A stretch of 64,000 nt of DNA from Komagataeibacter intermedius TF2. GTDB lineage: Bacteria; Pseudomonadota; Alphaproteobacteria; Acetobacterales; Acetobacteraceae. Of the stretch, positions 1 through 64,000 are shown piece by piece. The DNA lies in contig NZ_BANF01000031.1 of assembly GCF_000964425.1 (NCBI RefSeq), positions 62,001 to 126,000 on the forward strand, read 5' to 3'. The stretch's first letter is position 1; each line of letters starts with the position of its first letter. The notes beneath the pieces are model-generated. The model had not been told where the DNA came from. It saw nothing but the letters and a program-made list of their open reading frames with translations, and searched no databases. Made by a program: the position numbers and the translations under genes.

Positions 1-946
1 ACGCATCTTCCAGTTCCGCGACATCCTGATGGCCGGTGGTATGGAAGGCAGCCGCCGCCACGATCAGGATCGCAGCATTGATGAACAGCGCCAGCATAAG
101 CGCAAGCGTGCTGTCCCATGTGGCCCAGCGTATGGCGTCCCGTCGCCCCGGTATGGTGCGGGGAAAGGCGCGCGTCTGCACGATGGAGGAATGCAGGTAC
201 AGGTTATGCGGCATGACCGTCGCCCCGATAATGCCAATGGCGATATACAGCATTTTGCTGTTGGTCACGATCCGGGTGGAGGGCAGGAACCCTTTCAGCA
301 GGGCGGCGATGGGCGGACTGGCGGCCGCAACCTGCACGGCGAAGCACAGGGCAATGATGCTGAGCAGCCCGATAATGAATGCCTCCAGGTACCGGAAGCC
401 ACGGTTCATCAGGAACAGGACAAGAAAGGCGTCCAGAACGGAAATCAGGGCACCTGCCAGCAGGGGAATGCCAAACAGCAGTTGCAGCGCCACAGCCGTT
501 CCAATGACTTCCGCCAGGTCGCAGGCAATGATCGCCAGTTCACAGGCCAGCCAAAGGATAATGTTCACGACCGGCGGGAAATGATCGCGACACGCCTGCG
601 CCAGATCGCGGCCGGTGGCGATGCCAAGCCGCGCCGACAGGGACTGCAGCACGATCGCCATAAGGTTGGACAGCATGATGACCGCCAGCAGCGTATAACC
701 GAACTGCGCGCCGCCCTGCAGGTCGGTGGCCCAGTTGCCGGGGTCCATATACCCGACGGACACCATGTATCCCGGCCCCACGAACGCCATGAACCGGCGC
801 AGCCATGATGCGCTGGCATCCGGCACGCGCACGCTGGCGAACGCTTCGGGCAGGCTGTTGGTGTCAGGTTCCCCCGTCCGGGCAAAACGCCATCCTGCGG
901 ATGAAGACGAAGGGGAGGTCGGGGGTGTTGGTGGCGTCATGGTCAT
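1..946 (-). CDS. mntH: Nramp-family Mn(II)/divalent metal:H+ symporter, 3' end outside window
   Basis: Inner-membrane importer of Mn(II) (Nramp/MntH family). The reverse-strand reading frame runs off the left edge, so about 315 N-terminal residues are visible of the usual ~430-450. The metal-site motif DPGN lies at residues 68-71 (context [15 protein letters not shown]) and the second hallmark, MPHNLYLHS, near residue 245; hydrophobic membrane segments lie between. ATG at 946 is followed in frame by a second ATG at 940; neither has a strong Shine-Dalgarno. A Ser/Pro/Thr-rich, non-conserved N-terminus of about 50 residues precedes the first membrane segment. A 24-bp palindrome just upstream suggests metal-dependent repression. 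Family assignment is secure; Mn preference is inferred from the family. Confidence 0.93.
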
Positions 947-970
947 ACTCAATCGTATCCGCCATAAATA

Positions 971-994
971 TGCAATATGCTATATCACATTGCA
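971..994. promoter_or_regulatory. 24-bp palindrome upstream of mntH, probable metalloregulator operator
   Basis: TGCAATATG and CACATTGCA face each other around a 6-bp centre; 10 of 12 base pairs match. The TGCAAT arms resemble Fur-family (Mur) boxes of alphaproteobacteria, and the site sits 25 bp upstream of the mntH start. Mn-responsive repression by Mur or MntR is inference. Confidence 0.55.
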
Positions 995-1206
995 CAGGGA
1001 AATTTTATCAGCCTTTACCATGGCTGGGTGCTTGCGGGGGTATTGAAGAAAAATATGGGAATTTCTGAAAACTATATTTAATTTATAAAATAGAACTGAA
1101 AATATTTTGTATTTCCATTAAATAATATGAATTACCAAACAACAGGTTGTGTTTCATGTGTGCCGCATAAAACAGACGGTTCCATAAACCTGCCGACGAT
1201 ACGCCA

Positions 1207-1241
1207 GAAGTTTTTGGTGAAGCTTTTTTTCAAAAGCTTCG
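1207..1241 (+). repeat. Dispersed hairpin repeat, left half
   Basis: GTTTTTGGTGAAGC followed by a T-tract and CAAAAGCTTCG; GAAGCTTTT pairs with AAAAGCTTC. The same left half recurs at 24930 and 31109. Positioned downstream of the reverse-strand gene at 2588-1437, where it may also terminate transcription. Confidence 0.6.
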
Positions 1242-1436
1242 GTCCTGTCAGGAAAGGGGGAAGGTATCCCGCAGGCGTCGGTGCCTTACGCCATATCCAA
1301 CGTAAATATCGCACGCAATGCTGTTGGAATGGGGATATTCTGGCCGGATATCCCTGATACGGCACTATCAATGGCGCGGATCAGGGGCGCAGCACGCGTC
1401 CTTTCCGGTGGAAAGGCGCGTAGTCGCTGTCCCTGT

Positions 1437-2588
1437 TTACGCCAGGGCTGCCTTGCCAGCCGCTGCCAGCGCGACATCCGCCTGTGGCGTATGGATACGT
1501 GCGCACAGTACATTGCGAAAATGACGTTCCAGCGGATTGTCCTGACTGAGTGCCGGATTACCAATCGCCGCAACCCCCAGTTCCACGGCCCTGATGGCGT
1601 TTTCCGTTATGACGTATTTGGCCAGATTGGCTTCCGTACCGGGATAATCCCCGCTTTCGGTCCTGCTGAGCGCACCAGCCAGTATGCTGCGGTTGGTCAT
1701 CAGCAGCGCGTCAATCTGTCCCAGCAGGGTATGGAACCGTGGCAATGTTGCCAGCGGCCGGCCCAGTGCGGTCGGCACGCGGGCATGCAGGAAGGAGATC
1801 AGCCAGTCGCGGGCGGCGCGGGCAACGCCATCATACAGGGCCGCAATGGCCAGCGCGTGGCCGACAACCAGCGTGCCATCATTACTGTGCCACTGGTCTG
1901 GCGCCCGCAGGTCAACCAGCGCCGTTCCGGGCAGTTCGACATTTTCAAATATGAAGGTGTGGCTGCCTGTGGCGCGCATGCCCATCTGGTGCCAGCTTCG
2001 TTCAATGCGTATGCCCGGCGCATGCAGGTCAACCAGCACCTGCCCGACCCGTGGCTGCGCCTCATCTGTCGCAACCCATACCATTCCCCAGCGGAGCGCG
2101 GTTGACCCGGTGGAATAGATTTTCCGCCCGTTCAGCACGGGCCTGCCTGAAGCCTGCGAAATGCGCGTGGCAGGCAGGCCGCCGCGCGACGGGGTGCCAA
2201 GATCAGGCTCGACCCGTAAGGCATTGATAAGCGCACCATCATGCAGGGCGGTTTCAATGACCCGCCGCCGCGTGGTTTCGGGCCAGCCGGTGGCGCGTGC
2301 GATCAGGGCATGCTGCAGGAAGTGCATGGCCAGTATCAGCGCCGTGGACGGATCGCCCGTGGCCAGTGTGCCCGTCACTTCCACGATCTGCCTGATCCCG
2401 CCGCCCTGTCCGCCGTCCGCGCGTGCTATGGTCAGGCCATACAGGCCCGCGGCGCGACAGTCAGCAAGGTTGTCCATGGCAATGTCGCCAGACCGGTCAT
2501 ACGCGCCCGCGCGGGGGGCGAAACGTGCCGCCAGCGCATCCAGCGCCTGCTGTGTCACGGCGGGGGGCGGGGAAATGGGTGAACCCAT
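1437..2588 (-). CDS. Acyl-CoA-dehydrogenase-fold flavin oxidoreductase (SfnB/DszC-like)
   Basis: 383-residue protein with the acyl-CoA dehydrogenase fold in the order helical N-domain (about 1-110), beta middle domain (about 115-225) and C-terminal type-2 helical domain (about 235-383). The middle domain carries NGRKIYSTGS and SWHQMGMRATGSHTF, typical of the DszC/SfnB branch, which contains flavin-dependent monooxygenases and sulfur-acquisition enzymes rather than classical beta-oxidation enzymes. ATG at 2588 is preceded by AAGGA at a slightly long distance. It stands alone, with no sulfonate or ABC genes beside it, so the substrate is unknown. Reduced flavin would have to come from a separate reductase. 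Subfamily confidence is moderate. Confidence 0.75.
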   Translation of the reverse strand: MGSPISPPPAVTQQALDALAARFAPRAGAYDRSGDIAMDNLADCRAAGLYGLTIARADGGQGGGIRQIVEVTGTLATGDPSTALILAMHFLQHALIARATGWPETTRRRVIETALHDGALINALRVEPDLGTPSRGGLPATRISQASGRPVLNGRKIYSTGSTALRWGMVWVATDEAQPRVGQVLVDLHAPGIRIERSWHQMGMRATGSHTFIFENVELPGTALVDLRAPDQWHSNDGTLVVGHALAIAALYDGVARAARDWLISFLHARVPTALGRPLATLPRFHTLLGQIDALLMTNRSILAGALSRTESGDYPGTEANLAKYVITENAIRAVELGVAAIGNPALSQDNPLERHFRNVLCARIHTPQADVALAAAGKAALA

Positions 2589-2848
2589 AGTTCAGATGTC
2601 CTTGCAGCAGTTATCCATGGCGGATCGGGGTATGTGGACTTCATCATCATGAAACGGCAGGCGCAAGGCATGTCGTCCATCGTGATCCGCCCCGGCCAGA
2701 CAGCCCGGCGGTCATCTGGCATTTGGACAGGAAAGCGCGTCCGCGCGGTTGCGCCATACGGGCGGGGTTGCAAGTATGGCGGCCCGTCATGCGGCGGTGC
2801 GGGTCATGCACGCGCCGCCCCCCTTTTTCCAGACCGCAGGTTTTTGAC

Positions 2849-3895
2849 ATGAAGCAACGTGAACTCGGGTGTACCGGTATCAGGGTCAGTGAAATCTGTC
2901 TTGGCACGATGACCTTTGGCCAGCAGAACACGGAAGCCGAGGGGCATGCCCAGCTTGATATGGCCGTGGCGCACGGCATCAATTTCATTGATACGGCCGA
3001 ACTCTATTCCATTCCCCCGCGTGCCGAGACCCATGGCGCGACGGAGCGTATTGTCGGAAGCTGGCTCAGGGCGCGCGGAGGACGTGAGCGCCTGATCATT
3101 GCCAGCAAGGTGGTCGGACGCGGGACCATGCCATGGTTTCGTCCTGGCGGGGAGGAAACGCGCCTGACGCCGCAACAGATCCGCTACGCGCTGGACGGGT
3201 CGCTGCAGCGGCTGGGCACGGATTACATCGACCTTTACCAACTGCACTGGCCTGACCGGAAAATCGGCCTGTTCGGGGCAGGGGGCAACACGTTCACCAC
3301 GCCGGCCGATGCGGATGAGGTACCGATTGCCGAAACACTGGGCGCGCTGGCCGATCTGGTGAAGGAAGGCAAGATCCGCCATGTCGGCCTGTCGAACGAA
3401 ACCGCATGGGGCCTGTCGCAATATCTGGCCGAAGCCCGTAACGGCGCGCCGCGCGTCGTGTCCATCCAGAACGCCTATAACTTGCTGAACCGCACGTTTG
3501 AAATCGGGCTGGCGGAAATGTCGCTGCGCGAGGGCGTGGGCCTGCTGGCCTATTCCCCGCTGGCGCAGGGCTACCTGACCGGGAAATACCTTGATGGCGC
3601 CCGGCCCGCCGATGCGCGCACGACCCTGTTCAATCGCGGGCAGCGATATGAAAAACCGGGGGTGGATGACGCCATCCGCGCCTATGTCGCGCTGGCGCGC
3701 GAACATGGCATCGACCCCGTCCAGCTTGCCATCGCCTTTGTCACATCGCGGCCATTCGTGACATCCAACATTATCGGCGCGACCAGCGTGGCGCAGCTTG
3801 CGACCATTGTGGGGGCGGACAACGTGACCATTACCCCCGAACTTGAAGACAGGATCAATGCGATCCATCAGGTCCATTCCAACCCCGCGCCCTGA
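2849..3895 (+). CDS. Aldo/keto reductase, Tas-like
   Basis: 348-residue NADPH-dependent aldo/keto reductase (TIM barrel) of the Tas/AKR11-12 type. The N-terminus MKQRELGCTGIRVSEICLGT is diagnostic; catalytic residues are visible as Asp and Tyr in FIDTAELYS, Lys in IIASKV and His in YQLHWPD. The start was set at the ATG at 2849 because conservation begins there; an in-frame extension back to 2723 encodes a non-conserved Arg-rich leader. It is followed after about 55 bp by a strong GC hairpin with a T-rich loop. Physiological substrate is not predictable. Confidence 0.9.
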   Translation: MKQRELGCTGIRVSEICLGTMTFGQQNTEAEGHAQLDMAVAHGINFIDTAELYSIPPRAETHGATERIVGSWLRARGGRERLIIASKVVGRGTMPWFRPGGEETRLTPQQIRYALDGSLQRLGTDYIDLYQLHWPDRKIGLFGAGGNTFTTPADADEVPIAETLGALADLVKEGKIRHVGLSNETAWGLSQYLAEARNGAPRVVSIQNAYNLLNRTFEIGLAEMSLREGVGLLAYSPLAQGYLTGKYLDGARPADARTTLFNRGQRYEKPGVDDAIRAYVALAREHGIDPVQLAIAFVTSRPFVTSNIIGATSVAQLATIVGADNVTITPELEDRINAIHQVHSNPAP

Positions 3896-3948
3896 CCATG
3901 TCCCGGTCGTGCGCGGTTTCAGGATAACGGGGACATGAAAACGGTTCC

Positions 3949-3981
3949 CGGGGCCGCCTTTTTAACAAAAGGCGGCCTTCC
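3949..3981 (+). terminator. Terminator hairpin of the aldo/keto reductase gene, same family as the dispersed repeats
   Basis: GCCGCCTTTT and AAAAGGCGGC pair perfectly around a 4-base loop, with outer CGGGG/CCCCG extending the stem. The core matches the right half of the dispersed intergenic hairpin family. Confidence 0.65.
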
Positions 3982-4088
3982 CCGAGGTCCGGAATGGTCC
4001 ATGGACCCCACGCATCCGTGTCGCCATGACGGTCGTTTTCGTGGTGGCATCATGCCTTTTTCATCAATGTCCGGGGACAAAGTATAAA

Positions 4089-4129
4089 TGACAGGGTGAT
4101 CCTGTCAGATGGAACATATCTGTACAGAT
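4089..4129. promoter_or_regulatory. Two palindromes in the promoter of the CNNM/CBS gene
   Basis: TGACAGG-GTGAT-CCTGTCA (4089-4107) is a perfect 7-bp inverted repeat, and ATCTGTACAGAT (4118-4129) is a perfect 12-bp palindrome. Both lie 40-80 bp upstream of the start at 4168 in an otherwise AT-rich promoter stretch, the classical place for repressor or activator sites. The binding factor is unknown. Confidence 0.45.
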
Positions 4130-4167
4130 TTATAAAATGACATGCTATATTGTCCGCCGGTCATTTC

Positions 4168-5520
4168 ATGGGTGTTCCGGTGATTTTGTTTTTTTCTGGC
4201 CTGATTGCGCTTGTTCTTCTGGTCGCGCTGAATATTTTCATTTCACTTTCCGAAATATCATTTGCCGCGGCGCGTGATGCGCGGCTGCGTTCCCGCGCCG
4301 AGGCGGGTGATGAACGCGCCACCGCGTTCCTGAAGCTGCGGCGCAACAGCGGGCAGGTCATGACGGTCCTGCAGATATGCCTCAACGGCGTGGGCGTGCT
4401 GGGCGGCATGATCAGTTCGGAAATGATCGCGCCCTCCCTGACCCATGGGCTGATGGGGTGGGGGCTGCCCCGTTCCACGGCGGAAACGCTGGCCACCCTG
4501 TTCGGTTTCGTGCTGGTGACGGGCCTGTTCGTGCTGTTTGCCGACCTGCTGCCAAAACGCGTGGCCATGAACGCGCCGGACAAGATTGCGCTGGCTGTCG
4601 GCTGGTTCCCGGCGCTGGCGCTGAAGCTGCTCTATCCCATTGTCTGGGTATTTTCCAAACTGTCCGACGCCATCCTGCGGGCGCTGAAGATTCCGGCAGC
4701 CTCGGCGGTTGAACCTGTCACGCCAGAGGACCTGCGCGCCATCCTTGCCGCAGGCACGGCGTCTGGTGTCCTGCTGGAACAGGAACACCAGATGATCCAG
4801 AACGTACTGGGCCTGCAGGACCGTTCGATCACATCCGCCATGACCCCGCGTGATGAAATCGTTTTTCTCGACCTTCAGGAAACCATCGAGGAACAGAAAA
4901 CCAAGGTCCGGGCCAAGCCCTATTCACGCTATCCCCTGTGCAATGGCGGGCTGGATAATGTCGTTGGTTCCATCCGCGCCGAGGACGTTCTGGCGGCCGT
5001 GGTGGACCGGGACCCGGCGGAAGCCCCCCCGCCGGGGCCACAGGGCGCACTATCCAGCGGCAATGCGATTTTCCGGGTGCGACGGGATGTCCTGTCCGTA
5101 CCCGAGACGATCAACCTGTGGGATACGCTGGCGCAGTTTGACACGCATGGCGTGGGGTTTGCGCTGGTCGTGAATGAATACGGGCTGGTCGTGGGGCTGA
5201 TTACCTTCAAGGACATCATGGGCGCGCTGATGGGCGGACTGGCCAACCCGTTCGAGGAACAGCTGATCGTGCGCCGCGACGCCAATTCATGGCTGATTGA
5301 CGGCGCGGCCTCCATCGGTGACGTGCGACGCGAACTGGAGGCCGCTGATCTGGATGAAGGCGGCCCCTTTGATACCATCGGCGGCTTTGTCATGCACCGC
5401 CTGCGCCGCATGGCGCGCAAGGCTGACCGCGTGGATACGCTTGGCTTCCGGTTTGAAGTGGTTGATGTGGAGGGCTTCCGCATCAACCAGCTTCTGGTCA
5501 CCCGGCTGAACGGGGCGTAA
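4168..5520 (+). CDS. CNNM/CBS-domain membrane protein (HlyC/CorC family)
   Basis: 450-residue inner-membrane protein. Order: DUF21/CNNM membrane domain (about 1-180, four hydrophobic segments, with ISLSEISFAAARDARL and FADLLPKRVA), paired CBS domains (about 210-330, containing MTPRDEIVFLD), and a CorC_HlyC FAD-like C-terminal domain (about 350-440, GGPFDTIGGFVM). Members are linked to Mg/Co or Na efflux and membrane-stress resistance; the true substrate is debated. ATG at 4168 starts directly before the first membrane segment; an in-frame TTG at 4150 is an alternative, and neither has a clear Shine-Dalgarno. Two palindromes lie upstream and a perfect stem-loop follows the stop. Confidence 0.9.
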   Translation: MGVPVILFFSGLIALVLLVALNIFISLSEISFAAARDARLRSRAEAGDERATAFLKLRRNSGQVMTVLQICLNGVGVLGGMISSEMIAPSLTHGLMGWGLPRSTAETLATLFGFVLVTGLFVLFADLLPKRVAMNAPDKIALAVGWFPALALKLLYPIVWVFSKLSDAILRALKIPAASAVEPVTPEDLRAILAAGTASGVLLEQEHQMIQNVLGLQDRSITSAMTPRDEIVFLDLQETIEEQKTKVRAKPYSRYPLCNGGLDNVVGSIRAEDVLAAVVDRDPAEAPPPGPQGALSSGNAIFRVRRDVLSVPETINLWDTLAQFDTHGVGFALVVNEYGLVVGLITFKDIMGALMGGLANPFEEQLIVRRDANSWLIDGAASIGDVRRELEAADLDEGGPFDTIGGFVMHRLRRMARKADRVDTLGFRFEVVDVEGFRINQLLVTRLNGA

Positions 5521-5528
5521 CCACGCCA

Positions 5529-5550
5529 CGGGCCGCGCGATTACGGCCCG
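5529..5550. terminator. Bidirectional stem-loop between convergent genes
   Basis: CGGGCCG (5529-5535) pairs perfectly with CGGCCCG (5544-5550) across an 8-base loop. It lies between the stop of the CNNM gene and the stop of the convergent small lipoprotein gene, overlapping the latter's last codons. There is no long U-tract. Confidence 0.45.
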
Positions 5551-5732
5551 CGCATGCCGCCGCCCATATAGGGCCCCCGTCCCGGACCACCATATCCGGT
5601 GCCATATCCCCCGCGGCCATAGCCGTCATCATGCGGGCCACGGTGATGGTGGTGATAGCGGCCGCCATCATGGCAGGCCGCAACGGACAGGCCGATGGCC
5701 AGGGCGCAGAGCAATTGTGTGATACGTGTCAT
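5541..5732 (-). CDS. Small Gly/His-rich lipoprotein, unknown function
   Basis: 63-residue protein. MTRITQLLCALAIGLSVAAC is a clean lipoprotein signal ending in the lipobox LSVAAC, so the mature protein is about 43 residues starting with a lipidated Cys. The mature part is low-complexity: a His run (YHHHHRG) followed by Gly/Tyr/Pro/Arg repeats (GYGRGGYGTGYGGPGRGP). The start at 5732 gives the signal peptide directly; an in-frame extension to 5753 is possible. Short Gly- and His-rich lipoproteins are common orphan genes; the His run could bind metal, but that is inference. Similar tiny lipoproteins occur at 37336 and 51599. Confidence 0.7.
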   Translation of the reverse strand: MTRITQLLCALAIGLSVAACHDGGRYHHHHRGPHDDGYGRGGYGTGYGGPGRGPYMGGGMRGP

Positions 5733-6168
5733 GTGTGCCTCCTGTAATCGCATGACAACGTCACGGCGGCGCGAAGGTTTGGGCGGAACGACACCTGACC
5801 GTCATTCCGCCCGACGACTGCGTTTCCGGACGATCCGGGCATGCATGGCGCGGACTCTCCACAGAATGGGGGCTGGAAGCTGGCGCGATCCGTCTGCGCA
5901 AGGTCAAGCAGGCACTGGGCAAGGGATTCAAGACAAGTCGATGACATCACGGTACAGGACCATGCGTTGTGCCGCAGGCGGCCAGTTCGGTCCGCATGTG
6001 CAGCCCTCCTGCCAGGGTGTGCGGGAGGGGCATACCGGCCCGGTTCCATGCCCGGCCCGCCAGTCAGGATCGGGACGGATATGCCTGCGTCGTGTCCGCC
6101 ATCCCCTGGCCGGGGGCATGCGATGACGCTGCATGGCCCTGAAAAAGCGCCCTTACGTGGCGCAAGGT
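5733..6168. other. Intergenic stretch, no gene seen
   Basis: About 435 bp between the small lipoprotein and the 3' end of oxyR. Several overlapping frames are open on both strands because the DNA is GC-rich, but none has a convincing ribosome-binding site, signal peptide or known motif. Confidence 0.5.
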
Positions 6169-7122
6169 TCAGTCGCGCGGGGCGGGAGCGGATGATACGG
6201 TATCGACCGGCGTGCAGCCTTCTGGCGGGTTGTCACGCAGGAAGCGGGCGAATTCATTGAACGCCGGACCACGCGGGTCGGATGTGCGCCAGACAAGCCC
6301 GATCGTGCGGTAGGCTGACGGAAGCGCGGTCACGGTGATCAGCCCCTCCCATGCGGCCCGGTGGCGCAGGGCGAGACGGGGGATGAGGGAATATCCCTCG
6401 CCCGCGCCAATCATGTGCCACAGCATTTCCAGGCTGGTGGCCAGACGCGGCTGGTCACGCTGGGGCGGCATGCCACACAGCGTCAGCGCCTGGTCACGCA
6501 GGCAGTGCCCGTCTTCCAGCAGCAGCAGGTCCGGTCCCCGCAGGTCGGGCATCGCCAGCGTCCTGCGGTGCGCCAGCGGGTGACCGGCGGGAAAGGCGGC
6601 AAGAAAAGGTTCGCGGAACAGGGGCGCACATTCGAATCCGTCGCCGCCCACCGGCAGGGCCGCGAACACCACATCCAGTTCATCATGCCGCAGCATGCGC
6701 AGCATTGTATCCGTCAGGCTGTCGGTCAGCTGCAGCTTCAGTTGCGGATAGGCACGGCGCAGCAGCGGCAGCAGGTCGGGCACGTAATAGGGGCCAAGCG
6801 TTGCAATGACCCCCATGCGCACCAGCCCTTCCAGCGGGCCAGTGCGCACGCGCGCGGCCTCGATCATGGCGCGGGCGGCGGCCAGCACGTCGCGCCCCAT
6901 CGCAATCAGGCGCGCGCCATCAGGGGTTACGGTTACATGACGGCGGGAGCGTTCAAACAGCACAACGCCCAGCAGGGATTCCAGCTTGCGCACCTGTTCC
7001 GACAGGCCGCCCTGGCTGACGCCGCAGCGTTCGGCCGCGCGGGAGAAGTTGCGCAGGTCATCCACCGCCACCACATATTCGATGTCGCGCAGCGACAGGC
7101 CGGAAAGGGGAATATAGCTCAT
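6169..7122 (-). CDS. oxyR: Hydrogen-peroxide sensing LysR-type regulator OxyR
   Basis: 317-residue LysR-type regulator with an N-terminal winged HTH (about 9-68, FSRAAERCGVSQGGLSEQVR) and a periplasmic-binding-like sensor domain. The sensor contains LEDGHCLRDQALTLCG with Cys207 and Cys216, the same 9-residue spacing as the redox disulfide pair Cys199/Cys208 of E. coli OxyR; this makes the assignment secure. Oxidation by H2O2 should form a disulfide and activate peroxidase genes. It is divergent from ahpC with a 144-bp shared promoter region, the arrangement in which OxyR controls ahpCF and itself. ATG at 7122 begins at the family N-terminus. Confidence 0.95.
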   Translation of the reverse strand: MSYIPLSGLSLRDIEYVVAVDDLRNFSRAAERCGVSQGGLSEQVRKLESLLGVVLFERSRRHVTVTPDGARLIAMGRDVLAAARAMIEAARVRTGPLEGLVRMGVIATLGPYYVPDLLPLLRRAYPQLKLQLTDSLTDTMLRMLRHDELDVVFAALPVGGDGFECAPLFREPFLAAFPAGHPLAHRRTLAMPDLRGPDLLLLEDGHCLRDQALTLCGMPPQRDQPRLATSLEMLWHMIGAGEGYSLIPRLALRHRAAWEGLITVTALPSAYRTIGLVWRTSDPRGPAFNEFARFLRDNPPEGCTPVDTVSSAPAPRD

Positions 7123-7266
7123 GTCTATAGATAGGACCGATTTCGGTGTGTTTGTAAAAAGGTTTTTCCGATCACACCCATTGACAGAAACGGTTTCTCC
7201 CCATTTCGTGTTTGTGGGACAAATGGCCCGTCAACACCTGACAAGCCAAAGTAAGGAGCATTCCGC
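7123..7266. promoter_or_regulatory. Divergent oxyR-ahpC promoter region
   Basis: The region carries TTGACA at 7181-7186, a good -35 for ahpC, overlapped by AGAAAC-G-GTTTCT (7186-7198), plus nested inverted repeats CCATTT...AAATGG (7201-7226) and TTTGT-GGG-ACAAA (7211-7223). CTATAGATAG at 7125-7134 next to the oxyR start resembles OxyR half-sites. AAGGAG at 7253 is the ahpC ribosome-binding site. Which element OxyR binds is not settled by eye. Confidence 0.6.
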
Positions 7267-7830
7267 ATGGCACGCATTAATTCATCTCTGAAGCCGTTTG
7301 AGACAGACGCTTTCCACAACGGAAAGTTCATCAAGGTGACCGATGCCGATGTGAAGGGTAAATGGTCCGTATTCTTCTTCTATCCGGCGGATTTCACCTT
7401 TGTCTGCCCGACGGAACTTGAAGATCTGGCTGACAATTACGAAGCGTTCCAGAAGCTCGGCGTGGAAATCTACTCGGTTTCGACCGACAAGCATTTCACC
7501 CACAAGGCATGGCACGACACGTCGCCGGCCATCAGCAAGATCAAATACGTCATGCTGGGTGACCCGACCGCGCACATCGCACGTAATTTTGATGTGTATA
7601 TCGAGGAAGCTGGCGTGGCCGACCGCGGCACCTTCCTGATCGATCCGGAAGGCAAGATCCAGTACATCGAAATCACCGCCGGCAGCGTTGGCCGTAGCGC
7701 GGCCGAACTGCTCGCCAAGATCGAGGCCGCGCAGTACGTCGCCTCCCACCCCGGCGAAGTCTGCCCCGCGAAGTGGAAGGAAGGCGGCAAGACGCTGACC
7801 CCGTCGCTGGACCTCGTCGGCAAGATCTGA
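7267..7830 (+). CDS. ahpC: Alkyl hydroperoxide reductase peroxiredoxin AhpC
   Basis: 187-residue typical 2-Cys peroxiredoxin that reduces H2O2, alkyl hydroperoxides and peroxynitrite in the cytoplasm. Peroxidatic Cys47 is in [11 protein letters not shown] and resolving Cys166 in GEVCPAKW, the same positions as in E. coli AhpC. Length is typical. AAGGAG is placed well before ATG 7267. It is followed after 76 bp by its dedicated reductase ahpF; a UUCG tetraloop hairpin sits between them. It diverges from oxyR and is presumably induced by it. Confidence 0.97.
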
Positions 7831-7846
7831 CGTCCATGGTCATGGT

Positions 7847-7864
7847 CCGGCCCTTCGGGGCCGG
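7847..7864 (+). promoter_or_regulatory. UUCG-tetraloop hairpin between ahpC and ahpF
   Basis: CCGGCCC-TTCG-GGGCCGG: a perfect 7-bp GC stem capped by the very stable UUCG tetraloop, with no U-tract. Such intercistronic hairpins can protect the upstream mRNA end or partially stop transcription, favouring AhpC over AhpF. That role is inference. Confidence 0.55.
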
Positions 7865-7906
7865 GCCAGCCATGCCACCTTTTCCCAAAGAGCGGAGCCC
7901 ATTCCC

Positions 7907-9490
7907 ATGTTGCAAGATCCCATCAAGACGCAGCTCAAGGGTTATCTGGCCAGCCTTGCGCACCCGATCGTGCTGGAGGCCAGCCTGGATGAAACCCCTG
8001 CATCGCGCGAGATGCACGAACTCCTGCACGAGGTCGCCGCCCTTTCGGACAAGGTGCAGGTGTCCGAGGCGGGTCAGGCCACCCGGCGGCCCAGCTTTGT
8101 CATCCGCCGCGATGGCACGAAAACGCAGGTCACGTTCGCCGCCATTCCCATGGGGCATGAATTCACGTCCTTCGTGCTGGCCATGCTGCAGGTTGGCGGT
8201 CACGCGCCAAAAATCCCCGATGATGTGGCGGCCCGAATCCGCGCCCTGCCGGGACAGTACAGTTTCGAAACCTACGTTGCCCTGTCATGCCAGAACTGCC
8301 CCGATGTGGTACAGGCGCTCAACGCCATGTGCGTGCTGAACCCCAACATCCACAACGTCACGATTGACGGGGCGCTGTTCCCTGATGAAGTCGCCGCGCG
8401 CAACATCATGTCCGTGCCGCAGGTGTACCTGAATGGCAGGCTGTTCGAGACGGGGCGCATGGAAATCGAGCAGATACTGGCCCTGCTGGATGCCGACGCA
8501 CCCCGGCAGGCCGCCGAAAAGCTGAAGGACATCGCGCCGTTTGATGTCCTGATCATCGGGGAAGGGCCCGCCGGGGCGTCGGCTGCGGTCTATGCCGCGC
8601 GCAAGGGACTGCGTACCGGGCTGGTGGGCGACCGTTTTGGCGGGCAGGTCATGGATACCGCAGGCATCGAGAACTTCATCTCGATCCCCGAAACCGATGG
8701 CCCGAAACTGGCTGCGGCACTCGAGGCCCACGTCCGGCAGTACGATGTGGAGATCATTCCCGGCCAGCGTGCAAAGGAACTGTTTCCCGCCCCCCAGCCC
8801 GGCGGCCTGCATGGCGTGGTGCTGGAAAATGGCGCGGTGCTGCATTCGCGCACGGTCATACTGGCGACGGGCGCGCACTGGCGGCATCTGGGCGTGCCGG
8901 GTGAGGAAGAATACCGCAATAAGGGCGTGGCCTACTGCCCGCATTGCGATGGCCCGTTCTACAAGGGCAAGCGCGTGGCCGTGGCCGGTGGCGGCAATAG
9001 CGGGGTGGAAGCGGCAATCGACCTTGCGGGTATCGTGGCCCACGTGACGCTGCTGCAGCGCGGGTCGCACCTGAAGGCGGACAAGGTGCTGCAGGACAAG
9101 CTGCATACCCTGCCCAATGTCACGGTCCTGACCGAAGCCCTGACCACCCGGATCGAGGGGAATGGGCGTAACGTGACGGGCCTGACCTATCGTGGTGGCG
9201 ATGGCGCGGACCACCACATCGACCTGGAAGGGGTGTTCGTACAGATCGGCCTGCTGCCCAATACCGGCTGGCTGAAGGGGACGCTTGATCTGAATGACTT
9301 TGGTGAAATCATCGTGAATGACCACTGCGCCACATCAATCCCCGGTGTGTTCGCTGCGGGTGATGCGACAACCACGCCCTACAAGCAGATTGTCATTGCC
9401 GTGGGCGAAGGGGCGACGGCCGCGCTGTCCGCCTTTGACTACCTGATCCGCGTGCCTGCGCCCGCGCGGGAAAATCTGGTCATGGCCTGA
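7907..9490 (+). CDS. ahpF: Alkyl hydroperoxide reductase flavoprotein subunit AhpF
   Basis: 527-residue NADH:peroxiredoxin disulfide reductase that recharges AhpC. Order: double thioredoxin-fold N-domain (about 1-200) with redox motif C128-Q-N-C131, then a thioredoxin-reductase-like FAD/NAD(P) module beginning [11 protein letters not shown] (about 215), with active-site CPHC in [10 protein letters not shown] and the second FAD motif [13 protein letters not shown] near the C-terminus. The FAD motif reads GEGPAG where most relatives have GGGPAG, a tolerable substitution at a variable position. It lies directly downstream of ahpC and is closed by a strong terminator. Confidence 0.96.
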
Positions 9491-9533
9491 TCATCGATCC
9501 ATCTGTCCCGACAGGACCATCATGAAGCGTTCC

Positions 9534-9566
9534 AAATGCCGCCTTTTTCAAAAGGCGGCATTTTTC
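9534..9566 (+). terminator. Rho-independent terminator of ahpCF, same family as the dispersed repeats
   Basis: AAATGCCGCCTTTT pairs with AAAAGGCGGCATTTT across a one- to two-base loop, followed by TTTTTC. The GCCGCCTTTTT/AAAAGGCGGC core is the right half of the dispersed hairpin family. Confidence 0.8.
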
Positions 9567-9707
9567 TTACGTGCGAATGCCACGCAACCCGTCTGCCTTC
9601 GGGCCGTTTCGCAGGGGCAGGCGACATGAAGGTGGCGTTGGCCGACAGGTGCCACGCGGCCGCATGAACCACGCCTGTTGCCTCATGATCCCGACGGAGA
9701 CAGGCCA

Positions 9708-11099
9708 ATGGCGTACAAGACAGTCAATCCGTTTACCAACGAAACCATTGCAACATTTCCCGATCTGACGGATGCGGAACTGGCGCAGAAGCTGGACCGC
9801 GCCCATGCGACCTACAGGGACTGGTCGAAACTGCCCTTTGCCCGGCGTGCGGCGATTGTGGGCAAGGCCGCCGACCTGCTGCGCGAACACAAAGACAGGT
9901 ATGCCCGCCTGCTGACGCTGGAAATGGGCAAGCTGTACCGCGAAAGTCTGGCGGAAGTCGAACTGTCCGCCGATATCCTGCAATATTATGCCGATAATGC
10001 CGAAACATTCCTTGCACCGCAGAAACTGACGGAAAAAAGCGGACGTGGGGATCTGGCCATGGTTGTCAGCCAGCCGCTGGGCATCCTGTTCGCCATCGAG
10101 CCATGGAATTTTCCCTACTACCAGCTTGCCCGCGTGGTGGGGCCGCAGTTCATGGCGGGTAACGTGGTGATGGTGAAGCATGCATCCAACGTGCCGCAGG
10201 CGGCTGCCGCCTTTGAACAGCTGTTCCGTGATGCCGGCGCGCCGGAAGGGCTGTACACCAACCTGTATGCCACCCGTGACCAGACGGGGCGCATCATTGC
10301 CGATGACCGTGTGATTGGTGTCGCCCTGACCGGCAGCGAGGGGGCAGGGGCCATTGTCGCGTCACAGGCCGGCAAGGCGCTGAAAAAGACCACCATGGAA
10401 CTGGGCGGTAGCGACGCGTTTATCGTGCTGGAAGATGCGGACCTTGAAAAATCCGTGAAATGGGCGGTCTGGGGGCGCATGAACAATGGGGGGCAGTGCT
10501 GTGTCGCAGCCAAGCGCATTATCGTAGCCGAGCCGATTGCTGATGCCTTCCTCGATCGCTTTGCAACCGAACTGGGGAAGCTGGTGCCCGGTGACCCGAT
10601 GGATGAAAAAAGCGGGGTTCCGCCCCTGTCATCGCAGGGTGCTGCCGACCAGCTGAATGAACAGGTGGAACTGGCGGTAAAGAATGGCGCGAAACTCATG
10701 CGTGTTGGCCCCACGCCCCCCAACCAGGGCGCGTTCGTGCAGACCGGTATCCTGACCGATATTACCCCCGACAACCCGGTGTTCCATCAGGAACTGTTCG
10801 GGCCGGTGGCCATGTTCTTCCGTGTCCGTGACGAGGCGGAGGCCATCGCCCTTGCCAATGACAACCCGTACGGGCTGGGTGGCTCGGTCTTTACGTCCGA
10901 TCCGGCACGCGGCATCCGGGTGGCGGAACAGATCGAAACAGGCATGGTCTATGTCAACCATCCCACATGGACCACGTCAGACCTGCCGTTCGGTGGTGTC
11001 AAGCGCTCGGGCTTCGGTCGGGAACTGTCTTCCATGGGCATACAGGAATTCGTCAACAAGAAGCTGATTGACGTCGTGCCGATTGATGCCGGTCCGTAA
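9708..11099 (+). CDS. Succinate-semialdehyde dehydrogenase family aldehyde dehydrogenase
   Basis: 463-residue NAD(P)-dependent aldehyde dehydrogenase, closest in character to the Sad/GabD group that oxidises succinate semialdehyde to succinate. Signatures: EPWNFPYYQL (about 131-140), the glycine motif LTGSEGAG, general base Glu231 in MELGGSD, and catalytic Cys265 in NNGGQCCVAAKR. The start at 9708 (MAYKTVNPFT) matches the family N-terminus and has CGGAG 10 bases upstream; an in-frame extension to 9678 is less likely. In acetic acid bacteria such enzymes can complete a modified TCA route or GABA use, but no GABA gene is adjacent, so substrate is inferred from family only. Confidence 0.88.
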   Translation: MAYKTVNPFTNETIATFPDLTDAELAQKLDRAHATYRDWSKLPFARRAAIVGKAADLLREHKDRYARLLTLEMGKLYRESLAEVELSADILQYYADNAETFLAPQKLTEKSGRGDLAMVVSQPLGILFAIEPWNFPYYQLARVVGPQFMAGNVVMVKHASNVPQAAAAFEQLFRDAGAPEGLYTNLYATRDQTGRIIADDRVIGVALTGSEGAGAIVASQAGKALKKTTMELGGSDAFIVLEDADLEKSVKWAVWGRMNNGGQCCVAAKRIIVAEPIADAFLDRFATELGKLVPGDPMDEKSGVPPLSSQGAADQLNEQVELAVKNGAKLMRVGPTPPNQGAFVQTGILTDITPDNPVFHQELFGPVAMFFRVRDEAEAIALANDNPYGLGGSVFTSDPARGIRVAEQIETGMVYVNHPTWTTSDLPFGGVKRSGFGRELSSMGIQEFVNKKLIDVVPIDAGP

Positions 11100-11170
11100 A
11101 GGACGTTTGTGCGGTGCGCTGTATTGCCCGTCCATGACTGGATGATGCTCCACCCCTCCCGTTCAGCCCG

Positions 11171-12736
11171 TTACGACGGGTTGGCCGGGGCGGCTGGTCC
11201 CCGCGCGGCGTCAGGCGCCGGTGCCGCGGTGGGGGAGGCTGGCGCAAGCTGCGACGTCCGGGTGTCGGGCGTGGTGGCGGTAGCCGTGGCGGGCAGCCAT
11301 CCCCCTTCAAACCCGGCACGTTCCAGTCCCGCGCGGATATAGGGGTTGCGCTTCATCACGTTCCATACCAGCCCGCTGCGCCAGTTTTCAATCATGAGCA
11401 GGATCGGCCCCTGATCGATGCCCAGATATTCCCTGTCGGTCCAGAAGGTCTGCCCGTTGCGGAAACTGGGGTTGAACGCATCAACGAAACCGTACTGGCC
11501 GTAAATACTCTGCCCGTACCTGTTTTTCATGTTGCGCAATGTCGGCAGCACGATTTCCGGCGCAAATGCGATGGACCCGGCAGCGGCGGTAGGGGCAACG
11601 GTGCCATCATCCTGCGTGTAGTCACGGCCCGTGCCACGGGCGGAATAGGACAGGAAGTGCCGCGACTGCCCGTCAATCTGCCGGGTGACATCACCGGGAC
11701 CGTCACACGCGGTCAGGCCCCACATCGTGGCACTGTAATCATGCCATTTACCGGGGTTGGCAATGGCATAGGCCCGCTGGGCATAGACGGCGCGGCGGCT
11801 GTTTTCAAAATAGTCGATCTGCTTTTCACGCGCCCATGCATCCCGCACGCCACGGAAATCGATCCATGCATGGGTGTACTGGTGGCCGAACAGGGGCGCG
11901 AAATTCAGGAAAGTCTGTCCGTAATAATCCCCCCAGCGCTGGTTGTTCGTGGCCAGCCACGCCTGCCACGACGTAGGCGCAAGCGCATGGGTGGGTGAAC
12001 CCAGGCCAAGGATATAGGCCATCATCCCCTCGCTGTACCCTTCCCAGTAGCTGGGAATGAAGCCGTGTTCGGGACTCCATCCCATGCTCAGCCGGTTGTC
12101 GGGGCGGGTCATCCACTGCCAGTTGACGCGTTTGTACAGCTGGTCCGCCAGGGTGCGGATCTCGGCTTCCTGCGGTATATCGCGATCAAAAAAGGACTGT
12201 GAAAACAGCACGCCCTGCATCAGCAGTGCCGTATCGATGCTGGACAGTTCGATATCATGGCTGAACCGCAGTCCCGTGCCTTTGTTCAGGAAGTGATAGT
12301 AAAACCCCTGATACCCCATCGCCCCGTCCGCCGTGTCGTTCTGGGGACCATCCATAAGATAATGCAGGGTGGCAAGTGTCCGTGTCGCGGCCTGCGCGCG
12401 GGTGACGTAGCCCCGGCTGGCCCCGATGCCATAGGCCGTCAGACCGAACCCGATGGAGGCCACGCTGCTCAGTGTCTGGGGGGATGGGTACCGGTCTGGC
12501 ACCAGCCCGGTCTTCGGGTCGCCCGCATCCCAGAACCAGCGGAACGTCCGCCGTTCCAGATCGTTCATGAGCGCGGTATCCGCAGTGCTGGCGGCGGCAT
12601 GGGGAACGGATGGCGCCGCCGCCGCGCTGGCCGTTACGCCATCAGCCGCGCGTGCGGACAGGATGGGGGAGGATGAGGCAATAATCAGGGCTGACAGGAT
12701 GACACGCGCGTGCCGTCCCCTTGGTCGAGAATGCAA
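11171..12736 (-). CDS. Secreted glucoamylase-family protein (GH144-like)
   Basis: About 520 residues. The conserved part begins LERRTFRWFWDAGDPKTGLVPDR (quoted here as LERRTFRWFWD then GLVPDRYPSP) and includes GWSPEHGFIPSYWEGYSEG and the C-terminal YLGIDQGPILLMIENWRSG, all typical of the 'glycoamylase' domain family that includes endo-beta-1,2-glucanases. I place the start at TTG 12736: it has GGGAG about 9 bases upstream and gives an immediate signal peptide (ILSALIIASSSPILSARA). The ATG at 12811 would add 25 residues, has no ribosome-binding site and buries the signal. The C-terminus is a Pro/Ala/Thr-rich tail. Probably periplasmic or surface beta-glucan processing. Confidence 0.82.
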   Translation of the reverse strand: MHSRPRGRHARVILSALIIASSSPILSARAADGVTASAAAAPSVPHAAASTADTALMNDLERRTFRWFWDAGDPKTGLVPDRYPSPQTLSSVASIGFGLTAYGIGASRGYVTRAQAATRTLATLHYLMDGPQNDTADGAMGYQGFYYHFLNKGTGLRFSHDIELSSIDTALLMQGVLFSQSFFDRDIPQEAEIRTLADQLYKRVNWQWMTRPDNRLSMGWSPEHGFIPSYWEGYSEGMMAYILGLGSPTHALAPTSWQAWLATNNQRWGDYYGQTFLNFAPLFGHQYTHAWIDFRGVRDAWAREKQIDYFENSRRAVYAQRAYAIANPGKWHDYSATMWGLTACDGPGDVTRQIDGQSRHFLSYSARGTGRDYTQDDGTVAPTAAAGSIAFAPEIVLPTLRNMKNRYGQSIYGQYGFVDAFNPSFRNGQTFWTDREYLGIDQGPILLMIENWRSGLVWNVMKRNPYIRAGLERAGFEGGWLPATATATTPDTRTSQLAPASPTAAPAPDAARGPAAPANPS

Positions 12737-12865
12737 AACCCGGTCTCCCGCCCGTTGCCGTTCGGCTTTTATGAATTCAGATCCGGGCCGTGGCAATATC
12801 CCGGCAGGCATCCGGGGGCAGAAGTTTCATTACGAAATGTAACTGACGAAGCGGGCAGGGAGGTT

Positions 12866-14395
12866 TTAACGTCCCGCCGTGCGGAGCGGCTCAGGCGACG
12901 GTGTGGCGGATTCCCACCCCAGCCCAAGCGCCTTCTGCACGGCAATGTAGTCATTGGTCATGCTGGCCTGCGCCTGTGCCTGCTGCTGTTCGATCTGGAC
13001 GCGCTGGCGTTCCACATCCAGCGCGTCAATGACCGACAGGGTGCCCGCGCGCTGGCGCTGCTGCGCCAGTGTCCATGACCGGTCGGACGCCCCGCGCGCT
13101 TCCTGCAGTTTCAGCACGTATTCCCGCTGGTGGCCAAAGCGGGACAGCGCGCCTTCGGCATCCTGCAGCGCGGACAGGACGACACCCTGATAATGGGCAA
13201 GGGCGGCATCACGCCCGCCCTTTGCTTCGCCCACGCGCGAATTGGTGCGGGCAAAGTTCAGGATGCTCCATTCCAGCGTGGGGCCGCCCATGTAGGAAAA
13301 ACTGTCGCCCGAGAAGAAACGCTGCCCGTTGGCGGCGGTGAAGCCGACCGTGCCGAACAGGCTGATCTTGGGGAAATACTGCCCGATGGCCTGCCCGATC
13401 TGGGCATTGTTCGCGGCAATGTCGCGTTCGGCCACGCGGATGTCGGGACGCCTGCGCAGCAGGTCGGCGGGGTTGCCAACGGGCACCACGGCAGGCGGCA
13501 GGGGAACCGGGGCGGGCGTGGATAACTGCGCGTCAAGCTGCCCCGGCTCGCGTCCGGTCAGGGTGGCCAGCGCGTCCATGTATCCCGCCTGCTGGGCCTT
13601 CATGGGGGCAATGGCGCCCTGAATCTGTAACAGCTGCCCCGCGAAGCGTTCCACATCTTCCTGCGATGCCGTGCCCTGTGCCCGGCGCTGGCGGGTCAGG
13701 TCCAGCATGGTCTGCTCGATTTCGACGGAACGCTGCATAAGCTGGAGCCTGCGCTGCACATCACGCAGGCTGACGTAATTGCGGCCCACATCTGCCGCCA
13801 GCCGGACACGGGTATCGGCCAGCTGCGCCATCTGGGCCTCGCTTTGCGCACGGGCGCCTTCGTATCCGCGCCGGTTGCCGCCAAAGGGGTCGATTTCCCA
13901 GCTGGCGTCAAATCCCGCGCCATAGGAATCCGACTTGATGGCAGGCGGCAGCGACATGGCCTCCGGCTGTCCGCTGCCGCCAAGGACCGAGGTAATGTCC
14001 CCCGTGGGCAGGCGCGTGCGGTCCCAGAACGCGGCCATGCCACCGCCGGGGAAGAACCCGGCGAAGCGTTCACGCTGGGTTGCGCGCGCGGTATGCAGCC
14101 GGGCCGCCGCCTGCTTCATGTCGGGGCTGTTGTGCAGCGCGGTGGTGACAAGGTCGGTCAGCACCGGATCGTTCAGTCCGTCCCACCAGTGCGACAGGGG
14201 TGCCTGCGCCGTGGTCAGCGCGGGGTCTGCGCGGTGGAATCCTGCCGCATGTTCGGCCACGGGGGCGACGTGCGGCGGCCCCTTGTAATCAGGGCCCACG
14301 GAACATGCCGCAAGCGTCGTGGCCAGGGTGATACCGGTAACGGTGCGGCATGCGCGTGCATGACGACGGGAGGGGAAAAGGGTCATGTGCGTCAT
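12866..14395 (-). CDS. Outer-membrane efflux channel lipoprotein (NodT/OprM type)
   Basis: 509-residue TolC-like outer-membrane factor of the RND/MFS efflux NodT family. The N-terminus carries a lipoprotein signal (ITLATTLAAC) followed by SVGPDYKGP, the classical 'VGPdY' start of mature OMFs, and the two OEP repeats follow, including LLRRRPDIRVAERDIAANNA and the later coiled-coil hairpins. It forms the trimeric exit duct. The start codon overlaps the stop of the emrB-like gene by 4 bp (ATGA), so the three pump genes are translationally coupled. Confidence 0.94.
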   Translation of the reverse strand: MTHMTLFPSRRHARACRTVTGITLATTLAACSVGPDYKGPPHVAPVAEHAAGFHRADPALTTAQAPLSHWWDGLNDPVLTDLVTTALHNSPDMKQAAARLHTARATQRERFAGFFPGGGMAAFWDRTRLPTGDITSVLGGSGQPEAMSLPPAIKSDSYGAGFDASWEIDPFGGNRRGYEGARAQSEAQMAQLADTRVRLAADVGRNYVSLRDVQRRLQLMQRSVEIEQTMLDLTRQRRAQGTASQEDVERFAGQLLQIQGAIAPMKAQQAGYMDALATLTGREPGQLDAQLSTPAPVPLPPAVVPVGNPADLLRRRPDIRVAERDIAANNAQIGQAIGQYFPKISLFGTVGFTAANGQRFFSGDSFSYMGGPTLEWSILNFARTNSRVGEAKGGRDAALAHYQGVVLSALQDAEGALSRFGHQREYVLKLQEARGASDRSWTLAQQRQRAGTLSVIDALDVERQRVQIEQQQAQAQASMTNDYIAVQKALGLGWESATPSPEPLRTAGR

Positions 14396-15924
14396 CCCAC
14401 CGTCATGCCGGCATCTTTGGGCATGGGCTTGATAAGGATTACAAGGGGCATCATCACCAGCAGGGCGATGCCAAATATCCAGAACAGGTCGCCATAGGTC
14501 ATGACCGTGGCCTGCCGCGTGATCAGGGCGCTCAGGCGCGCCAGTCCGTAATGCTGCACGAATTCCTGCCCCAGCGGGGAATTGGCGGTGATGGTTTCCT
14601 CGATACGGGCGGTATGCAGGTCCATCCGGCGGTCATGCAGGGTCGCGACCGCCGCCAGTCCGAATGATCCCCCAAGGTTGCGCGCGGCGTTGAACAGGCC
14701 GGACGCATCTTCCGCATACTGTATGGGCACCGCGCTGGTCGCTGCCTGGTTGAGGAACAGCAGCGAGAAGAACTGCGCAAAGCCACGCACCACCTGCGAC
14801 CAGAAAAAATGCGGCCCCGCGCTGTCGGGTGACAGGTGCGCGTTCATGAAACAGCTGACGACATACAGGAACATGCCAAATGCGATGGCCAGCCGGATAT
14901 CAAGCTTGCGCACCAGAATGGGAAATACCGCCAGCATAAGCAGGGTGGGAATGCCGCTTATGGCGGCCACCACACCGGACTGTTCGGAATTGTAGTCGGG
15001 AACGGCGGCAAGGAACTGCGGGATCAGGTACAGGATGCCATACAGCGCGCCACCCACCCCGAGGCTGAGGACAAATACCCCGAAAAAGCTTTTCTGCAGC
15101 AGGATTTTCAGGTGGATGACCGGCTGTCGTGACCGGAACTGTCCCACCACCAGCAGGATCATGCCAAGCAGGGACATGATGCTGAGTTCGCGGATCATGT
15201 CGGATTCAAACCAGCGTTCGCGCTGCCCTTCCTCCAGCACCACGGTCAGGCCACCCAGCCCCAGCACCAGCCCGGCAAGGCCGTAATAATCGGTGTTCCG
15301 GAATTCGCCCCAGTCGATCCGGCCCTTGGGCAGGCCGACAAACAGCAGCACCATCAGCCCGATGCTAATGGGCAGGTTGAGGAAAAAGGCATAATGCCAG
15401 CTCAGGTTTTCCGTCAGCCACCCGCCAATGACCGGCCCGATCACCGGGCCAAGGACCGCGGTCATGCCAAACAGCGCGATGCCCACCGGCCGTTGCGCCG
15501 GTGGCAGGCGCGTGGCCACGATGGTCATGGCGGTCGGGATCATCGCCCCGCCCGTAAAGCCCTGTCCCACGCGGCCGATGATCATGTGCATGAGGTTGGG
15601 CGAAAGCCCGCACCACATGGAAAAGATGGTGAACAGCACGGCTGCGATCAGCAGGAAATTGCGCAGCTTGAATATGCGCTCGAACCATCCGGCCAGCGGG
15701 ATCATGACGATTTCGGCCACAAGGTAGGCCGTGGTGACCCATGTGCCCTCGCTGCTCGACGCCCCGATTTCCCCCTGGATGGTGGGCAGCGCCGAATTGA
15801 CGATGGAGGTATCCAGCGTCGCCATAAGCGCGCCGATGGTGCCCGCCGCCACCGCCAGCCATGCCGCCGCGTCCGCTTTCTGCGGGGCGGTGGGGCCGCT
15901 GGGGTCTGCTGGCTGCGTGCTCAC
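14392..15924 (-). CDS. emrB: EmrB/QacA-type MFS multidrug exporter (DHA2 family)
   Basis: 510-residue proton-driven drug exporter with about 14 hydrophobic segments. DHA2 hallmarks: LDTSIVNSALPTIQGEIGAS after the first segment, the motif-A-like GWFERIFKLRNFLL, and motif C GPVIGPVIGGWLTENLSW. It is the inner-membrane engine of an EmrAB-OMF tripartite pump: its ATG overlaps the adaptor gene stop by 4 bp and its stop overlaps the OMF start by 4 bp. The substrate range is not visible from sequence. Confidence 0.94.
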   Translation of the reverse strand: MSTQPADPSGPTAPQKADAAAWLAVAAGTIGALMATLDTSIVNSALPTIQGEIGASSSEGTWVTTAYLVAEIVMIPLAGWFERIFKLRNFLLIAAVLFTIFSMWCGLSPNLMHMIIGRVGQGFTGGAMIPTAMTIVATRLPPAQRPVGIALFGMTAVLGPVIGPVIGGWLTENLSWHYAFFLNLPISIGLMVLLFVGLPKGRIDWGEFRNTDYYGLAGLVLGLGGLTVVLEEGQRERWFESDMIRELSIMSLLGMILLVVGQFRSRQPVIHLKILLQKSFFGVFVLSLGVGGALYGILYLIPQFLAAVPDYNSEQSGVVAAISGIPTLLMLAVFPILVRKLDIRLAIAFGMFLYVVSCFMNAHLSPDSAGPHFFWSQVVRGFAQFFSLLFLNQAATSAVPIQYAEDASGLFNAARNLGGSFGLAAVATLHDRRMDLHTARIEETITANSPLGQEFVQHYGLARLSALITRQATVMTYGDLFWIFGIALLVMMPLVILIKPMPKDAGMTVG

Positions 15925-17087
15925 GATCCGCCACCGCCGGGGGCCGGGTCGGTTCCGGCTGCCAGCGTATCGACTGCCGCCGTAACCGACAGACCGGGGA
16001 TCAGCACCACACGTTGCGCCGGATCTGGCTGGATATGGATGCGCACCGGCACGCGCTGCACCACCTTGGTGAAGTTGCCGGTTGCGTTGTCCGGCGGCAG
16101 CAGGGCGAACTGCGCGCCCGTGCCCGGCGCAAAGCTTTCGACCGTGCCGTGTATTTTCTCACCACCCAGCGCATCGACCGATACCGTGACCGGCTGGCCC
16201 GCGCGCATGCGACGGATCTGCGTTTCCTTGAAATTGGCGACAAGGTAGATGTCCTGCACCGGCACGATGGTCATCATATGCGTGCCCACGGCGGCGTACT
16301 GCCCCACGCGGGCGCTGCGGTCGCCCACGCGTCCGTCCACGGCGGCGCGGATGGTGGTGGCGTCCAGATCCACCTGCGCGGAACGCTGCTGGGCTATGGC
16401 CTGTTCAATGCGGGCCTGCGCCTGCAGGATCTCGGCGCGGAAGGTGGCGATCTGAAGCTGTGCGGATTTCAGGGCGGCTGTGGCCTGCGCCAGCTGGGCA
16501 TGCGCCTGTGCGCTGCTGTTGCGCAACTGGTCGTAATGTTCGTTCGTTTCTGCCCCCGTGGCGGCCAGCGCACGGTAGCGGGCAACCTGCCGGTCGGCAA
16601 AATCGACCTGTGCCTGCGCTGCGTCGCGCCGGGCCTGCGCCTGTGCGATTTCGGCATCCTGCGCGTCGATCTGGGCCCTGGTCTGGATGATCGCGGCATT
16701 GCCCTGATCCGCCAGCGCGCGGGCCTGTTCAAAGCGCGCGCGGGGGTCGCGTTCATCCATGCGCACCAGTACCTGCCCCTTTGTCACCGTCTGGTTTTCC
16801 GCCACCAGGACCTGATCGACAAAGCCGGCCACGCGGGTGGATACCGTGACCTGATCGGCCTGCAGGTAGGCGTCGTTCGTGGACTGGATGAACCGCCCAT
16901 GCGTCCACCAGTGAACCAGCCAGACCACAAACGCGATCAGGGCAAGACCCGCGATGCCTGCCAGTACCAGCCTGCGCATTGCGGCCTTGCGCGGGTCGAC
17001 CGGTTTTTCCGGGGGGATGTCCGTTGTCGCACTGTCTGGTGCGCGCTGGCCTGAGGAAGAAGGATCGGTCTGGTGTGTATCAGGCAT
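15921..17087 (-). CDS. emrA: EmrA/HlyD-type membrane-fusion adaptor
   Basis: 388-residue periplasmic adaptor. One membrane anchor (LVLAGIAGLALIAFVVWLVH, about 40-59) is followed by a split biotinyl-lipoyl domain (STNDAYLQADQVTVSTRVAG and ATTIRAAVDGRVGDRSARVG), a long Ala/Gln-rich alpha-helical hairpin and a beta-barrel (LVANFKETQIRRMRAGQPV). This is the standard EmrA order. First gene of the pump operon; a 314-bp gene-free region upstream should hold its promoter. Confidence 0.94.
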   Translation of the reverse strand: MPDTHQTDPSSSGQRAPDSATTDIPPEKPVDPRKAAMRRLVLAGIAGLALIAFVVWLVHWWTHGRFIQSTNDAYLQADQVTVSTRVAGFVDQVLVAENQTVTKGQVLVRMDERDPRARFEQARALADQGNAAIIQTRAQIDAQDAEIAQAQARRDAAQAQVDFADRQVARYRALAATGAETNEHYDQLRNSSAQAHAQLAQATAALKSAQLQIATFRAEILQAQARIEQAIAQQRSAQVDLDATTIRAAVDGRVGDRSARVGQYAAVGTHMMTIVPVQDIYLVANFKETQIRRMRAGQPVTVSVDALGGEKIHGTVESFAPGTGAQFALLPPDNATGNFTKVVQRVPVRIHIQPDPAQRVVLIPGLSVTAAVDTLAAGTDPAPGGGGS

Positions 17088-17401
17088 GCGCCACCATATA
17101 TGGAACGATTTGGTACTGTTTTGTTAGGTGGACATCACGATATGGTCAAGCCACCCACGCATCGTGGTGGCAGCAGGTCACACGTGCACCGGAAGGCTGC
17201 CGCCAGAGGCCATGCCGGAGCAGGCCCCGGCATCCAGCAGGCCAGTTCCGGGCATGTCGTGCCGCTTCGGGGGCAATCGTCGGGCGCTGGGGCGGATCAG
17301 GGGCATCATGTGGCCTGCGATGCGCAGGATGCTGTCTGTGCACGACAGGGCAGGCCGGATGTGCGCGCACCTGCGCCCCACGGTGCTGATGGCAACACAG
17401 G
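17088..17401. other. Intergenic region with the emrAB-OMF promoter
   Basis: About 314 bp between yceI and emrA. On the reverse strand TTGACC (17149-17144) and TAACAA 17 bp further could be a weak promoter for emrA. CCATATATGG (17094-17103) is a perfect 10-bp palindrome next to the emrA start. No linked regulator gene is present and no convincing ORF was found. Confidence 0.4.
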
Positions 17402-18001
17402 TCAGTCACGTTTTTCAAACGCACCGGCAATGGTCAGCGTGACGGTATCGCCCAGCATTGGCATATAGGCCGTAACCCCGAAGTCACTGCGGCGCAGTGT
17501 GGCTGTCGCCTCGAACCCCACGGTATAGGCCCTGTCCAGCGGGTTGACGCCAGCGCCGACATAACGGGCCTGCAGGACCACCGGGCGGGTTACGCCATGC
17601 AGCGTCAGGTTGCCCGTAATGGCTGCGCCGTTCACGCCAGCGGGCACGACTGATGTGGAGGGAAAGGTCGCATCCGGATACCGGCCCGCGTCAAACCAGT
17701 CCGCATCCTTCAGTTCCCCTGTCAGCCTGTCGCTGGTGGTCTGAAGGCTGCCGATCGGCACGCTGACTGTCAGCCGCGCGGCGGATGGATGCGCCGGATC
17801 AAGCTGCAATGTGCCGCTTATGCCTGAAAACATGCCGGAATAATGCGTGAACCCCATGTGCAGCACGGAAAAGATGATCTGGGTATGGGCCGGATCGACC
17901 CGATAGCGTCCGGCCTGCACCTCTGCCACGGGTGGCGCGGCCAGGGCAGGGGCCGCCAGCAGCATGAAGGCTGCGGTAACGCTGGTCATGTAGTGTGTCA
18001 T
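17402..18001 (-). CDS. Periplasmic YceI-family lipocalin-like protein
   Basis: 199-residue exported protein. A signal peptide (about 1-21, FMLLAAPALA) precedes a YceI domain: GRYRVDPAHTQIIFSVLHMG, YSGMFSGISGTLQLDP, and the C-terminal DFGVTAYMPMLGDTVTL. YceI proteins form an extended beta-barrel that binds polyisoprenoid (quinone-like) chains. The start at 18001 has GGAG 8 bases upstream. It follows the dioxygenase gene by 33 bp on the same strand, so the two probably share a transcript. Precise role unknown. Confidence 0.92.
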   Translation of the reverse strand: MTHYMTSVTAAFMLLAAPALAAPPVAEVQAGRYRVDPAHTQIIFSVLHMGFTHYSGMFSGISGTLQLDPAHPSAARLTVSVPIGSLQTTSDRLTGELKDADWFDAGRYPDATFPSTSVVPAGVNGAAITGNLTLHGVTRPVVLQARYVGAGVNPLDRAYTVGFEATATLRRSDFGVTAYMPMLGDTVTLTIAGAFEKRD

Positions 18002-18034
18002 GAAACCACTCCACAGACGGGATGCCTGCCACCT

Positions 18035-18865
18035 TCAGCCAAACCGGAAACCCGATAGCGCCTTGCCCATCACGGTATCGCTGTAATCGCGCACGCCCCG
18101 GTCCGTCCCGGCGGCCCCCGCTACGAACATGAGCGGCAGCAGGTGCTCGGGCCGGGGGTGGCAGATCCGTGCGCCCGGTGCGTGCATCCATTGTGTCAGC
18201 GCCTCGGTCCGTACGTCCGGTGGGGCTTCCACCGCATGGGCCAGCCATGTGTCGAATTCCCGTGATACGGCGTTGGACTGCGGGTTCTGGCCCATGAAAT
18301 GGTGCAGGTTATGATACGTCATGCCCGTGCCCACAATCAGGATGTTCCGCTCACGCAGGGGGCGCAGCGCCGCCCCGATCCGTATTTCCATTGCGGCGTT
18401 CAGGTCGCGTTGCAGCGACAGTTCCACAACCGGGATGTCCGCCTGCGGAAACGCCAGCATGAACGGGATGAACACGCCATGGTCAAACCCGCGTTCGGGG
18501 TCCTGCGCGCAGGCAATGCCCGCCCTGTCCAGCAGGGTGCAGGCATGCGCCGCGAGTTCCGGCGAACCCGGCGCGGGGTAGCGGAGCTGGTATGTATGCG
18601 GTGGAAAGCCGGAATAGTCATATATCAGCGCGGGATGCGCGCCGGATGTCACCGTGGGCACCCCCGTTTCCCAATGGCTGGACACGACCACGATCCCGTC
18701 CGGAGGCTGCGGCAGGCCTGCCGCCACCCCGCGCAGGTAGGCCGCCATACGGTCCCATGTATCGGACCAGTCCATGAAGAAACATGGCCCCCCGCCATGT
18801 GGCAGGAACAGGACGGGCTGGCGGGGCCGTGCCGTTTCGTTGATGGGGCGTGAGTGCTGTTCCAT
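18035..18865 (-). CDS. DODA-type ring-opening (extradiol) dioxygenase, YgiD-like
   Basis: 276-residue class III extradiol dioxygenase (LigB superfamily), related to 4,5-DOPA dioxygenase YgiD. Metal-binding His residues are visible at His23 in FLPHGGGP, in VVSSHWET and in RPEHLLPLMF; GTGMTYHNLHH is a further family motif. ATG 18865 is chosen because GGAAG lies about 9 bases upstream; a GTG at 18874 directly abuts that site. It should cleave a catecholic ring using Fe or Zn, but the substrate is unknown. Co-transcribed with yceI downstream. Confidence 0.9.
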   Translation of the reverse strand: MEQHSRPINETARPRQPVLFLPHGGGPCFFMDWSDTWDRMAAYLRGVAAGLPQPPDGIVVVSSHWETGVPTVTSGAHPALIYDYSGFPPHTYQLRYPAPGSPELAAHACTLLDRAGIACAQDPERGFDHGVFIPFMLAFPQADIPVVELSLQRDLNAAMEIRIGAALRPLRERNILIVGTGMTYHNLHHFMGQNPQSNAVSREFDTWLAHAVEAPPDVRTEALTQWMHAPGARICHPRPEHLLPLMFVAGAAGTDRGVRDYSDTVMGKALSGFRFG

Positions 18866-18993
18866 GCCGGTCACCTTCCTGTCGTGGTCGTCATGATCCC
18901 TTCATATCAGGATCAACGCCCCATATGCGCATCCGTTACGTTGCAGGGGCTACGTGCCAGCCCGTGGGGCGTGGCTGCGTGTGAATGGGGACG

Positions 18994-20226
18994 TCAGAAT
19001 TTTATCTGGAACATCGACATGACCGCATGAAAATGTTCGGGCGTGTCACCGCCCGTGATCTGCCCGTATTCATATTGTATGGTCGTGCGGATGATTCCCG
19101 TGGGCCACCAGTTCACGGCCAGCGACCCGGTCTGCTGATCGCCGCCATGTATGGGGCCGGCGTCAAGGTCCGCCTGGGAATAGCGGGCTGCCACCTCCAG
19201 CACGCCATAGCCGTTGCACAGCATGCTCTGCTTCGTGTCGCATGAGGGCGAGGAAAACGCCGCCGTGCGTCCCTTCCACTCCCGTCCTTTTCCATTGATG
19301 GTGTAGCCAAGCTGCCCGTACCACCCGTGGAAGCGCAGTTGCTGGCTGCTGCTGTTGATGTGGCTGTTCAGCATGATGTCAAAGGCTTCACCCTGAAACA
19401 GCAGTTTCTGCCATGATACGGCGGCCTCCACCCCGAAGGCGCCTGCACTGTCGGACTGGATTTTTCCTGTATTGAGGTATTTTGAAACCGTTCCGGGATT
19501 GATTTCCGGATTGTCGGACAGCGACAGCGTGGGCGCCGCATTGCCCGCGGAGGCCGGGCGGAATATCCATTCCCCCGAAAACCCCAGATGGAACAGCAGC
19601 GAGCGCGTACGCACCGGCAGGCCGACCAGGCGGAACGCCATGGCGCGCTGGTTGCCGTTTTCGCCCGGGCCTGCGGTGCCAGCCGTGGCGGACAGGGCAA
19701 AATGATAACGTTTCCCATACGTTTCCGCCTGCACCGCCTGCCGTTCGATGCCCGTGGCCAGGTTGCGTGTCAGGGTGGAGATGCTGGAACGTTCGATAAA
19801 GACGGTATCGCCCTGCGCCTGCATGGATTCAAGGCCGAAGCTGGGTTTGAAAATACCCGCCGTAAACACGAAATGCCGCAGCCCGATATAGGAAACCTGG
19901 CCTTCAAACAGACGCATGGGCCCGCCGGGCGCAGGCCCGAAGTCCCATATCGCCCCGATTTCGACCTGTTTATGGATATTCAGCCGCACGCCATTGCGCA
20001 TGCGCGCGCCACGTGCCCCCGTGCCCGGACGGGCAGGCGACGCGCCGGGAAACCCGCCAACATCAAGCTGGTCCGTGGCGTAGGGCTTTATGGTTATGCC
20101 GTGCAGGTCAATGGTGGGAACGCTTTGGGCATGGGCCGTGCCTGCGCACATCATCACGAAAGTGCACAGTGCGGATCCGGCTTGCAATTGGCATGACAAG
20201 GGGCAGTGCTCTCCACACAACGTCAT
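18994..20226 (-). CDS. OprP/OprO-type outer-membrane porin
   Basis: 410-residue exported beta-barrel porin of the phosphate/pyrophosphate-selective family. An N-terminal signal ends near AGTAHAQ; the mature protein has the barrel start HGITIKPYATDQLDVGGF, repeated amphipathic strands, and ends in a Phe (SMFQIKF), the outer-membrane insertion signature. GLRHFVFTAGIFKPSFGLES is characteristic of OprP-like proteins. It probably mediates anion uptake, but no Pho box was recognised upstream and the neighbours give no hint of substrate. Confidence 0.85.
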   Translation of the reverse strand: MTLCGEHCPLSCQLQAGSALCTFVMMCAGTAHAQSVPTIDLHGITIKPYATDQLDVGGFPGASPARPGTGARGARMRNGVRLNIHKQVEIGAIWDFGPAPGGPMRLFEGQVSYIGLRHFVFTAGIFKPSFGLESMQAQGDTVFIERSSISTLTRNLATGIERQAVQAETYGKRYHFALSATAGTAGPGENGNQRAMAFRLVGLPVRTRSLLFHLGFSGEWIFRPASAGNAAPTLSLSDNPEINPGTVSKYLNTGKIQSDSAGAFGVEAAVSWQKLLFQGEAFDIMLNSHINSSSQQLRFHGWYGQLGYTINGKGREWKGRTAAFSSPSCDTKQSMLCNGYGVLEVAARYSQADLDAGPIHGGDQQTGSLAVNWWPTGIIRTTIQYEYGQITGGDTPEHFHAVMSMFQIKF

Positions 20227-20322
20227 GAGGCGGGTCTACAGCCCATAGCATGGAAAGGCGGGGGAAGAAGTCATCAAATCTGTGCACGGGCGCGTTGCCC
20301 GTCGGGAAACAGGGCGTGGCGG

Positions 20323-22209
20323 TCACCGGGCATGGTCTTTCGTGCGCATGACCCGGCCAAAGGGCACCTGTCCAAAATCATGGGCATAACCGCCATCGGT
20401 CCACGCGGTCCGGCCTGCGATCATGACATGGCGCACGACGCCGGGCGGCCGGTTGATGACCTGACGGCAGCCGAATGCGCTGCGATACACGAACTCATAG
20501 GTTTTTTCCGGGTCCCACCGGCGCAGGGCATCAGGGTCGATGACGCACAGGTCCGCCTGCGCCCCGATCTTCAGCACGCCGGTATCAAGGTTGAAAAAGG
20601 CCGCGGGCAGCCCGGTCAGCCGATGGACGGCAATGGCCACCTGCTGCGGCCCATCGGGCTGGGCGATTTTCAGGGTGCGCAGGTTGCCGTCATAAAAGCC
20701 GATATTGGCCAGATGCGCCCCACTGTCATTGAACCCAGGCAGGGTGTGGCGGCTGAACAGCAGTTTTTTCAGGGTGGCCGGATCATTGTTGGCAATGACC
20801 GTCTCCCATCGCAGGTCCGTATCCCACTGCCGCAGCAGGTGTATGAAAAAGGCGGCGTCGTCCTCGATGGGGTTGGGAAAGGTCGCGAAGAACGCGGCTT
20901 CCGCCGGGCTGGCGGCGCCATGGCGCCCCCGGCTTGCCTGCCACCGGCGCAGGCGGTGATAGGGCTGCTGCAGCGTCTCGCCATTCCAGTGGGGCAGGGG
21001 ACATTCGGCCACCTTCATGTCCGACAGGCGGCGCGTCAGCACGGTATCCTCCAGCCGTAGCAGACGTCGCAGCCGTGCAATGGACCATCCCGCCTTGCCC
21101 TTCATCCACATCGCGCGAAAGGCCGCGATCCACTGCGGGCTGTCCAGAATGCGCAGGCGGCCCGCCCGGTCATCAAGCTCCAGCTCATTCAGGGCGCGCA
21201 GTTCGGGAATTTCATCCGCAATGGGGTTGATCGCCCCGTCGCTCCATATCCGGAACGGACCCGGCAGCACCTGGAAACGGAAGATGCCGCGCAGCAGCTT
21301 TGAATTGAGGATGGCCGACAGCATGAGGCACATCGTGACCGCCGCGCGGTTGGTGCGCAGGTCGATCGCCGCCAGCACCGTGGTCCGCAGTGGCCGGCCA
21401 TACAGCCGGCCACTGCTGAGCAGGAAGGTGCGCACTGCCCTGAAGATATGATCCTTGGGGGGGGTCGCCTGCCACACGCGCCCATAGCGGCGCACGATGC
21501 GGGTCAGGCGCGACAGTTCGCGAAAACTGGCGTACTGCGTAGGTATCCGGCGTTTTTTGTGCGGGGCATTGGCCAGGAAGTGAAAGGGTAGCGCATCGGT
21601 GGAAAATCCGGCATAGCCCTGCGCCATGCCGGCCTCAAGCAGTTGCGCCATCTTCGCGCGTTCGCGGCGGCTGGGCCGGCGTTCAATTGACCGCCGCAGC
21701 CCCATTACCGCAATGCGCAGCATGGAATGGGGAATGAGCGGCACGACATTGGCCCCCAGCGGCAGGCGGGACAGGTGATTGAGATACCCCTGTGAATCCG
21801 TCCATGTGCAGGCATCCGCCACCCGGGCCAGAACGGATTTGGGCATGTTTTCCACCCGGGCGAAACAGTCTACTATGGGATCTTCCCCGTCATTGCGCAG
21901 GTGACCATAGGTTACGCCGATGGAACAGTTGCCGATGACCACCGTCGTGGTCCCGTGCCGCACCACCTCAGGCAGCTGGGGCGCCAGTTCCAGTTCAAGG
22001 TCAAGGTGCGTGTGGATATCCAGCAGTCCCGGCATCAGCCACAGTCCGGTGCAGTCCACCTGTATGGCGTTTTCATCCCACTGCAGGTCGGGTGAGATCG
22101 CCGCGATGCGGCCATGGGATACGGCAATGTCTGACATGACGGGACAGCCACCAGTCCCATCAAAAAAAAGCGCGTTGCGGTAAACGGTATCGGGCACGCG
22201 GGCCTCCAT
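20323..22209 (-). CDS. N-acyl-D-amino-acid deacylase family amidohydrolase, extended
   Basis: 628-residue metal-dependent amidohydrolase. Metal ligands appear in LLDIHTHLDLELE (His66, His68), the N-terminal composite beta domain begins YRNALFFDGTGGCP, and the C-terminal part has FNDSGAHLANIG (catalytic Asp) and GVLKIGAQADLCVIDPDALR. It belongs to the D-aminoacylase group that removes acyl groups from D-amino acids. It is longer than the ~480-residue D-aminoacylases, with a basic insertion around residues 220-450, which fits the 'family 3' members and could mean another substrate. It has no signal peptide. Likely monocistronic. Confidence 0.85.
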   Translation of the reverse strand: MEARVPDTVYRNALFFDGTGGCPVMSDIAVSHGRIAAISPDLQWDENAIQVDCTGLWLMPGLLDIHTHLDLELELAPQLPEVVRHGTTTVVIGNCSIGVTYGHLRNDGEDPIVDCFARVENMPKSVLARVADACTWTDSQGYLNHLSRLPLGANVVPLIPHSMLRIAVMGLRRSIERRPSRRERAKMAQLLEAGMAQGYAGFSTDALPFHFLANAPHKKRRIPTQYASFRELSRLTRIVRRYGRVWQATPPKDHIFRAVRTFLLSSGRLYGRPLRTTVLAAIDLRTNRAAVTMCLMLSAILNSKLLRGIFRFQVLPGPFRIWSDGAINPIADEIPELRALNELELDDRAGRLRILDSPQWIAAFRAMWMKGKAGWSIARLRRLLRLEDTVLTRRLSDMKVAECPLPHWNGETLQQPYHRLRRWQASRGRHGAASPAEAAFFATFPNPIEDDAAFFIHLLRQWDTDLRWETVIANNDPATLKKLLFSRHTLPGFNDSGAHLANIGFYDGNLRTLKIAQPDGPQQVAIAVHRLTGLPAAFFNLDTGVLKIGAQADLCVIDPDALRRWDPEKTYEFVYRSAFGCRQVINRPPGVVRHVMIAGRTAWTDGGYAHDFGQVPFGRVMRTKDHAR

Positions 22210-22462
22210 GCATCAGGGCGCAGGTATGGCCGGGTGTGGCCTGCATCCTGTCTTTGTATGACAACAGCATGGCGCGGGTGCGGTTGCGTTACGGTTTGTC
22301 GGGGGGACATAAAACCCGGCGCATACGGGCGTGTACGCTCTGGCCATATCGCGCGCCCATGCGTATGGAGATGCCCCACATAATCATGACGAAGGTCCGG
22401 GCATCCCGCATGGACAGGCAGCACGACGCAGGTGAGGGTATGGTGCACGCACGGAAAATGAC

Positions 22463-23383
22463 ATGTCGGTCCTGACGCGGCTGTTCCCGCTATGGGCGGT
22501 GCTTGTTTCGGTTGCGGCCATTGCGTATCCCGCGCCGTTTCTGGTGCTGACGCCCGCCATCACGCCGCTGCTCGCCTTTATCATGTTCACCATGGGGGTG
22601 ACGCTGACGGCGGGGGACTTCATGCGTATCGCGCGCAGGCCACTGCCGGTGGTGGCGGGGGTCGTGCTGCATTACCTCGTCATGCCGCTGGCGGCGTGGG
22701 GGATCGCGCACGTCCTGGGCATGCCGGCCATGATCGCCACCGGCATGATCCTGGTGGGCTGTGTGTCCAGCGGCACGGCGTCCAATGTCATGATCTATCT
22801 GTCACGTGGTGATGTGGCGCTGTCGGTCAGCATCAGCACGCTATCCACGCTGGTCGGTATTATCGCGACGCCGGTACTGACGCGGTTTTACGTCTCGTCC
22901 GGTGTCAGCGTCGACAGTTGGGGGCTGTTTCGCAGCATTGTTGAAATCGTGGCCCTGCCGGTCATGGGCGGGGTGATTGTCAACACCATCTGTCCTCGGC
23001 TGGTCCGGCGGGTTGAGCCGGTGCTGCCGCTGGTGGCCATGGTATCGATCATGACGATCATCGGCAGCATCGTAGCAGGCGTGCGTCCGTCACTGGCGGC
23101 GGTGGGGCCGCTGGTGCTGGTGGGTGTGGTGCTGCACAACGCGATCGGGCTGCTGGGTGGATACTGGGGCGGGCGGCTGCTGGGTTTTGACGAAGCCGTA
23201 TGCCGCACGCTGGCGCTGGAGGTCGGCATGCAGAATTCCGGCCTGGCGGCGACATTGGGGCGTCTGTATTTCTCCCCGCTGGCGGCCCTGCCGGGGGCGG
23301 TGTTTTCCGTATGGCACAACATATCGGGTTCGGCCCTGGCCGCCCTGTGGGCGGGACGGCCCCCGCGCGACGACCGTCCATGA
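22463..23383 (+). CDS. Bile acid:sodium symporter (BASS) family transporter
   Basis: 306-residue inner-membrane protein with about 9-10 hydrophobic segments. BASS markers: LAFIMFTMGVTLTAGDF, GCVSSGTASNVMIYLSRGDV and ALEVGMQNSGLAATLG, including the conserved unwound-helix Asn/Gln/Ser positions. Bacterial relatives (PanS/YocS-like) carry pantoate, pyruvate or other organic anions with Na+. It converges on a small membrane-protein gene 18 bp downstream. The substrate cannot be called. Confidence 0.88.
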   Translation: MSVLTRLFPLWAVLVSVAAIAYPAPFLVLTPAITPLLAFIMFTMGVTLTAGDFMRIARRPLPVVAGVVLHYLVMPLAAWGIAHVLGMPAMIATGMILVGCVSSGTASNVMIYLSRGDVALSVSISTLSTLVGIIATPVLTRFYVSSGVSVDSWGLFRSIVEIVALPVMGGVIVNTICPRLVRRVEPVLPLVAMVSIMTIIGSIVAGVRPSLAAVGPLVLVGVVLHNAIGLLGGYWGGRLLGFDEAVCRTLALEVGMQNSGLAATLGRLYFSPLAALPGAVFSVWHNISGSALAALWAGRPPRDDRP

Positions 23384-23401
23384 CCCCCTGACGCGCCACC
23401 A

Positions 23402-23590
23402 TCATGGCGGCGGCGCGCTACCAGGCGTATGCAGCAACAAAAAAAGCGCGATGACCAGCAGGATGATCGGCAGCAGCCCGAGGCCGTTGAAACCGGTCCC
23501 CCTCGGGCCGCCGTACCAGCCGGAGCGGTAACCATAGCCACCTCCACCAATGGCGAAGATGATAAGGGCGATGATAAGAAGGGTCAGCAT
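23402..23590 (-). CDS. Small two-segment membrane protein, DUF3309-like
   Basis: 62 residues: MLTLLIIALIIFAIGGGGYG, a Gly/Tyr/Trp-rich middle (GYRSGWYGGPRGTGFNGLGL) and a second hydrophobic run LPIILLVIALFLLLHTPG. The two-membrane-helix, Gly-rich layout matches small DUF3309-type proteins widespread in alphaproteobacteria. I start at ATG 23590; an upstream in-frame extension to 23785 reads through a repeat element and is not credible. Function unknown. Confidence 0.7.
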   Translation of the reverse strand: MLTLLIIALIIFAIGGGGYGYRSGWYGGPRGTGFNGLGLLPIILLVIALFLLLHTPGSAPPP

Positions 23591-23734
23591 GGGATGTACT
23601 CCACAGAATGCCTGCTGACCCAACGACCCATCGGTGGGATGGTTCCTGTATTCGGCCCCGTTCTGCCAGACTGTTTTTGCGAAAAGTACTTCACGATAAC
23701 CCGGCGGGTGAAAATAACAGGGGCTTTCGGGTGC

Positions 23735-23795
23735 GTTTTTTCTGGAAGGACAGTGTTTCCAGTCGCTTTTTGAAAAAAGCATCACCAGAAACTTC
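23735..23795 (+). repeat. Dispersed hairpin repeat, degenerate copy
   Basis: CGCTTTTTGAAAAAAGC hairpin followed by ATCACCAGAAACTTCT, matching the right half of the family; the flanking TTTTCTGG...CCAG is a relic of the left half. Confidence 0.5.
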
Positions 23796-23878
23796 TGTAT
23801 GCCCCGTGCTGGATTTCATGCGGGTCCGTTTCCATATCTATCTGACCTTCCATGTTTCATGTGTGCCGGGGTACTGGT

Positions 23879-24895
23879 GTGATTCCGTTTTCCGTCCTTG
23901 ACCTTTCCCTGATCACGCGCGGCGGCAGCGTGGGCGATGCCTTCCGTAATACGCTGGATCTGGCGCAACGGGCCGATGATCTGGGGTTTGCGCGGTACTG
24001 GCTGGCTGAACACCATGCCATGCCGGGTATCGCGTCGGCCGCGACGGGAATCCTGATCGGGCAGGTGGCGGCCGCGACGCGCCGTATCCGCGTGGGGGCA
24101 GGAGGCGTCATGCTGCCCAATCACTCCCCGCTGGTCATTGCCGAACAGTTTGGCACGCTGGAAACCCTGTTTCCCGGACGGATCGACCTCGGGCTTGGCC
24201 GCGCGCCGGGGGCGGACCAGCGCACGGCCCGCGCCCTGCGCCGCGATCCGCACGCGCCCGAACGTTTTGCATCCGACGTGGTTGAACTGCTGCAGTATTT
24301 TGAACCGGCGGCCCCTGAAGACACCCACATGATCCATGCCATACCCGGCATGGGCCTGCGGGTGCCGGTGTGGCTGCTGGGGTCATCGCTGTTTTCGGCG
24401 GTTCTGGCCGCGCGGCTTGGCCTGCCCTATGCCTTTGCGTCCCATTTCGCGCCGGGGCAGATGGCGGAGGCGGTCAGCCTGTACCGCGCACGCTTCGAAC
24501 CCTCGGCCCGGTGCCCGGCACCCCATGTGATGCTGAGCGTCAATATCATCGCGGCGGATGACGATGCGCAGGGCGCGCTGCTTGCAACGTCGTTGCAACA
24601 GTATTTCATCGCCCTGCGGCGCGGACGCCCCATTGCCTTCCCGCCGCCGGTGGCGGACACGTCCGGCCTGTGGTCGCCTGCGGAACAGGCAATGGTGGAC
24701 CATACCCTGTCCTGCACGTTTGCGGGTTCGGCCCGGTCCATTACGCCCCGCCTGCGCGATTTCATCGCCCGTCATGAACCCGATGAACTGCTGGTTGCGC
24801 TGCCCGTTCATGATCATGGGCTGCGGTGTCACGCTCTGGAACTGACCGCTGAAATGCAGGCCGTTCTGGCAACTGGTTCACGCATCGGTTCGTAA
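23879..24895 (+). CDS. LLM-class (luciferase-like) flavin oxidoreductase
   Basis: About 338 residues with the bacterial-luciferase TIM-barrel fold. Signatures: [20 protein letters not shown] near the N-terminus, the glycine/asparagine loop [20 protein letters not shown], and [19 protein letters not shown] favour GTG 23879 ([10 protein letters not shown]), the usual beginning of this subgroup, with GGGG five bases upstream; ATG 23852 would add nine residues. Such proteins use FMNH2 or F420-like flavins; as a single protein without a flavin reductase neighbour its reaction is open. Confidence 0.88.
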
Positions 24896-24929
24896 GATGT
24901 ACGACATCATGATCCACAGGTTTTGAAAA

Positions 24930-24998
24930 CGTTTCTGGTGACTCTTTTTTCAAAAGCCCCTGCGAACATCACCTTTTGAAAAAAGACGATACCCGGAC
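24930..24998 (+). repeat. Dispersed hairpin repeat, both halves present
   Basis: Left half CGTTTCTGGTGACTC with T-tract and CAAAAG, then right half AACATCACCTTTTGAAAAAAG...ACCCGGA. Lies between the convergent LLM and 2-hydroxyacid dehydrogenase genes. Confidence 0.6.
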
Positions 24999-25021
24999 CC
25001 CCTGATGTCCTGCCTGACTGT

Positions 25022-25951
25022 TCAGACCACTGGCGTCAGCAGCGGCTGGCCTGCGAAATGTGCGGCAAGGTTGCCTACGACCAGATTGCCCATTGCCAGC
25101 CGGGTTTCCACCGTGGCGCTGGCGCGGTGGGGTTGCAGGACCGTGCGCGGCGAGGTGCGCAGGCCATCGGGCACATCGGGTTCATGTTCGAACACATCAA
25201 GGCCCGCGCCGCCCAGCGTCCCGTCGGTCAGGGCAGCGACAAGGGCGGCTTCGTCCACCACCGAACCCCGTGCCACGTTGATCAGCACGCCATCCGGCCC
25301 CAGTGCATCCAGCACCTGCCGGTTGACCAGATGCCGCGATCCCGCGCCGCCGGATGCCGCGACCACCAGCACGTCGCTGTGGTGCGCAAGTGCTGGCAGG
25401 TCCGGTACGAATGCGTAACCGGGCAGGGCCTTGTCACGCCGGTCGGTATAGGACACCGGCATGCCGAATGCACGCGCACGCGTGGCCACTGCCTGTCCCA
25501 CATGGCCCATGCCCAGTATGCCCAGCCTGCGTCCCGATACCCTGTGGCCCAGTGGTGGCGGGGGGCTGCTGCCCCATGCGCCGTCACGCACGTAGCGGTC
25601 CGCCGCCGGCAGGCCGCGCAGCAGCGACAGCAGCAGGCCCATGGCCATGTCCGCCACGTCATCGGTCAGTACGCCCGGTGTGGTGGTGACATGAATGCCG
25701 CGCCGCCTTGCCTCATTCAGGTCGACCGCATCCGTGCCGATCCCGTTTATGGCAATGATTTCAAGGTGTGGCAGCCTGTCCATGACCGCGCGCGGCACGC
25801 CCGTGCCCCCGCCGGTGGCAATGCCACGGATCAATCCGGCAATTTTTTCCAGCTGTCCGGGCGTGGCGGCACGGTGGACGGTATAGGCGGCATCGAGCTG
25901 TTTCTCGATTTCAGGCATCATGGGTTCAAGCAGCAGGATATCGGGCTTCAT
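25022..25951 (-). CDS. D-2-hydroxyacid dehydrogenase (glyoxylate/hydroxypyruvate reductase-like)
   Basis: 309-residue NAD(P)H-dependent enzyme that interconverts 2-oxo and D-2-hydroxy acids. The Rossmann motif GMGHVG (147-152) and the catalytic triad Arg228 (NVARGS), Glu257 (DVFEHEP) and His275 (LQPHRAS) are all present. Arg171 and Arg172 after the second strand (YTDRRD) favour NADPH. AAGG precedes ATG 25951. It sits 29 bp downstream of a 2-oxopent-4-enoate-hydratase-family gene, probably one transcript handling oxo-acids. GhrB-like substrate use is inferred. Confidence 0.9.
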   Translation of the reverse strand: MKPDILLLEPMMPEIEKQLDAAYTVHRAATPGQLEKIAGLIRGIATGGGTGVPRAVMDRLPHLEIIAINGIGTDAVDLNEARRRGIHVTTTPGVLTDDVADMAMGLLLSLLRGLPAADRYVRDGAWGSSPPPPLGHRVSGRRLGILGMGHVGQAVATRARAFGMPVSYTDRRDKALPGYAFVPDLPALAHHSDVLVVAASGGAGSRHLVNRQVLDALGPDGVLINVARGSVVDEAALVAALTDGTLGGAGLDVFEHEPDVPDGLRTSPRTVLQPHRASATVETRLAMGNLVVGNLAAHFAGQPLLTPVV

Positions 25952-25980
25952 GACAGACCTTTCGTGTGAAGGGCGCGCGT

Positions 25981-26736
25981 TCAGGCAAGATGGGTGCTGA
26001 CCTGCCCCAGTGCGGGAAAGCTGGCGGTGACGTCCGTGCCATGCGGCACGAATATGGTGCCGGTGGTGGACCCGGTGGTGACCAGGCAGCCCGCACCGAT
26101 GCCGATCCCCCGGCGGGATGCATGGTTGGCCAGCCAGACCAGCATGCGCAGCGGGTCGCCCGCTGAATTGCCGCCCGTGTGGTCTTTTACGACCCTGCCA
26201 TCAATGCGCAGCACCACGGGTTCATGCACCGGGTCCAGCGTGCGCCACGCAATGGTGCCGGGGCCTACGATCAGCGCGCCATGGCTCTGGTGGTCTGCAG
26301 CATGCAGCAGCCTGTGCTGTGATCCGGGTTGGTCGAAACGGGTATCGAGGATTTCGATCACCGGATGCGCGGTGCCAATGGCGTCCAGCACCTCCCCGCG
26401 TGTCCATGGCGTGGCCCGTGGGGGCAGGGCGTGGGCGAAACGGTAGCCGATCTCGGCCTCGACCCCCAGATGGCGGCATGTGCCCGCCGGGACGGTCCCG
26501 CCATCCCTGAAAATGGTCGCAGCATGAATGGGCGCGCAGGCGGGTTCGGCATCCGGGCCGGATGCGCCGACCTTCCATCCCTCGACCGGTCCCAGATGGC
26601 GCGCGACCGCATCCTGCACCGCATAGGCCTCTGCCTCCGTGGCTGGTGCCAGCCCCTGATCCACGGAGGCGGGAGGGGAAAGCTGGCCACGCCGTATGGC
26701 AAGGAACAGGTCAGGCAGGCTGGTGGTGCTGGGCAT
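25981..26736 (-). CDS. 2-keto-4-pentenoate hydratase family protein (MhpD/HpcG-like)
   Basis: 251 residues of the FAH/hydratase superfamily. Family features: GWKVGASG near residue 55, VEAEIGYRFAHALP carrying the acidic metal ligands, and FVPHGTDVTASFPALGQV at the C-terminus. In aromatic meta-cleavage pathways this enzyme hydrates 2-oxopent-4-enoates; in other contexts relatives act as oxaloacetate decarboxylases. The next gene downstream is a 2-hydroxyacid dehydrogenase in the same direction. The ring-cleaving dioxygenase at 18 kb is not adjacent, so a joint pathway is only speculative. Confidence 0.85.
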   Translation of the reverse strand: MPSTTSLPDLFLAIRRGQLSPPASVDQGLAPATEAEAYAVQDAVARHLGPVEGWKVGASGPDAEPACAPIHAATIFRDGGTVPAGTCRHLGVEAEIGYRFAHALPPRATPWTRGEVLDAIGTAHPVIEILDTRFDQPGSQHRLLHAADHQSHGALIVGPGTIAWRTLDPVHEPVVLRIDGRVVKDHTGGNSAGDPLRMLVWLANHASRRGIGIGAGCLVTTGSTTGTIFVPHGTDVTASFPALGQVSTHLA

Positions 26737-26970
26737 GGAAACGGTTTTCCCCGGTACAGGTCATGGCTCCGGCACGATGGCACATCCCGCACCCGCATGC
26801 CATGCCACGACCGGGGACGCGCCCTGTGGTTACAGTGAACTGGCGGAGATTTGACAGGGCGATGCCATGTTTCAGACGCCTGTCCGGGAAAACTGCCCGT
26901 CTGACAGGGGCGACACGGGGAAACTTTTATTTTTCAGGGGGGTGGCTTGGAATATTCTTCCAACACCCTG

Positions 26971-27966
26971 TCATGACGTGGCAAGGGGAAAATGACAGGC
27001 GGCTTCATGACCCGGCCGGATGGGGCGCAGGGCAGGTTCGTCTTCCCGGCAGCGATCCTGCGCATATGGGCAGCGTGTATGGAAACGGCATCCGGCGGGC
27101 CGGTTGACGGGACTGGGTATGTCACCCCCCAGCGGCGGCGGGGGACGTGCGCCCACCATGGGACGGGGCACGGCGGCAGTCAGGGCGGCGGTATAGGGAT
27201 GGACGGGATGATGCAGCACGCTGTCCGTCGGCCCGATTTCGACAATCGCGCCCAGATACATGACGGCCACGCGGGTGGAGACCTGACGGACTACCGCCAG
27301 GTCATGCGCCACGAATACATAGGTCAGTCCAAGCCGCGCCTGCAGGTCGGCAAACAGGTTGACGATCTGCGCCTGTACCGACACATCCAGCGCGGAAACC
27401 GGTTCATCCGCCACCACCAGCCGGGGGGACAGGGCAAGGGCGCGGGCGATGTTGATGCGCTGGCGCTGGCCGCCCGAAAATTCATGTGGATACCGCGCCA
27501 GCGCACTGGCGGGCAGGCTGACCAGGTCCATAAGGTCGCGCATGCGCCGGTCAATGTCCGCGGCCGGTCGCCTGCGTCCGTCCGGGCCGGGGTGGACGCG
27601 CAGCGGTTCGGCCAGCAGGTCCCCCACGCGCCGACGCGGGTTGAGGCAGGCGCTGGAATCCTGAAACACCATCTGCATGCGCGGGCGTAGCGGGCGCAGG
27701 CGGCGTTCGGAAAGGGTGGTGATGTCGCGCCCTTCAAACATGACCTGCCCTGCCGATATGTCCGTCAGCCGCAGCATGCACCGGCCCAGCGTTGACTTGC
27801 CGCAGCCGGATTCCCCCACCAGCCCCAGCATTTCGCCCGGCATGACCGACAGGGATATGCCATCCACCGCCGTCAGGCGCTGCCCATGTCCCACGCGGTA
27901 GGTCTTGGACAGGTTGCGCACCGCCAGCAGCGCGGCAGGGGCAGGGGATGTCGCGGTCATGGGCAT
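26971..27966 (-). CDS. dppF: Dipeptide/oligopeptide ABC transporter ATP-binding protein (DppF/OppF)
   Basis: 331-residue ATPase. Walker A GESGCGKS (51-58), signature SGGQRQR, Walker B LVVADEPVSALD, and the oligopeptide-type C-terminal domain with CRFHTRCPYAQDRC, a Cys motif that binds an Fe-S cluster in some DppF relatives. It overlaps the DppD gene by 10 bp. It forms the ATPase pair with DppD for import of di/oligopeptides or related ligands. Confidence 0.93.
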   Translation of the reverse strand: MPMTATSPAPAALLAVRNLSKTYRVGHGQRLTAVDGISLSVMPGEMLGLVGESGCGKSTLGRCMLRLTDISAGQVMFEGRDITTLSERRLRPLRPRMQMVFQDSSACLNPRRRVGDLLAEPLRVHPGPDGRRRPAADIDRRMRDLMDLVSLPASALARYPHEFSGGQRQRINIARALALSPRLVVADEPVSALDVSVQAQIVNLFADLQARLGLTYVFVAHDLAVVRQVSTRVAVMYLGAIVEIGPTDSVLHHPVHPYTAALTAAVPRPMVGARPPPPLGGDIPSPVNRPAGCRFHTRCPYAQDRCREDEPALRPIRPGHEAACHFPLATS

Positions 27967-28991
27967 GTGTCGCTGCTGGCGGGGAAAATGCGTGGCGGCA
28001 GGGGCGTTCCCTCGACCGGCAGCACGCAGGCTGCGGCATGGTTTGGACCAAGCGGCGCCAGCGCGGGCGGGGTCGTGGTGCAGGCCGCGTGGACATGGGC
28101 GCAGCGCGGGCCGAAGGCGCAGCCGGCGGGACGGTCCATGGGCGCGGGGGGCGTGCCGGAAATGGCGGGCAGCCGGTCGGGGCGGGGGCCATAAAGCGGC
28201 GGGATGGAATCCAGCAGGGCCGCTGTATAAGGGTGGCCGGGCCGGTCAAACACGCGCGCCGTCGGTCCCGTTTCCGCCACCCGGCCGGAATACAGCACCA
28301 GCGTGCTGTCGCAGGTCTGGGCCACGACGCCCATGTCATGCGTGATCAGCAGCACGGACGACCCATGCGTGCCACGTAGCGAACGGATCAGGTCAAGGAT
28401 CTGCGCCTGCACCGTGACATCCAGCGCCGTTGTCGGTTCATCGGCAATCAGCAGGGTGGGGTTGCATGACAGCGCCATGGCGATCATCGCGCGCTGGCGC
28501 AGGCCGCCCGACAGCTGGTGGGGGTAGCGCCGTGCCACGCGTTCGGGGTCGGGCACGCCCATTTCCCCCAGTATCCGCACGGTGCGCGCACGCGCCTGCG
28601 CGCGGGTCAGGCGTTCATGGGCGCGGATCTGCTCATCGATCTGCCAGCCAATGGTATAGACGGGGGTAAAGGCCGTCATCGGGTCCTGAAAGATCATGGC
28701 GATGTCACGCCCGCGCAGGCGGCGCATCTGCCGTGGGGGCAGGCCGATCAGTTCACGCCCGCGAAAGCGCACCGACCCGCTGACCCGCATCCCTGGCGCG
28801 TCGATCAGGCCCATGATCGCCATGGCGGTAACGGACTTTCCGGACCCGGATTCCCCCACCAGCCCCAGTATCCCGGCTTCGGGCATGGTGAAGGAGACAT
28901 GCTCCACGATCGGCACCATGCCCCCCCGCGCGGGGAAACCGATGCACAGGTCGCGTACGTCCAGCAGCGGGATGGGACAGTCAGCGGGCAT
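27957..28991 (-). CDS. dppD: Dipeptide/oligopeptide ABC transporter ATP-binding protein (DppD/OppD)
   Basis: 344-residue ATPase with Walker [14 protein letters not shown], signature [11 protein letters not shown], Walker [15 protein letters not shown] and the C-terminal oligo_HPY segment [16 protein letters not shown] use ATG 28991 ([10 protein letters not shown]), which overlaps the permease stop by 11 bp; an in-frame start at 29009 would overlap by 29 bp. Partner of DppF. Confidence 0.93.
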
Positions 28992-29952
28992 CACGCACCC
29001 TTGGGTCAAGGAACAGGTAGATCACGTCAACCGCTGCATTGGCCAGCACCACGAACACGGCGGAATACATGACGGTGGCCATGATGACGGGCAGGTCCAG
29101 CGTGGTCAGCGCGCGATAGGTCAGCCGCCCGACACCGGGCAGGCCGAACACCACTTCCGTCAGCAGCGCGCCACCGCCCACAAGCTGAGCGAAATCCATT
29201 CCGAACAGGGAAACGAACGTGACCATGGACGTGCGCAGCCCATGCCACAGCAGGATACGCGCGGGCGACAGTCCCTTGGCGCGCGCCGTGCGCATGAAGT
29301 CCTCGCCCGCCAGTGTGACAAGGTCGGTGCGCAGCACGCGGCTGTATATGCCAATGAACATGACCGCCAGCACGACCCACGGAATGACCAGTGCCCGGAA
29401 CCACCCCGAGGGGCTCTGGCTGAACGGTACGTAACCCAGTCCCGGCACCCATGAAAACAGCCATGTGTCGTGGTAACGGCTCTGGGTTACAAGGTTGGCG
29501 ACTTCCCCCAGCCAGAATACGGGAATGGAAATTCCCACCAGCCCCAGCATCATCAGCCCCCGGTCCACCCATGTTCCCTTCATGGCGGCGGCCATCGTGC
29601 CCATGGCGATGGATACCGTAACCCAGATGAATGCCGCCCCGCAGACAAGGCAGGCCGTAACGGGGGCGGCCTGCAGGATTTCGGGCACCACCAGTTCGCC
29701 CCGGTCGGCATAGGATGCAAGGTCGCGGGTGATGAACAGTTTCTTCATCATGATTGCGTACTGCACCGGCAATGGTCGGTCGAAGCCGTATTCGTGGCGT
29801 ATTTTTTCCATGATCTGTGGCGATGCGTTCCGCCCGGCAATGCGCGCGGTCGGGTCCACGCCGGGAGTGGCGAAAAACACGCCAAACACCAGCACCGACA
29901 CGCCAAACAGCACCAGCAGCGTCTGGCCCGCGCGGCGCAGCACGGCGGTCAT
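28981..29952 (-). CDS. dppB: Dipeptide ABC transporter permease (DppB/OppB)
   Basis: 323-residue inner-membrane permease with about six hydrophobic segments: N-terminal VLFGVSVLVFGVFFATPGVD, the cytoplasmic EAA loop in FMRTARAKGLSPARILLWHG, and VVFGLPGVGRLTYRALTTLD near the C-terminus, all DppB-type. The periplasmic loop between the first two helices is long. Its start overlaps the dppC stop by 4 bp. Confidence 0.93.
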   Translation of the reverse strand: MTAVLRRAGQTLLVLFGVSVLVFGVFFATPGVDPTARIAGRNASPQIMEKIRHEYGFDRPLPVQYAIMMKKLFITRDLASYADRGELVVPEILQAAPVTACLVCGAAFIWVTVSIAMGTMAAAMKGTWVDRGLMMLGLVGISIPVFWLGEVANLVTQSRYHDTWLFSWVPGLGYVPFSQSPSGWFRALVIPWVVLAVMFIGIYSRVLRTDLVTLAGEDFMRTARAKGLSPARILLWHGLRTSMVTFVSLFGMDFAQLVGGGALLTEVVFGLPGVGRLTYRALTTLDLPVIMATVMYSAVFVVLANAAVDVIYLFLDPRVRDAR

Positions 29953-30950
29953 GACCGCCGCCCCCCGTCACGCACGTCCAGCGCATCGCGCAGCCCGTCG
30001 CCCAGAATATTGAGCGCAAGAACCACCGTCACGATCGCAAGCCCCGGCGCCACGGCCACCATGGGACGGGTATAGATCAGGCCCTCGCCATCCTGGATGA
30101 TGGTCCCCCACGAAGGCTGTGGCGCCTGCACCCCCAGCGAGAGGAAGGACAGCGCGCTTTCGGCCAGCAGCGCCAGCGCCATCAGCAGTGGGCCAAGCGT
30201 CACCAGCGTGGTCATGACATTGGGCACGATGTCACGCAGCATGATCCGCCATCCTGGCACGCCCAGACAGCGTGCAGCGATGACGAATTCCGCCTGGCGC
30301 AACGCCATGACCCGCCCGCGTATCGGGCGCGCGGCATAGGGTACGTAAACCAGCGCGATGATCAGGACGGGAACAAGCAGGCTGTCCGCCCGCAGCACGA
30401 ACGGGCCAAGGCGCATCTGCTGGCTGACCATGACAATGGAAAGCGATATGGCGAACAGGTAGACCGGCACCGCCCACATGATGTCCATGAGCCGCGACAG
30501 GATGGTATCGACAATCCCGCCGAAAAAACCCGCCACGATCCCCACCGTCGCTGCCAGCAGCAGGCACAGCACCGCCGCCGCCGCTGAAATCAGCAGCGAA
30601 TTGCGGCCCCCATACAGCAGCCGCGCCATAACATCGCGCCCCTGGCTGTCCGCACCCAGCAGATAGGTGGCGCGCCATGTTGGCCCGATGGGGCTGAGGC
30701 CAAGATGCAGCGGGTTGTCATCGGGCTGCATGATGTCCACTTCCCGCCCGTCCAGCATGACGGTGCCCGCCACGGTAGACTGGAACGGATTGGTTCGCGC
30801 CACGTCACGGGCATAGATTGGGGCCAGCAGGCACGCCACCGTCACGGCCACAAGCATGCCCAGCGCCACCATTGCCGATGGGGTGCGTGCAAGCCTGCCT
30901 GCGGCCTGCCGCCATGGGCCGGGGGGTACGGGCTGGGTCGGGGCGGGCAT
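29949..30950 (-). CDS. dppC: Dipeptide ABC transporter permease (DppC/OppC)
   Basis: 333-residue permease with the OppC N-terminal extension (residues 1-~90 including one membrane segment) and LLGADSQGRDVMARLLYGGR, a DppC hallmark. The EAA loop is in EFVIAARCLGVPGWRIMLRD, and SFLSLGVQAPQPSWGTIIQD is near the C-terminus. First gene of the operon dppC-dppB-dppD-dppF. The usual periplasmic binding-protein gene is missing both before and after the operon. Confidence 0.93.
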   Translation of the reverse strand: MPAPTQPVPPGPWRQAAGRLARTPSAMVALGMLVAVTVACLLAPIYARDVARTNPFQSTVAGTVMLDGREVDIMQPDDNPLHLGLSPIGPTWRATYLLGADSQGRDVMARLLYGGRNSLLISAAAAVLCLLLAATVGIVAGFFGGIVDTILSRLMDIMWAVPVYLFAISLSIVMVSQQMRLGPFVLRADSLLVPVLIIALVYVPYAARPIRGRVMALRQAEFVIAARCLGVPGWRIMLRDIVPNVMTTLVTLGPLLMALALLAESALSFLSLGVQAPQPSWGTIIQDGEGLIYTRPMVAVAPGLAIVTVVLALNILGDGLRDALDVRDGGRRS

Positions 30951-31319
30951 GGTGGTATGGCACTCGGAAACTTGGGATCAGGACGCACGAACAGGGTGGC
31001 ACCATATCCCCCGCTTGCGAAGGGGCGGGTATGGTCAGGGGCATGTTTTACCCCATTTCAAAGGCTGTTTAAAAAGTCAGCTCATGATGGTGTTTTAAAG
31101 CCAAAGGACGTTTTTGGTGAAGCTTTTTGCAGAAAGCTGCGACAGAACGAGAACGCCACCTTTTTAAAAAAAGGTGGCGCCCCGGAACTTTTCCCGTTTT
31201 TCATCCCCGTCATAGCCTTGGGACCGGGTGAGGATGGCCATGTTCGCGGCATGGGCAGGGCGCGTGGCACCTACGGTATGCGCCTGCCGGTGCCTGGTCC
31301 GCGCAGGTGGCGGGAGGCG
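30951..31319. other. Intergenic region with dpp promoter side and a full repeat
   Basis: About 370 bp between dppC and the AGE-epimerase gene. It contains the most complete copy of the dispersed repeat (31109-31192). No binding-protein gene or other ORF was found. Confidence 0.5.
31109..31192 (+). repeat. Dispersed two-hairpin repeat, best copy
   Basis: Left half CGTTTTTGGTGAAGCTTTTT...AAAGC, spacer, then CGCCACCTTTTT/AAAAAGGTGGCG (31154-31179, perfect stem) and CCCGGAACTTTT. Reverse-complementing the right half gives AAAAGTTCCGGGGCGCCACC, visibly related to the left half, so the element is itself an inverted repeat of about 84 bp. Confidence 0.75.
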
Positions 31320-32630
31320 TCAGGAATCTGTCGTATCCCGTGCCGGATCCGGTATCGTACCATGGTTTTCCAACAGGGCCACGGCGGTCGCGAAACTGGG
31401 GGCAAGGGGCAGCAGTGGAGTCATGGTGGCCTGCCATGCATGGTACAAATCGGCCTTGCCTTCATACACCACGGCGGATGGCCGGTTGTCGCGGTCCAGT
31501 TCCTGTATCCAGCCGCCACGCCTGCGGTCGATCATGAAGGTGTCGATATAGTCCCACAGGGTGCGGTACCACTGTTCATACCGTCGGTGGCCCGTGCGTT
31601 TCAGCAGGGCGGCCGCCGCGGTCATGGCCTCTGCCTGGCACCAGTGGGGACGGTTATGCACCATGGGGTCATGATTCCAGTCGATGGTGTACAGCAGGCC
31701 CGGCGCGCCATCACGCGCCCAGCCGGCGGTCATGCCCGAATGGAACAGTTCGATGGCATCTTCCATAAGCCACGATGGCGCGCGCCCGTCCGCGCGCAGC
31801 AGGGCAGCTTCCAGTTTGAGCAGCAGGTGCGCCCATTCGGTGAAATGGCCCGGCGTCATGCCATACGGGCGCAGGGCGTCGGTGGGCCGGTCGCGGTTAT
31901 AATCCTTCAGCATGCGCCAGTCGCGGCTGTAATGTTCGGGCAGGCTGTATCCGGCATCACGCGCCAGCGTGTGGATGAAGCGTTCAGCCACCCGCACGGC
32001 CCTGTTGCGCCACAACGGGTCGCCCGTTACATCCGCGACCGCCATGCAGGCCTCGACCGAATGCATGTTGGCGTTTGCACCCCGGTAATCTTCCTCATCC
32101 GACCAGTCTGCAGCGAAACTCTCACGGAAAACGCCTTCGTCCTCGCTCCAGAAATGCCGCTCCCAGACCGCCAGCGCCTTATCAAGCAGCCTGCGTGCGC
32201 CTTTAACGCCCGCAACAGTGGCGGATGACGCGGCCAGCACGACAAACGCGTGTAGATAGGCCTGTTTGCGACCGCCGCCGTGCTGCTGTTCATCCGTGGG
32301 TGGGGCAAGGAACCAGCCCCCGTTTTCATGATCCGCCAGCGGGCCAAGAAGGGACGCCACCCCATGCGCCGCCAGCGGCCCGCAACCGGGCAGGCCGCGT
32401 CCCGTCGCCACGGCATGGACATGCGTCATGCGCGCCCCCAGCGTGGCGTCGGATACGGCCCCCGGCTGCAGGTTGCCGCAGTCATTCAGCGCGGCGAACC
32501 CGTCAGGCACCCGGGCGGGCCTGTAGAAATCCAGCAGCCGCTGCCCCTGCATGTCCAGCCAGCGCTGGTGCGGCCCACGACGCAGCCACGAGGAAACCGG
32601 CACCATGAGCGCGGGCAGGGTTTCACCCAT
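31320..32630 (-). CDS. AGE-family sugar epimerase/isomerase
   Basis: 436-residue (alpha/alpha)6-barrel protein of the N-acylglucosamine 2-epimerase family, which also contains cellobiose 2-epimerases, mannose isomerases and YihS. Visible family signatures are YLHAFVVLAAS, ANANMHSVEACMAVADVTGD, GMTPGHFTEWAHLLLKLE and NRPHWCQAEAM, which bring the catalytic His and Glu residues. The ATG overlaps the upstream SDR gene by 8 bp, indicating co-translation. Which sugar is used cannot be told; the pairing with an NADP SDR suggests sugar or polyol metabolism. Confidence 0.85.
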   Translation of the reverse strand: MGETLPALMVPVSSWLRRGPHQRWLDMQGQRLLDFYRPARVPDGFAALNDCGNLQPGAVSDATLGARMTHVHAVATGRGLPGCGPLAAHGVASLLGPLADHENGGWFLAPPTDEQQHGGGRKQAYLHAFVVLAASSATVAGVKGARRLLDKALAVWERHFWSEDEGVFRESFAADWSDEEDYRGANANMHSVEACMAVADVTGDPLWRNRAVRVAERFIHTLARDAGYSLPEHYSRDWRMLKDYNRDRPTDALRPYGMTPGHFTEWAHLLLKLEAALLRADGRAPSWLMEDAIELFHSGMTAGWARDGAPGLLYTIDWNHDPMVHNRPHWCQAEAMTAAAALLKRTGHRRYEQWYRTLWDYIDTFMIDRRRGGWIQELDRDNRPSAVVYEGKADLYHAWQATMTPLLPLAPSFATAVALLENHGTIPDPARDTTDS

Positions 32631-33483
32631 TGATGATCATGCCCCCGTTTACATGCAGCGTCTGTCCCGTCACGTACGAAGAATCCCGGGCGGCGAGATA
32701 GACATAGGCCGGACCCAGCTCACTGGGCTGGCCAATGCGGCCCAGCGGCGTATCCTTGCCAAGGCTGGCCACGGCCTGCGGGTCCACCGGCCCCCAGCTT
32801 GCGGGCTGCAGTGGCGTCCAGACCGGGCCGGGGGCAACCGCATTGACCCGTATGCCCCGTGGCGCAAGCTGGAGCGCAAGGGCGCGGGTAAAACCCATTT
32901 CCGCGCCCTTGGTCGTGGTATAGGCGACCAGTGACGCATTGCCCGCAAACGCGTTGACCGAGGAGGTATTGATAATGACGCTGTCCCGTCCCAGATGCGG
33001 CAGCGCCGCACGGGTCAGGTAGAAATAGCCGTTGATGTTGACATCCATATGACGCTGCCAGACCTCGTCCGAAATATCGGTCAGGTCATTGCTGACGTAC
33101 TGGACGGACGCATTGTTGACCACGATATCCAGTCCGCCAAGGGCCTGTACCGTGCGTGTGACCGCGTCATCGCAGGTGGCGCTGTGGGCGACGTCGCCCC
33201 GTATGGCCAGTGCGCGCACGCCTTCGGCCTGTGCCAGACGGACGGTTTCATTCGCGTCCTCGTCTTCTTCCAGGTACACGATGGCGACATCCGCGCCTTC
33301 ACGTGCGAAATGCAGGGCGGCGGCCCGCCCGATGCCACTGTCGCCGCCGCTGACCAGCGCCCTGCGGCCCTTCAGCTTGCCGCTGCCCTGATAATCGGCG
33401 CGGATATGTTCAGCCGGTGGGTCAAGCAGCCGTTCAAGGCCGGGCTGGTGGGGTTGGCTCTGGGCGGGAATGCTACGGGGCAT
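32623..33483 (-). CDS. SDR-family oxidoreductase (YghA/glucose dehydrogenase-like)
   Basis: 286-residue classical short-chain dehydrogenase with an N-terminal extension typical of YghA-type enzymes (PAEHIRADYQGSGKLKGRRA). Cofactor motif SGGDSGIG, catalytic Ser in INTSSVNAF, and YxxxK as YTTTKGAEMGF. The start at 33483 (MPRSIPAQSQ) is preferred; longer in-frame versions to 33609 are His/Arg-rich and unconserved. Its stop overlaps the AGE-epimerase start by 8 bp. Confidence 0.88.
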   Translation of the reverse strand: MPRSIPAQSQPHQPGLERLLDPPAEHIRADYQGSGKLKGRRALVSGGDSGIGRAAALHFAREGADVAIVYLEEDEDANETVRLAQAEGVRALAIRGDVAHSATCDDAVTRTVQALGGLDIVVNNASVQYVSNDLTDISDEVWQRHMDVNINGYFYLTRAALPHLGRDSVIINTSSVNAFAGNASLVAYTTTKGAEMGFTRALALQLAPRGIRVNAVAPGPVWTPLQPASWGPVDPQAVASLGKDTPLGRIGQPSELGPAYVYLAARDSSYVTGQTLHVNGGMIING

Positions 33484-33803
33484 GCTGTGTTTCCATCGGG
33501 AGATGACAGGGGAAAGGAACGCCCGTCGGGCGTGCATGCAGGTCCAAACGTCGTGATGGCTGGATATGTTGCATGCCGGGATGCCTGTCCTTTGCACGGA
33601 CACGAACATGACAGGCTGCCTGCCGTGCCTGTTCCCAGGGTATCCGACAGATCATAAAAAAGCGTTACGGGATGCTGCCTTTGTTATGAAAAGAGCGGCT
33701 CCCGATTAAAAACCTGCAATCATGGGCAGTTCATGGCGAAGCTCTTTTGAAAAGCCGACACCCGAAAACTTTTATGGATCGCTGCGAAGCCATCCTGCGG
33801 GTA
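33484..33803. other. Intergenic region, no gene seen
   Basis: About 320 bp upstream of the SDR-epimerase operon. It contains its presumed promoter and one dispersed-repeat copy (33735-33774), which may terminate neither or both flanking transcripts. Confidence 0.45.
33735..33774 (+). repeat. Dispersed hairpin repeat copy
   Basis: GGCGAAGCTCTTTTGAAAAG followed by CCGACACCCGAAAACTTTTA: fusion-like copy in which the left stem arm runs into the right-half end signature. Confidence 0.6.
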
Positions 33804-34196
33804 TCAGGCCCCCATGCCTGCTTTCCTGACGGCCTGCGCACAGGCATCGCGCCGTGCCGGAATGTCGAAATCCGTCAGGCGGGGGGAGCCGTGCGTGCCC
33901 GGTTGCAGGACGCCTGCCGTGCCATAGGCATAATCCATGTTGCCCCGCTCATCGGCCGGGACGGCGCCTGTATTGTGGATCAGCGTGTCCAGCAGCGGGG
34001 TCGCGCCCGCGTGGTCCGCAAGGCCATTGCCAATGCAGAAATTCAGGTAACCCGCCAGCCGCGCGCCCGGCGCGGCGTCAATCATGGCCTGCGGCGTGAC
34101 GGTGGGAGCGGGGGCGGCCATGGCAGGCAGGCCCCCACCGGCCAGCGTGAGGCCAATCGCCATGACAGGCAGGGTTATGATCGGACGGTACGACAT
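33804..34196 (-). CDS. Exported DUF2501-like protein, unknown function
   Basis: 130 residues. The signal peptide is about 1-28 (TLPVMAIGLTLAGGGLPAMA). The mature part, AGYLNFCIGNGLADHAGATP, then a Tyr/Gly segment and DIPARRDACAQAVRKAG, follows the pattern of DUF2501/YjjA proteins (NxxGxLxYCVxxNxL ... Cys near the end). The two Cys residues could form a disulfide. ATG 34196 has AGGA eight bases upstream; longer starts lack this. DUF2501 membership is a reading by eye and not certain. Confidence 0.6.
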   Translation of the reverse strand: MSYRPIITLPVMAIGLTLAGGGLPAMAAPAPTVTPQAMIDAAPGARLAGYLNFCIGNGLADHAGATPLLDTLIHNTGAVPADERGNMDYAYGTAGVLQPGTHGSPRLTDFDIPARRDACAQAVRKAGMGA

Positions 34197-34638
34197 CTGG
34201 TGCATCCTGCTGCGGGACGTAGAATGACGTTGTGGCGTGGGGACGGGACGCTGGATCATGTCCTTTACCCCTCCAGTTGCCGCGGTCATAAACCCGCGAC
34301 AGGGCAACAGGTTGCATCGGCCCCGACAGGAAGGTGCCTGAGCATGATTTTCGGGATGCTGGCCCGAATGGAAGACTGGCTGGTGCGTGGACCTTTTCAG
34401 GGGCAGACGCCTGTCACCCCCGGTGCCTGCATGCCTTGGCCAACCATTCTGCCTGTGGCGCTGTCCTGACGGTCGAAATCACGCCGCGGGTCAGGATGCA
34501 TGGAAAAATTGCCGGGAACAATCCTGTGCCTGCGCTGGCGGGCACGTGCCGTTTTCGCATGATGTAAAGAGGATCGATACGGCACCGCACGGCATGAAGG
34601 GGAATATATCACCCCCATGCCATGTCGGGCTGAGTGGT
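34197..34638. other. Intergenic stretch, no gene seen
   Basis: About 440 bp. A frame from ATG 34344 to 34469 encodes 41 residues but its AGGAAGG motif is 12 bases away and no similarity is apparent. I see no terminator or repeat that explains the length. Confidence 0.4.
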
Positions 34639-34881
34639 TTATTTCTTCGCGGCCGCGCGCTTGCCCAGAAGCTGGATTTCAGCAGCATTGACGCCGTCGG
34701 GGTCAAGGGCGGCCCGTCTGGCGATTGCCTGCTCTTCCTCCGTGGCGTGTTCGCCGCTTTTCAGCACGTGTTCAGCCAGACGGATGGTTTCCGCTTTTGT
34801 CATGATGGCAGGGGAATGTGTCGCCTTGCGCACCAGGTCATGAATGGAACCGGCGGCATGGGGAACCTTGTGATCGGACAT
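34639..34881 (-). CDS. Small charged orphan protein (80 aa)
   Basis: 80 residues, soluble, rich in Ala, Lys, Glu and His (MSDHKVPHAAGSIHDLVRK ... LGKRAAAKK), predicted mostly helical. AAGGAG sits 11 bases before ATG 34881, and the codon use looks like the neighbours, so I regard it as a real gene. No domain recognised. A perfect 16-bp palindrome (34903-34918) lies directly upstream of the ribosome-binding site, so expression is probably tightly regulated. First of a run of small orphan genes extending to 35890. Confidence 0.65.
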   Translation of the reverse strand: MSDHKVPHAAGSIHDLVRKATHSPAIMTKAETIRLAEHVLKSGEHATEEEQAIARRAALDPDGVNAAEIQLLGKRAAAKK

Positions 34882-34902
34882 GTTAAGATAACTCCTTATG
34901 AT

Positions 34903-34918
34903 ATCAACATATGTTGAT
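34903..34918. promoter_or_regulatory. Perfect 16-bp palindrome upstream of the 80-aa orphan gene
   Basis: ATCAACAT-ATGTTGAT, no mismatches, placed 22-37 bp before the start codon and overlapping the probable promoter. MarR-, TetR- or HTH-Xre-type repressors bind sites of this form; the actual factor is unknown. Confidence 0.5.
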
Positions 34919-35077
34919 GGTCAGAGAGAGTGCTTCAATGCGGGAATACAAATATTTTCCATAAGCATTCCGGATCAATACATATTTATATATGTGATAT
35001 ATGATATTCCATGCCATGAATACCATCGTGCGCATACAATAGACCGGGCGTGCCTGCTCGACCTGTCCGGTGTCGCA

Positions 35078-35416
35078 TCAGGGCAGGAGGGTGATCAGGT
35101 CGCCAAGCAGGTTGTCAAGGAATGTGTGGGGCGAAGCCGTATCATCCGACGTCGATGCCGCCGTCGTGGTGGGGGCGGTCGCAGGTGGCGGCGGGTTCTT
35201 GCCGGATGCAAGCTGCCACAGATATTCGGCCCACTGCCGTTCGGCCTGCATGGACACGGCTGCCCTGCGCAGGTTGCCTAGTGCCTGAACGGCGTTCTGG
35301 TCGCCGCGCCGGACAAGGGGGATCAGTGCTTCGGCTGCATCACTGACACGCGCCTGACTGTCCTCGATATGGGTGCCCAGCGTGAAGTAGGCTTCGGCAA
35401 TGGTCTTGGGGTCCAT
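35078..35416 (-). CDS. Small helical orphan protein with Pro/Thr-rich tail
   Basis: 112 residues. The first 75 (MDPKTIAEAYFTLGTHIEDS ... AVQALGNLRRAAVSM ... YLWQLASG) look like an alpha-helical bundle; then a Pro/Ala/Thr/Ser linker (PPPPATAPTTTAASTSDD) leads to an amphipathic C-terminal helix ending DLITLLP. ATG 35416 is preferred, with GGAGAGGA about 11 bases upstream; a GTG at 35437 is the longer option. No known domain recognised. Part of the small orphan cluster. Confidence 0.6.
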   Translation of the reverse strand: MDPKTIAEAYFTLGTHIEDSQARVSDAAEALIPLVRRGDQNAVQALGNLRRAAVSMQAERQWAEYLWQLASGKNPPPPATAPTTTAASTSDDTASPHTFLDNLLGDLITLLP

Positions 35417-35530
35417 GATGTACTCTGTCCTCTCCACGGCAATCGGGACGCCAGCCTAACGTACCGGCGGCAGCGACGCCAATCAGGGGAGGTATGACAC
35501 CCCGACGGGACAGCACATGACAGGATGGCA

Positions 35531-35563
35531 GAAAGCCCGGCGGCACTGCGCCACCGGGCTTTC
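35531..35563. terminator. Strong hairpin downstream of the small membrane-protein genes
   Basis: GAAAGCCCGG (35531-35540) pairs with CCGGGCTTTC (35554-35563); an inner GGC/GCC extends the stem. It is positioned right after the 44-aa gene on the reverse strand and is A/T-flanked on both sides, so it could work bidirectionally. Confidence 0.65.
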
Positions 35564-35586
35564 GGCAAAAAGGGATGCGGGGAATG

Positions 35587-35721
35587 TCAGAACAGGAATA
35601 TCATGGCCGTGGACAGCGCGAACGCGGCGGCGATCAGTGCCGGCCCCGCAATATCCCATCTGCCCATCCACCCTGTTCGTGGTATGCCAGCCAGACGCTG
35701 GCGTCGCAGGTATGTCCACAT
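35587..35721 (-). CDS. 44-aa small membrane protein
   Basis: MWTYLRRQRLAGIPRTGWMG followed by one hydrophobic segment (PALIAAAFALSTAMIFLF) to the C-terminus. GGAGG is ideally placed six bases before ATG 35721. A longer in-frame reading to 35814 lacks a ribosome-binding site. Basic N-terminus and C-terminal helix suggest N-in orientation in the inner membrane. No family recognised. Lies 61 bp downstream of another small membrane-protein gene and is closed by the hairpin at 35531-35563. Confidence 0.6.
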   Translation of the reverse strand: MWTYLRRQRLAGIPRTGWMGRWDIAGPALIAAAFALSTAMIFLF

Positions 35722-35782
35722 TGCAGCCTCCGGTAGATGTAGTGCGGCACAGGCGATGCGTCCATGGGACGCGCCTGCACCA

Positions 35783-35890
35783 TCAGATGAAGATGAACGA
35801 CAGCCATAGGGCAAGGGTCAGCAGGACCATGCCAATACCGATCATGTCGATCGTGTCGGGGTTCGAACGGTAACGTGTTTCCCTGACCAT
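35783..35890 (-). CDS. 35-aa single-helix membrane protein
   Basis: MVRETRYRSNPDTIDMIGIG then MVLLTLALWLSFIFI, a single C-terminal membrane helix. GGAGGT lies four to five bases before ATG 35890, one of the best ribosome-binding sites in the window, which is why I call it despite its size. The layout (charged N-tail, one C-terminal helix) resembles regulatory membrane microproteins; a role is not known. Likely co-transcribed with the 44-aa gene downstream. Confidence 0.6.
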   Translation of the reverse strand: MVRETRYRSNPDTIDMIGIGMVLLTLALWLSFIFI

Positions 35891-36084
35891 GGTGACCTCC
35901 AGTCCGGACGGAAAGAAACCGCCCGATGGATGCCATGTAGGCAGCCCCCACCTGCCCCGAAAGGGGGACATGACCCCGCAGGCGGGCAGGCAGGCAGGAT
36001 CTGCCATCACGTTTCCGGCATCATGCCGGCCAGTCCGCCACGATGGCGGTACCCCGGCGGGGACAGGGCGGCCAGTCGGCCGGA

Positions 36085-37113
36085 TCAGTCCCCGGCCTGT
36101 TCCAGTTCGTCATTGATCTTCAGCGCCAGACGCGCCATCTGCAGCGCGCCTTCCTTGCTGCCTGCCCCGCAGATGAAGCGGGCGGGATGGGCGAATACTG
36201 CGTCGGCCACGCCCGATACCCTGGCCAGTGTCGCGCCATCCAGGCCACGCCATGCCTCGGGCAGGGAAACGCGCTGTCCGAAATCGCCGCGTGTGGGGGG
36301 CACCGCCTTGACGTTCCAGCGGTCGGGCGCGGCGGGCGAGACGACATAGACGACGGGCAGGTCGTTTTCAAAAATGACCTTTTCGGTTGGCATGCCCGTG
36401 TCCATCAGCAGGATGCGCTTGTCGTCGGCGGCTTCATAGGCGGCCATGACCCGGTTCGCCGCCTTCAGGCTGGCGCGCACGCGGTCCACCACGTTGACCA
36501 GATGGCCGGCAACGGTTGTTGCCGCATTGGCGAAGCCCAGTGTTTCGCGCCGCTTTGCTTCTTCCGGGCCATACAGTTCGGTGGTGTCCCATGCCGGACG
36601 ACAGGAGGAGACGATATCCGCCAGCGACAGCCTGCCCATCTTCACGACGCCGTTGTCGTCCTCGTCAATCGGCAGGACCAGCGACCTGTCGATGGCCTGC
36701 CATATGGCGGCGACATCCGCATCGTCGGCCGGAGCCTGCAGGATATTGCGAATGGCGGCCGTGCCGTAATCCTTCCACAGCAGCCCTGCGGCGCTGTAGG
36801 GCGTTCCGTCATCACGCAGGGGCTTGTCCTTCATGTGATGGTCGTACCGCCCTTTGGCCGGGGCATACTGGCCGCCCACGTCAAATACAATATCGGATGC
36901 CGCGATCCGCTCGGGCGAACGCGAACGGGTGAAGGCCAGCCGGTCCGCAGGTGCGTCCCCCAGAATGCGCCCGCGCAGGTCGCCTTCGGGTGCAAGGGCA
37001 TAGTGAAGGATGACATATCCCAGCGTCTCATCAACGTGGAAATTCCCCGAATGGGTCAGCGCCCGGACGGGGGCAGCCGCGTTATCGAGACCAATGGGCG
37101 TATGCTCGGACAT
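36085..37113 (-). CDS. MYG1-family DHH-type phosphoesterase/exonuclease (UPF0160)
   Basis: 342-residue MYG1 homologue. Family motifs: THSGNFHVDETLGY (His21, His26 and Asp28 as metal ligands), DIVFDVGGQY (Asp78) and the DHH triad at 91-93 in RYDHHMKDKP; the C-terminal half has AHPARFICGAGSKEGAL. Eukaryotic MYG1 is a 3'-5' RNA exonuclease that processes RNA in nucleolus and mitochondria; bacterial members are little studied. All metal ligands are intact, so it is probably an active Mn-dependent phosphoesterase. ATG 37113; monocistronic by appearance. Confidence 0.88.
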   Translation of the reverse strand: MSEHTPIGLDNAAAPVRALTHSGNFHVDETLGYVILHYALAPEGDLRGRILGDAPADRLAFTRSRSPERIAASDIVFDVGGQYAPAKGRYDHHMKDKPLRDDGTPYSAAGLLWKDYGTAAIRNILQAPADDADVAAIWQAIDRSLVLPIDEDDNGVVKMGRLSLADIVSSCRPAWDTTELYGPEEAKRRETLGFANAATTVAGHLVNVVDRVRASLKAANRVMAAYEAADDKRILLMDTGMPTEKVIFENDLPVVYVVSPAAPDRWNVKAVPPTRGDFGQRVSLPEAWRGLDGATLARVSGVADAVFAHPARFICGAGSKEGALQMARLALKINDELEQAGD

Positions 37114-37335
37114 ATAAAAACCTGCTGACAGACAAGAATGGAGTGCTGGTACGCACCCTCATGCCGCAAAGGTCACGTCAAGACAACAGGCTTCATGGCG
37201 ACCCGGGTGCCGCATGCAGGGGCATGGCGCCGCCGTCCATGCTGCATGTCCGGACATATGCTTCAGGACCATCCGCGCATGGACAGTCGTGCTGGAAGCA
37301 TGCTGTCTTTGATTAACAAAACAGCACCGGCCGGT

Positions 37336-37521
37336 TTATTTTGAAATGATGGCCTGCCCCGCTGCCTGTGCAGCGGGGTGACTTACGGACGCGGCGTCCG
37401 GGTGCGCGGTATGATGCTGGACTTCATGCCAGTACAGGGGACGTTCACGGTGCCGGTCCTGACAGTCTGCAAGGCAGGAGATGACGGCGCAGGCTATGAT
37501 TGTGTTCAGGATACGGCGCAT
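37336..37521 (-). CDS. Small lipoprotein, His-rich
   Basis: 61 residues: MRRILNTIIACAVISCLADC is a short export signal with two possible lipidation cysteines (VISC and LADC), followed by a polar, His-rich mature segment (DRHRERPLYWHEVQHHTAHP). I start at ATG 37521 rather than 37557 because the signal follows at once and GGGGG is nearby. Compare RHARDRPD in the tiny lipoprotein at 51599, which has a similar basic start. Function unknown. Confidence 0.5.
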   Translation of the reverse strand: MRRILNTIIACAVISCLADCQDRHRERPLYWHEVQHHTAHPDAASVSHPAAQAAGQAIISK

Positions 37522-37621
37522 GACAGGCCCCCGGTCGCTGCGGGTGCAACGCCGCATATGGGCGATGGTTCAGGGGCGTCATGCCGTCCCGGTTACGGCC
37601 TGGTCAGATGCAGGGATACAG

Positions 37622-39097
37622 TCAGGACGCCGTGCGCCAGGCGCTGACGGCCGCCATGCCGGTTTTCAGCAGTTCGGCCGTGCGTTCGGGGCTGTCGCCC
37701 TCCACATAAACCCGCAGTTCCGGCGCATTGCCTGAGGGGCGCAGGTGCACGATTTCACCATTTTCGAAGGTCATGCGCAGGCCATCGGTTTCATCAACAT
37801 GCGCAAGCCCGCCGCAGGCATCAAGCAGCCCCAGCGATGCAGCCCCCCTGTCCGGGTCCTGCCGCAGGACTGCGATCTGCGCCTGGCTGCGGGCCGTTGG
37901 CATTTCAGCCAGCCGGTCACTCAGCGTAAAGCGCCGGGGCAGGGTCGCCACAAGGCCCGCCAGATCCACCCCCTGCTGCCGTGCCGCGACAAGGGCGCAG
38001 ATCATGGGCAGGATGGAATCCCGCGTGGGCAGCGCCCCAAGGGTGCGCGTGTCCTGCGTTACGTCACTGGCCAGCAGGAAACCGCCATTGGCTTCATACC
38101 CGACGGAAGGCAGCAGCCCGGCTTCGGCCGCTTCGGTCATGGCGGCGACGACAAAGGGGGAACCGATGCGGGTGCGCCGGATATCCCGCGCGAAGCCTGC
38201 CTGCTCCAGCGCGGTATTGCTGCTGACCGGCGTGGTCACGGCGCGTGCGCCAAGGAAACGCGCGGCAATGATCCCCAGCACGTCCCCCCGCAGCCAGTTG
38301 CCGTGCCGGTCCGCCAGCAGCGGTCGGTCGGAATCGCCATCGGTGGTCAGGATGGCGTCCAGCGTGCCATCGCTGGCCCATTCGCGTGCCAGCGCTGCGT
38401 CTTCAGGCCGCACGGCTTCGGTATCGACGGGAATGAAATCGTCCTTGCGGCCCAGCGGCACGGCGATGCCGCCCAGTGCCTCGACAATTTCCACCATGAC
38501 GTCACGCCCCACGGCGGAATGCTGGTAAATGCCCAGTTTCAGGCCGGACAGGGCATCGGGACCAAAGAAATCACGGTAACGGGCGACAAAGCCCGGCACG
38601 ACATCCGTTATGACCGGCAGCACGATGTCACGCGCAAGCGCGCCGGTGGCATCAAACCAGCCATCGGGCAGGGTGACGTCCTGTTCGCGCATGGCGGCTT
38701 CGTCGGTCTTGAGGAATTCGCCCTGCGCGCGATTGAACTTGATGCCATTGCGGTCCGCCGGGATATGGCTGCCTGTCACCATAAGCGAGGGAATTCCCAG
38801 CGTGAACGCATGCAGGCACAGCGCGGGCGTGGGCACGAACCCGCAGAAAACCGGCACGCCCCCCATATGCGTAATGGCCGCGACACAGGCCCGCAGGATG
38901 CGCGGCGTGCTGGGCCGCAGGTCACCCGCCACCGCAACCTGCGTGCCGGGCGCGAATTCCCCCAGCGTGCCCAGATGCTTCAGATAACCCACTGTGTAGG
39001 CAAAGCAGACGGAATCCGTCATGGCGGTCACAAGGCCACGCGCGCCACTGGTCCCGAAGGCGACACCGGACTGCTTCATCCACTGGGCTATTTTCAT
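37622..39097 (-). CDS. Phosphomannomutase/phosphoglucomutase (alpha-D-phosphohexomutase)
   Basis: 491 residues in four domains. Phosphoserine loop VTGSHIPADRNGIKF with Ser110, metal loop DGDSDRP (253-259), sugar loop GYEANGGF and phosphate loop RPSGNAPELRVY are all present. The variant phosphoserine loop (GSHIP in place of ASHNP) and DGDSDR in place of DGDGDR mark a distinct subgroup generally annotated as phosphomannomutase. It interconverts hexose-6-P and hexose-1-P, feeding GDP-mannose or UDP-glucose for exopolysaccharide. ATG 39097 matches the family start. No linked guanylyltransferase. Confidence 0.88.
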   Translation of the reverse strand: MKIAQWMKQSGVAFGTSGARGLVTAMTDSVCFAYTVGYLKHLGTLGEFAPGTQVAVAGDLRPSTPRILRACVAAITHMGGVPVFCGFVPTPALCLHAFTLGIPSLMVTGSHIPADRNGIKFNRAQGEFLKTDEAAMREQDVTLPDGWFDATGALARDIVLPVITDVVPGFVARYRDFFGPDALSGLKLGIYQHSAVGRDVMVEIVEALGGIAVPLGRKDDFIPVDTEAVRPEDAALAREWASDGTLDAILTTDGDSDRPLLADRHGNWLRGDVLGIIAARFLGARAVTTPVSSNTALEQAGFARDIRRTRIGSPFVVAAMTEAAEAGLLPSVGYEANGGFLLASDVTQDTRTLGALPTRDSILPMICALVAARQQGVDLAGLVATLPRRFTLSDRLAEMPTARSQAQIAVLRQDPDRGAASLGLLDACGGLAHVDETDGLRMTFENGEIVHLRPSGNAPELRVYVEGDSPERTAELLKTGMAAVSAWRTAS

Positions 39098-39657
39098 GTG
39101 GTTCTCTCAACAACTGTGGTGGGGTTCGGGGCGGGGACCGGGCGGGTTCGCCTGCCCGGCCATGAACACATGGAATACGTCGCGGTTGGCGCACATGATC
39201 GTGGCCGCCCGGCGTGGCGCCGTCGTGACAGGCAGGATTTCGCGCGTCAATCCCATCAGGGCGGGTGATGTCATGCCGTCCTGTCGCCATATTCCATCCT
39301 GATCATGCGGTTCAGTGAATCACGAAAATGCGGCCAGAAAAAGCCCCGTCGCCTGTGGCGGCCGGTCACGTCGTCATATCAGGCCGGACACGATAAAGGC
39401 CGGGGCAGGGATCAGTCCAGGCTGGACAGGCGGTATCGGGAATGCAGGTGGGCTTGGTGTTTTTCGGGCTGGATGGGCACCCGCGCGCCATCCGATGTGG
39501 CGGGTGCCGTGCCGGGCCTCTCCATATTGTGTAGCCTGCGGCCGGTTTCATGAGGTGGGATGCACGACTGTCAGCAGGCATGTCGGGGTAACGGCACCGG
39601 ATGGCGGACAGACGCCACCCGGTCACGTGAATCCCGCCCACCGGCATCAGGCGAGGG
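39098..39657. other. Intergenic stretch of about 560 bp, no gene seen
   Basis: Between the phosphohexomutase and pirin genes. Overlapping short frames exist on both strands, but none has a ribosome-binding site and a plausible N-terminus. It may hold the mutase promoter near 39100-39150. I see no strong inverted repeat. Confidence 0.45.
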
Positions 39658-40359
39658 TCAGGCGAGGGTATCGACCAGAATGATCTCGCTATCTTCCAGG
39701 GCGCGTATGTGCAGTGTTTCGGTGTCGGAAATGGCGGCGCCATCACGTTCACCGACCGTCGTGCCCTCAATGTCCACCCGGCCCTGCGCGGGAACCAGAT
39801 AGCCAAGCCGCGTGGCGCCCAACGGGTACTGCGCCACCTGTCCCGCCTTCAGCGTGGCCCCCAGCACGCGGGCATCGGCATTGATCGGCAGGGCGTCCTC
39901 ATCCCCCGCATGGCCCGATGCCAGGACCACGAACTGTCCGGCCCGGTCCGCCTTCGGGAACGATCGCGTTCCCCATGAGGGCGCATGGCCCGCGCGGTCG
40001 GGCATGATCCAGATCTGGAACAGGCGGGTGGCCACGTCCTCGCGGTTGTGTTCGGCATGGCGGATCCCGGTGCCTGCCGACATGACCTGCACATCGCCCG
40101 CTTCCGTCCGGCCTGTGTTGCCCAGACTGTCGGTGTGGGTGATCGCGCCTTCGCGGATATAGGTAATGATTTCCATATCCCGGTGGGGATGCGTGCCAAA
40201 GCCGGTGCCCGGCGCGATCATGTCATCATTCCAGACCCGCAGCGCGCCCCAGTGCATGCGCGCGGGGTCATGATAATGCGCGAACGAAAAATGGTGGCGG
40301 GCATCCAGCCAGCCATGGTTGGCGTGACCCAGCCGGTCAAAGGGACGTACTTCAATCAT
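39658..40359 (-). CDS. Pirin-family bicupin (YhaK-like)
   Basis: 233-residue bicupin. The metal site of the N-terminal cupin is intact: His57 and His59 (GTHPHRDME), His101 and Glu103 (GIRHAEHN). E. coli YhaK/YhhW relatives have quercetin 2,3-dioxygenase activity and respond to oxidants. ATG 40359 (MIEVRPFDRL) has GGAG 12 bases upstream and matches the family; a longer frame to 40455 is rejected. It is divergent from a LysR-type gene across a 187-bp intergenic region, which probably controls it. Confidence 0.92.
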   Translation of the reverse strand: MIEVRPFDRLGHANHGWLDARHHFSFAHYHDPARMHWGALRVWNDDMIAPGTGFGTHPHRDMEIITYIREGAITHTDSLGNTGRTEAGDVQVMSAGTGIRHAEHNREDVATRLFQIWIMPDRAGHAPSWGTRSFPKADRAGQFVVLASGHAGDEDALPINADARVLGATLKAGQVAQYPLGATRLGYLVPAQGRVDIEGTTVGERDGAAISDTETLHIRALEDSEIILVDTLA

Positions 40360-40451
40360 CGGGTTTTCTCCATATGCCAGTGTTGGCCATGGACAGCACG
40401 GTATCGTCCCGATGGGTTCATGAATACAGAAACAAAGGAAAGTCATTGTTT

Positions 40452-40472
40452 CCATTTATTGACCGTAAATGG
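40452..40472. promoter_or_regulatory. LysR-type operator candidate between pirin and LysR genes
   Basis: CCATTTA-TTGACCG-TAAATGG is a perfect 7+7 inverted repeat of 21 bp, containing the T-N11-A form expected for LysR regulators. It lies about 75 bp upstream of the regulator start. A second dyad, GGAAA-N7-TTTCC, is at 40437-40453. Confidence 0.5.
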
Positions 40473-40546
40473 CCAGGAAGGGGAGACAGGTTCCGGACGA
40501 TCAGTTATGGAAACAGCCAGTGGGAACCATTGCGTGGGACGGTGCA

Positions 40547-41479
40547 ATGCGGCTGCCGGATTTTGAGGCATGGGCCATCTTTGCAAAAGTGGCGGAACGC
40601 GGCTCCTTCGCGCGCGCGGCGGAGGACATCCAGCTATCGAAACCCACGGTATCCAAGGCCATAGGCCGACTGGAGCAGTCGCTGGGTGTCGCGTTGTTCA
40701 ACCGCAATTCACGACAGATGTCCCTGACTGAAACGGGACGAAGGCTGCTGGGGCATGCCAGCCGCATACTGGCTGAAGCGGAGACCGCGGAAATGGAGGC
40801 GCGCGGCGGCACCCTGACGCCATCGGGCCTGATACGGGTCGCCGCCCCCATGGTGTTCGGGAGCCGGCACCTTGCGCCCCTGCTGCCGGATTTTCTTGTG
40901 CGTTACCCGGAAATAGACATCACCATCGATTACAGCGACGCCATCGTGGATCTTGTGGCCGGTGGCTATGACATGGCGCTGCGCATTGCGTCACTGGCTG
41001 ATTCCGCCCTGCTGGCGCGGCGGCTGTGTACGGTGCGGCTGCTGCTTGTGGCCACGCCGGAATATCTGGAGCGGATCGGCCATCCGGATGATCCGCGCGC
41101 GCTGGAAGGCCACAAAAGCTTTGTTTACACCAATACCTCCGCCCCCGGCATGATCCGTCTGCGGCAGGTGTCGGACGGGCGGGAGGTTGTCCTGTCACAG
41201 ACCGCGCGCCTGCGGGCGGATAATGCCGAAACCTTCCTGCCGGCACTGGAGGCCGGGCTGGGGTTCGGGCTGTTTCCGGAATTCATGGTGTGGGACGGGC
41301 TGAAATCCGGCAGGTTCGTGCGTGTCCTGCCGCAGTGGGAGGCACCTCCCGTAGCCCTGTACCTGGTCACGCCCGCCAGTACCCTGCGGCCCATGCGGGT
41401 GACGGCCTTTATCGATTATCTTGCCGGGGCGTTTGTCCATCCGCCCTGGGCGAAGGACAATGCGCCGGTCGGGACATGA
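40547..41479 (+). CDS. LysR-type transcriptional regulator
   Basis: 310-residue regulator. HTH at about residues 1-60 (FAKVAERGSFARAAEDIQLS, KPTVSKAIGRLE) and a LysR substrate-binding domain (GLIRVAAPMVFGSRHLAP to the end). MRLPDFEAWAIF at 40547 is the family-like start; in-frame upstream codons to 40469 are unconserved. Divergent from the pirin gene; such pairs are common, with the regulator activating pirin in response to a small electrophile or quinone. Effector unknown. Confidence 0.9.
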   Translation: MRLPDFEAWAIFAKVAERGSFARAAEDIQLSKPTVSKAIGRLEQSLGVALFNRNSRQMSLTETGRRLLGHASRILAEAETAEMEARGGTLTPSGLIRVAAPMVFGSRHLAPLLPDFLVRYPEIDITIDYSDAIVDLVAGGYDMALRIASLADSALLARRLCTVRLLLVATPEYLERIGHPDDPRALEGHKSFVYTNTSAPGMIRLRQVSDGREVVLSQTARLRADNAETFLPALEAGLGFGLFPEFMVWDGLKSGRFVRVLPQWEAPPVALYLVTPASTLRPMRVTAFIDYLAGAFVHPPWAKDNAPVGT

Positions 41480-41513
41480 CACGCCCGGCGGATGGTCGGG
41501 CGTGTCATGCGGG

Positions 41514-42110
41514 TCAGGCCAGCTTTCTGGCCAGTTCCGCAACATGCTGGCCCAGGAAGCGTGCGCCATCCAGTTCAGTGGCGCCGGGCTGGCGGGAACC
41601 GTCGCCTGCGGCGATCGTCGTCGCGCCATAGGGCGAGCCGCCGGTGACTTCATCCACCCGCACCTGTCCCTGGAAACTGTACGGCAGGCCGCTGATCACC
41701 ATGCCATGATGCAGCAGGTTGGACATGAGCGAGAACAGGGTCGTTTCCTGCCCGCCATGTTGTGACGCGGTGGAGGTAAAGACCGCGCCAACCTTGCCAA
41801 TCAGCGCGCCCTTTGCCCACAGCCCGCCCGTCTGGTCCCAGAAATTGGCCATCTGCGATGGCAGCCGCCCGAACCGCGTGGGCGCACCGACAATGATCGC
41901 GTCATATTCGGGCAGTTCCGCCGTGGTGGCGATGGGGGCGGCCTGTTCCGTCTTGAAATGGTGGGCCTTGGCCACATCTTCCGGCACCAGTTCGGGCACG
42001 CGCTTCACGTCCGCCTCCAGCCCTGCGGCGCGGACGCCTTCCGCTACCGCATGGGCCATGGTTTCAACGTGGCCGTAGGTGGAATAGTATAATACGAGAA
42101 CCTTGGACAA
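41514..42110 (-). CDS. wrbA: NAD(P)H:quinone oxidoreductase WrbA (type IV)
   Basis: 198-residue flavodoxin-like FMN protein performing two-electron quinone reduction, which avoids semiquinone radicals. FMN loop YYSTYGHVE at the N-terminus, GAPTRFG and [15 protein letters not shown] are WrbA signatures. I set the start at TTG 42110: AAGGGG lies eight bases upstream and the product begins [13 protein letters not shown], the family N-terminus and usual length. An ATG at 42134 would add eight unconserved residues. Confidence 0.93.
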
Positions 42111-42249
42111 TGTCGTAACCCCTTGCTGTGTCATGGATCGTTTCCAACAGGAACCTTCCTGACAATACGGCCCGTCGCGCAGGTGCATACGCCAAAATCG
42201 GAAACGCTTCGTTTCCCGTATTTGCGCCGGTCACGCGCGGGCAGGGGCA

Positions 42250-42936
42250 TTATGTGCCCGCAAGCGGCTCCCATCCCCCTGCGCTGCGGCCAAACATGGG
42301 AATATGGCCAAGGGCATGCACCAGTCCGGGCGCGTCCGGCCCCACCTGTTGCAGGGCGTCGCGCCATGCCCACCCTTCGGTCAGCACCGCCGTAATGCCG
42401 ACGACCCGTGCCTGCACCTGCTGCATGAGTGCGATGGCCGCAACCGCCGTCCGGCCCGTGTTCAGCACGTCATCCATGACCAGAACGCGCCTGCCGCGAA
42501 CCCGCTCGATCAGGGCGGGATCAAGGTACAGGCGCTTGGCCTGATCGGGACTGGTGGAGGATGTGAGTGGCTGCGACAGGGCGTCGTCATACCAGAATTT
42601 GCGCGAGTGGCCCAGCGCGACATAATCGTCAAAACCAAGGTTTTCCGCCACGGGGCGGGCATAGGCCAGACCCATGGTGGGCACGCCGACAATGACCTCC
42701 GGCCGCAGTTCCCGCGCCAGATCGGTCAGCAGGCGGACCAGCGCGTGTTCAACCGCGAATGCCGTCTGGTTGGACATGAGCAGCGCGATGGCCTTTTCCC
42801 CGTCCGGCAACGGACGTAATGGCAGGACCAGCGTGGAGCCGTCACGCAGGCGTACGGGATAGGTGGCGTCGTGGCAGGGCCGGTCCCCGGTCATGGAGGA
42901 CGGGTAAAATCGGGTCTGGTAGGGCGGTATGGACAC
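42250..42936 (-). CDS. Phosphoribosyltransferase (adenine/purine PRTase-like)
   Basis: 228-residue type I PRTase. The PRPP-binding motif VLVMDDVLNTG is at 151-161, preceded by an antiparallel arm, and VIVGVPTMGLAYARPVAENL provides the first loop. Start at GTG 42936 is supported by GGAAG six bases upstream; ATG 42894 is the alternative. The family joins a nucleobase to PRPP, but the base specificity of this subgroup (often annotated only as phosphoribosyltransferase) is not known. Confidence 0.85.
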   Translation of the reverse strand: MSIPPYQTRFYPSSMTGDRPCHDATYPVRLRDGSTLVLPLRPLPDGEKAIALLMSNQTAFAVEHALVRLLTDLARELRPEVIVGVPTMGLAYARPVAENLGFDDYVALGHSRKFWYDDALSQPLTSSTSPDQAKRLYLDPALIERVRGRRVLVMDDVLNTGRTAVAAIALMQQVQARVVGITAVLTEGWAWRDALQQVGPDAPGLVHALGHIPMFGRSAGGWEPLAGT

Positions 42937-43035
42937 GGATGCTTCCGGTTGGGGCTGACTGTATGATGGACCGGCAGCAGGGCAGCCGCCGGTCCGTTAC
43001 GATAGCCGTATGGTCTGCCGCGCGCCAGTCCCCGA

Positions 43036-43350
43036 TTAGCGCCACGCCCCGCTTTCAACCATGCACTGGGCATAGAAATTGCGGCGTGACGCCATGCTGA
43101 CGCCAACCGTCACGCTTTGCGACGTGACATTATCCAGTCCCCGGGCGGAACATTTTGCATCTATGTTGCGATATTCGCTGCTATCGGGCGGCAGGACGGC
43201 TGTATGGCCATGGAAATGGCCGAATTCCGTATTGACCTGCCGTGGGTGACGTTTCGTCGTGGGAATGTGGATACGGTGTGTCCGGCCCAGTGCGGGCGCA
43301 CCCATCAGGACAATCCACAAAACGGGCAGGACGGACAGTATGGTTTTCAT
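43036..43350 (-). CDS. Small secreted protein, unknown function
   Basis: 104 residues with a clear signal peptide (MKTILSVLPVLWIVLMGAPA, cleavage near ALG-RTH). The mature part is about 80 residues, with two Cys (DAKCSARG and AQCMVESG) that could form a disulfide, and is rich in His, Thr and Ser. No domain recognised. Start at ATG 43350 gives the signal peptide immediately. Stands alone between the PRTase and the Mop gene. Confidence 0.55.
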   Translation of the reverse strand: MKTILSVLPVLWIVLMGAPALGRTHRIHIPTTKRHPRQVNTEFGHFHGHTAVLPPDSSEYRNIDAKCSARGLDNVTSQSVTVGVSMASRRNFYAQCMVESGAWR

Positions 43351-43466
43351 GATCACACAGGCACCTTGGAATATGTCGGATGCACCATATGCGCGCAACG
43401 TGACCAGCCTGTGTTTCGATCCTGTCTTTATGTATCTGGCAGATTAGGAATTGTTCATGTCGTGGA

Positions 43467-43502
43467 CGCACGCCGCCCCTCCCCGTGGGCGGACGGCGTG
43501 CG
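43467..43502 (-). terminator. Hairpin downstream of the Mop gene
   Basis: CGCACGCCG (43467-43475) and CGGCGTGCG (43494-43502) form a perfect 9-bp stem 11 bp past the Mop stop codon. There is no clear U-tract. It would close the DyP-encapsulin-Mop transcript if the three are co-transcribed. Confidence 0.5.
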
Positions 43503-43513
43503 GATGATGGACC

Positions 43514-43720
43514 TTACACGCCCACCATGACATCGGACGCCTTGATGATGGCCGTCGCCGCTTCGCCGACTTTCAGCTTCAGGTCGGCAACCGCTTCATT
43601 GGTGATCGATGCGGTGACAATGGTGCCACCGCCAATGTCGATGCCAACATGGGATGTGGTCGCACCCTTGGTAATGGATGTGATCTTGCCCGCGATCTGG
43701 TTGCGTGCGCTGATTTTCAT
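43514..43720 (-). CDS. Molbindin: single Mop-domain molybdate-binding protein
   Basis: 68 residues, exactly one Mop/TOBE domain: MKISARNQIAGKITSITKGA, VGIDIGGGTIVTASITNEAV and AATAIIKASDVMVGV. Such molbindins assemble into hexamers that store or buffer molybdate in the cytoplasm. GGAAGGA precedes ATG 43720 at good distance. It lies 116 bp downstream of the encapsulin gene on the same strand, followed by a hairpin. Whether it belongs to the encapsulin transcript is unknown; no modABC or cofactor genes are nearby. Confidence 0.92.
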   Translation of the reverse strand: MKISARNQIAGKITSITKGATTSHVGIDIGGGTIVTASITNEAVADLKLKVGEAATAIIKASDVMVGV

Positions 43721-43836
43721 TTTATGTCCTTCCTTGGGTTTCGGCCTGCCGGCGGCAATCACGAAATGGGGCGCAGTGCAGACCGTGGCCACGGCAGAGG
43801 TCACGGGCATTCGCCCACATTGCGGCGGGCGGCCCT

Positions 43837-44643
43837 TTACGCGCCGGCCTGTGCGATCACGACCGAGGCCTCGGTCGTCAGCACGCGGAATGTGAAGCTT
43901 TCCTGCAGGTACAGGTCCACCGATGTGTCGGAATGGCTGATATAGCCGATCGAGACATCCTGTCCGATCGACAGTTCGAAATCCCCCCCGCGGGTGGATA
44001 CGATATAGGCGCCTTCAATGGCCGGTGCGCAGATGATCCTGCCTTCGGTCATCCGTTCGATATGGCGCAGTACGGGGTAGCCTTCCTCGTTCCCGCCGCT
44101 GACGGCGGCAAAGGCGCGGGCACCCAGCACGACGGCGTACGGGCCGTTCACGCCCGCAATGCGCAGTTCATTCAGGCCATCGGCAATGATGGCGGGATAG
44201 TCACGCGCGGATGCGGGCAGGGTGAATTTCGCGTTGGATGTATCCTGCCCGATGCCGGTGATCCCGGCGGCGGCGTAGCCGTCGAATATCGCGCGGTCCT
44301 CGGCATAGGCGATTTTCTTTGCCGCGTCCTTCAGCGGCTGCCAGTCGGAATCCAGCGCGCCGCGTTCCACGTCGTCAATGGCGTCACGGTCCAGCGTAAA
44401 GGGCACGCGCAGTTCAACCAGCGGCAGCACCTTGCGCTGCAGCGCCCGCACGCCGTCCGCCGGGCTGTCGATACGGGCCGTGTGGCCGGTGTCCACCGCG
44501 GCAAAGCCGACACCGCGGGCATCGGGCACGTCCACCACGCGCCGTCCGGCAAGGTAGCGGCGCAGCGTGCGGGACGCCTCCTGTTCGATTTCCGCCCATG
44601 CGGCGTCGGAAATGGGGGCAAGGTTCCGGTGCAGGTTGTTCAT
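43837..44643 (-). CDS. Encapsulin nanocompartment shell protein (Linocin M18 / family 1)
   Basis: 268-residue HK97-fold shell protein. Family features: N-terminal helix NLAPISDAAWAEIEQEA that binds cargo peptides, the E-loop region following VGFAAVDTG, DDVERGALDSDWQPLKDAA, then P-domain and A-domain sequence including YPVLRHIERMTEGRII and the C-terminal LYLQESFTFRVLTTEASV. DyP-type encapsulins of this size usually form 60-subunit, roughly 24-nm shells. It starts one base after the stop of the DyP gene, and its ribosome-binding site (AAGGAAG) lies inside the codons for the DyP targeting tail. The shell should enclose the DyP peroxidase in the cytoplasm. Confidence 0.95.
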   Translation of the reverse strand: MNNLHRNLAPISDAAWAEIEQEASRTLRRYLAGRRVVDVPDARGVGFAAVDTGHTARIDSPADGVRALQRKVLPLVELRVPFTLDRDAIDDVERGALDSDWQPLKDAAKKIAYAEDRAIFDGYAAAGITGIGQDTSNAKFTLPASARDYPAIIADGLNELRIAGVNGPYAVVLGARAFAAVSGGNEEGYPVLRHIERMTEGRIICAPAIEGAYIVSTRGGDFELSIGQDVSIGYISHSDTSVDLYLQESFTFRVLTTEASVVIAQAGA

Positions 44644-44644
44644 G

Positions 44645-45670
44645 TCAGGCTTCTTCCTTCAGTGACCCGATGCCAAGTGATCCGGCAGGTGTGGGGCGTG
44701 TGTCTTCATTGCTGTCCGCAGGTGCTGCCGCCGTGGCGTCATATGCCGGGGCGGCGTCAAGGAAATCGGCGGTGGGAATGAAAAACAGCGTGCCTGTCAC
44801 CGCGCGGCTGACATCCAGCAGGCGGTCGTAATTTCCCGGCGGGTTGCCAATGAACATGTTGTCCAGCATCCGTTCGACCCGGGAAGGGGATTTGGCGTAA
44901 CCGATGAAATAGGTTCCGAATTCGCCCCGGCCCACTTCGCCAAAGGGCATGTTGTCGCGCACGATCTGCAGCTGTTCGCCATTTTCCTCGATATTGGTCA
45001 GGACGTTGTGGGCGTAGCTGGGCTTGGCGGCTTCGGGCAGTTCAATGTCCGACAGTTTCCTGCGGCCAATGATCTTTTCCTGCTGCTCGACAGGGATCGC
45101 GTCCCATTTCTTCAGGTCATGCAGGTATTTCTGGGTAATGACGTAACTGCCACCGGCAAAGTCCGGGTCCTCGTCCCCGATCAGGGTTGCCTCGGTCGCG
45201 GCCTGGTTGACCGGGTTTTCCGTGCCATCGACAAAGCCAAGCAGGTCGCGGGCGTCGAAATACTTGAAGCCATGGACTTCATCGACCACCTGCGCCGCAC
45301 CGTCCAGCCGGGCGGTGATGGCGGCGGCCAGTTCGAAACACAGGTCCATGCGCGTCGCGCGGATGTGGAACAGCAGGTCGCCGGGGGTGGAGGGCGCTTC
45401 ATGGACGCCGTGTATGGCGCGGAAGGGGTGCAGTTCCCTGGGTTTCGGCCCCCTGAAAATACGTTCCCACGCATCCGCCCCGAAACCCATTACGCAGGAC
45501 AGTCGCCCGTCGGGAATGCGGAATCCCACGCCACGGAGCATGGCCGACAGATCCCCGCACAGGTCGCGGACCGTGGCGTCATGTCCCTCTCCGGGGTCGA
45601 GCGTGAAAACGAGGAAAATTGCCGCACTGGTCAATGTGGTGTCAACGGGCTGTGGTGTCGCTGAAGGCAC
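44645..45670 (-). CDS. DyP-type heme peroxidase, encapsulin cargo
   Basis: 341-residue B-type dye-decolorizing peroxidase. GFVDGTENP places catalytic Asp148; His221 (SYAHNV) is the expected proximal heme ligand and Arg238 (QIVRDN) the distal arginine. The ferredoxin-like halves are otherwise normal, with KYLHDLKKWDAIPVEQQEK between them. After residue ~305 a flexible Ala/Pro/Thr/Asp linker leads to the C-terminal targeting peptide GSLGIGSLKEEA (330-341), which matches the cargo-loading consensus LxIGSLK. It is therefore packaged into the encapsulin encoded directly downstream. It uses H2O2 to oxidise an unknown substrate. First gene of the operon. Confidence 0.95.
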   Translation of the reverse strand: MPSATPQPVDTTLTSAAIFLVFTLDPGEGHDATVRDLCGDLSAMLRGVGFRIPDGRLSCVMGFGADAWERIFRGPKPRELHPFRAIHGVHEAPSTPGDLLFHIRATRMDLCFELAAAITARLDGAAQVVDEVHGFKYFDARDLLGFVDGTENPVNQAATEATLIGDEDPDFAGGSYVITQKYLHDLKKWDAIPVEQQEKIIGRRKLSDIELPEAAKPSYAHNVLTNIEENGEQLQIVRDNMPFGEVGRGEFGTYFIGYAKSPSRVERMLDNMFIGNPPGNYDRLLDVSRAVTGTLFFIPTADFLDAAPAYDATAAAPADSNEDTRPTPAGSLGIGSLKEEA

Positions 45671-45983
45671 GCCTTACTCCCTGCATGGCGCCATGAAGAA
45701 CATGCGGCAGACCCGGCGCGGCGTAGGTCTGCGGTTGACAGGGGATTCTATATGGTTCGGACCGCCAGCAAAAGGGCCGCCACGATGATTTCTCCCTGTG
45801 TTCTGACATGATGCGCGTGCATCCCTGCATCCGCCCGGGCGTTTGCAGGCAGTTTTCCGCCCATGTGCCGGGATATGTGGCCGTCGGGCGACAGGCGGCC
45901 ATGTTGGGAAGGGCGCGGGAGGGATATTCAGGCATGCCCGCCCGGAATATATTTCCGCGCCACTGTTCAAGGAGGGAGAGGGA
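45671..45983. other. Divergent promoter region between DyP and the hydroxylase genes
   Basis: About 313 bp. CATATAGAAT at 45754-45745 on the reverse strand is a possible -10 for the DyP-encapsulin operon. No perfect OxyR-like or LysR-like palindrome was found. AAGGAGG near 45970 belongs to the hydroxylase gene. Confidence 0.4.
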
Positions 45984-46700
45984 ATGGCGAAAAAGAAGAC
46001 CATCTATCATCTGACAAAGGGCCTGCGGGACAGGGTCGATGCCTTTATCATGCGGTTTTCCCTATTGCCGGATCAGGCGCTTTTTGATCCCTACATCATG
46101 CAGTGGGTCCGTGACCTAGAACGGAACTGGGAAAGAATTCGTGACGAGGCACTGTGCATGGCCACGACCGATATTCCCTCGCTTGGTGAGATTTCCCCCG
46201 ATCATGGTCGGATCGCGGCGGATCGGCGCTGGCGGTCCTTCTTTCTGGAAGGTTACGGGTACAAGCGGCAGGAAAACCGTGCCCGCGTCCCGACGACGGC
46301 GGCGCTGATCGACCGGATCCCCAATTTATGCACCGCCAGCTTTTCCGTGCTGGAACCCGGCTGTCACATTCCCCGCCACCGGGGCATGACCAAGGGCATG
46401 CTGACCTATCACCTTGCGCTACAGGTGCCTGCCGACCGCGAAAACTGCTGGATCCAGTTCGAGGAAGGCGACAGGCTGCATGTCTGCCCCTGGACGGCGG
46501 GCAGGTCGATCCTGTTTGACGATACCTATAACCACGAAGTGTGGAACAACACGACCGACACACGCTACGTCCTGCTGATCCAGATCCGGCGTCCGTGCCG
46601 GTGGCCCGCGCGACTGCTTATGGATGTCTTCTTCCAGGGTGTCCGGTATTCACGTTTCGTTCAGGATATCCGCAAGAACCTGGACCGTCGCGGCGTATAA
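45984..46700 (+). CDS. Aspartyl/asparaginyl beta-hydroxylase family protein (AspH/LpxO-like)
   Basis: 238-residue Fe(II)/2-oxoglutarate dioxygenase-fold protein. The iron site reads His132-x-Gly134 in PRHRGMTKG and His184 in DDTYNHEVWNN, with conserved TYHLALQVP and CWIQFEEGDRL. Gly replaces the Asp of the usual HxD motif, as in eukaryotic AspH, where two His suffice. Bacterial relatives (LpxO) hydroxylate lipid A acyl chains. A hydrophobic or basic C-terminus (PARLLMDVFFQGVRYSRFV) may associate with the membrane. Strong AAGGAGG before ATG 45984. Divergent from the DyP-encapsulin operon. Confidence 0.85.
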   Translation: MAKKKTIYHLTKGLRDRVDAFIMRFSLLPDQALFDPYIMQWVRDLERNWERIRDEALCMATTDIPSLGEISPDHGRIAADRRWRSFFLEGYGYKRQENRARVPTTAALIDRIPNLCTASFSVLEPGCHIPRHRGMTKGMLTYHLALQVPADRENCWIQFEEGDRLHVCPWTAGRSILFDDTYNHEVWNNTTDTRYVLLIQIRRPCRWPARLLMDVFFQGVRYSRFVQDIRKNLDRRGV

Positions 46701-47113
46701 CCCGCGTTTCCCCATTTCCCTTTCCGTAGTCCAGCCTGCGGGGCGCAGGGATGGCATGATCTCCATGTTTCCGCAGCCCCTCCCGGCAGGCTGTGCCGGC
46801 GGCGCAGTCATCCCGTGTTGCCCGCGCGGCATGGCGGAGGAAAGCGATGTCCGGAACAGCGACCGGCCCCCGTGTGCGTGACGACTGAATGCCGGTAGGA
46901 CTTTTTCGAAAATACTATTTAGAAACAGCATATTATGATGGATCAGGACGAAGGGGCCCGCCTGCTTTTTCCATGACGATCCGCCTTGTGAAAATTTTGT
47001 CTGTTTCAGTGTGCTGAAACGCGAAATACGCCTATTCCATACAGATGTGGAAAGTGCCACAAGGCAGCGGAAAACCGGCGTCATGACACGGACGCCATTC
47101 AAAGCAGGTGATC
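46701..47113. other. Intergenic stretch of about 410 bp, no gene seen
   Basis: Contains an AT-rich patch around 46900-46940 (ATACTATTTAG, CATATTATGATG) that probably includes the promoter of the MFS gene. A reverse frame is open but has no ribosome-binding site or motif. Confidence 0.4.
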
Positions 47114-48310
47114 ATGCTGTTCAAAACCCTTCCTCCGGGCGCCATGGTCGGGCTGTGTGCCCTGTTTGCCTGCACCTTTACCGCCCTGACCAGTGAAGTC
47201 GCCCCCGTTGGCATCCTGATCGAGATGGCGCAGGCCTTTCACATCCGCGAAGGCCAGGCCGGGCTGGCCGTCAGCGCCTTTGCGCTGATGGTCATGATCG
47301 CCGCGGTTCCCCTTACGATCATGACGGCGCATATCGACCGCAAGCGGCTGGTCCTGCTGTCCCTGCTGGGATACGTCGCATCCAACCTTGCGGTGACCGT
47401 GGCGCCAACCTTTCTTATCCTATGTGCCGGGCGCCTGATCGGGGGGCTGGCGCATGCGCTGCTCATGTCGATCGCGGCGGCCTATGCCGCGCGGCTGGTG
47501 CCGCAGAACATGACGGGACGGGCCATTTCGTTCGTATATGGCGGGACGTCACTCGGCATGGTGCTGGGTGTGCCGGGGGCTGCGGCCATCGGGCATATGG
47601 TCGGCTGGCGCATGGCCATGGGCATCATGACCGTGCTGGCGGTGGTGCTGACGGTCTGCATCGCGTTTTTCCTGCCGCCAGTTTCGTCGCCAGTGCAGGT
47701 CAGGGAAGGGTTGCCCGCACTGGCGGGCCGCCGGGCGATGCGGATATTCCTTGTTGTTGTGGTGGTGGATGCGGTGTTCTTCTTTGCCCATCACCTGCTG
47801 TACACATACATCACGCCGCTGCTGCTGGCGCATGGGCTGTCAACCGGGACGCTCAGCATCGCGCTGCTGATGACGGGCGGGTTCAGCATTCTTGGGCTAT
47901 GGGCGGCGGGGCTGGTGGTGGACCGCTGGCCTGCCGCAGGGCTGCTGGGCAGCGGGCTGGCCATGCTGTTGGGCATGGGGCTTATGTACGGGCATATCCT
48001 GTCGGGCTGGATGGCCGTGGCGGCGGTGGGCCTGTGGTGTATCGGCTATTCCGCCGTCGTGCCGTTTGTCATGTCCGGTGCGATCCGTGCCCGCGCCACG
48101 CGGCCTGATGTTGCGGGGGCGGCGATCAATGCCGCATGTAACATGGGCATATTGCTGGGATCGGCCGTAGGGGGAGAAGTGCTGTCCAACGGAGGATTTG
48201 CCATCCTGACCCCGCTATCCTGCGCCATGGTGCTGCTGGGCATGATGGTGGCCATGGTCAATCCCGCGGCCTTCCCCCGCGCGCTGACCCCAGCCGAGGA
48301 AGAAGGCTGA
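47114..48310 (+). CDS. MFS exporter, DHA1 family (AraJ/SotB-like)
   Basis: 398-residue 12-segment transporter. TSEVAPVGILIEMAQAFHI after the first helix and IDRKRLVLLSLLGYVASNL (motif A region) are typical of sugar-efflux/chloramphenicol-efflux DHA1 transporters; motif C-like YGGTSLGMVLGVPGAAAIG follows. ATG 47114 is preceded by GCAGGTG; a GTG at 47108 is a two-residue alternative. It exports sugars or drugs with H+; the substrate is not identifiable. Confidence 0.9.
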   Translation: MLFKTLPPGAMVGLCALFACTFTALTSEVAPVGILIEMAQAFHIREGQAGLAVSAFALMVMIAAVPLTIMTAHIDRKRLVLLSLLGYVASNLAVTVAPTFLILCAGRLIGGLAHALLMSIAAAYAARLVPQNMTGRAISFVYGGTSLGMVLGVPGAAAIGHMVGWRMAMGIMTVLAVVLTVCIAFFLPPVSSPVQVREGLPALAGRRAMRIFLVVVVVDAVFFFAHHLLYTYITPLLLAHGLSTGTLSIALLMTGGFSILGLWAAGLVVDRWPAAGLLGSGLAMLLGMGLMYGHILSGWMAVAAVGLWCIGYSAVVPFVMSGAIRARATRPDVAGAAINAACNMGILLGSAVGGEVLSNGGFAILTPLSCAMVLLGMMVAMVNPAAFPRALTPAEEEG

Positions 48311-48328
48311 AAAGCTTTTGGGATATGA

Positions 48329-48357
48329 ATGCCGCCTTCGGGAACAGAAGACGGCAT
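48329..48357. terminator. Hairpin between MFS and acyltransferase genes
   Basis: ATGCCGCCTTC pairs with GAAGACGGCAT (one mismatch) around GGGAACA. Located between two convergent stops, so it may serve both. Confidence 0.5.
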
Positions 48358-48405
48358 CCGGAATATCGGCAGGGGCTTCTGTCAGTGGATTCCGGGCATG
48401 ACCCG

Positions 48406-50502
48406 TCAGTGGATGGCCACCTGCGTCGCGACGGACAGGGGTATTGGCGCCGTGGGGATGGGGGGCTGCGTGGCAATCCGGGCGACGTTGTCCCCCGTGA
48501 CGGGAATCAGACCATCTATCCGCGCCAGCAGGAAATCGGCCCCGCCGCGCGACAGGTGCTGCTGGTCCACGTAGAACGGGTCATTCCCCATGCGGAATTT
48601 GCATCCGGCTGGCGAACACAGTCCGTCCGCAAGGGAAAAATAGGTCACATCCGCCGTGTCCGCCGCTGCATGGCGCACGGTGTCGGCAATGGGCTGGCCG
48701 GGGACGGATAGCAGCAGGACCGGGGCGATATCCCCCGCAGTCAGGAATGACGGGTCCAGCACATGCGCGACACGCTGGCGCACGGGCATGAACGCCGTGA
48801 CGGCCTCACGTGCGGGATCGAAGCGGAACTGCGGCACGTCCCCCAGTATGATGACATGCCTGTGCGCGCGGGCCAGTACCTGCGTTGTGGTGCGCACCGC
48901 GCCATCCAGTCGCGCAAGGCTGGTTGCCACGCCGTGGTTCGTCCTGTCACGCGGGTCGGTATAGGCATCGCCCCCGGCGTCAGGCGCGAATGGGGCGGCC
49001 CAGTATCCCGCCAGCACGACCGTCTGGATGCGCGGGTCGCGCATGACGGCAGCAAAGGCCCGGTCATTATAAAGCGCGCACTGCGCGGCATGACCCGGAT
49101 GGGACGGCATGAGGCGTGTGGTCCCCAGCAGCGGGGGGCAGGAAGATTTGGTAAACTGGACGAAATCAAATCCCGCCTGATCCGCCATATGCGATAGTGA
49201 TGCGGCAAGTGCCGATGCATGGCTGTCGCCCAGCAGGGCGATGCGCGGCCGTCCCGCATCATGCACGCAGTGTGGGGACATATTGGGTTCAGACACCCCG
49301 TAATTGGCCAGGCAGGCTTCCCCCCGTCCTTCCGCCAGCACCTGTTCCGTCAGCATCAGGCTGCGGTCAAAACGCCGGGGCAGCCCATCTGAGACATACA
49401 CGGCCGCCAGCATGCCGACACCCAGTGCCAGCGCCCCCCCGTACCGGAGGACAACGCCACCATCCGGCCCGCCAGCCCGGCGGAAGGGCTGTTCGATGTA
49501 ACGCCATGACAGCACGGCCGGAAGCAGTGATACGATCCCCGCCCCAATCAGCAGCAATGGCGCGGGTGGCTGGGGGGCACACACCCAGATGAACGCCATG
49601 AGCGGCCAGTGCCACAGGTACCATGAATAGGATATGCGCCCGATCCATATGAATGGCTGTGTGGACAGGATGGCGCGGTTGACAAAACTGCCATCGGACA
49701 GCAGCAGCGCCAGTGTGCCACCGACAGGCAGCAGGGCCGCGACACCCGGAAACGGCGTATGTTCGTCAAATATGAATATGGACAGCCCGATAAGAAAAAG
49801 CCCCGTCCAACCAATGAAATGATTGACGGGGCGGGGAAAGGACAAAGTATAATTTGATTTCGCCACGGCAAGGAATGTGCCCATGCCCAGTTCCCATGCC
49901 CGCGTGGGCAGCAGGTAGAATGCAGCGGCAGGCCACCGGCCCACGCCGATCTGGGCAATGCACAGCGACCCGATGCACAACGCGCTAAGCATGCAGAGCA
50001 CATAGGCCCCCCGCAACTGGCGAAATGCAAGTATCAGCAGGGGGAAGAACAGGTAGAACTGTTCTTCCACCCCCAGTGACCACGTCATGAGGAATGGATT
50101 GAGGTGGGCATCGGGGGAAAAGTAGCTGATCTGTTTCCACAGCAGGATGTTCGACCACCCAAGTAGCGCGCTAATGGCCCCCAGGCTGCTCTGGCGTAAT
50201 TCCGTCGGGCTGGAAAGTAACAGGCCGACCAGCATGACACAGATGACAGTGACCATGAGCGCGGGCAGGATACGTCGGGCCCGACGGGCGTAAAACCCAA
50301 GAAAACTGAATGTGCCCAGGCTGACATCCCTGTATACGATGCCGCCTATCAGAAAACCGGAAATAACGAAGAATATATCCACCCCGACAAATCCGGACTG
50401 TACGGGGTAAAGATTGGCGTGGAAAAGCACCACGGCGGTGACCGCGATTGCGCGCAGTCCATCAATATCGCGCCGGTAATTGGCGTGTAAATTCAGACTC
50501 AT
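48406..50502 (-). CDS. OafA/YrhL-type membrane acyltransferase fused to a SGNH domain
   Basis: 698 residues. Residues 1-~370 form an acyltransferase-3 membrane domain with about 10-11 helices; it begins YRRDIDGLRAIAVTAVVLFH, the catalytic His-containing motif, and includes GVDIFFVISGFLIGG and WSLGVEEQFYLFFPL. The C-terminal half is a periplasmic SGNH hydrolase-like domain with GDSHASALAAS (nucleophile Ser) and DQQHLSRGGADF (Asp/His). These two-domain proteins O-acetylate surface polysaccharides or lipid-linked sugars. AGGGTGATC precedes ATG 50502. Confidence 0.92.
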   Translation of the reverse strand: MSLNLHANYRRDIDGLRAIAVTAVVLFHANLYPVQSGFVGVDIFFVISGFLIGGIVYRDVSLGTFSFLGFYARRARRILPALMVTVICVMLVGLLLSSPTELRQSSLGAISALLGWSNILLWKQISYFSPDAHLNPFLMTWSLGVEEQFYLFFPLLILAFRQLRGAYVLCMLSALCIGSLCIAQIGVGRWPAAAFYLLPTRAWELGMGTFLAVAKSNYTLSFPRPVNHFIGWTGLFLIGLSIFIFDEHTPFPGVAALLPVGGTLALLLSDGSFVNRAILSTQPFIWIGRISYSWYLWHWPLMAFIWVCAPQPPAPLLLIGAGIVSLLPAVLSWRYIEQPFRRAGGPDGGVVLRYGGALALGVGMLAAVYVSDGLPRRFDRSLMLTEQVLAEGRGEACLANYGVSEPNMSPHCVHDAGRPRIALLGDSHASALAASLSHMADQAGFDFVQFTKSSCPPLLGTTRLMPSHPGHAAQCALYNDRAFAAVMRDPRIQTVVLAGYWAAPFAPDAGGDAYTDPRDRTNHGVATSLARLDGAVRTTTQVLARAHRHVIILGDVPQFRFDPAREAVTAFMPVRQRVAHVLDPSFLTAGDIAPVLLLSVPGQPIADTVRHAAADTADVTYFSLADGLCSPAGCKFRMGNDPFYVDQQHLSRGGADFLLARIDGLIPVTGDNVARIATQPPIPTAPIPLSVATQVAIH

Positions 50503-50791
50503 GGGATCACCCTACAGAAGCTGCATGACAACAGATTGGGGGTGACCTTGCGATCCCGCACAATTTGCCAACTGTAATAAAATGTAAAGTTAATACTGGT
50601 TTCACCGAACCTATAAATTTTTTTACAAATAAAAGCCGTGTGTTTGTTTTGCATCAGCCCACGATGTGGCGCAGCACGCCGATACCGGCCTGCGGCATTG
50701 CCCGGACCCCACAATCTTATGAAAAGCCTGACAGGCCCGACCTGCCTAATATGCCCCGACATTTGCCGCAGAAACCGGAGCCTGTGACCCC

Positions 50792-51577
50792 ATGCTGCTT
50801 AACACCATCGAACTTGGTCCTGAAAACGGTGACCTGTCCCTGCCGCCTGTTGTATTCCTGCATGGGCTGTTCGGGCGGGCGCGCAATTTTGGCTTTTTCC
50901 AGCGCCGCATTGCCGCAACCCGCCGCACGCTGGCGCTGGACCTGCGCAATCATGGCCAGAGCCCGCATGGCCCCATGGATTATCCGGTCCTTGCGGCGGA
51001 TGTGTGCGAAACACTGGCCACCCATGGGGCATTGCCCGCAACCGTGGTGGGACATTCAATGGGGGGCAAGACCGCCATGATGCTTGCGCTCAGCTTTCCT
51101 GCTGACGTGCATTCGCTGATGGTGGTGGATATTGCACCGGGTGAGGGCGGTTTTTCGCAATCTCACCAACTGGCACGCAACCTTGCCGCACTTCCCCTGC
51201 CGGATTTCCTGGACCGGGCGGGGGCGGAAGCATGGCTGGGTCAGGTCATTGCTGAAAAGCCCGTGCGTGATCTTATGCTGATGAACCTTGAACTGGGGGA
51301 AAAGCCACACTGGACGATCGGGCTGAAGGACATGGCGGCCTCGATGCCAGCGATCATCGGCTGGCCTGATGTGCTGCCCGGCGTCCATTATGACGGGCCA
51401 ACCCTGTTTGTGGCAGGGGGACGGTCCCATTATATCCAGCCGGACAACTATCCCGCCATGCGCAGGCTTTTTCCGCATTACCGGCTGGAAGTCATACCTG
51501 ATGCAGGACACTGGGTGCACGCGCAGGCACCACAGGCGTTCCTGAACGCGCTGGAGTATTTCCTGCGCGTTGCCTGA
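50792..51577 (+). CDS. Alpha/beta hydrolase (YbfF-like esterase)
   Basis: 261-residue hydrolase. HGLFGRARNF gives the oxyanion loop, nucleophile Ser89 is in VVGHSMGGKTA, and the catalytic His lies in VIPDAGHWVHAQ near the C-terminus. The region where the acid is expected reads FVAGGRSHYIQ, as in other YbfF relatives. Such enzymes hydrolyse acyl esters or acyl-CoA thioesters. Start at ATG 50792. Converges on a tiny lipoprotein gene. Confidence 0.9.
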   Translation: MLLNTIELGPENGDLSLPPVVFLHGLFGRARNFGFFQRRIAATRRTLALDLRNHGQSPHGPMDYPVLAADVCETLATHGALPATVVGHSMGGKTAMMLALSFPADVHSLMVVDIAPGEGGFSQSHQLARNLAALPLPDFLDRAGAEAWLGQVIAEKPVRDLMLMNLELGEKPHWTIGLKDMAASMPAIIGWPDVLPGVHYDGPTLFVAGGRSHYIQPDNYPAMRRLFPHYRLEVIPDAGHWVHAQAPQAFLNALEYFLRVA

Positions 51578-51598
51578 TGGCGCGACGTTTACTGGTGG

Positions 51599-51757
51599 TC
51601 AGTGGTCGGTATGGGGACCGCGGCTCCAGTGCTGATGGGGATTGCGGTACTCATCTGCCAGATTCCGGTCGGTGTCGGGGCGATCACGGGCATGGCGGTG
51701 ACACCCCGCGACCGACAGGATGACAAGGATGGCAAAAACCCTGCTGGCATGACGCAT
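51599..51757 (-). CDS. Tiny lipoprotein (52 aa)
   Basis: MRHASRVFAILVILSVAGC is a textbook lipoprotein signal with lipobox LSVAGC; the mature peptide is 34 residues, polar and His/Arg/Asp-rich (HRHARDRPDTDRNLADEYRN). GGGAGG is placed six bases before ATG 51757. This gene is short enough to be missed by length-filtered ORF callers. With those at 5541 and 37336 it forms a recurring type of small, His-rich exported orphan. Confidence 0.6.
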   Translation of the reverse strand: MRHASRVFAILVILSVAGCHRHARDRPDTDRNLADEYRNPHQHWSRGPHTDH

Positions 51758-51883
51758 CTGCCGCCTCCCGTAATGGTGCGGGATGAACGTGCATGGTATG
51801 GGAAAGTTCAGGGAGCTGTATATTTAGGCTGCCTGAAGTCCTGTCCGGGAAATATCTGGAAATCATAAGAAAAATTCGGCGGT

Positions 51884-51921
51884 CGTCGCCTTTTGAAAAT
51901 AAGGCGACACTCAGAAACTTT
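51884..51921 (+). repeat. Dispersed hairpin repeat copy
   Basis: GTCGCCTTTT...AAGGCGAC (stem 51885-51890 with 51903-51908) followed by ACTCAGAAACTTTT, the family end signature. Lies next to the transposase remnant. Confidence 0.65.
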
Positions 51922-51944
51922 TCCCTGTTTTGATCAGAGCCTGC

Positions 51945-52123
51945 ATGGTTATTCCCCAGCGCAGGAACCGCCGCGACAGACGCCTGTTCGATGGAGCCCT
52001 GTTCAGAGAGTGCCACCTTATCGAGAAATGGTTATTAAAAACAGGTTGCTCAATCTCACTTCCATGCGGAGCGACAGGACAGACAGATCATTTGCAGCCG
52101 CAATCATCAATTCATTGGCATAG
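51945..52123 (+). pseudogene. IS5-family transposase C-terminal remnant, frameshifted
   Basis: The first part reads VIPQRRNRRDRRLFDGALFR then ECHLIE, matching the conserved 'RRNRR...YRERHLIE' segment of IS5/IS1031-type DDE transposases. After a frame change the last part reads SDRTDRSFAAAIINSLA and stops at 52121-52123, matching the 'RYDRTxxSFxAAI' tail of the same proteins. Only about 60 codons remain, in two frames, without terminal inverted repeats or the DDE catalytic domain. A dead IS fragment. Confidence 0.7.
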
Positions 52124-52184
52124 GCAACTGACTGAAAATCTGGGGGTCAGGCAGCTTGTTTCCCGCTGTTGGGAGGTCGTTGGC

Positions 52185-52298
52185 ATGGCAAAAACATGCG
52201 ATAATATACATGAACTTCGTGAACGTGTTGCCCGGCATTATGGAAAAAAAGCGGTCCAGCTGACTATGTATTTTCAATTCCCTGCCACAATGAAATAG
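52185..52298 (+). CDS. Possible 37-aa small protein
   Basis: MAKTCDNIHELRERVARHYG then KKAVQLTMYFQFPATMK. GGGAGGT lies eight bases before ATG 52185, which is the only positive evidence besides a plausible amphipathic helix. It lies 60 bp past the transposase remnant and could equally be debris of the same element. No family recognised. Confidence 0.3.
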   Translation: MAKTCDNIHELRERVARHYGKKAVQLTMYFQFPATMK

Positions 52299-52421
52299 AT
52301 CACTCACCAGCCATGACGGAGATTGATAATTCCCGGAAAGGCTGATCAGAAGATATGGATTCCAGAAATGACGTGACTGGTGCGCGGCCCGTTTGCGCGC
52401 ACGCGGGCAGGAACGTCCGGG

Positions 52422-53081
52422 TTACGGTTTTATGCGCATGCCGTCATGCGGCATCATGATCCATACGCTTTCCACCGCCGGGCAGACCCCCTTCAGGCCG
52501 CCCGGTATGGACTGGCGGGCCACGCAGGTCAGGTCGAACGTCCGGGCGTAATAGTGCCGTAACGCCTGTTCATCGACGCAAAATGGCGGGCCTGCCTTGC
52601 GGGACTGGTCATATTCCATGCAGACCACAAGTTCGGGGGCCGCCCGGGTAATGGATACCAGATGCGCGGCGTATTCCGCGCGGACGGGGGCAGGCAGGGC
52701 AATCAGCGCAGCGCGGTCATACACGGCATCAACCGGCCCCAGTTCTTTACGCGTCAGGTTAAAGATATTGCCAACGAAAACACATAGTCCCGCTGCCTCG
52801 AACCGCTGCAGCGGCCCGACGGTGGACCTGTGCGGCGTCAGGTCCAGTTCGGCAAAAAGCTGTGTGACGGCGATGGGGCTCAATTCAATGCCAACCACCT
52901 GATACCCGCGTTCCAGCAGCCAGTGGATATCATGGCTTTTTCCACATAACGGCACAAAGACCCGTGCCTTCGCAGGCAGGTGTAATGCCGCGAAATGATC
53001 AGTCAGCAGCGGGTTGGGTCGCGGTTCGTGAAAACCGATTTCGTTGCGCTGCCATTTGGCATGCCAGAAGGCTTCATCCAT
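52422..53081 (-). CDS. tpm: Thiopurine/tellurite S-methyltransferase (TPMT family)
   Basis: 219-residue SAM-dependent methyltransferase. N-terminal WHAKWQRNEIGFHEPRPNP, SAM site ARVFVPLCGKSHDIHWL, VVGIELSPIAV and VDAVYDRAALIALP are diagnostic of bacterial TPMT, which methylates thiols and confers resistance to selenite or tellurite in some species. Length and start (ATG 53081) are as in the family. Confidence 0.93.
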   Translation of the reverse strand: MDEAFWHAKWQRNEIGFHEPRPNPLLTDHFAALHLPAKARVFVPLCGKSHDIHWLLERGYQVVGIELSPIAVTQLFAELDLTPHRSTVGPLQRFEAAGLCVFVGNIFNLTRKELGPVDAVYDRAALIALPAPVRAEYAAHLVSITRAAPELVVCMEYDQSRKAGPPFCVDEQALRHYYARTFDLTCVARQSIPGGLKGVCPAVESVWIMMPHDGMRIKP

Positions 53082-53259
53082 CGCGTTGTATTTCCCTATG
53101 CCCGCGTCCTGTCCAGATTGGCGCGGTCACGATACCGGCATTGGCAACGCAGCGAAAGGTGGGGATGACCGATCCTGATCGCCCGCAGGGCGGGTTGCGC
53201 CAGACGGGAAATGATGATTTCTGGGGCCCGTCAAACCTGCGTTCGAAGCTGATGGATCA

Positions 53260-54201
53260 GTGCGGAGATACAAGAAAAACATTTGGTATTGGTTCTGCAG
53301 TATATTTCTGGCCACGATCGGGGCTGCTGGCGGGTGTCTTTATCTGTTCGTGGTGCTGGTTGACCCGTGGGGGGGACTGCCGCTGCCCCTGCACCGGCTG
53401 CCGGTTACGGGCAATGCGCGGTTCACCATGCCCATGCTGGCGCGCGATGGGCATTTTGATTCCGTTATGCTGGGGACCTCCACGGGGCGGTTGATGCAGC
53501 CTGCGGTACTGGATGGCCCCAAGCAGGTTCCCCTGAACCCCGAACCGTGGCCAGACTGGATGTATCAGGGAACGCCATGGATGGGCTATCTGCATATGGC
53601 CAACCTGTATGCGCTGCAGGAAGCGGCCAACCAGTTCATGCTGCAGGTCGGCCTGCGCCATGATCATTACGGGGCGGATGGCTACACCAGCTTCGTCGGT
53701 GCGGACAGTACCTATACCCGCGCACGCGCCGATAGGCTGTTTGTGCACTGGGGACCGGACCACATGCGCCCGCCACCGGGCGGCGTCGCGGCCGCCCCCG
53801 CCATGCAGGCATACCTGCCGCGGGTCCTGCATGCCGTGCCCGATACCACATTGCGCATTGTCTGGTTCCCGCCGGTACAGGCCATACGGCATAACCCGCA
53901 GGGATCAATGTATGACAGCATGTTCGCCGCCTGCCACCGTTATGTGGCGTCCGTGGCGGGACATATGCCCAATACACTGGTGATCGATTTCGATATTCCC
54001 GGCCCGATTGTCGATAACCGTGACATGTTCTGGGACCCGATCCATTACCGGCTCATGACGGCGGACCGCATCATGGGCGATATGATCGCGGCCGTTCATG
54101 ACCGGACGCGGCCATCGCCGGATTATATCATCATTCCGTCCCCCTGCTCCGGTTCGGCCTGTCCCCGTTCATTAAAAGGGCGACATCCTGTTTTATCGTG
54201 A
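53260..54201 (+). CDS. Membrane-anchored SGNH-like protein, unknown
   Basis: 313 residues. One N-terminal membrane anchor (WYWFCSIFLATIGAAGGCLY) and a periplasmic domain. DSVMLGTSTGRLMQ (Ser74) and FWDPIHYRLMTADR (Asp259, His262) look like the nucleophile and Asp-x-x-His blocks of an SGNH hydrolase. Similar anchored proteins accompany acetylation systems for exported polysaccharides. The start is GTG 53260. The nearby OafA-SGNH protein could be functionally related, but the genes are separated by 2.7 kb and face opposite ways. Confidence 0.6.
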   Translation: MRRYKKNIWYWFCSIFLATIGAAGGCLYLFVVLVDPWGGLPLPLHRLPVTGNARFTMPMLARDGHFDSVMLGTSTGRLMQPAVLDGPKQVPLNPEPWPDWMYQGTPWMGYLHMANLYALQEAANQFMLQVGLRHDHYGADGYTSFVGADSTYTRARADRLFVHWGPDHMRPPPGGVAAAPAMQAYLPRVLHAVPDTTLRIVWFPPVQAIRHNPQGSMYDSMFAACHRYVASVAGHMPNTLVIDFDIPGPIVDNRDMFWDPIHYRLMTADRIMGDMIAAVHDRTRPSPDYIIIPSPCSGSACPRSLKGRHPVLS

Positions 54202-54220
54202 TATTTAAAACAGGTAACCC

Positions 54221-54239
54221 GGCAGCATATCAGGCTGCC
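54221..54239 (+). terminator. Hairpin after the SGNH-like gene
   Basis: GGCAGC-ATATCAG-GCTGCC, perfect 6-bp stem, 20 bp after the stop codon. No U-tract, so weak. Confidence 0.35.
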
Positions 54240-54307
54240 CCATCCGGTATGGGGGCGGCTTCTTTTGCATCCATAAACTATATGTCCTTTGGCTACAGGC
54301 AGTGCAG

Positions 54308-55249
54308 ATGAACATGTCTTTCCTTACATCGGGTATGATGCTGGCCTTTGCCGCGTTTTCCTCGTTTTCGATCAGTGATGCGTATTCCAAGCTGCTGGCC
54401 GGTCAGCTTGATCCCTTCGAGGTCGCTTTTTCAGGCGGGATATTCGGTTTCCTGATCATTCCGTTCATCCGCAGGCCGGACGAACCCTACCGCGACATTT
54501 TTTCTCCCCAGCGACCGGGCATGTGGGTGGTGCGGGCGATCGCCATCTTCGCTTCCACCGCCGCCAGTGTTGAAGCCTTCATGCTGCTGCCTATGCCCGA
54601 GGCGCTTTCGCTCATGTTCCTCATGCCGTTTTTCGTGACGGTCCTGTCGGTCACGCTGCTGCATGAAAAGGTGTCCGGCTGGGCATGGCTGTCCGTTGTC
54701 CTGGGTTTCATCGGCGTGCTGATTGTGCTGCGGTCGGGCATGCGGGCACTGCATCTGGGGCATCTGTGCGCGGTGATCGCGGCGGTGGCCAATGCCGTGG
54801 GGGTCATTGCCTACCGGCTGGCGGGGAATGATACGCCACGGCTGTCGCTGTTCGGGTCCAGCCTGTTCGGCCCGCTGGTGGGCGATGGCCTGCTTATGCT
54901 GGCGCATGCGCACTGGCCGCATGGGCTGAAGACGTGGCTGTTCCTGTTCGGATACGGGTTTCTGGCGGCGTTGGGGCAGTTGCTGATGATGATGGCGACA
55001 GCCCGCGCACCGGCCAACCGGGTTGCCCTGCCGCAGTACAGCCAGATGTTATGGGCCGTGGCGTTCAGCTACTTCCTGTTTCACCAGCCGCTGGATAACT
55101 GGACGATTGTCGGCATTATCGTCGTAACCCTGTCGGGCATGCTGAACTGGATCCGCCAGCATATCAGCTTTGAACGCCTTGCCATAAGGGAACGGCGGGA
55201 GCGGCGGCGGCATCCGCGCGATCCGCAGGCATCAACAGGACAGGGGTGA
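54308..55249 (+). CDS. EamA/DMT-family transporter
   Basis: 313-residue inner-membrane protein with 10 hydrophobic segments in two EamA repeats. Repeat ends show LLHEKVSGWAWLSVVLGFIG and FLFHQPLDNWTIVGIIVVTL, the classical E-x-x-x-G type pattern. Exporter of metabolites or amino acids, substrate unknown. ATG 54308 is used; a GTG at 54302 is in frame. The C-terminus is strongly basic (RERRERRRHPRD), cytoplasmic. Confidence 0.9.
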   Translation: MNMSFLTSGMMLAFAAFSSFSISDAYSKLLAGQLDPFEVAFSGGIFGFLIIPFIRRPDEPYRDIFSPQRPGMWVVRAIAIFASTAASVEAFMLLPMPEALSLMFLMPFFVTVLSVTLLHEKVSGWAWLSVVLGFIGVLIVLRSGMRALHLGHLCAVIAAVANAVGVIAYRLAGNDTPRLSLFGSSLFGPLVGDGLLMLAHAHWPHGLKTWLFLFGYGFLAALGQLLMMMATARAPANRVALPQYSQMLWAVAFSYFLFHQPLDNWTIVGIIVVTLSGMLNWIRQHISFERLAIRERRERRRHPRDPQASTGQG

Positions 55250-55337
55250 CCGCCCCCGTGGAACCACATGACCCGCGCGGGGCCGGACGTGCATGATGGC
55301 CATCGCCCGGCATGGCAGGTGGTGGCATGGCGGGCGG

Positions 55338-55928
55338 TCAGTCACGCCACGCCCGCACCATCGGGCCCTGCGCCCCCGTGACGGGGTCGGAATGGGGAAA
55401 GGGCAGGGACGCCAGCCTTGCCCGCTGCACGCCATCGGGGGCGCTGCGCACGATGTCGAAATCCTGTCCCGGCGGATACGCGCCCACCACCGCGAAATCA
55501 GGACTGGCAGACAGCTTCATATGTCCCGTTCCGGCGGGGAGCAGGACAATGTCCCCGGCCCGGACATCAACCACCTGCGCATCTGGCCCACCCAGCATCA
55601 GCCGGGCCTGACCACCATAGAAGCCCAGGACCTCATGCCCCATCGTGTGATAATGGTGGAAGGAATAGACACCGTTGCGCCATTGCGGCGGCCAGCCATT
55701 ATGCTGGAATACCGTTTCGAACACGGCTGCCGGGTCGTCGCCGGAAGGGGGCAGGGCGTTGCGATAGACAATGACCGGCAGATTCGGGTTGTTGGGAACC
55801 CAGTCATTGGCCCGCAGGATAAAGCTTTCGGTCCGTGCCGGTGTCGCCCTGGCGGCCCGCACGCGGCCTGCGCCAAGTGAAAGGCCCAGCCCGGCAAGGA
55901 TGGAATTGAACGAACGTCGTTCCATCAT
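55338..55928 (-). CDS. Exported cupin protein (YjlB-like), possible Tat substrate
   Basis: 196 residues. N-terminus MMERRSFNSILAGLGLSLGA resembles a Tat signal (RRSFN...). The cupin domain has FHHYHTMGHEVLGFYGG with candidate metal ligands (two His, Glu) and AGDIVLLPAGTGHMKL. YjlB-like cupins are usually cytoplasmic, so export would be a variation; the hydrophobic stretch is short and Tat export is uncertain. Reaction unknown. Confidence 0.75.
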   Translation of the reverse strand: MMERRSFNSILAGLGLSLGAGRVRAARATPARTESFILRANDWVPNNPNLPVIVYRNALPPSGDDPAAVFETVFQHNGWPPQWRNGVYSFHHYHTMGHEVLGFYGGQARLMLGGPDAQVVDVRAGDIVLLPAGTGHMKLSASPDFAVVGAYPPGQDFDIVRSAPDGVQRARLASLPFPHSDPVTGAQGPMVRAWRD

Positions 55929-56112
55929 GTTCCTCCCCCAGGTATCAATATCCCACCATCAGCAGACGGGATGGATGACGGATATGACCCGCAGGCGCAC
56001 TATAGCTGGTCCATGCCGCCGTTCCATTGCATTACGTTCAAAATACCGTCGTGCCGCCCACTTAATGGGAGTAGGGTGGCATGCAGCTTGAGGCAGGTCA
56101 GAAAGGATTCAG

Positions 56113-56700
56113 ATGATCATACTTTACGGCATGCCGTTATCGGGGCATGTGCATCGCGTCCGGCTGCTGCTGTCCATGCTGGGCCTTGACTACCGCTTCG
56201 AGATCGTGAGCGCATCCGCGCCCGAACTGCTGGCCCTGAATCCGCTGGGGCAGGTTCCGGTCCTGCGTGATGGAGATCTGGTGCTGTCGGACAGTAACGC
56301 CATTCTTGTGTATCTGGCGAAAGCCTATGGTGCAGGCACGCACTGGCTGCCGGATGATGCAGTCGGCGCGGCACATGTGCAGCGGTGGCTGTCAATCGCG
56401 GCGGGTGAACTGCGACAGGGACCGGCAGCGGCCCGCATGGTGGCGTTGTTCGGCAAGGCGGGCGAACCGGCGGATGCACACGCACGGGCGGCGGGACTGC
56501 TTGCCTTCATGGATAACTGGCTGGACGGCCGTGCGTATCTGGCCGCAGTCTGCCCGACGCTGGCTGACCTTGCCTGTTACGGTTACACCGCCCATGCGCC
56601 GGAAGGGAGTATTTCCCTTGAACCCTACCCACATGTCAGGGCATGGCTGGAACGGGTCGAGGCGCTGCCGGGCTTTGTGCCCCTGCCGTGGCGGGACTGA
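56113..56700 (+). CDS. Glutathione S-transferase family protein
   Basis: 195 residues with thioredoxin-like N-domain (LYGMPLSGHVHRVRLLLSML, then LNPLGQVPVL with cis-Pro and LSDSNAILVYLA with the Glu/Asp-Ser GSH motif as DSN) and an all-helical C-domain. Catalytic residue is probably Ser in PLSGH. AAGGA precedes ATG 56113. Similar to small bacterial GSTs involved in detoxification; substrate unknown. Confidence 0.88.
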   Translation: MIILYGMPLSGHVHRVRLLLSMLGLDYRFEIVSASAPELLALNPLGQVPVLRDGDLVLSDSNAILVYLAKAYGAGTHWLPDDAVGAAHVQRWLSIAAGELRQGPAAARMVALFGKAGEPADAHARAAGLLAFMDNWLDGRAYLAAVCPTLADLACYGYTAHAPEGSISLEPYPHVRAWLERVEALPGFVPLPWRD

Positions 56701-56722
56701 TACGTTACGGACTGTATCGCGC

Positions 56723-56759
56723 GACCATCCCGCAGCCTGCTGGCCGGAGCAGGATGGTC
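56723..56759. terminator. Bidirectional terminator between GST and Crp/Fnr genes
   Basis: GACCAT/ATGGTC outer and CCTGCT/AGCAGG inner stems around GGCCGG, with a CCCGCAG bulge. Lies between convergent stops and overlaps the end of the Crp/Fnr gene. Confidence 0.55.
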
Positions 56760-57399
56760 AGACGAAGGCCCCGATCCGGGCGCAGTCGATTTTTATCCGC
56801 TGGGAAGACAGCCGCTGGATCAGGCCCATGTCCTCCAGTTCCTTCAGGGTACGGCTGGTGGTTTCAATGGCAAAGCCCAGATAGTCGGCAATATCCTTAC
56901 GGTCCATGGCCAGTGTCAGGATATTGGTCTGCCGGTCAAAAAAATCCTTCTGCCGGCTGCATTCAAGCAGGAACCCCGCCAGCCGTTTGATGACAAGCGG
57001 ACAGGTCGCCAGCAGCAGATGGCGCTCCGCCGTTTTGGCATAGTCCAGCGCCTGCTGTAAAAACAGCGCCTGGATGCGGGGATAGACCTCCACCAGTCCT
57101 TTCAGCGCGGAACATGAAATCTGGAACAGGTAGGTGTCCACCAGCGTGATGGCGGATGTGTGGTACATCCCGTCTTCCAGCGTGCCAAACATGTCATCCG
57201 CCCACAGAAAGGCGAAAATCTGGTTGCGTCCGTCTTTCATGTGGTGTTCCAGCCGCACGGCGCCGGAACGGATACGATAGATATGATTTCCTGGTTCACC
57301 CTGTGTATAGACACGGCGCTTTGCTGGCCGGTGTATTCGGGTCGAGATCGCATTCAGCGCCTCGCGTTCCTCACCGGTCAGTTTGAAACTACTGAACAT
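56758..57399 (-). CDS. Crp/Fnr-family transcriptional regulator
   Basis: 213 residues: cNMP-binding-like beta-roll (about 20-120, YTQGEPGNHIYRIRSGAVRL), dimerisation helix and C-terminal winged HTH (DRKDIADYLGFAIETTSRTL). The N-terminus has no cysteine cluster, so it is not an oxygen-sensing Fe-S FNR; the only Cys residues are at about 96, 132, 147 and 206. It is closest in style to FixK/DNR-like or FnrN-lacking-Cys regulators. Signal unknown. Convergent with GST. Confidence 0.88.
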   Translation of the reverse strand: MFSSFKLTGEEREALNAISTRIHRPAKRRVYTQGEPGNHIYRIRSGAVRLEHHMKDGRNQIFAFLWADDMFGTLEDGMYHTSAITLVDTYLFQISCSALKGLVEVYPRIQALFLQQALDYAKTAERHLLLATCPLVIKRLAGFLLECSRQKDFFDRQTNILTLAMDRKDIADYLGFAIETTSRTLKELEDMGLIQRLSSQRIKIDCARIGAFV

Positions 57400-57533
57400 T
57401 ATGACAATCTGTTTCTATATCGCAATCATTCATGACGCAGCGGCCATAAGGGGTCACGCTCACCACGCTGTTGAACCGGACCATGTCCGTTGAACCATGC
57501 GGGAAATGAACCGGTTGGCGTCAATTATATATA

Positions 57534-57551
57534 CGATACTGTTTCGTATCG
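57534..57551. promoter_or_regulatory. Inverted repeat in AT-rich intergenic region
   Basis: CGATAC-TGTTTC-GTATCG, perfect 6-bp arms, flanked by TATATA on the left and GTATATA on the right. Lies 135 bp upstream of the Crp/Fnr start, a possible operator or autoregulatory site. Confidence 0.35.
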
Positions 57552-57687
57552 CAATATGTATATAAACGTCCATGTCGGGAACGCGCCGCCTGAACAGGTG
57601 GGGCGCAAAGGGCATGAAATCCGTAAAGAACCGGGCGGTTTCCTGCGTTGGCCTCCATGCGGAATGCCGCTTTCGTGCAGGCGGTCA

Positions 57688-58146
57688 TCATGAATGGATG
57701 GGATCAAGCAGGCGGAAAGACAGCCGCCCAACCTGCCCCGACAGCTGCGCGCCACGGGTCTGTGCATGCAGGTTGATATCAACGCCACGGGCATTTTCCA
57801 TAACAACACCCGCCGCGCCATGGTGGATTGTGGCCGTGCCCCCTGCGGTCCAGTAGGTGCCATTGAAATCCTGCACCCGCCCCAGATTGCGCACGCAGCC
57901 CCGCCCCGACAGGGCTATGCCACCAATGTTCAGCGCACCGCCCCCGCGCACGCGGAAGCGATAGTGATGCGTGCCGTCATGTAATGTGCCCTGTCCCCAC
58001 AGGTAACCGATCCCTGCGCCAATCTGGTGGGCGGACATGTCAATCCATGCGTCCGTGTCTGCACAGCCTGTCTGTGCATGGCCCGTGCCATGACTGGCAA
58101 GAAAGCCTGCAAGGGCCAGAAGGCCCAGATGCCTGAAGCGGATCAT
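57688..58146 (-). CDS. Exported EipA/DUF1134-like protein
   Basis: 152 residues. Signal peptide (HLGLLALAGFLASHGTGHAQ) then a domain with IGAGIGYLWGQGTLHDGTHH, VRNLGRVQDFNGTYWTAGG and MENARGVDINLHAQTRGAQL, the pattern of DUF1134 (EipA), an alphaproteobacterial periplasmic protein needed for envelope integrity in Brucella. This copy is somewhat divergent, with two Cys in the domain. ATG 58146 follows a family-like start. Confidence 0.65.
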   Translation of the reverse strand: MIRFRHLGLLALAGFLASHGTGHAQTGCADTDAWIDMSAHQIGAGIGYLWGQGTLHDGTHHYRFRVRGGGALNIGGIALSGRGCVRNLGRVQDFNGTYWTAGGTATIHHGAAGVVMENARGVDINLHAQTRGAQLSGQVGRLSFRLLDPIHS

Positions 58147-58183
58147 GGTATGTCCAGTATGAAAATGGATATGACATATTCGT

Positions 58184-58197
58184 TTCATTTAAATGAA
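58184..58197. promoter_or_regulatory. 14-bp palindrome upstream of the EipA-like gene
   Basis: TTCATTTAAATGAA, perfect, 38-51 bp before the start codon, followed by AT-rich CGTTTCGTTTAATTTAG. Candidate repressor or activator site. Confidence 0.35.
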
Positions 58198-58425
58198 CGA
58201 ACCCGTTTCGTTTAATTTAGAAAAAAAGCTCCGTCAATTCCAAAACCGGTGCCCGACCGGACCGGGATCAAACTCCGTTCCGGACAGGCGCTGGAAAGGT
58301 ATGTTCCAAAAAAATGAAGATGTTTCCGGTATGGCTTTTTCTGGCGCGACAGGATACCCGGCCTTTAAAAAACCTAACTGGCTGAAATATATGGTTTCTA
58401 TTGACGGATATTCTGAAGCATCCGT

Positions 58426-59499
58426 TCAGCCATGGAACGCGACCCGCACCAGCACCATGCCCGCGCCCACCAGACCACATAGCGACAGCATGACGGTCAG
58501 GGCCAGCGGTCGCCCGGCCCGCATGACGGCGCGTATATCGACACTCAGCCCCAGCGCCGCCATTGCCTGGATGGTCAGCACGGTTGTCACATGGCCAAGC
58601 GGTTCCACAATGCCCGGCGGCATAAGGTTCAGGGAACGCACGACCATCATGCCCATGAAACCCGTAATATACCATGGCACCAGACGGGCAGGGGCGCGCA
58701 TCCCGGCCCCGTGCCCACCATCAGTCCCGCCACGGCCGGATCGGGCGGTCAGTATGGACAGGACGATGCAGACAGGCCCGAGCATCAGCACCCGTATCAG
58801 TTTGACAAGCATGCCGACATGCATGGCCGCAGGGCCGAACGGCATGGTCGCGGCCACCACCTGCGGCACGGCATAAACGGTCAGCCCTGCCAGCGCGCCA
58901 TGCGCCCACGCCCCCATGTCCAGCAACGGACCAGACAGCGCAAGCCCGATGACCACCACCAGCCCTGCGGCAGCGGTGAACGCAATGGTGGTGCCGACGT
59001 CTTCATCGCGGGCATGAATGACGGGAGCTGCCGCCATGATGGCGGAATTGCCGCAGATGGAATTGCCACAGGCCACCAGCAGGGTCCGGCTGGTATCCAG
59101 TCCGCATATGCGCCCGATACAGCATGTAAAGGTCAGGCTGAGGACTACCATGCCAATGACGGCGGCCAGCACCCACGGCCCGACGGACAGGACCGCATCA
59201 AGGCTGAACGACGCCCCCAGCAGGACAATGGCAATATTCAGCAGCGTGCGTGAACACAACCGGATGCCCGGCGTCCATGCCGGGCCGGGAGTGTGCATGG
59301 CGCGGCAGGCGATACCAGCCAGCAGGGCAAGATTCAGGCTTTCCAGCCATGCTTTTCCCAGCACACGCATTTCCATGCGTTCCAGCAGGCAGGCGAAGCC
59401 CGTTATCGCAAGGCACAGCCCGATACCTGGCACCTGCCGTATCCAGTGGGGGCGGGTCCGCTGCATCTGGCGAGACGGGACGTGAAGCAGTGTTGTCAC
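58426..59499 (-). CDS. YeiH-family putative sulfate exporter (UPF0324)
   Basis: 357 residues, about 10-11 membrane segments. Family signatures: LNIAIVLLGASFSLDAVL, VACGNSICGNSAIMAAAPVI and the C-terminal HVTTVLTIQAMAALGLSVDI. GTG 59499 is the start, with AAGGAAG 8 bases upstream. Relatives are proposed sulfate or organosulfur exporters controlled by divergent LysR genes (YeiE type in E. coli), exactly the arrangement here. Confidence 0.9.
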   Translation of the reverse strand: MTTLLHVPSRQMQRTRPHWIRQVPGIGLCLAITGFACLLERMEMRVLGKAWLESLNLALLAGIACRAMHTPGPAWTPGIRLCSRTLLNIAIVLLGASFSLDAVLSVGPWVLAAVIGMVVLSLTFTCCIGRICGLDTSRTLLVACGNSICGNSAIMAAAPVIHARDEDVGTTIAFTAAAGLVVVIGLALSGPLLDMGAWAHGALAGLTVYAVPQVVAATMPFGPAAMHVGMLVKLIRVLMLGPVCIVLSILTARSGRGGTDGGHGAGMRAPARLVPWYITGFMGMMVVRSLNLMPPGIVEPLGHVTTVLTIQAMAALGLSVDIRAVMRAGRPLALTVMLSLCGLVGAGMVLVRVAFHG

Positions 59500-59570
59500 G
59501 ATACTCTTCCTTTCGCCCGACAGGGTAGGAGGAGCGCATTACATCATTCCAACTCATAGTTTTTCTTATT

Positions 59571-59591
59571 CCAATCGAAAATCATGATTGG
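59571..59591. promoter_or_regulatory. LysR-type operator candidate between YeiH and LysR genes
   Basis: CCAATC-N9-GATTGG, perfect 6-bp arms in a 21-bp site that ends 18 bp before the regulator start; the centre also contains AATCATGATT. Good position for autoregulation plus control of the exporter. Confidence 0.55.
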
Positions 59592-59609
59592 TTGTGCTAT
59601 GCGCGATGC

Positions 59610-60488
59610 ATGACACTGGAACAGCTCCGCCTTTTTATCGCTGTCGCGGAACGTGAACACGTTACGGCCGCCAGCCGGGCCCTGAACGTGACCCAGTCCG
59701 CCGTATCAGCGGCCATCGCCACGTTGGAAGAACGACATGGCGTGAAGCTGTTCCATCGTATCGGGCGTGGCATCCGGCTGACGGAGGCCGGTCGGCTGTT
59801 CCTGCCGGAAGCGCGGGCGGTCCTGGCCCGTGCCGCCGTGGCGGAAAACGTGCTGGAGGAATTCAGCGGGCTGAAGCGCGGTACGCTGCGTGTCGTCGCC
59901 AGCCAGACCATCGCGGCGTACTGGCTGCCCGTCACACTGGTGGCCTTTCGGCGCGCATATCCGCATGTTGCGATCGAACTGGCGATCACCAACACGGAAG
60001 AAGCGGCAACACGCGTTCGTGATGGGGATGTGGATCTGGGTATTGTCGAGGCGATTGTGGATGATCCGGCCCTGGCGCAATGGCCGGTCGGGACGGATCG
60101 CCTGACCATCATACAGGCCGATCCCTGCCTGCCCGCCATGGTGGATACGCACTGGCTGCGCGCCGCCAGCTGGGTCATGCGCGAACCCGGATCGGGCACC
60201 CGCGCCACGCTGGAAGACAGCCTGCGCCAGCTGGGGATTGACCCGGCAGACCTGAATGTCAGCCTTGTCCTGCCATCCAACGAAGGGGTGCGGACCGCGA
60301 TCGAAGCCGGGGCGGGTATCGGCGCGCTGTCATCGCTGGTGGTCGCGCCCGCGTTGCAGGCTGGCACGCTGCATGCCGTGCCACAGGCATTGGGCACCCG
60401 GTCGTTTTATGGATTGCGGCACAAGGAACGCTATCGCAGTCCGGCGGCGGAAGCCCTGCTGGGCCTTGTCGCCCGCCGGGGGACCTGA
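59610..60488 (+). CDS. LysR-type regulator (YeiE/CysB-like)
   Basis: 292 residues. HTH in HVTAASRALNVTQSAVSAAI, then a LysR substrate domain starting GTLRVVASQTIAAYWLPVTL, which groups it with YeiE/CbbR-type regulators. ATG 59610 is used (MTLEQLRLFIAVAE, the family start). It faces the YeiH-type exporter across 110 bp with a perfect palindrome in between; YeiE in enterobacteria senses sulfite, so a sulfur oxyanion signal is a reasonable hypothesis here. Confidence 0.9.
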   Translation: MTLEQLRLFIAVAEREHVTAASRALNVTQSAVSAAIATLEERHGVKLFHRIGRGIRLTEAGRLFLPEARAVLARAAVAENVLEEFSGLKRGTLRVVASQTIAAYWLPVTLVAFRRAYPHVAIELAITNTEEAATRVRDGDVDLGIVEAIVDDPALAQWPVGTDRLTIIQADPCLPAMVDTHWLRAASWVMREPGSGTRATLEDSLRQLGIDPADLNVSLVLPSNEGVRTAIEAGAGIGALSSLVVAPALQAGTLHAVPQALGTRSFYGLRHKERYRSPAAEALLGLVARRGT

Positions 60489-60547
60489 CCCGCCGCCCTG
60501 CTCATGCGGGAAATACCCCACCCGGTCAGGCAGGGCATCCAGCCAGC

Positions 60548-60853
60548 TTACGCGACGCGCAGCGTGACCTTGTGCAGGTCCTTTTCTGCCCTGGCGTCGG
60601 GGTGGCCGACATGGAAGGCTTCGCCCGGCAGCAGGCGGATGTCGCTGATGTTGGACAGCGGCAGCACGCTCCATTCGCCCGTGGGGGGCACGCGCTTTTC
60701 ATGGGCGTCCTCGCCACGGTAGATCATGACCTGCGACGTGCCGTCGCGCTCACCCAGCGCATGGGGGGAGCCAATGTAGTTCTTGCCATCGAAGGTAAAG
60801 CCGACAACGACCTTTTTCTGGATGGCGTCACGAAGCGTGTTTTCAACTGACAT
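60548..60853 (-). CDS. Small WYL-domain-like protein
   Basis: 101 residues. The pattern (LRDAIQKKVVVGFTFDGKNY, then IGSPHALGERDGTSQVMIYR, and the C-terminal LSNISDIRLLPGEAF) resembles a solitary WYL-type beta domain, normally a ligand-binding part of transcription regulators. Here it lacks a DNA-binding part. Function unknown; convergent with the LysR gene. Confidence 0.55.
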   Translation of the reverse strand: MSVENTLRDAIQKKVVVGFTFDGKNYIGSPHALGERDGTSQVMIYRGEDAHEKRVPPTGEWSVLPLSNISDIRLLPGEAFHVGHPDARAEKDLHKVTLRVA

Positions 60854-61184
60854 GCATATGTTCCATTCTGGTTGAACCCGGTGCGGGCTGCCGCATGTTA
60901 TAACGGACCCGGCAGGTTATACCCTGTCTGGCGCTATACAGAAGTGCGGGAGGGTATTTATTGCCGCAATACTGCATTGCATTCCGATGTTTCTCGTCAA
61001 AACTGACATAGGTCTGCGCTGATTTTGTTTCGATAAAGTAAAGGGCAGCCCTGTATGGAACAGGCCGCATGGCAGGTTTGACCTGTGTCACGGTCGGGGG
61101 CGGGTATCGGTTCCAGAATTCGCGGCACAGGGCGGGCATGTCGCCGGACAGGCCGCCCCGGTTACGTAATTCAGGAGAATGACC
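60854..61184. other. Upstream region of hsp20, no gene seen
   Basis: About 330 bp with AT-rich blocks. It should contain the hsp20 promoter (possibly sigma-32 dependent), but I could not pick a clear heat-shock promoter, CIRCE-like repeat or ROSE thermosensor by eye. AGGAG at 61173 serves the hsp20 start. Confidence 0.4.
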
Positions 61185-61655
61185 ATGATTGCTCGACCGA
61201 CATTTGTTGCAACCCCGGTCCGTGCGACTGCGGCGCGGGTGGCAGATCCGTTTGCCGTACTGCAGCGTCAGGTGGGCAGGCTGATTGATGATTATCGTGC
61301 GCCCGACACGTTCGGGTCGGGCCGTATCGGGGCCACCGATATTACCGAGGACGCGACAGGATACCATATTTATATTGAAGTACCCGGCTGTTCCGAAAAG
61401 GACATCACGCTTAATGCCAGTAACGGCGTGCTGGGCATTTCAGGGGAGAAAAAAAGCCCCGTGGCGGAAACCGGCCACAAGACGCATGTCTCTACCCGCA
61501 GCTTTGGTGCGTTTTCCGAGCATTTCAATCTGCCGGAAGGCGTGGATGAGGATAAAATCACCGCCCGTATCAAGGACGGGGTGCTGAAGGTTACACTACC
61601 GCGCCGCGAACCGGCCAGGCCGACCGAACGCAGGATCGATATCCAGCCCGGCTAG
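61185..61655 (+). CDS. Small heat-shock protein Hsp20 (alpha-crystallin family)
   Basis: 156-residue holdase chaperone. The alpha-crystallin domain spans about 50-145: ATDITEDATGYHIYIEVPGC, GVLGISGEKK, and the A-x-x-x-N/D-GVL motif as ARIKDGVLKVTLPR. ATG 61185 has AGGAG seven bases upstream; the ATG at 61179 is too close to it. A single-copy Hsp20 gene, likely heat- and stress-induced. Confidence 0.93.
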   Translation: MIARPTFVATPVRATAARVADPFAVLQRQVGRLIDDYRAPDTFGSGRIGATDITEDATGYHIYIEVPGCSEKDITLNASNGVLGISGEKKSPVAETGHKTHVSTRSFGAFSEHFNLPEGVDEDKITARIKDGVLKVTLPRREPARPTERRIDIQPG

Positions 61656-62045
61656 GCCCGCCCGTCGCGGGCATCTTCCCACAGCCGCATGCCAGGCGCT
61701 CTGGCAGGTCCGGGCATGTGGCTGCGGGATTTCTCCATGCCATCTGCCTGTAACCTGCGGACAGAATGCGCGGACGGCGGGGCAGGGCGATGGTGCGCAT
61801 GCTGTCTGGTGCGGGAACGGATATTTATGGCCGCCCGGTCCATGCCTTATCCACGCCTGATTGCATGGCCATTATTCCATGGATGCCATATATGGCCCCA
61901 TGCCCGGCTTTCCGTCCGATTTTCCCATGTGCACCGAATGATATGACCCGAGCCGACATGTCATGGCGCTGAACCGGTCTGTTCGGCACATCCCGGTATG
62001 GAAATGGTGCAGCCTGCTACTGTCTGATTGTGGCGGCGTGTGTCC
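61656..62045. other. Intergenic stretch of about 390 bp, no gene seen
   Basis: Between convergent hsp20 and the HbpS-like gene. No strong terminator hairpin or ORF with a ribosome-binding site was found. Confidence 0.4.
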
Positions 62046-62570
62046 CTAACGGAAATCACCGCGGAATTTCGTGACCGCCGCCTGCGCGCAGGCTTCGTCC
62101 TTTTCCCCGCCAGGCGCGCCGGACACGCCAATGCCACCCAGCACGGTCTGGTCCGATGCCCGGCGCAGCGTGACGCCTCCCGGCACGAACAGTACCTCCG
62201 GAATGGTATTGAGCGCGCCATTGGCCGGCCCCGTGACCTTGGCGGCGATCAGTTCGCTGGTGGTGTTCATGTTGAAGGCAAGGCCATAGGAATAGGCCGT
62301 ATAGGCCTTGCGGTAGGACACTGACAGGGATTGCAGCGGAACATTGTCCCCCTTGATGACAGCCTGCTGGTGGCCGGTCGTGTCCACGACGGTGGCGGTC
62401 ACGGAATATCCCTGTTTGGCGCAGGCTGCCACGGCCTCCATCGCCAGATGCGCGGCCGTGGTCCAGTCCAGCTTGGGCATCAGGACCACATGGCCCTGTG
62501 CGCAGGCCGGGGAACTCAGGAACAGCCCACCTGTGATAATGACATGCTGCATGACCCTGTTCATATCCAT
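62046..62570 (-). CDS. Exported GlcG/HbpS-family (DUF336) protein
   Basis: About 174 residues. An N-terminal signal (HVIITGGLFLSSPACAQ) precedes a GlcG/HbpS domain: AMEAVAACAKQGYSVTATVV, DTTGHQQAVIKGDNVPLQSL, and FVPGGVTLRRASDQTVLGGI. HbpS in Streptomyces binds heme and senses redox stress; GlcG relatives are linked to glycolate use. Exported versions like this are common in acetic acid bacteria. Several in-frame ATGs (62582, 62570, 62564) make the exact start uncertain. Confidence 0.82.
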   Translation of the reverse strand: MDMNRVMQHVIITGGLFLSSPACAQGHVVLMPKLDWTTAAHLAMEAVAACAKQGYSVTATVVDTTGHQQAVIKGDNVPLQSLSVSYRKAYTAYSYGLAFNMNTTSELIAAKVTGPANGALNTIPEVLFVPGGVTLRRASDQTVLGGIGVSGAPGGEKDEACAQAAVTKFRGDFR

Positions 62571-62948
62571 TACGTGCGTCATTCCCTGCTGCGGACAGGT
62601 CCCATGATGCAGACCGGGGGGAAAGCCACGCAATCGGAAAAGCGGTCGGTCACACGATGGTGTTGGGGCAGCCGGGATCGGGCCGTCGACCCTGTCAGAT
62701 GAGTTGCACTATCGGCCATCCACGTTACGATGGAACCGGAACGACCGTGTGCCGTCAGGGCAGGCCGCCCGGTCGTGGCGCGAACGGGGCCGGGTGCGGA
62801 ACCTGTCATCATGCCGTTCCTGCCGGACCGGAGGGTGCTGCGGTCATGGGACGGCCGGGGCGCGGAACTGTCCCGTGCGGGTGGTGGAAACGTTGGGGCA
62901 GGGGGAGCGGCCCGGGTCATGTCGTGCAGGATGGATGGTCAGGAAACG
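62571..62948. other. Divergent intergenic region, no gene seen
   Basis: About 378 bp between the HbpS-like and RpiR genes. An in-frame upstream extension of the RpiR gene (from 62730) is Arg/Gly-rich and not conserved. No palindrome stood out. Confidence 0.4.
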
Positions 62949-63848
62949 ATGAAGGTATCGGAAAAGAAGCAGGCGGCGACCGGACAGGTTCCTCCGGCCA
63001 CGTATGAAGAACTGATCCGTGTCATCCATGACCGATATGCCCGGCTGAGCAATTCCTACCAGAAGATTGCCCTGTACATGACGCAGAACCCGAATGACGT
63101 GGCCGTTGATTCGGTCCATGTCGCCGCCGGGAAATGCGGTGTGCATGCGTCGGGCTGCGTCCGGTTTGCGCAGTCTTTCGGGTATCAGGGCTACAAGGAC
63201 CTGCAGGCCATATTCCGCCACCGCCTGTCCACGGCCGCCCTTGGGTTCAGCGCACGCGTCAGGGCGCTGGAGGAGGAACTTGATACGCGGGAGGACCGGA
63301 GCGAAATGGGATTCATGCGCGAACTGATCGTGCGCGATATCTCATCACTGGAGGAACTGCTGGCCAATGTGACCGCGCAGCAGATCGCCCGGGCGGTTGA
63401 TCTTATGGAACAGGCCGATACGATTTATCTGATCGGTCAGCTACGTTCAGCGCCCGTGGTCGAACTGCTGCGCTATATGCTGACCATGCTTGGAAAACGC
63501 GCGGTGCTGCTGGATGCAGCGGGCGGCCTTGCCACCCATATGGCCCGGACGATGCTGCCGACGGACATGCTGTTTGCGGTTTCATTCCGCTTTTATGCCA
63601 GTGAGGTCGTCAATATCGTGGAGGAAGCCGTGACCCGGAACATTCCGGTGGTGACGATCAGCGACAGTACCCTGTCCCCGCTTGCGCGCAATGCGGATGT
63701 GCTGTTTTCCGTGCCGGAGCATGAATATACGTTTTCGCGCTCGCTGGCCGCCCCCATGTGTCTGACACAGGGGCTGGTCGTGGCGCTGGCAACACGGTTG
63801 CAAAATGAATCCCGCAAGCCCCGGATTCCGGTCGCAACGCAGAAGTGA
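62949..63848 (+). CDS. RpiR-family transcriptional regulator (HTH plus SIS domain)
   Basis: 299 residues. HTH_6 domain (about 20-95: NSYQKIALYMTQNPNDVAVD, and VRFAQSFGYQGYKDLQAIFR) followed by a SIS sugar-phosphate-binding domain (about 140-270: DTIYLIGQLRSAPVVELL, DMLFAVSFRFYASEVV). RpiR proteins respond to phosphosugars and regulate sugar catabolism. AGGAAACG directly precedes ATG 62949. No adjacent sugar operon inside the window; a target may lie beyond the right edge. Confidence 0.9.
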   Translation: MKVSEKKQAATGQVPPATYEELIRVIHDRYARLSNSYQKIALYMTQNPNDVAVDSVHVAAGKCGVHASGCVRFAQSFGYQGYKDLQAIFRHRLSTAALGFSARVRALEEELDTREDRSEMGFMRELIVRDISSLEELLANVTAQQIARAVDLMEQADTIYLIGQLRSAPVVELLRYMLTMLGKRAVLLDAAGGLATHMARTMLPTDMLFAVSFRFYASEVVNIVEEAVTRNIPVVTISDSTLSPLARNADVLFSVPEHEYTFSRSLAAPMCLTQGLVVALATRLQNESRKPRIPVATQK

Positions 63849-63880
63849 CGGCCGCTTGGAAATAATTCCCTGACCGGGCT

Positions 63881-63938
63881 GTAAGTTTCCGGGCGTCGCC
63901 TTTGTTCAAAAAGGCAACGTTTCCTGAACGTCTTTGGG
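63881..63938 (-). repeat. Dispersed hairpin repeat, inverted copy
   Basis: AAGTTTCCGGGCGTCGCCTTTGTTCAAAAAGGCAACG split here as AAGTTTCCGGGCGTCGCC and CAAAAAGGCAACG. It has the reverse orientation relative to the copy at 31109 and follows the RpiR stop by 32 bp. Confidence 0.65.
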
Positions 63939-64000
63939 AAAAAATATGCCATCACAGATGCCCCGATGGCCTGCGGGATATGTCATGCGCTGGTATTTCC

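Follow-up and report, generated by a model that had tools for sequence, protein, structure and literature searches.

A DyP-type peroxidase and family-1 encapsulin gene pair in Komagataeibacter intermedius and its lineages in the genus

The peroxidase and shell genes and their docking parts

The DNA analysed (the window, 64,000 nucleotides from Komagataeibacter intermedius TF2) carries on its minus strand a gene for a DyP-type peroxidase (DyP) followed by a gene for an encapsulin shell protein, and the two make a two-gene unit. The DyP reading frame (44645..45670) starts with GTG at 45670 and reaches a TGA ending at 44645, encoding 341 amino acids that end in ...TPAGSLGIGSLKEEA. One base separates this stop from the ATG at 44643 of the shell gene, which runs to 43837 (43837..44643) and encodes 268 amino acids. 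Pfam profiles matched both products, Dyp_perox_N/C with E values of 3.3e-32 and 3.1e-58 and Linocin_M18 with 1.7e-93, and the shell scored 341 bits with the NCBIfam model encap_f1 (cut-off 100). By these scores the shell belongs to the Linocin_M18/encap_f1 family of family-1 encapsulins, and by homology to solved shells it would have the HK97 fold. The cargo gene adjoining such a shell is also present, with the 1-base gap and a C-terminal targeting peptide of the form GSLGIGSLK. The original prediction, a B-type DyP with C-terminal GSLGIGSLKEEA and then a 268-residue Linocin-M18-type shell, was confirmed by the position of both genes and by their profile matches. The 3.88-Mb genome contains one DyP match and one encapsulin match, and the nearest named shell gene, among the best 80 of 200 relatives, was that of K. 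oboediens LMG 18849 (98%).

The DyP has two Dyp_perox domains and the conserved Asp, His, Arg and Asn of the heme site. These heme-site residues, D148 (in GFVDGTENP), H221, R238 and N240, were invariant in the alignment of 119 distinct DyPs. Its nearest solved relatives were encapsulin-associated DyPs, with DypB entries lower in the list. These relatives point to a B-type enzyme.

Loci for comparison were collected in two sets. The encapsulin search over the family covered 397 genomes, 59 of them with encapsulin, and gave 66 match rows, from which 64 stretches were taken; the rows left out were the second piece of a broken gene in G367, lying inside a stretch already taken, and a 76-residue fragment in G253. 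A scan of named genomes added 80 further loci, the best 80 of 200 relatives, making 144 in total. DyP adjoins 133 of these 144 shells, and the other 11 are three with the shell at a contig end (L073, L097, L161) and eight with another cargo. In the family set, DyP lies no more than 16 bases from the shell gene at 55 of the 64 loci, and eight have another cargo; at the remaining locus, L073, the shell ends at the contig end and DyP is on the next contig. The distance from DyP stop to shell start was -8 to 16 bases at the 55 family loci, and at the 78 named loci it was 94 bases in three, 1419 in L129 and -20 to 14 in the others.

The targeting peptide GSLGIGSLKEEA (44648..44683, minus strand) agrees with the consensus GSLxIGSLK given in passages of PMC10960027. 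The core of the peptide, written as [ST]Lx[IL]G[SN]L and located in the final 30 residues, was present in 133/133 encapsulin-neighbouring DyPs (119/119 distinct), loci which were all picked via encapsulin and with some genomes in both sets, so that the count describes conservation within the class and no independent draw. The strict form GSLxIGSL[KR] was found in 100 of the 133. Across the 119 aligned DyPs, the residue of the window was matched in 71% of cells in the core of the enzyme (5-300), in 28% in the linker (302-328) and in 87% in the peptide (330-339); the linker ahead of the peptide is not conserved. The tail is conserved among close relatives, the point at which the original prediction had left itself open to refutation, and this supports its claim that the C-terminal consensus is the dock for DyP in a family-1 encapsulin. 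An SD-like AAGGAAG lies in the last codons of the peptide and would serve as the SD of the shell gene, and part of the KEE tail of DyP may be held by this overlapping ribosome-binding site. A second cargo was also looked for in the 3.88-Mb genome with a degenerate DNA pattern for the peptide, a search which excludes strict peptides only. The pattern matched at two places (backwards control, one), of which one is the window DyP and the other, unrelated, decodes to RLDIGTFK if read in that frame.

The peptide-binding residues of the shell are R34, D38, D229 and I230 in the numbering given in part of PMC10960027. Three of them are identical in the window shell, and position 230 is V, a conservative change found in 25% of aligned shells, where the Klebsiella shell has I. 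R34 and D38 were invariant and D229 was 99% conserved in 118 aligned DyP-associated shells. Old annotations under the name linocin M18 treat such a shell as a bacteriocin or protease that is secreted, which would make DyP a chance neighbour, and the Pfam name Linocin_M18 and some plasmid records of a "bacteriocin family protein" agree with this. The family-1 encapsulin score, the peptide-bearing DyP adjoining 133 of 144 shells and the docking residues that are kept all speak against that reading, and we regard it as most improbable. The unit is almost certainly a standard family-1 DyP encapsulin.

The best solved relatives of the pair were 9e5e and the Klebsiella pair 8u50/8u4z. Residues 1-262 of the window shell aligned to 9e5e with 375.6 bits and residues 1-261 to the Klebsiella shell 8u50 with 373.4 bits, and the DyP aligned through the peptide to the encapsulin-associated DyP 8u4z (E 4.7e-151). 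The window shell is 62-63% identical to plasmid-borne enterobacterial shells, and 9e5e and 9e4r are probably entries of the enterobacterial particle of PMC12140327. The Klebsiella pneumoniae DyP encapsulin (8u50, 8u4z; PMC10960027) and the widespread enterobacterial one (PMC12140327) are like the window pair in having DyP before the shell. Their peptide, GSLNIGSLK, is the same motif as GSLGIGSLK of the window, and their docking residues are those of the window except for I230 to V, at a shell identity of about 62%. The DypB-encapsulin of Rhodococcus jostii and the mycobacterial DyP-encapsulin have the same cargo class and packaging logic, as described in passages of PMC8776678 and PMC8346489, and are farther from the window pair in sequence than the enterobacterial ones.

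Neighbouring genes and distribution in the family

Passages of PMC10960027 and PMC12140327 describe the enterobacterial operons as associated with transposons and as having a formate dehydrogenase gene upstream and a gene for an RpoH-like sigma factor. The window pair differs from them in its flanks, which are an OlsC/LpxO-like hydroxylase gene and a mop gene. No formate dehydrogenase, RpoH-like sigma gene or transposase was found among the eight neighbouring ORFs scanned in 39658-48310, so the enterobacterial four-gene island is not present in this interval. ORF 43036-43398 matched no family in the Pfam/NCBIfam scan of these eight neighbours.

The gene next downstream of the shell gene, on the same strand (43514..43810, minus), encodes a molybdate-binding Mop/TOBE protein by profile matches. 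It stays close to the shell gene in the window lineage, and as a third operon member it would tie the shell to molybdate or a molybdoenzyme. However, mop occurs at only 4 loci, all of the window type, among the 64 family loci, and in L079 the gap exceeds a kilobase; this tie is very unlikely, and we rejected mop as an operon member as it is found at window-type loci only.

On the other side, a gene of the Asp/Arg hydroxylase family (45984-46700, plus strand), OlsC/LpxO-like and below the NCBIfam cut-offs, is divergent from dyp and has the intergenic region in common with it in the window lineage. Lipid hydroxylation by its product could be relevant to acid tolerance.

Eight loci of the Acetobacteraceae (L084, L086, L088-L093) have shells 39-49% identical to that of the window beside small ferritin-like genes. 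The cargo passed the cut-off of PF22277 EncFtn in seven of the eight and was rubrerythrin-like in L093. These ferritin-like proteins have tails like targeting peptides, that of L091 deviating most. PF22277 was matched in 10 of the 397 family genomes, seven over the cut-off; the 14 genomes drawn from the genus gave no match. Genome G055 has both a DyP encapsulin (L038) and a ferritin encapsulin (L092).

In the shell tree, four loci from family genomes (L031, L032, L036, L069) fall among rows that do not belong to the acetic acid bacteria. Acidisphaera is presumably also a genus outside the acetic acid bacteria. The DyP-encapsulin is present in Acidisphaera sp. S103 (L135), though PMC8776678 in one passage calls the cluster exclusive to acetous species.

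Lineages and upstream regions in Komagataeibacter

Encapsulin was found in 19/19 genomes of the genus, in two settings. The window lineage is at one site in six of them (G000, G399, G391, G324, G379, G397), with shells 89-100% identical to that of the window. Its neighbours there are mop, a phosphoribosyltransferase gene, wrbA and the OlsC-like gene, and the site spans two contigs in G324. The other lineage is in 14 of the 19 in a different setting, with 16 copies and shells 63-70% identical to that of the window. G324 carries both lineages, and G354 and G401 have two copies each of the other lineage. In G222 the shell is cut by a contig end. The shell gene of G367 (L094) is in two overlapping pieces in different frames, the result of either pseudogenization or an error in sequencing.

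A tree of DyP plus shell, made by a quick method from 55 hand-chosen rows of the 133 loci with linker and peptide removed, split the genus. Five window-lineage rows grouped (support 80) with L039, from G351, which we take to be Gluconacetobacter tumulisoli, and together they fell within a group of 14 rows that also holds A. nitrogenifigens, A. sacchari, L033 (presumably G. diazotrophicus) and rows from beyond the acetic acid bacteria. The remaining 11 genus rows were in a separate 41-row clade (support 100). The genus as a single group was rejected (p-AU 5.1e-7), and a shell-only tree of 84 hand-thinned rows agreed with the split. In the shell tree of the 55 rows, eight window-lineage rows, including L039, L100 and L101, lay on one side of a branch with support 89; the DyP tree needs two changes for these eight, so that the wider grouping is not firm. 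Transfer would be the simpler reading of the split, with old duplication and loss as the alternative. No empty site was seen among the 13 genus genomes lacking the window lineage, because nine have the phosphoribosyltransferase gene without a close OlsC-like gene and four have the reverse.

The window lineage has a conserved 5' leader (45671..45745, minus strand) directly before DyP, with an inverted repeat (45707-45732), a 12-base palindrome CATGGCGCCATG (45684-45695) and a ribosome-binding AGGGAG. A 90-base query holding the leader had one copy in each of the six window-lineage genomes and none in the other 13 of the 19. In the last 75 bases before the DyP start, the window and L039 were 80% identical, compared with 77% in the coding region; at 130-330 bases upstream identity was 43%, which does not exceed that of reversed controls (50-54% in alignments with many gaps). 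The leader is absent from L100 and L033 (41%). A search of Rfam with 45600-46050, up to E 10, gave a single match at E 9, to a human lncRNA family and outside the leader, and folding of 45640-45755 was no better than shuffles (z -0.27). Judged by eye, a putative hairpin in the leader has one double change in its favour, in G. tumulisoli, while a pair is broken in G391 and G379, and for this reason we do not claim a structure. The possibility of a short upstream ORF within the leader was dropped, as differences between loci, by eye, change its residues or shift its frame.

The window also has a putative promoter, CTTTTGC ... TATAGAATC (45744..45774, minus strand), of which some form exists in nine loci of the wider window lineage. 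This pattern or a variant was found in 9/118 upstream regions and in none of the shuffles, having been written after seeing the sequences. A generic sigma-70 scan gave no match.

The other acetic-acid-bacterial lineage has a different element. With a spacer of 13 to 18 allowed, CTTGNC-N15-CNTATNNT was matched in 31/118 upstream regions, compared with 0.1 in shuffled sequence; these regions include many loci of other families, and the pattern again followed inspection of the sequences. It begins 82-94 bases before the first conserved codon, and 249 in L057. The form CTTGYC-N15-CCTATGCT precedes dyp at 31 loci in the range L040 to L108. A looser pattern, run without shuffle control, gave 34 matches in 33/118 regions, of which 33 have C before TTG, 27 have CC before TAT and 33 share one spacing. 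The element, possibly a heat-shock promoter, resembles the RpoH2 promoter CTTGCC-N15-16-CCTATCT, quoted for Sinorhizobium in a passage of PMC4843759, but is also like a plain sigma-70 site.

In the 19 genus genomes the exact form had 13 matches in 11 genomes, with 37 for the backwards control. By position, 11 of the 13 precede the DyP operon, covering 11 of the 16 other-lineage copies. With this share and this control, the element looks operon-specific within the genus and, in that form, no general promoter class. In the six window-lineage genomes CTTGYC-N15-CCTATGCT is absent before the DyP operon of that lineage.

We tentatively propose that Komagataeibacter has two independently acquired DyP-encapsulin lineages, substituting for each other at different sites and each with its own cis-element (the 75-nt leader; the CTTGYC-N15-CCTATGCT promoter). 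This is a possible reading and not the favoured expectation. If it is true, the same nanocompartment is wired to two different triggers in sister species.

Probable role and meaning for the genus

The two genes probably share one transcript, with translational coupling between them. By analogy with studied homologues, DyP oligomers would have C-terminal tails that are flexible and that bind, through the GSLGIGSLK motif, to the inner side of the shell protein, and the enzyme would be packed during cytosolic assembly of a T=1 shell about 24 nm across. Once enclosed, the heme enzyme would reduce H2O2 and oxidize small co-substrates that pass the pores. Experimental precedents for DyP encapsulins are described in parts of PMC10960027 and PMC12140327. 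The literature matches listed, judged by titles and abstract openings and including few subscription journals, showed no data on particles, activity or expression for any acetic acid bacterium.

The original prediction had also tied the compartment to periplasmic oxidation. Encapsulins are known as cytosolic compartments, and on inspection the DyP N-terminus VPSATPQPVDTTLTSAAIFLVF lacks a signal peptide, so that the peroxide reached by the shell would be cytosolic or diffusing. The part of the earlier reading that stands is a family-1 encapsulin with DyP cargo docking by its C-terminal peptide; the periplasmic link is not supported.

A role in lignin or aromatic breakdown, instead of stress defence, was suggested in PMC8776678, by analogy with Rhodococcus DypB, and the plant-linked distribution argued in the passages of that paper agrees with it. 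As to the enzyme itself, the window DyP is related to DypB (3qnr, E 3.2e-112). We presume that entry to be the Rhodococcus protein. On inspection the DyP lacks an export signal, so that polymeric lignin would hardly get to it, and no recognised aromatic-catabolism gene was found in the eight neighbouring ORFs scanned, though pirin and the WrbA quinone oxidoreductase are there. We consider the lignin role unlikely. Defence against peroxide or acid stress seems the most likely role and would be congruent with the highest DyP activity at low pH reported in a part of PMC12140327, while published work on DyP encapsulins still calls their biological role speculative.

The window pair is a real, ordinary and previously reported DyP encapsulin. 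The DyP-encapsulin pair in acetic acid bacteria is already known from PMC8776678 (2021), whose linocin M18 cluster, consisting of encapsulin and Dyp-type peroxidase genes, is the same cluster; its passages place it in all Komagataeibacter type strains, in 10/11 Gluconacetobacter and in 21/28 Acetobacter species, and consider transfer. They also describe a shell tree in which genera are not clearly demarcated, and two Gluconacetobacter with double clusters. The chromosomal sites, promoters and peptides of the lineages, given here, are absent from those passages, and the lineage pair with different upstream elements is possibly new, on evidence that is suggestive only.

The locus is a clear example of a nanocompartment that is already known, here from bacteria that make vinegar and cellulose, and one candidate novelty is removed by it. 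The new value is modest and regulatory, namely two lineages with separate conserved upstream elements. Such separate elements would make the trigger of the DyP-encapsulin testable with simple reporters in hosts that live in acid and are non-pathogenic.
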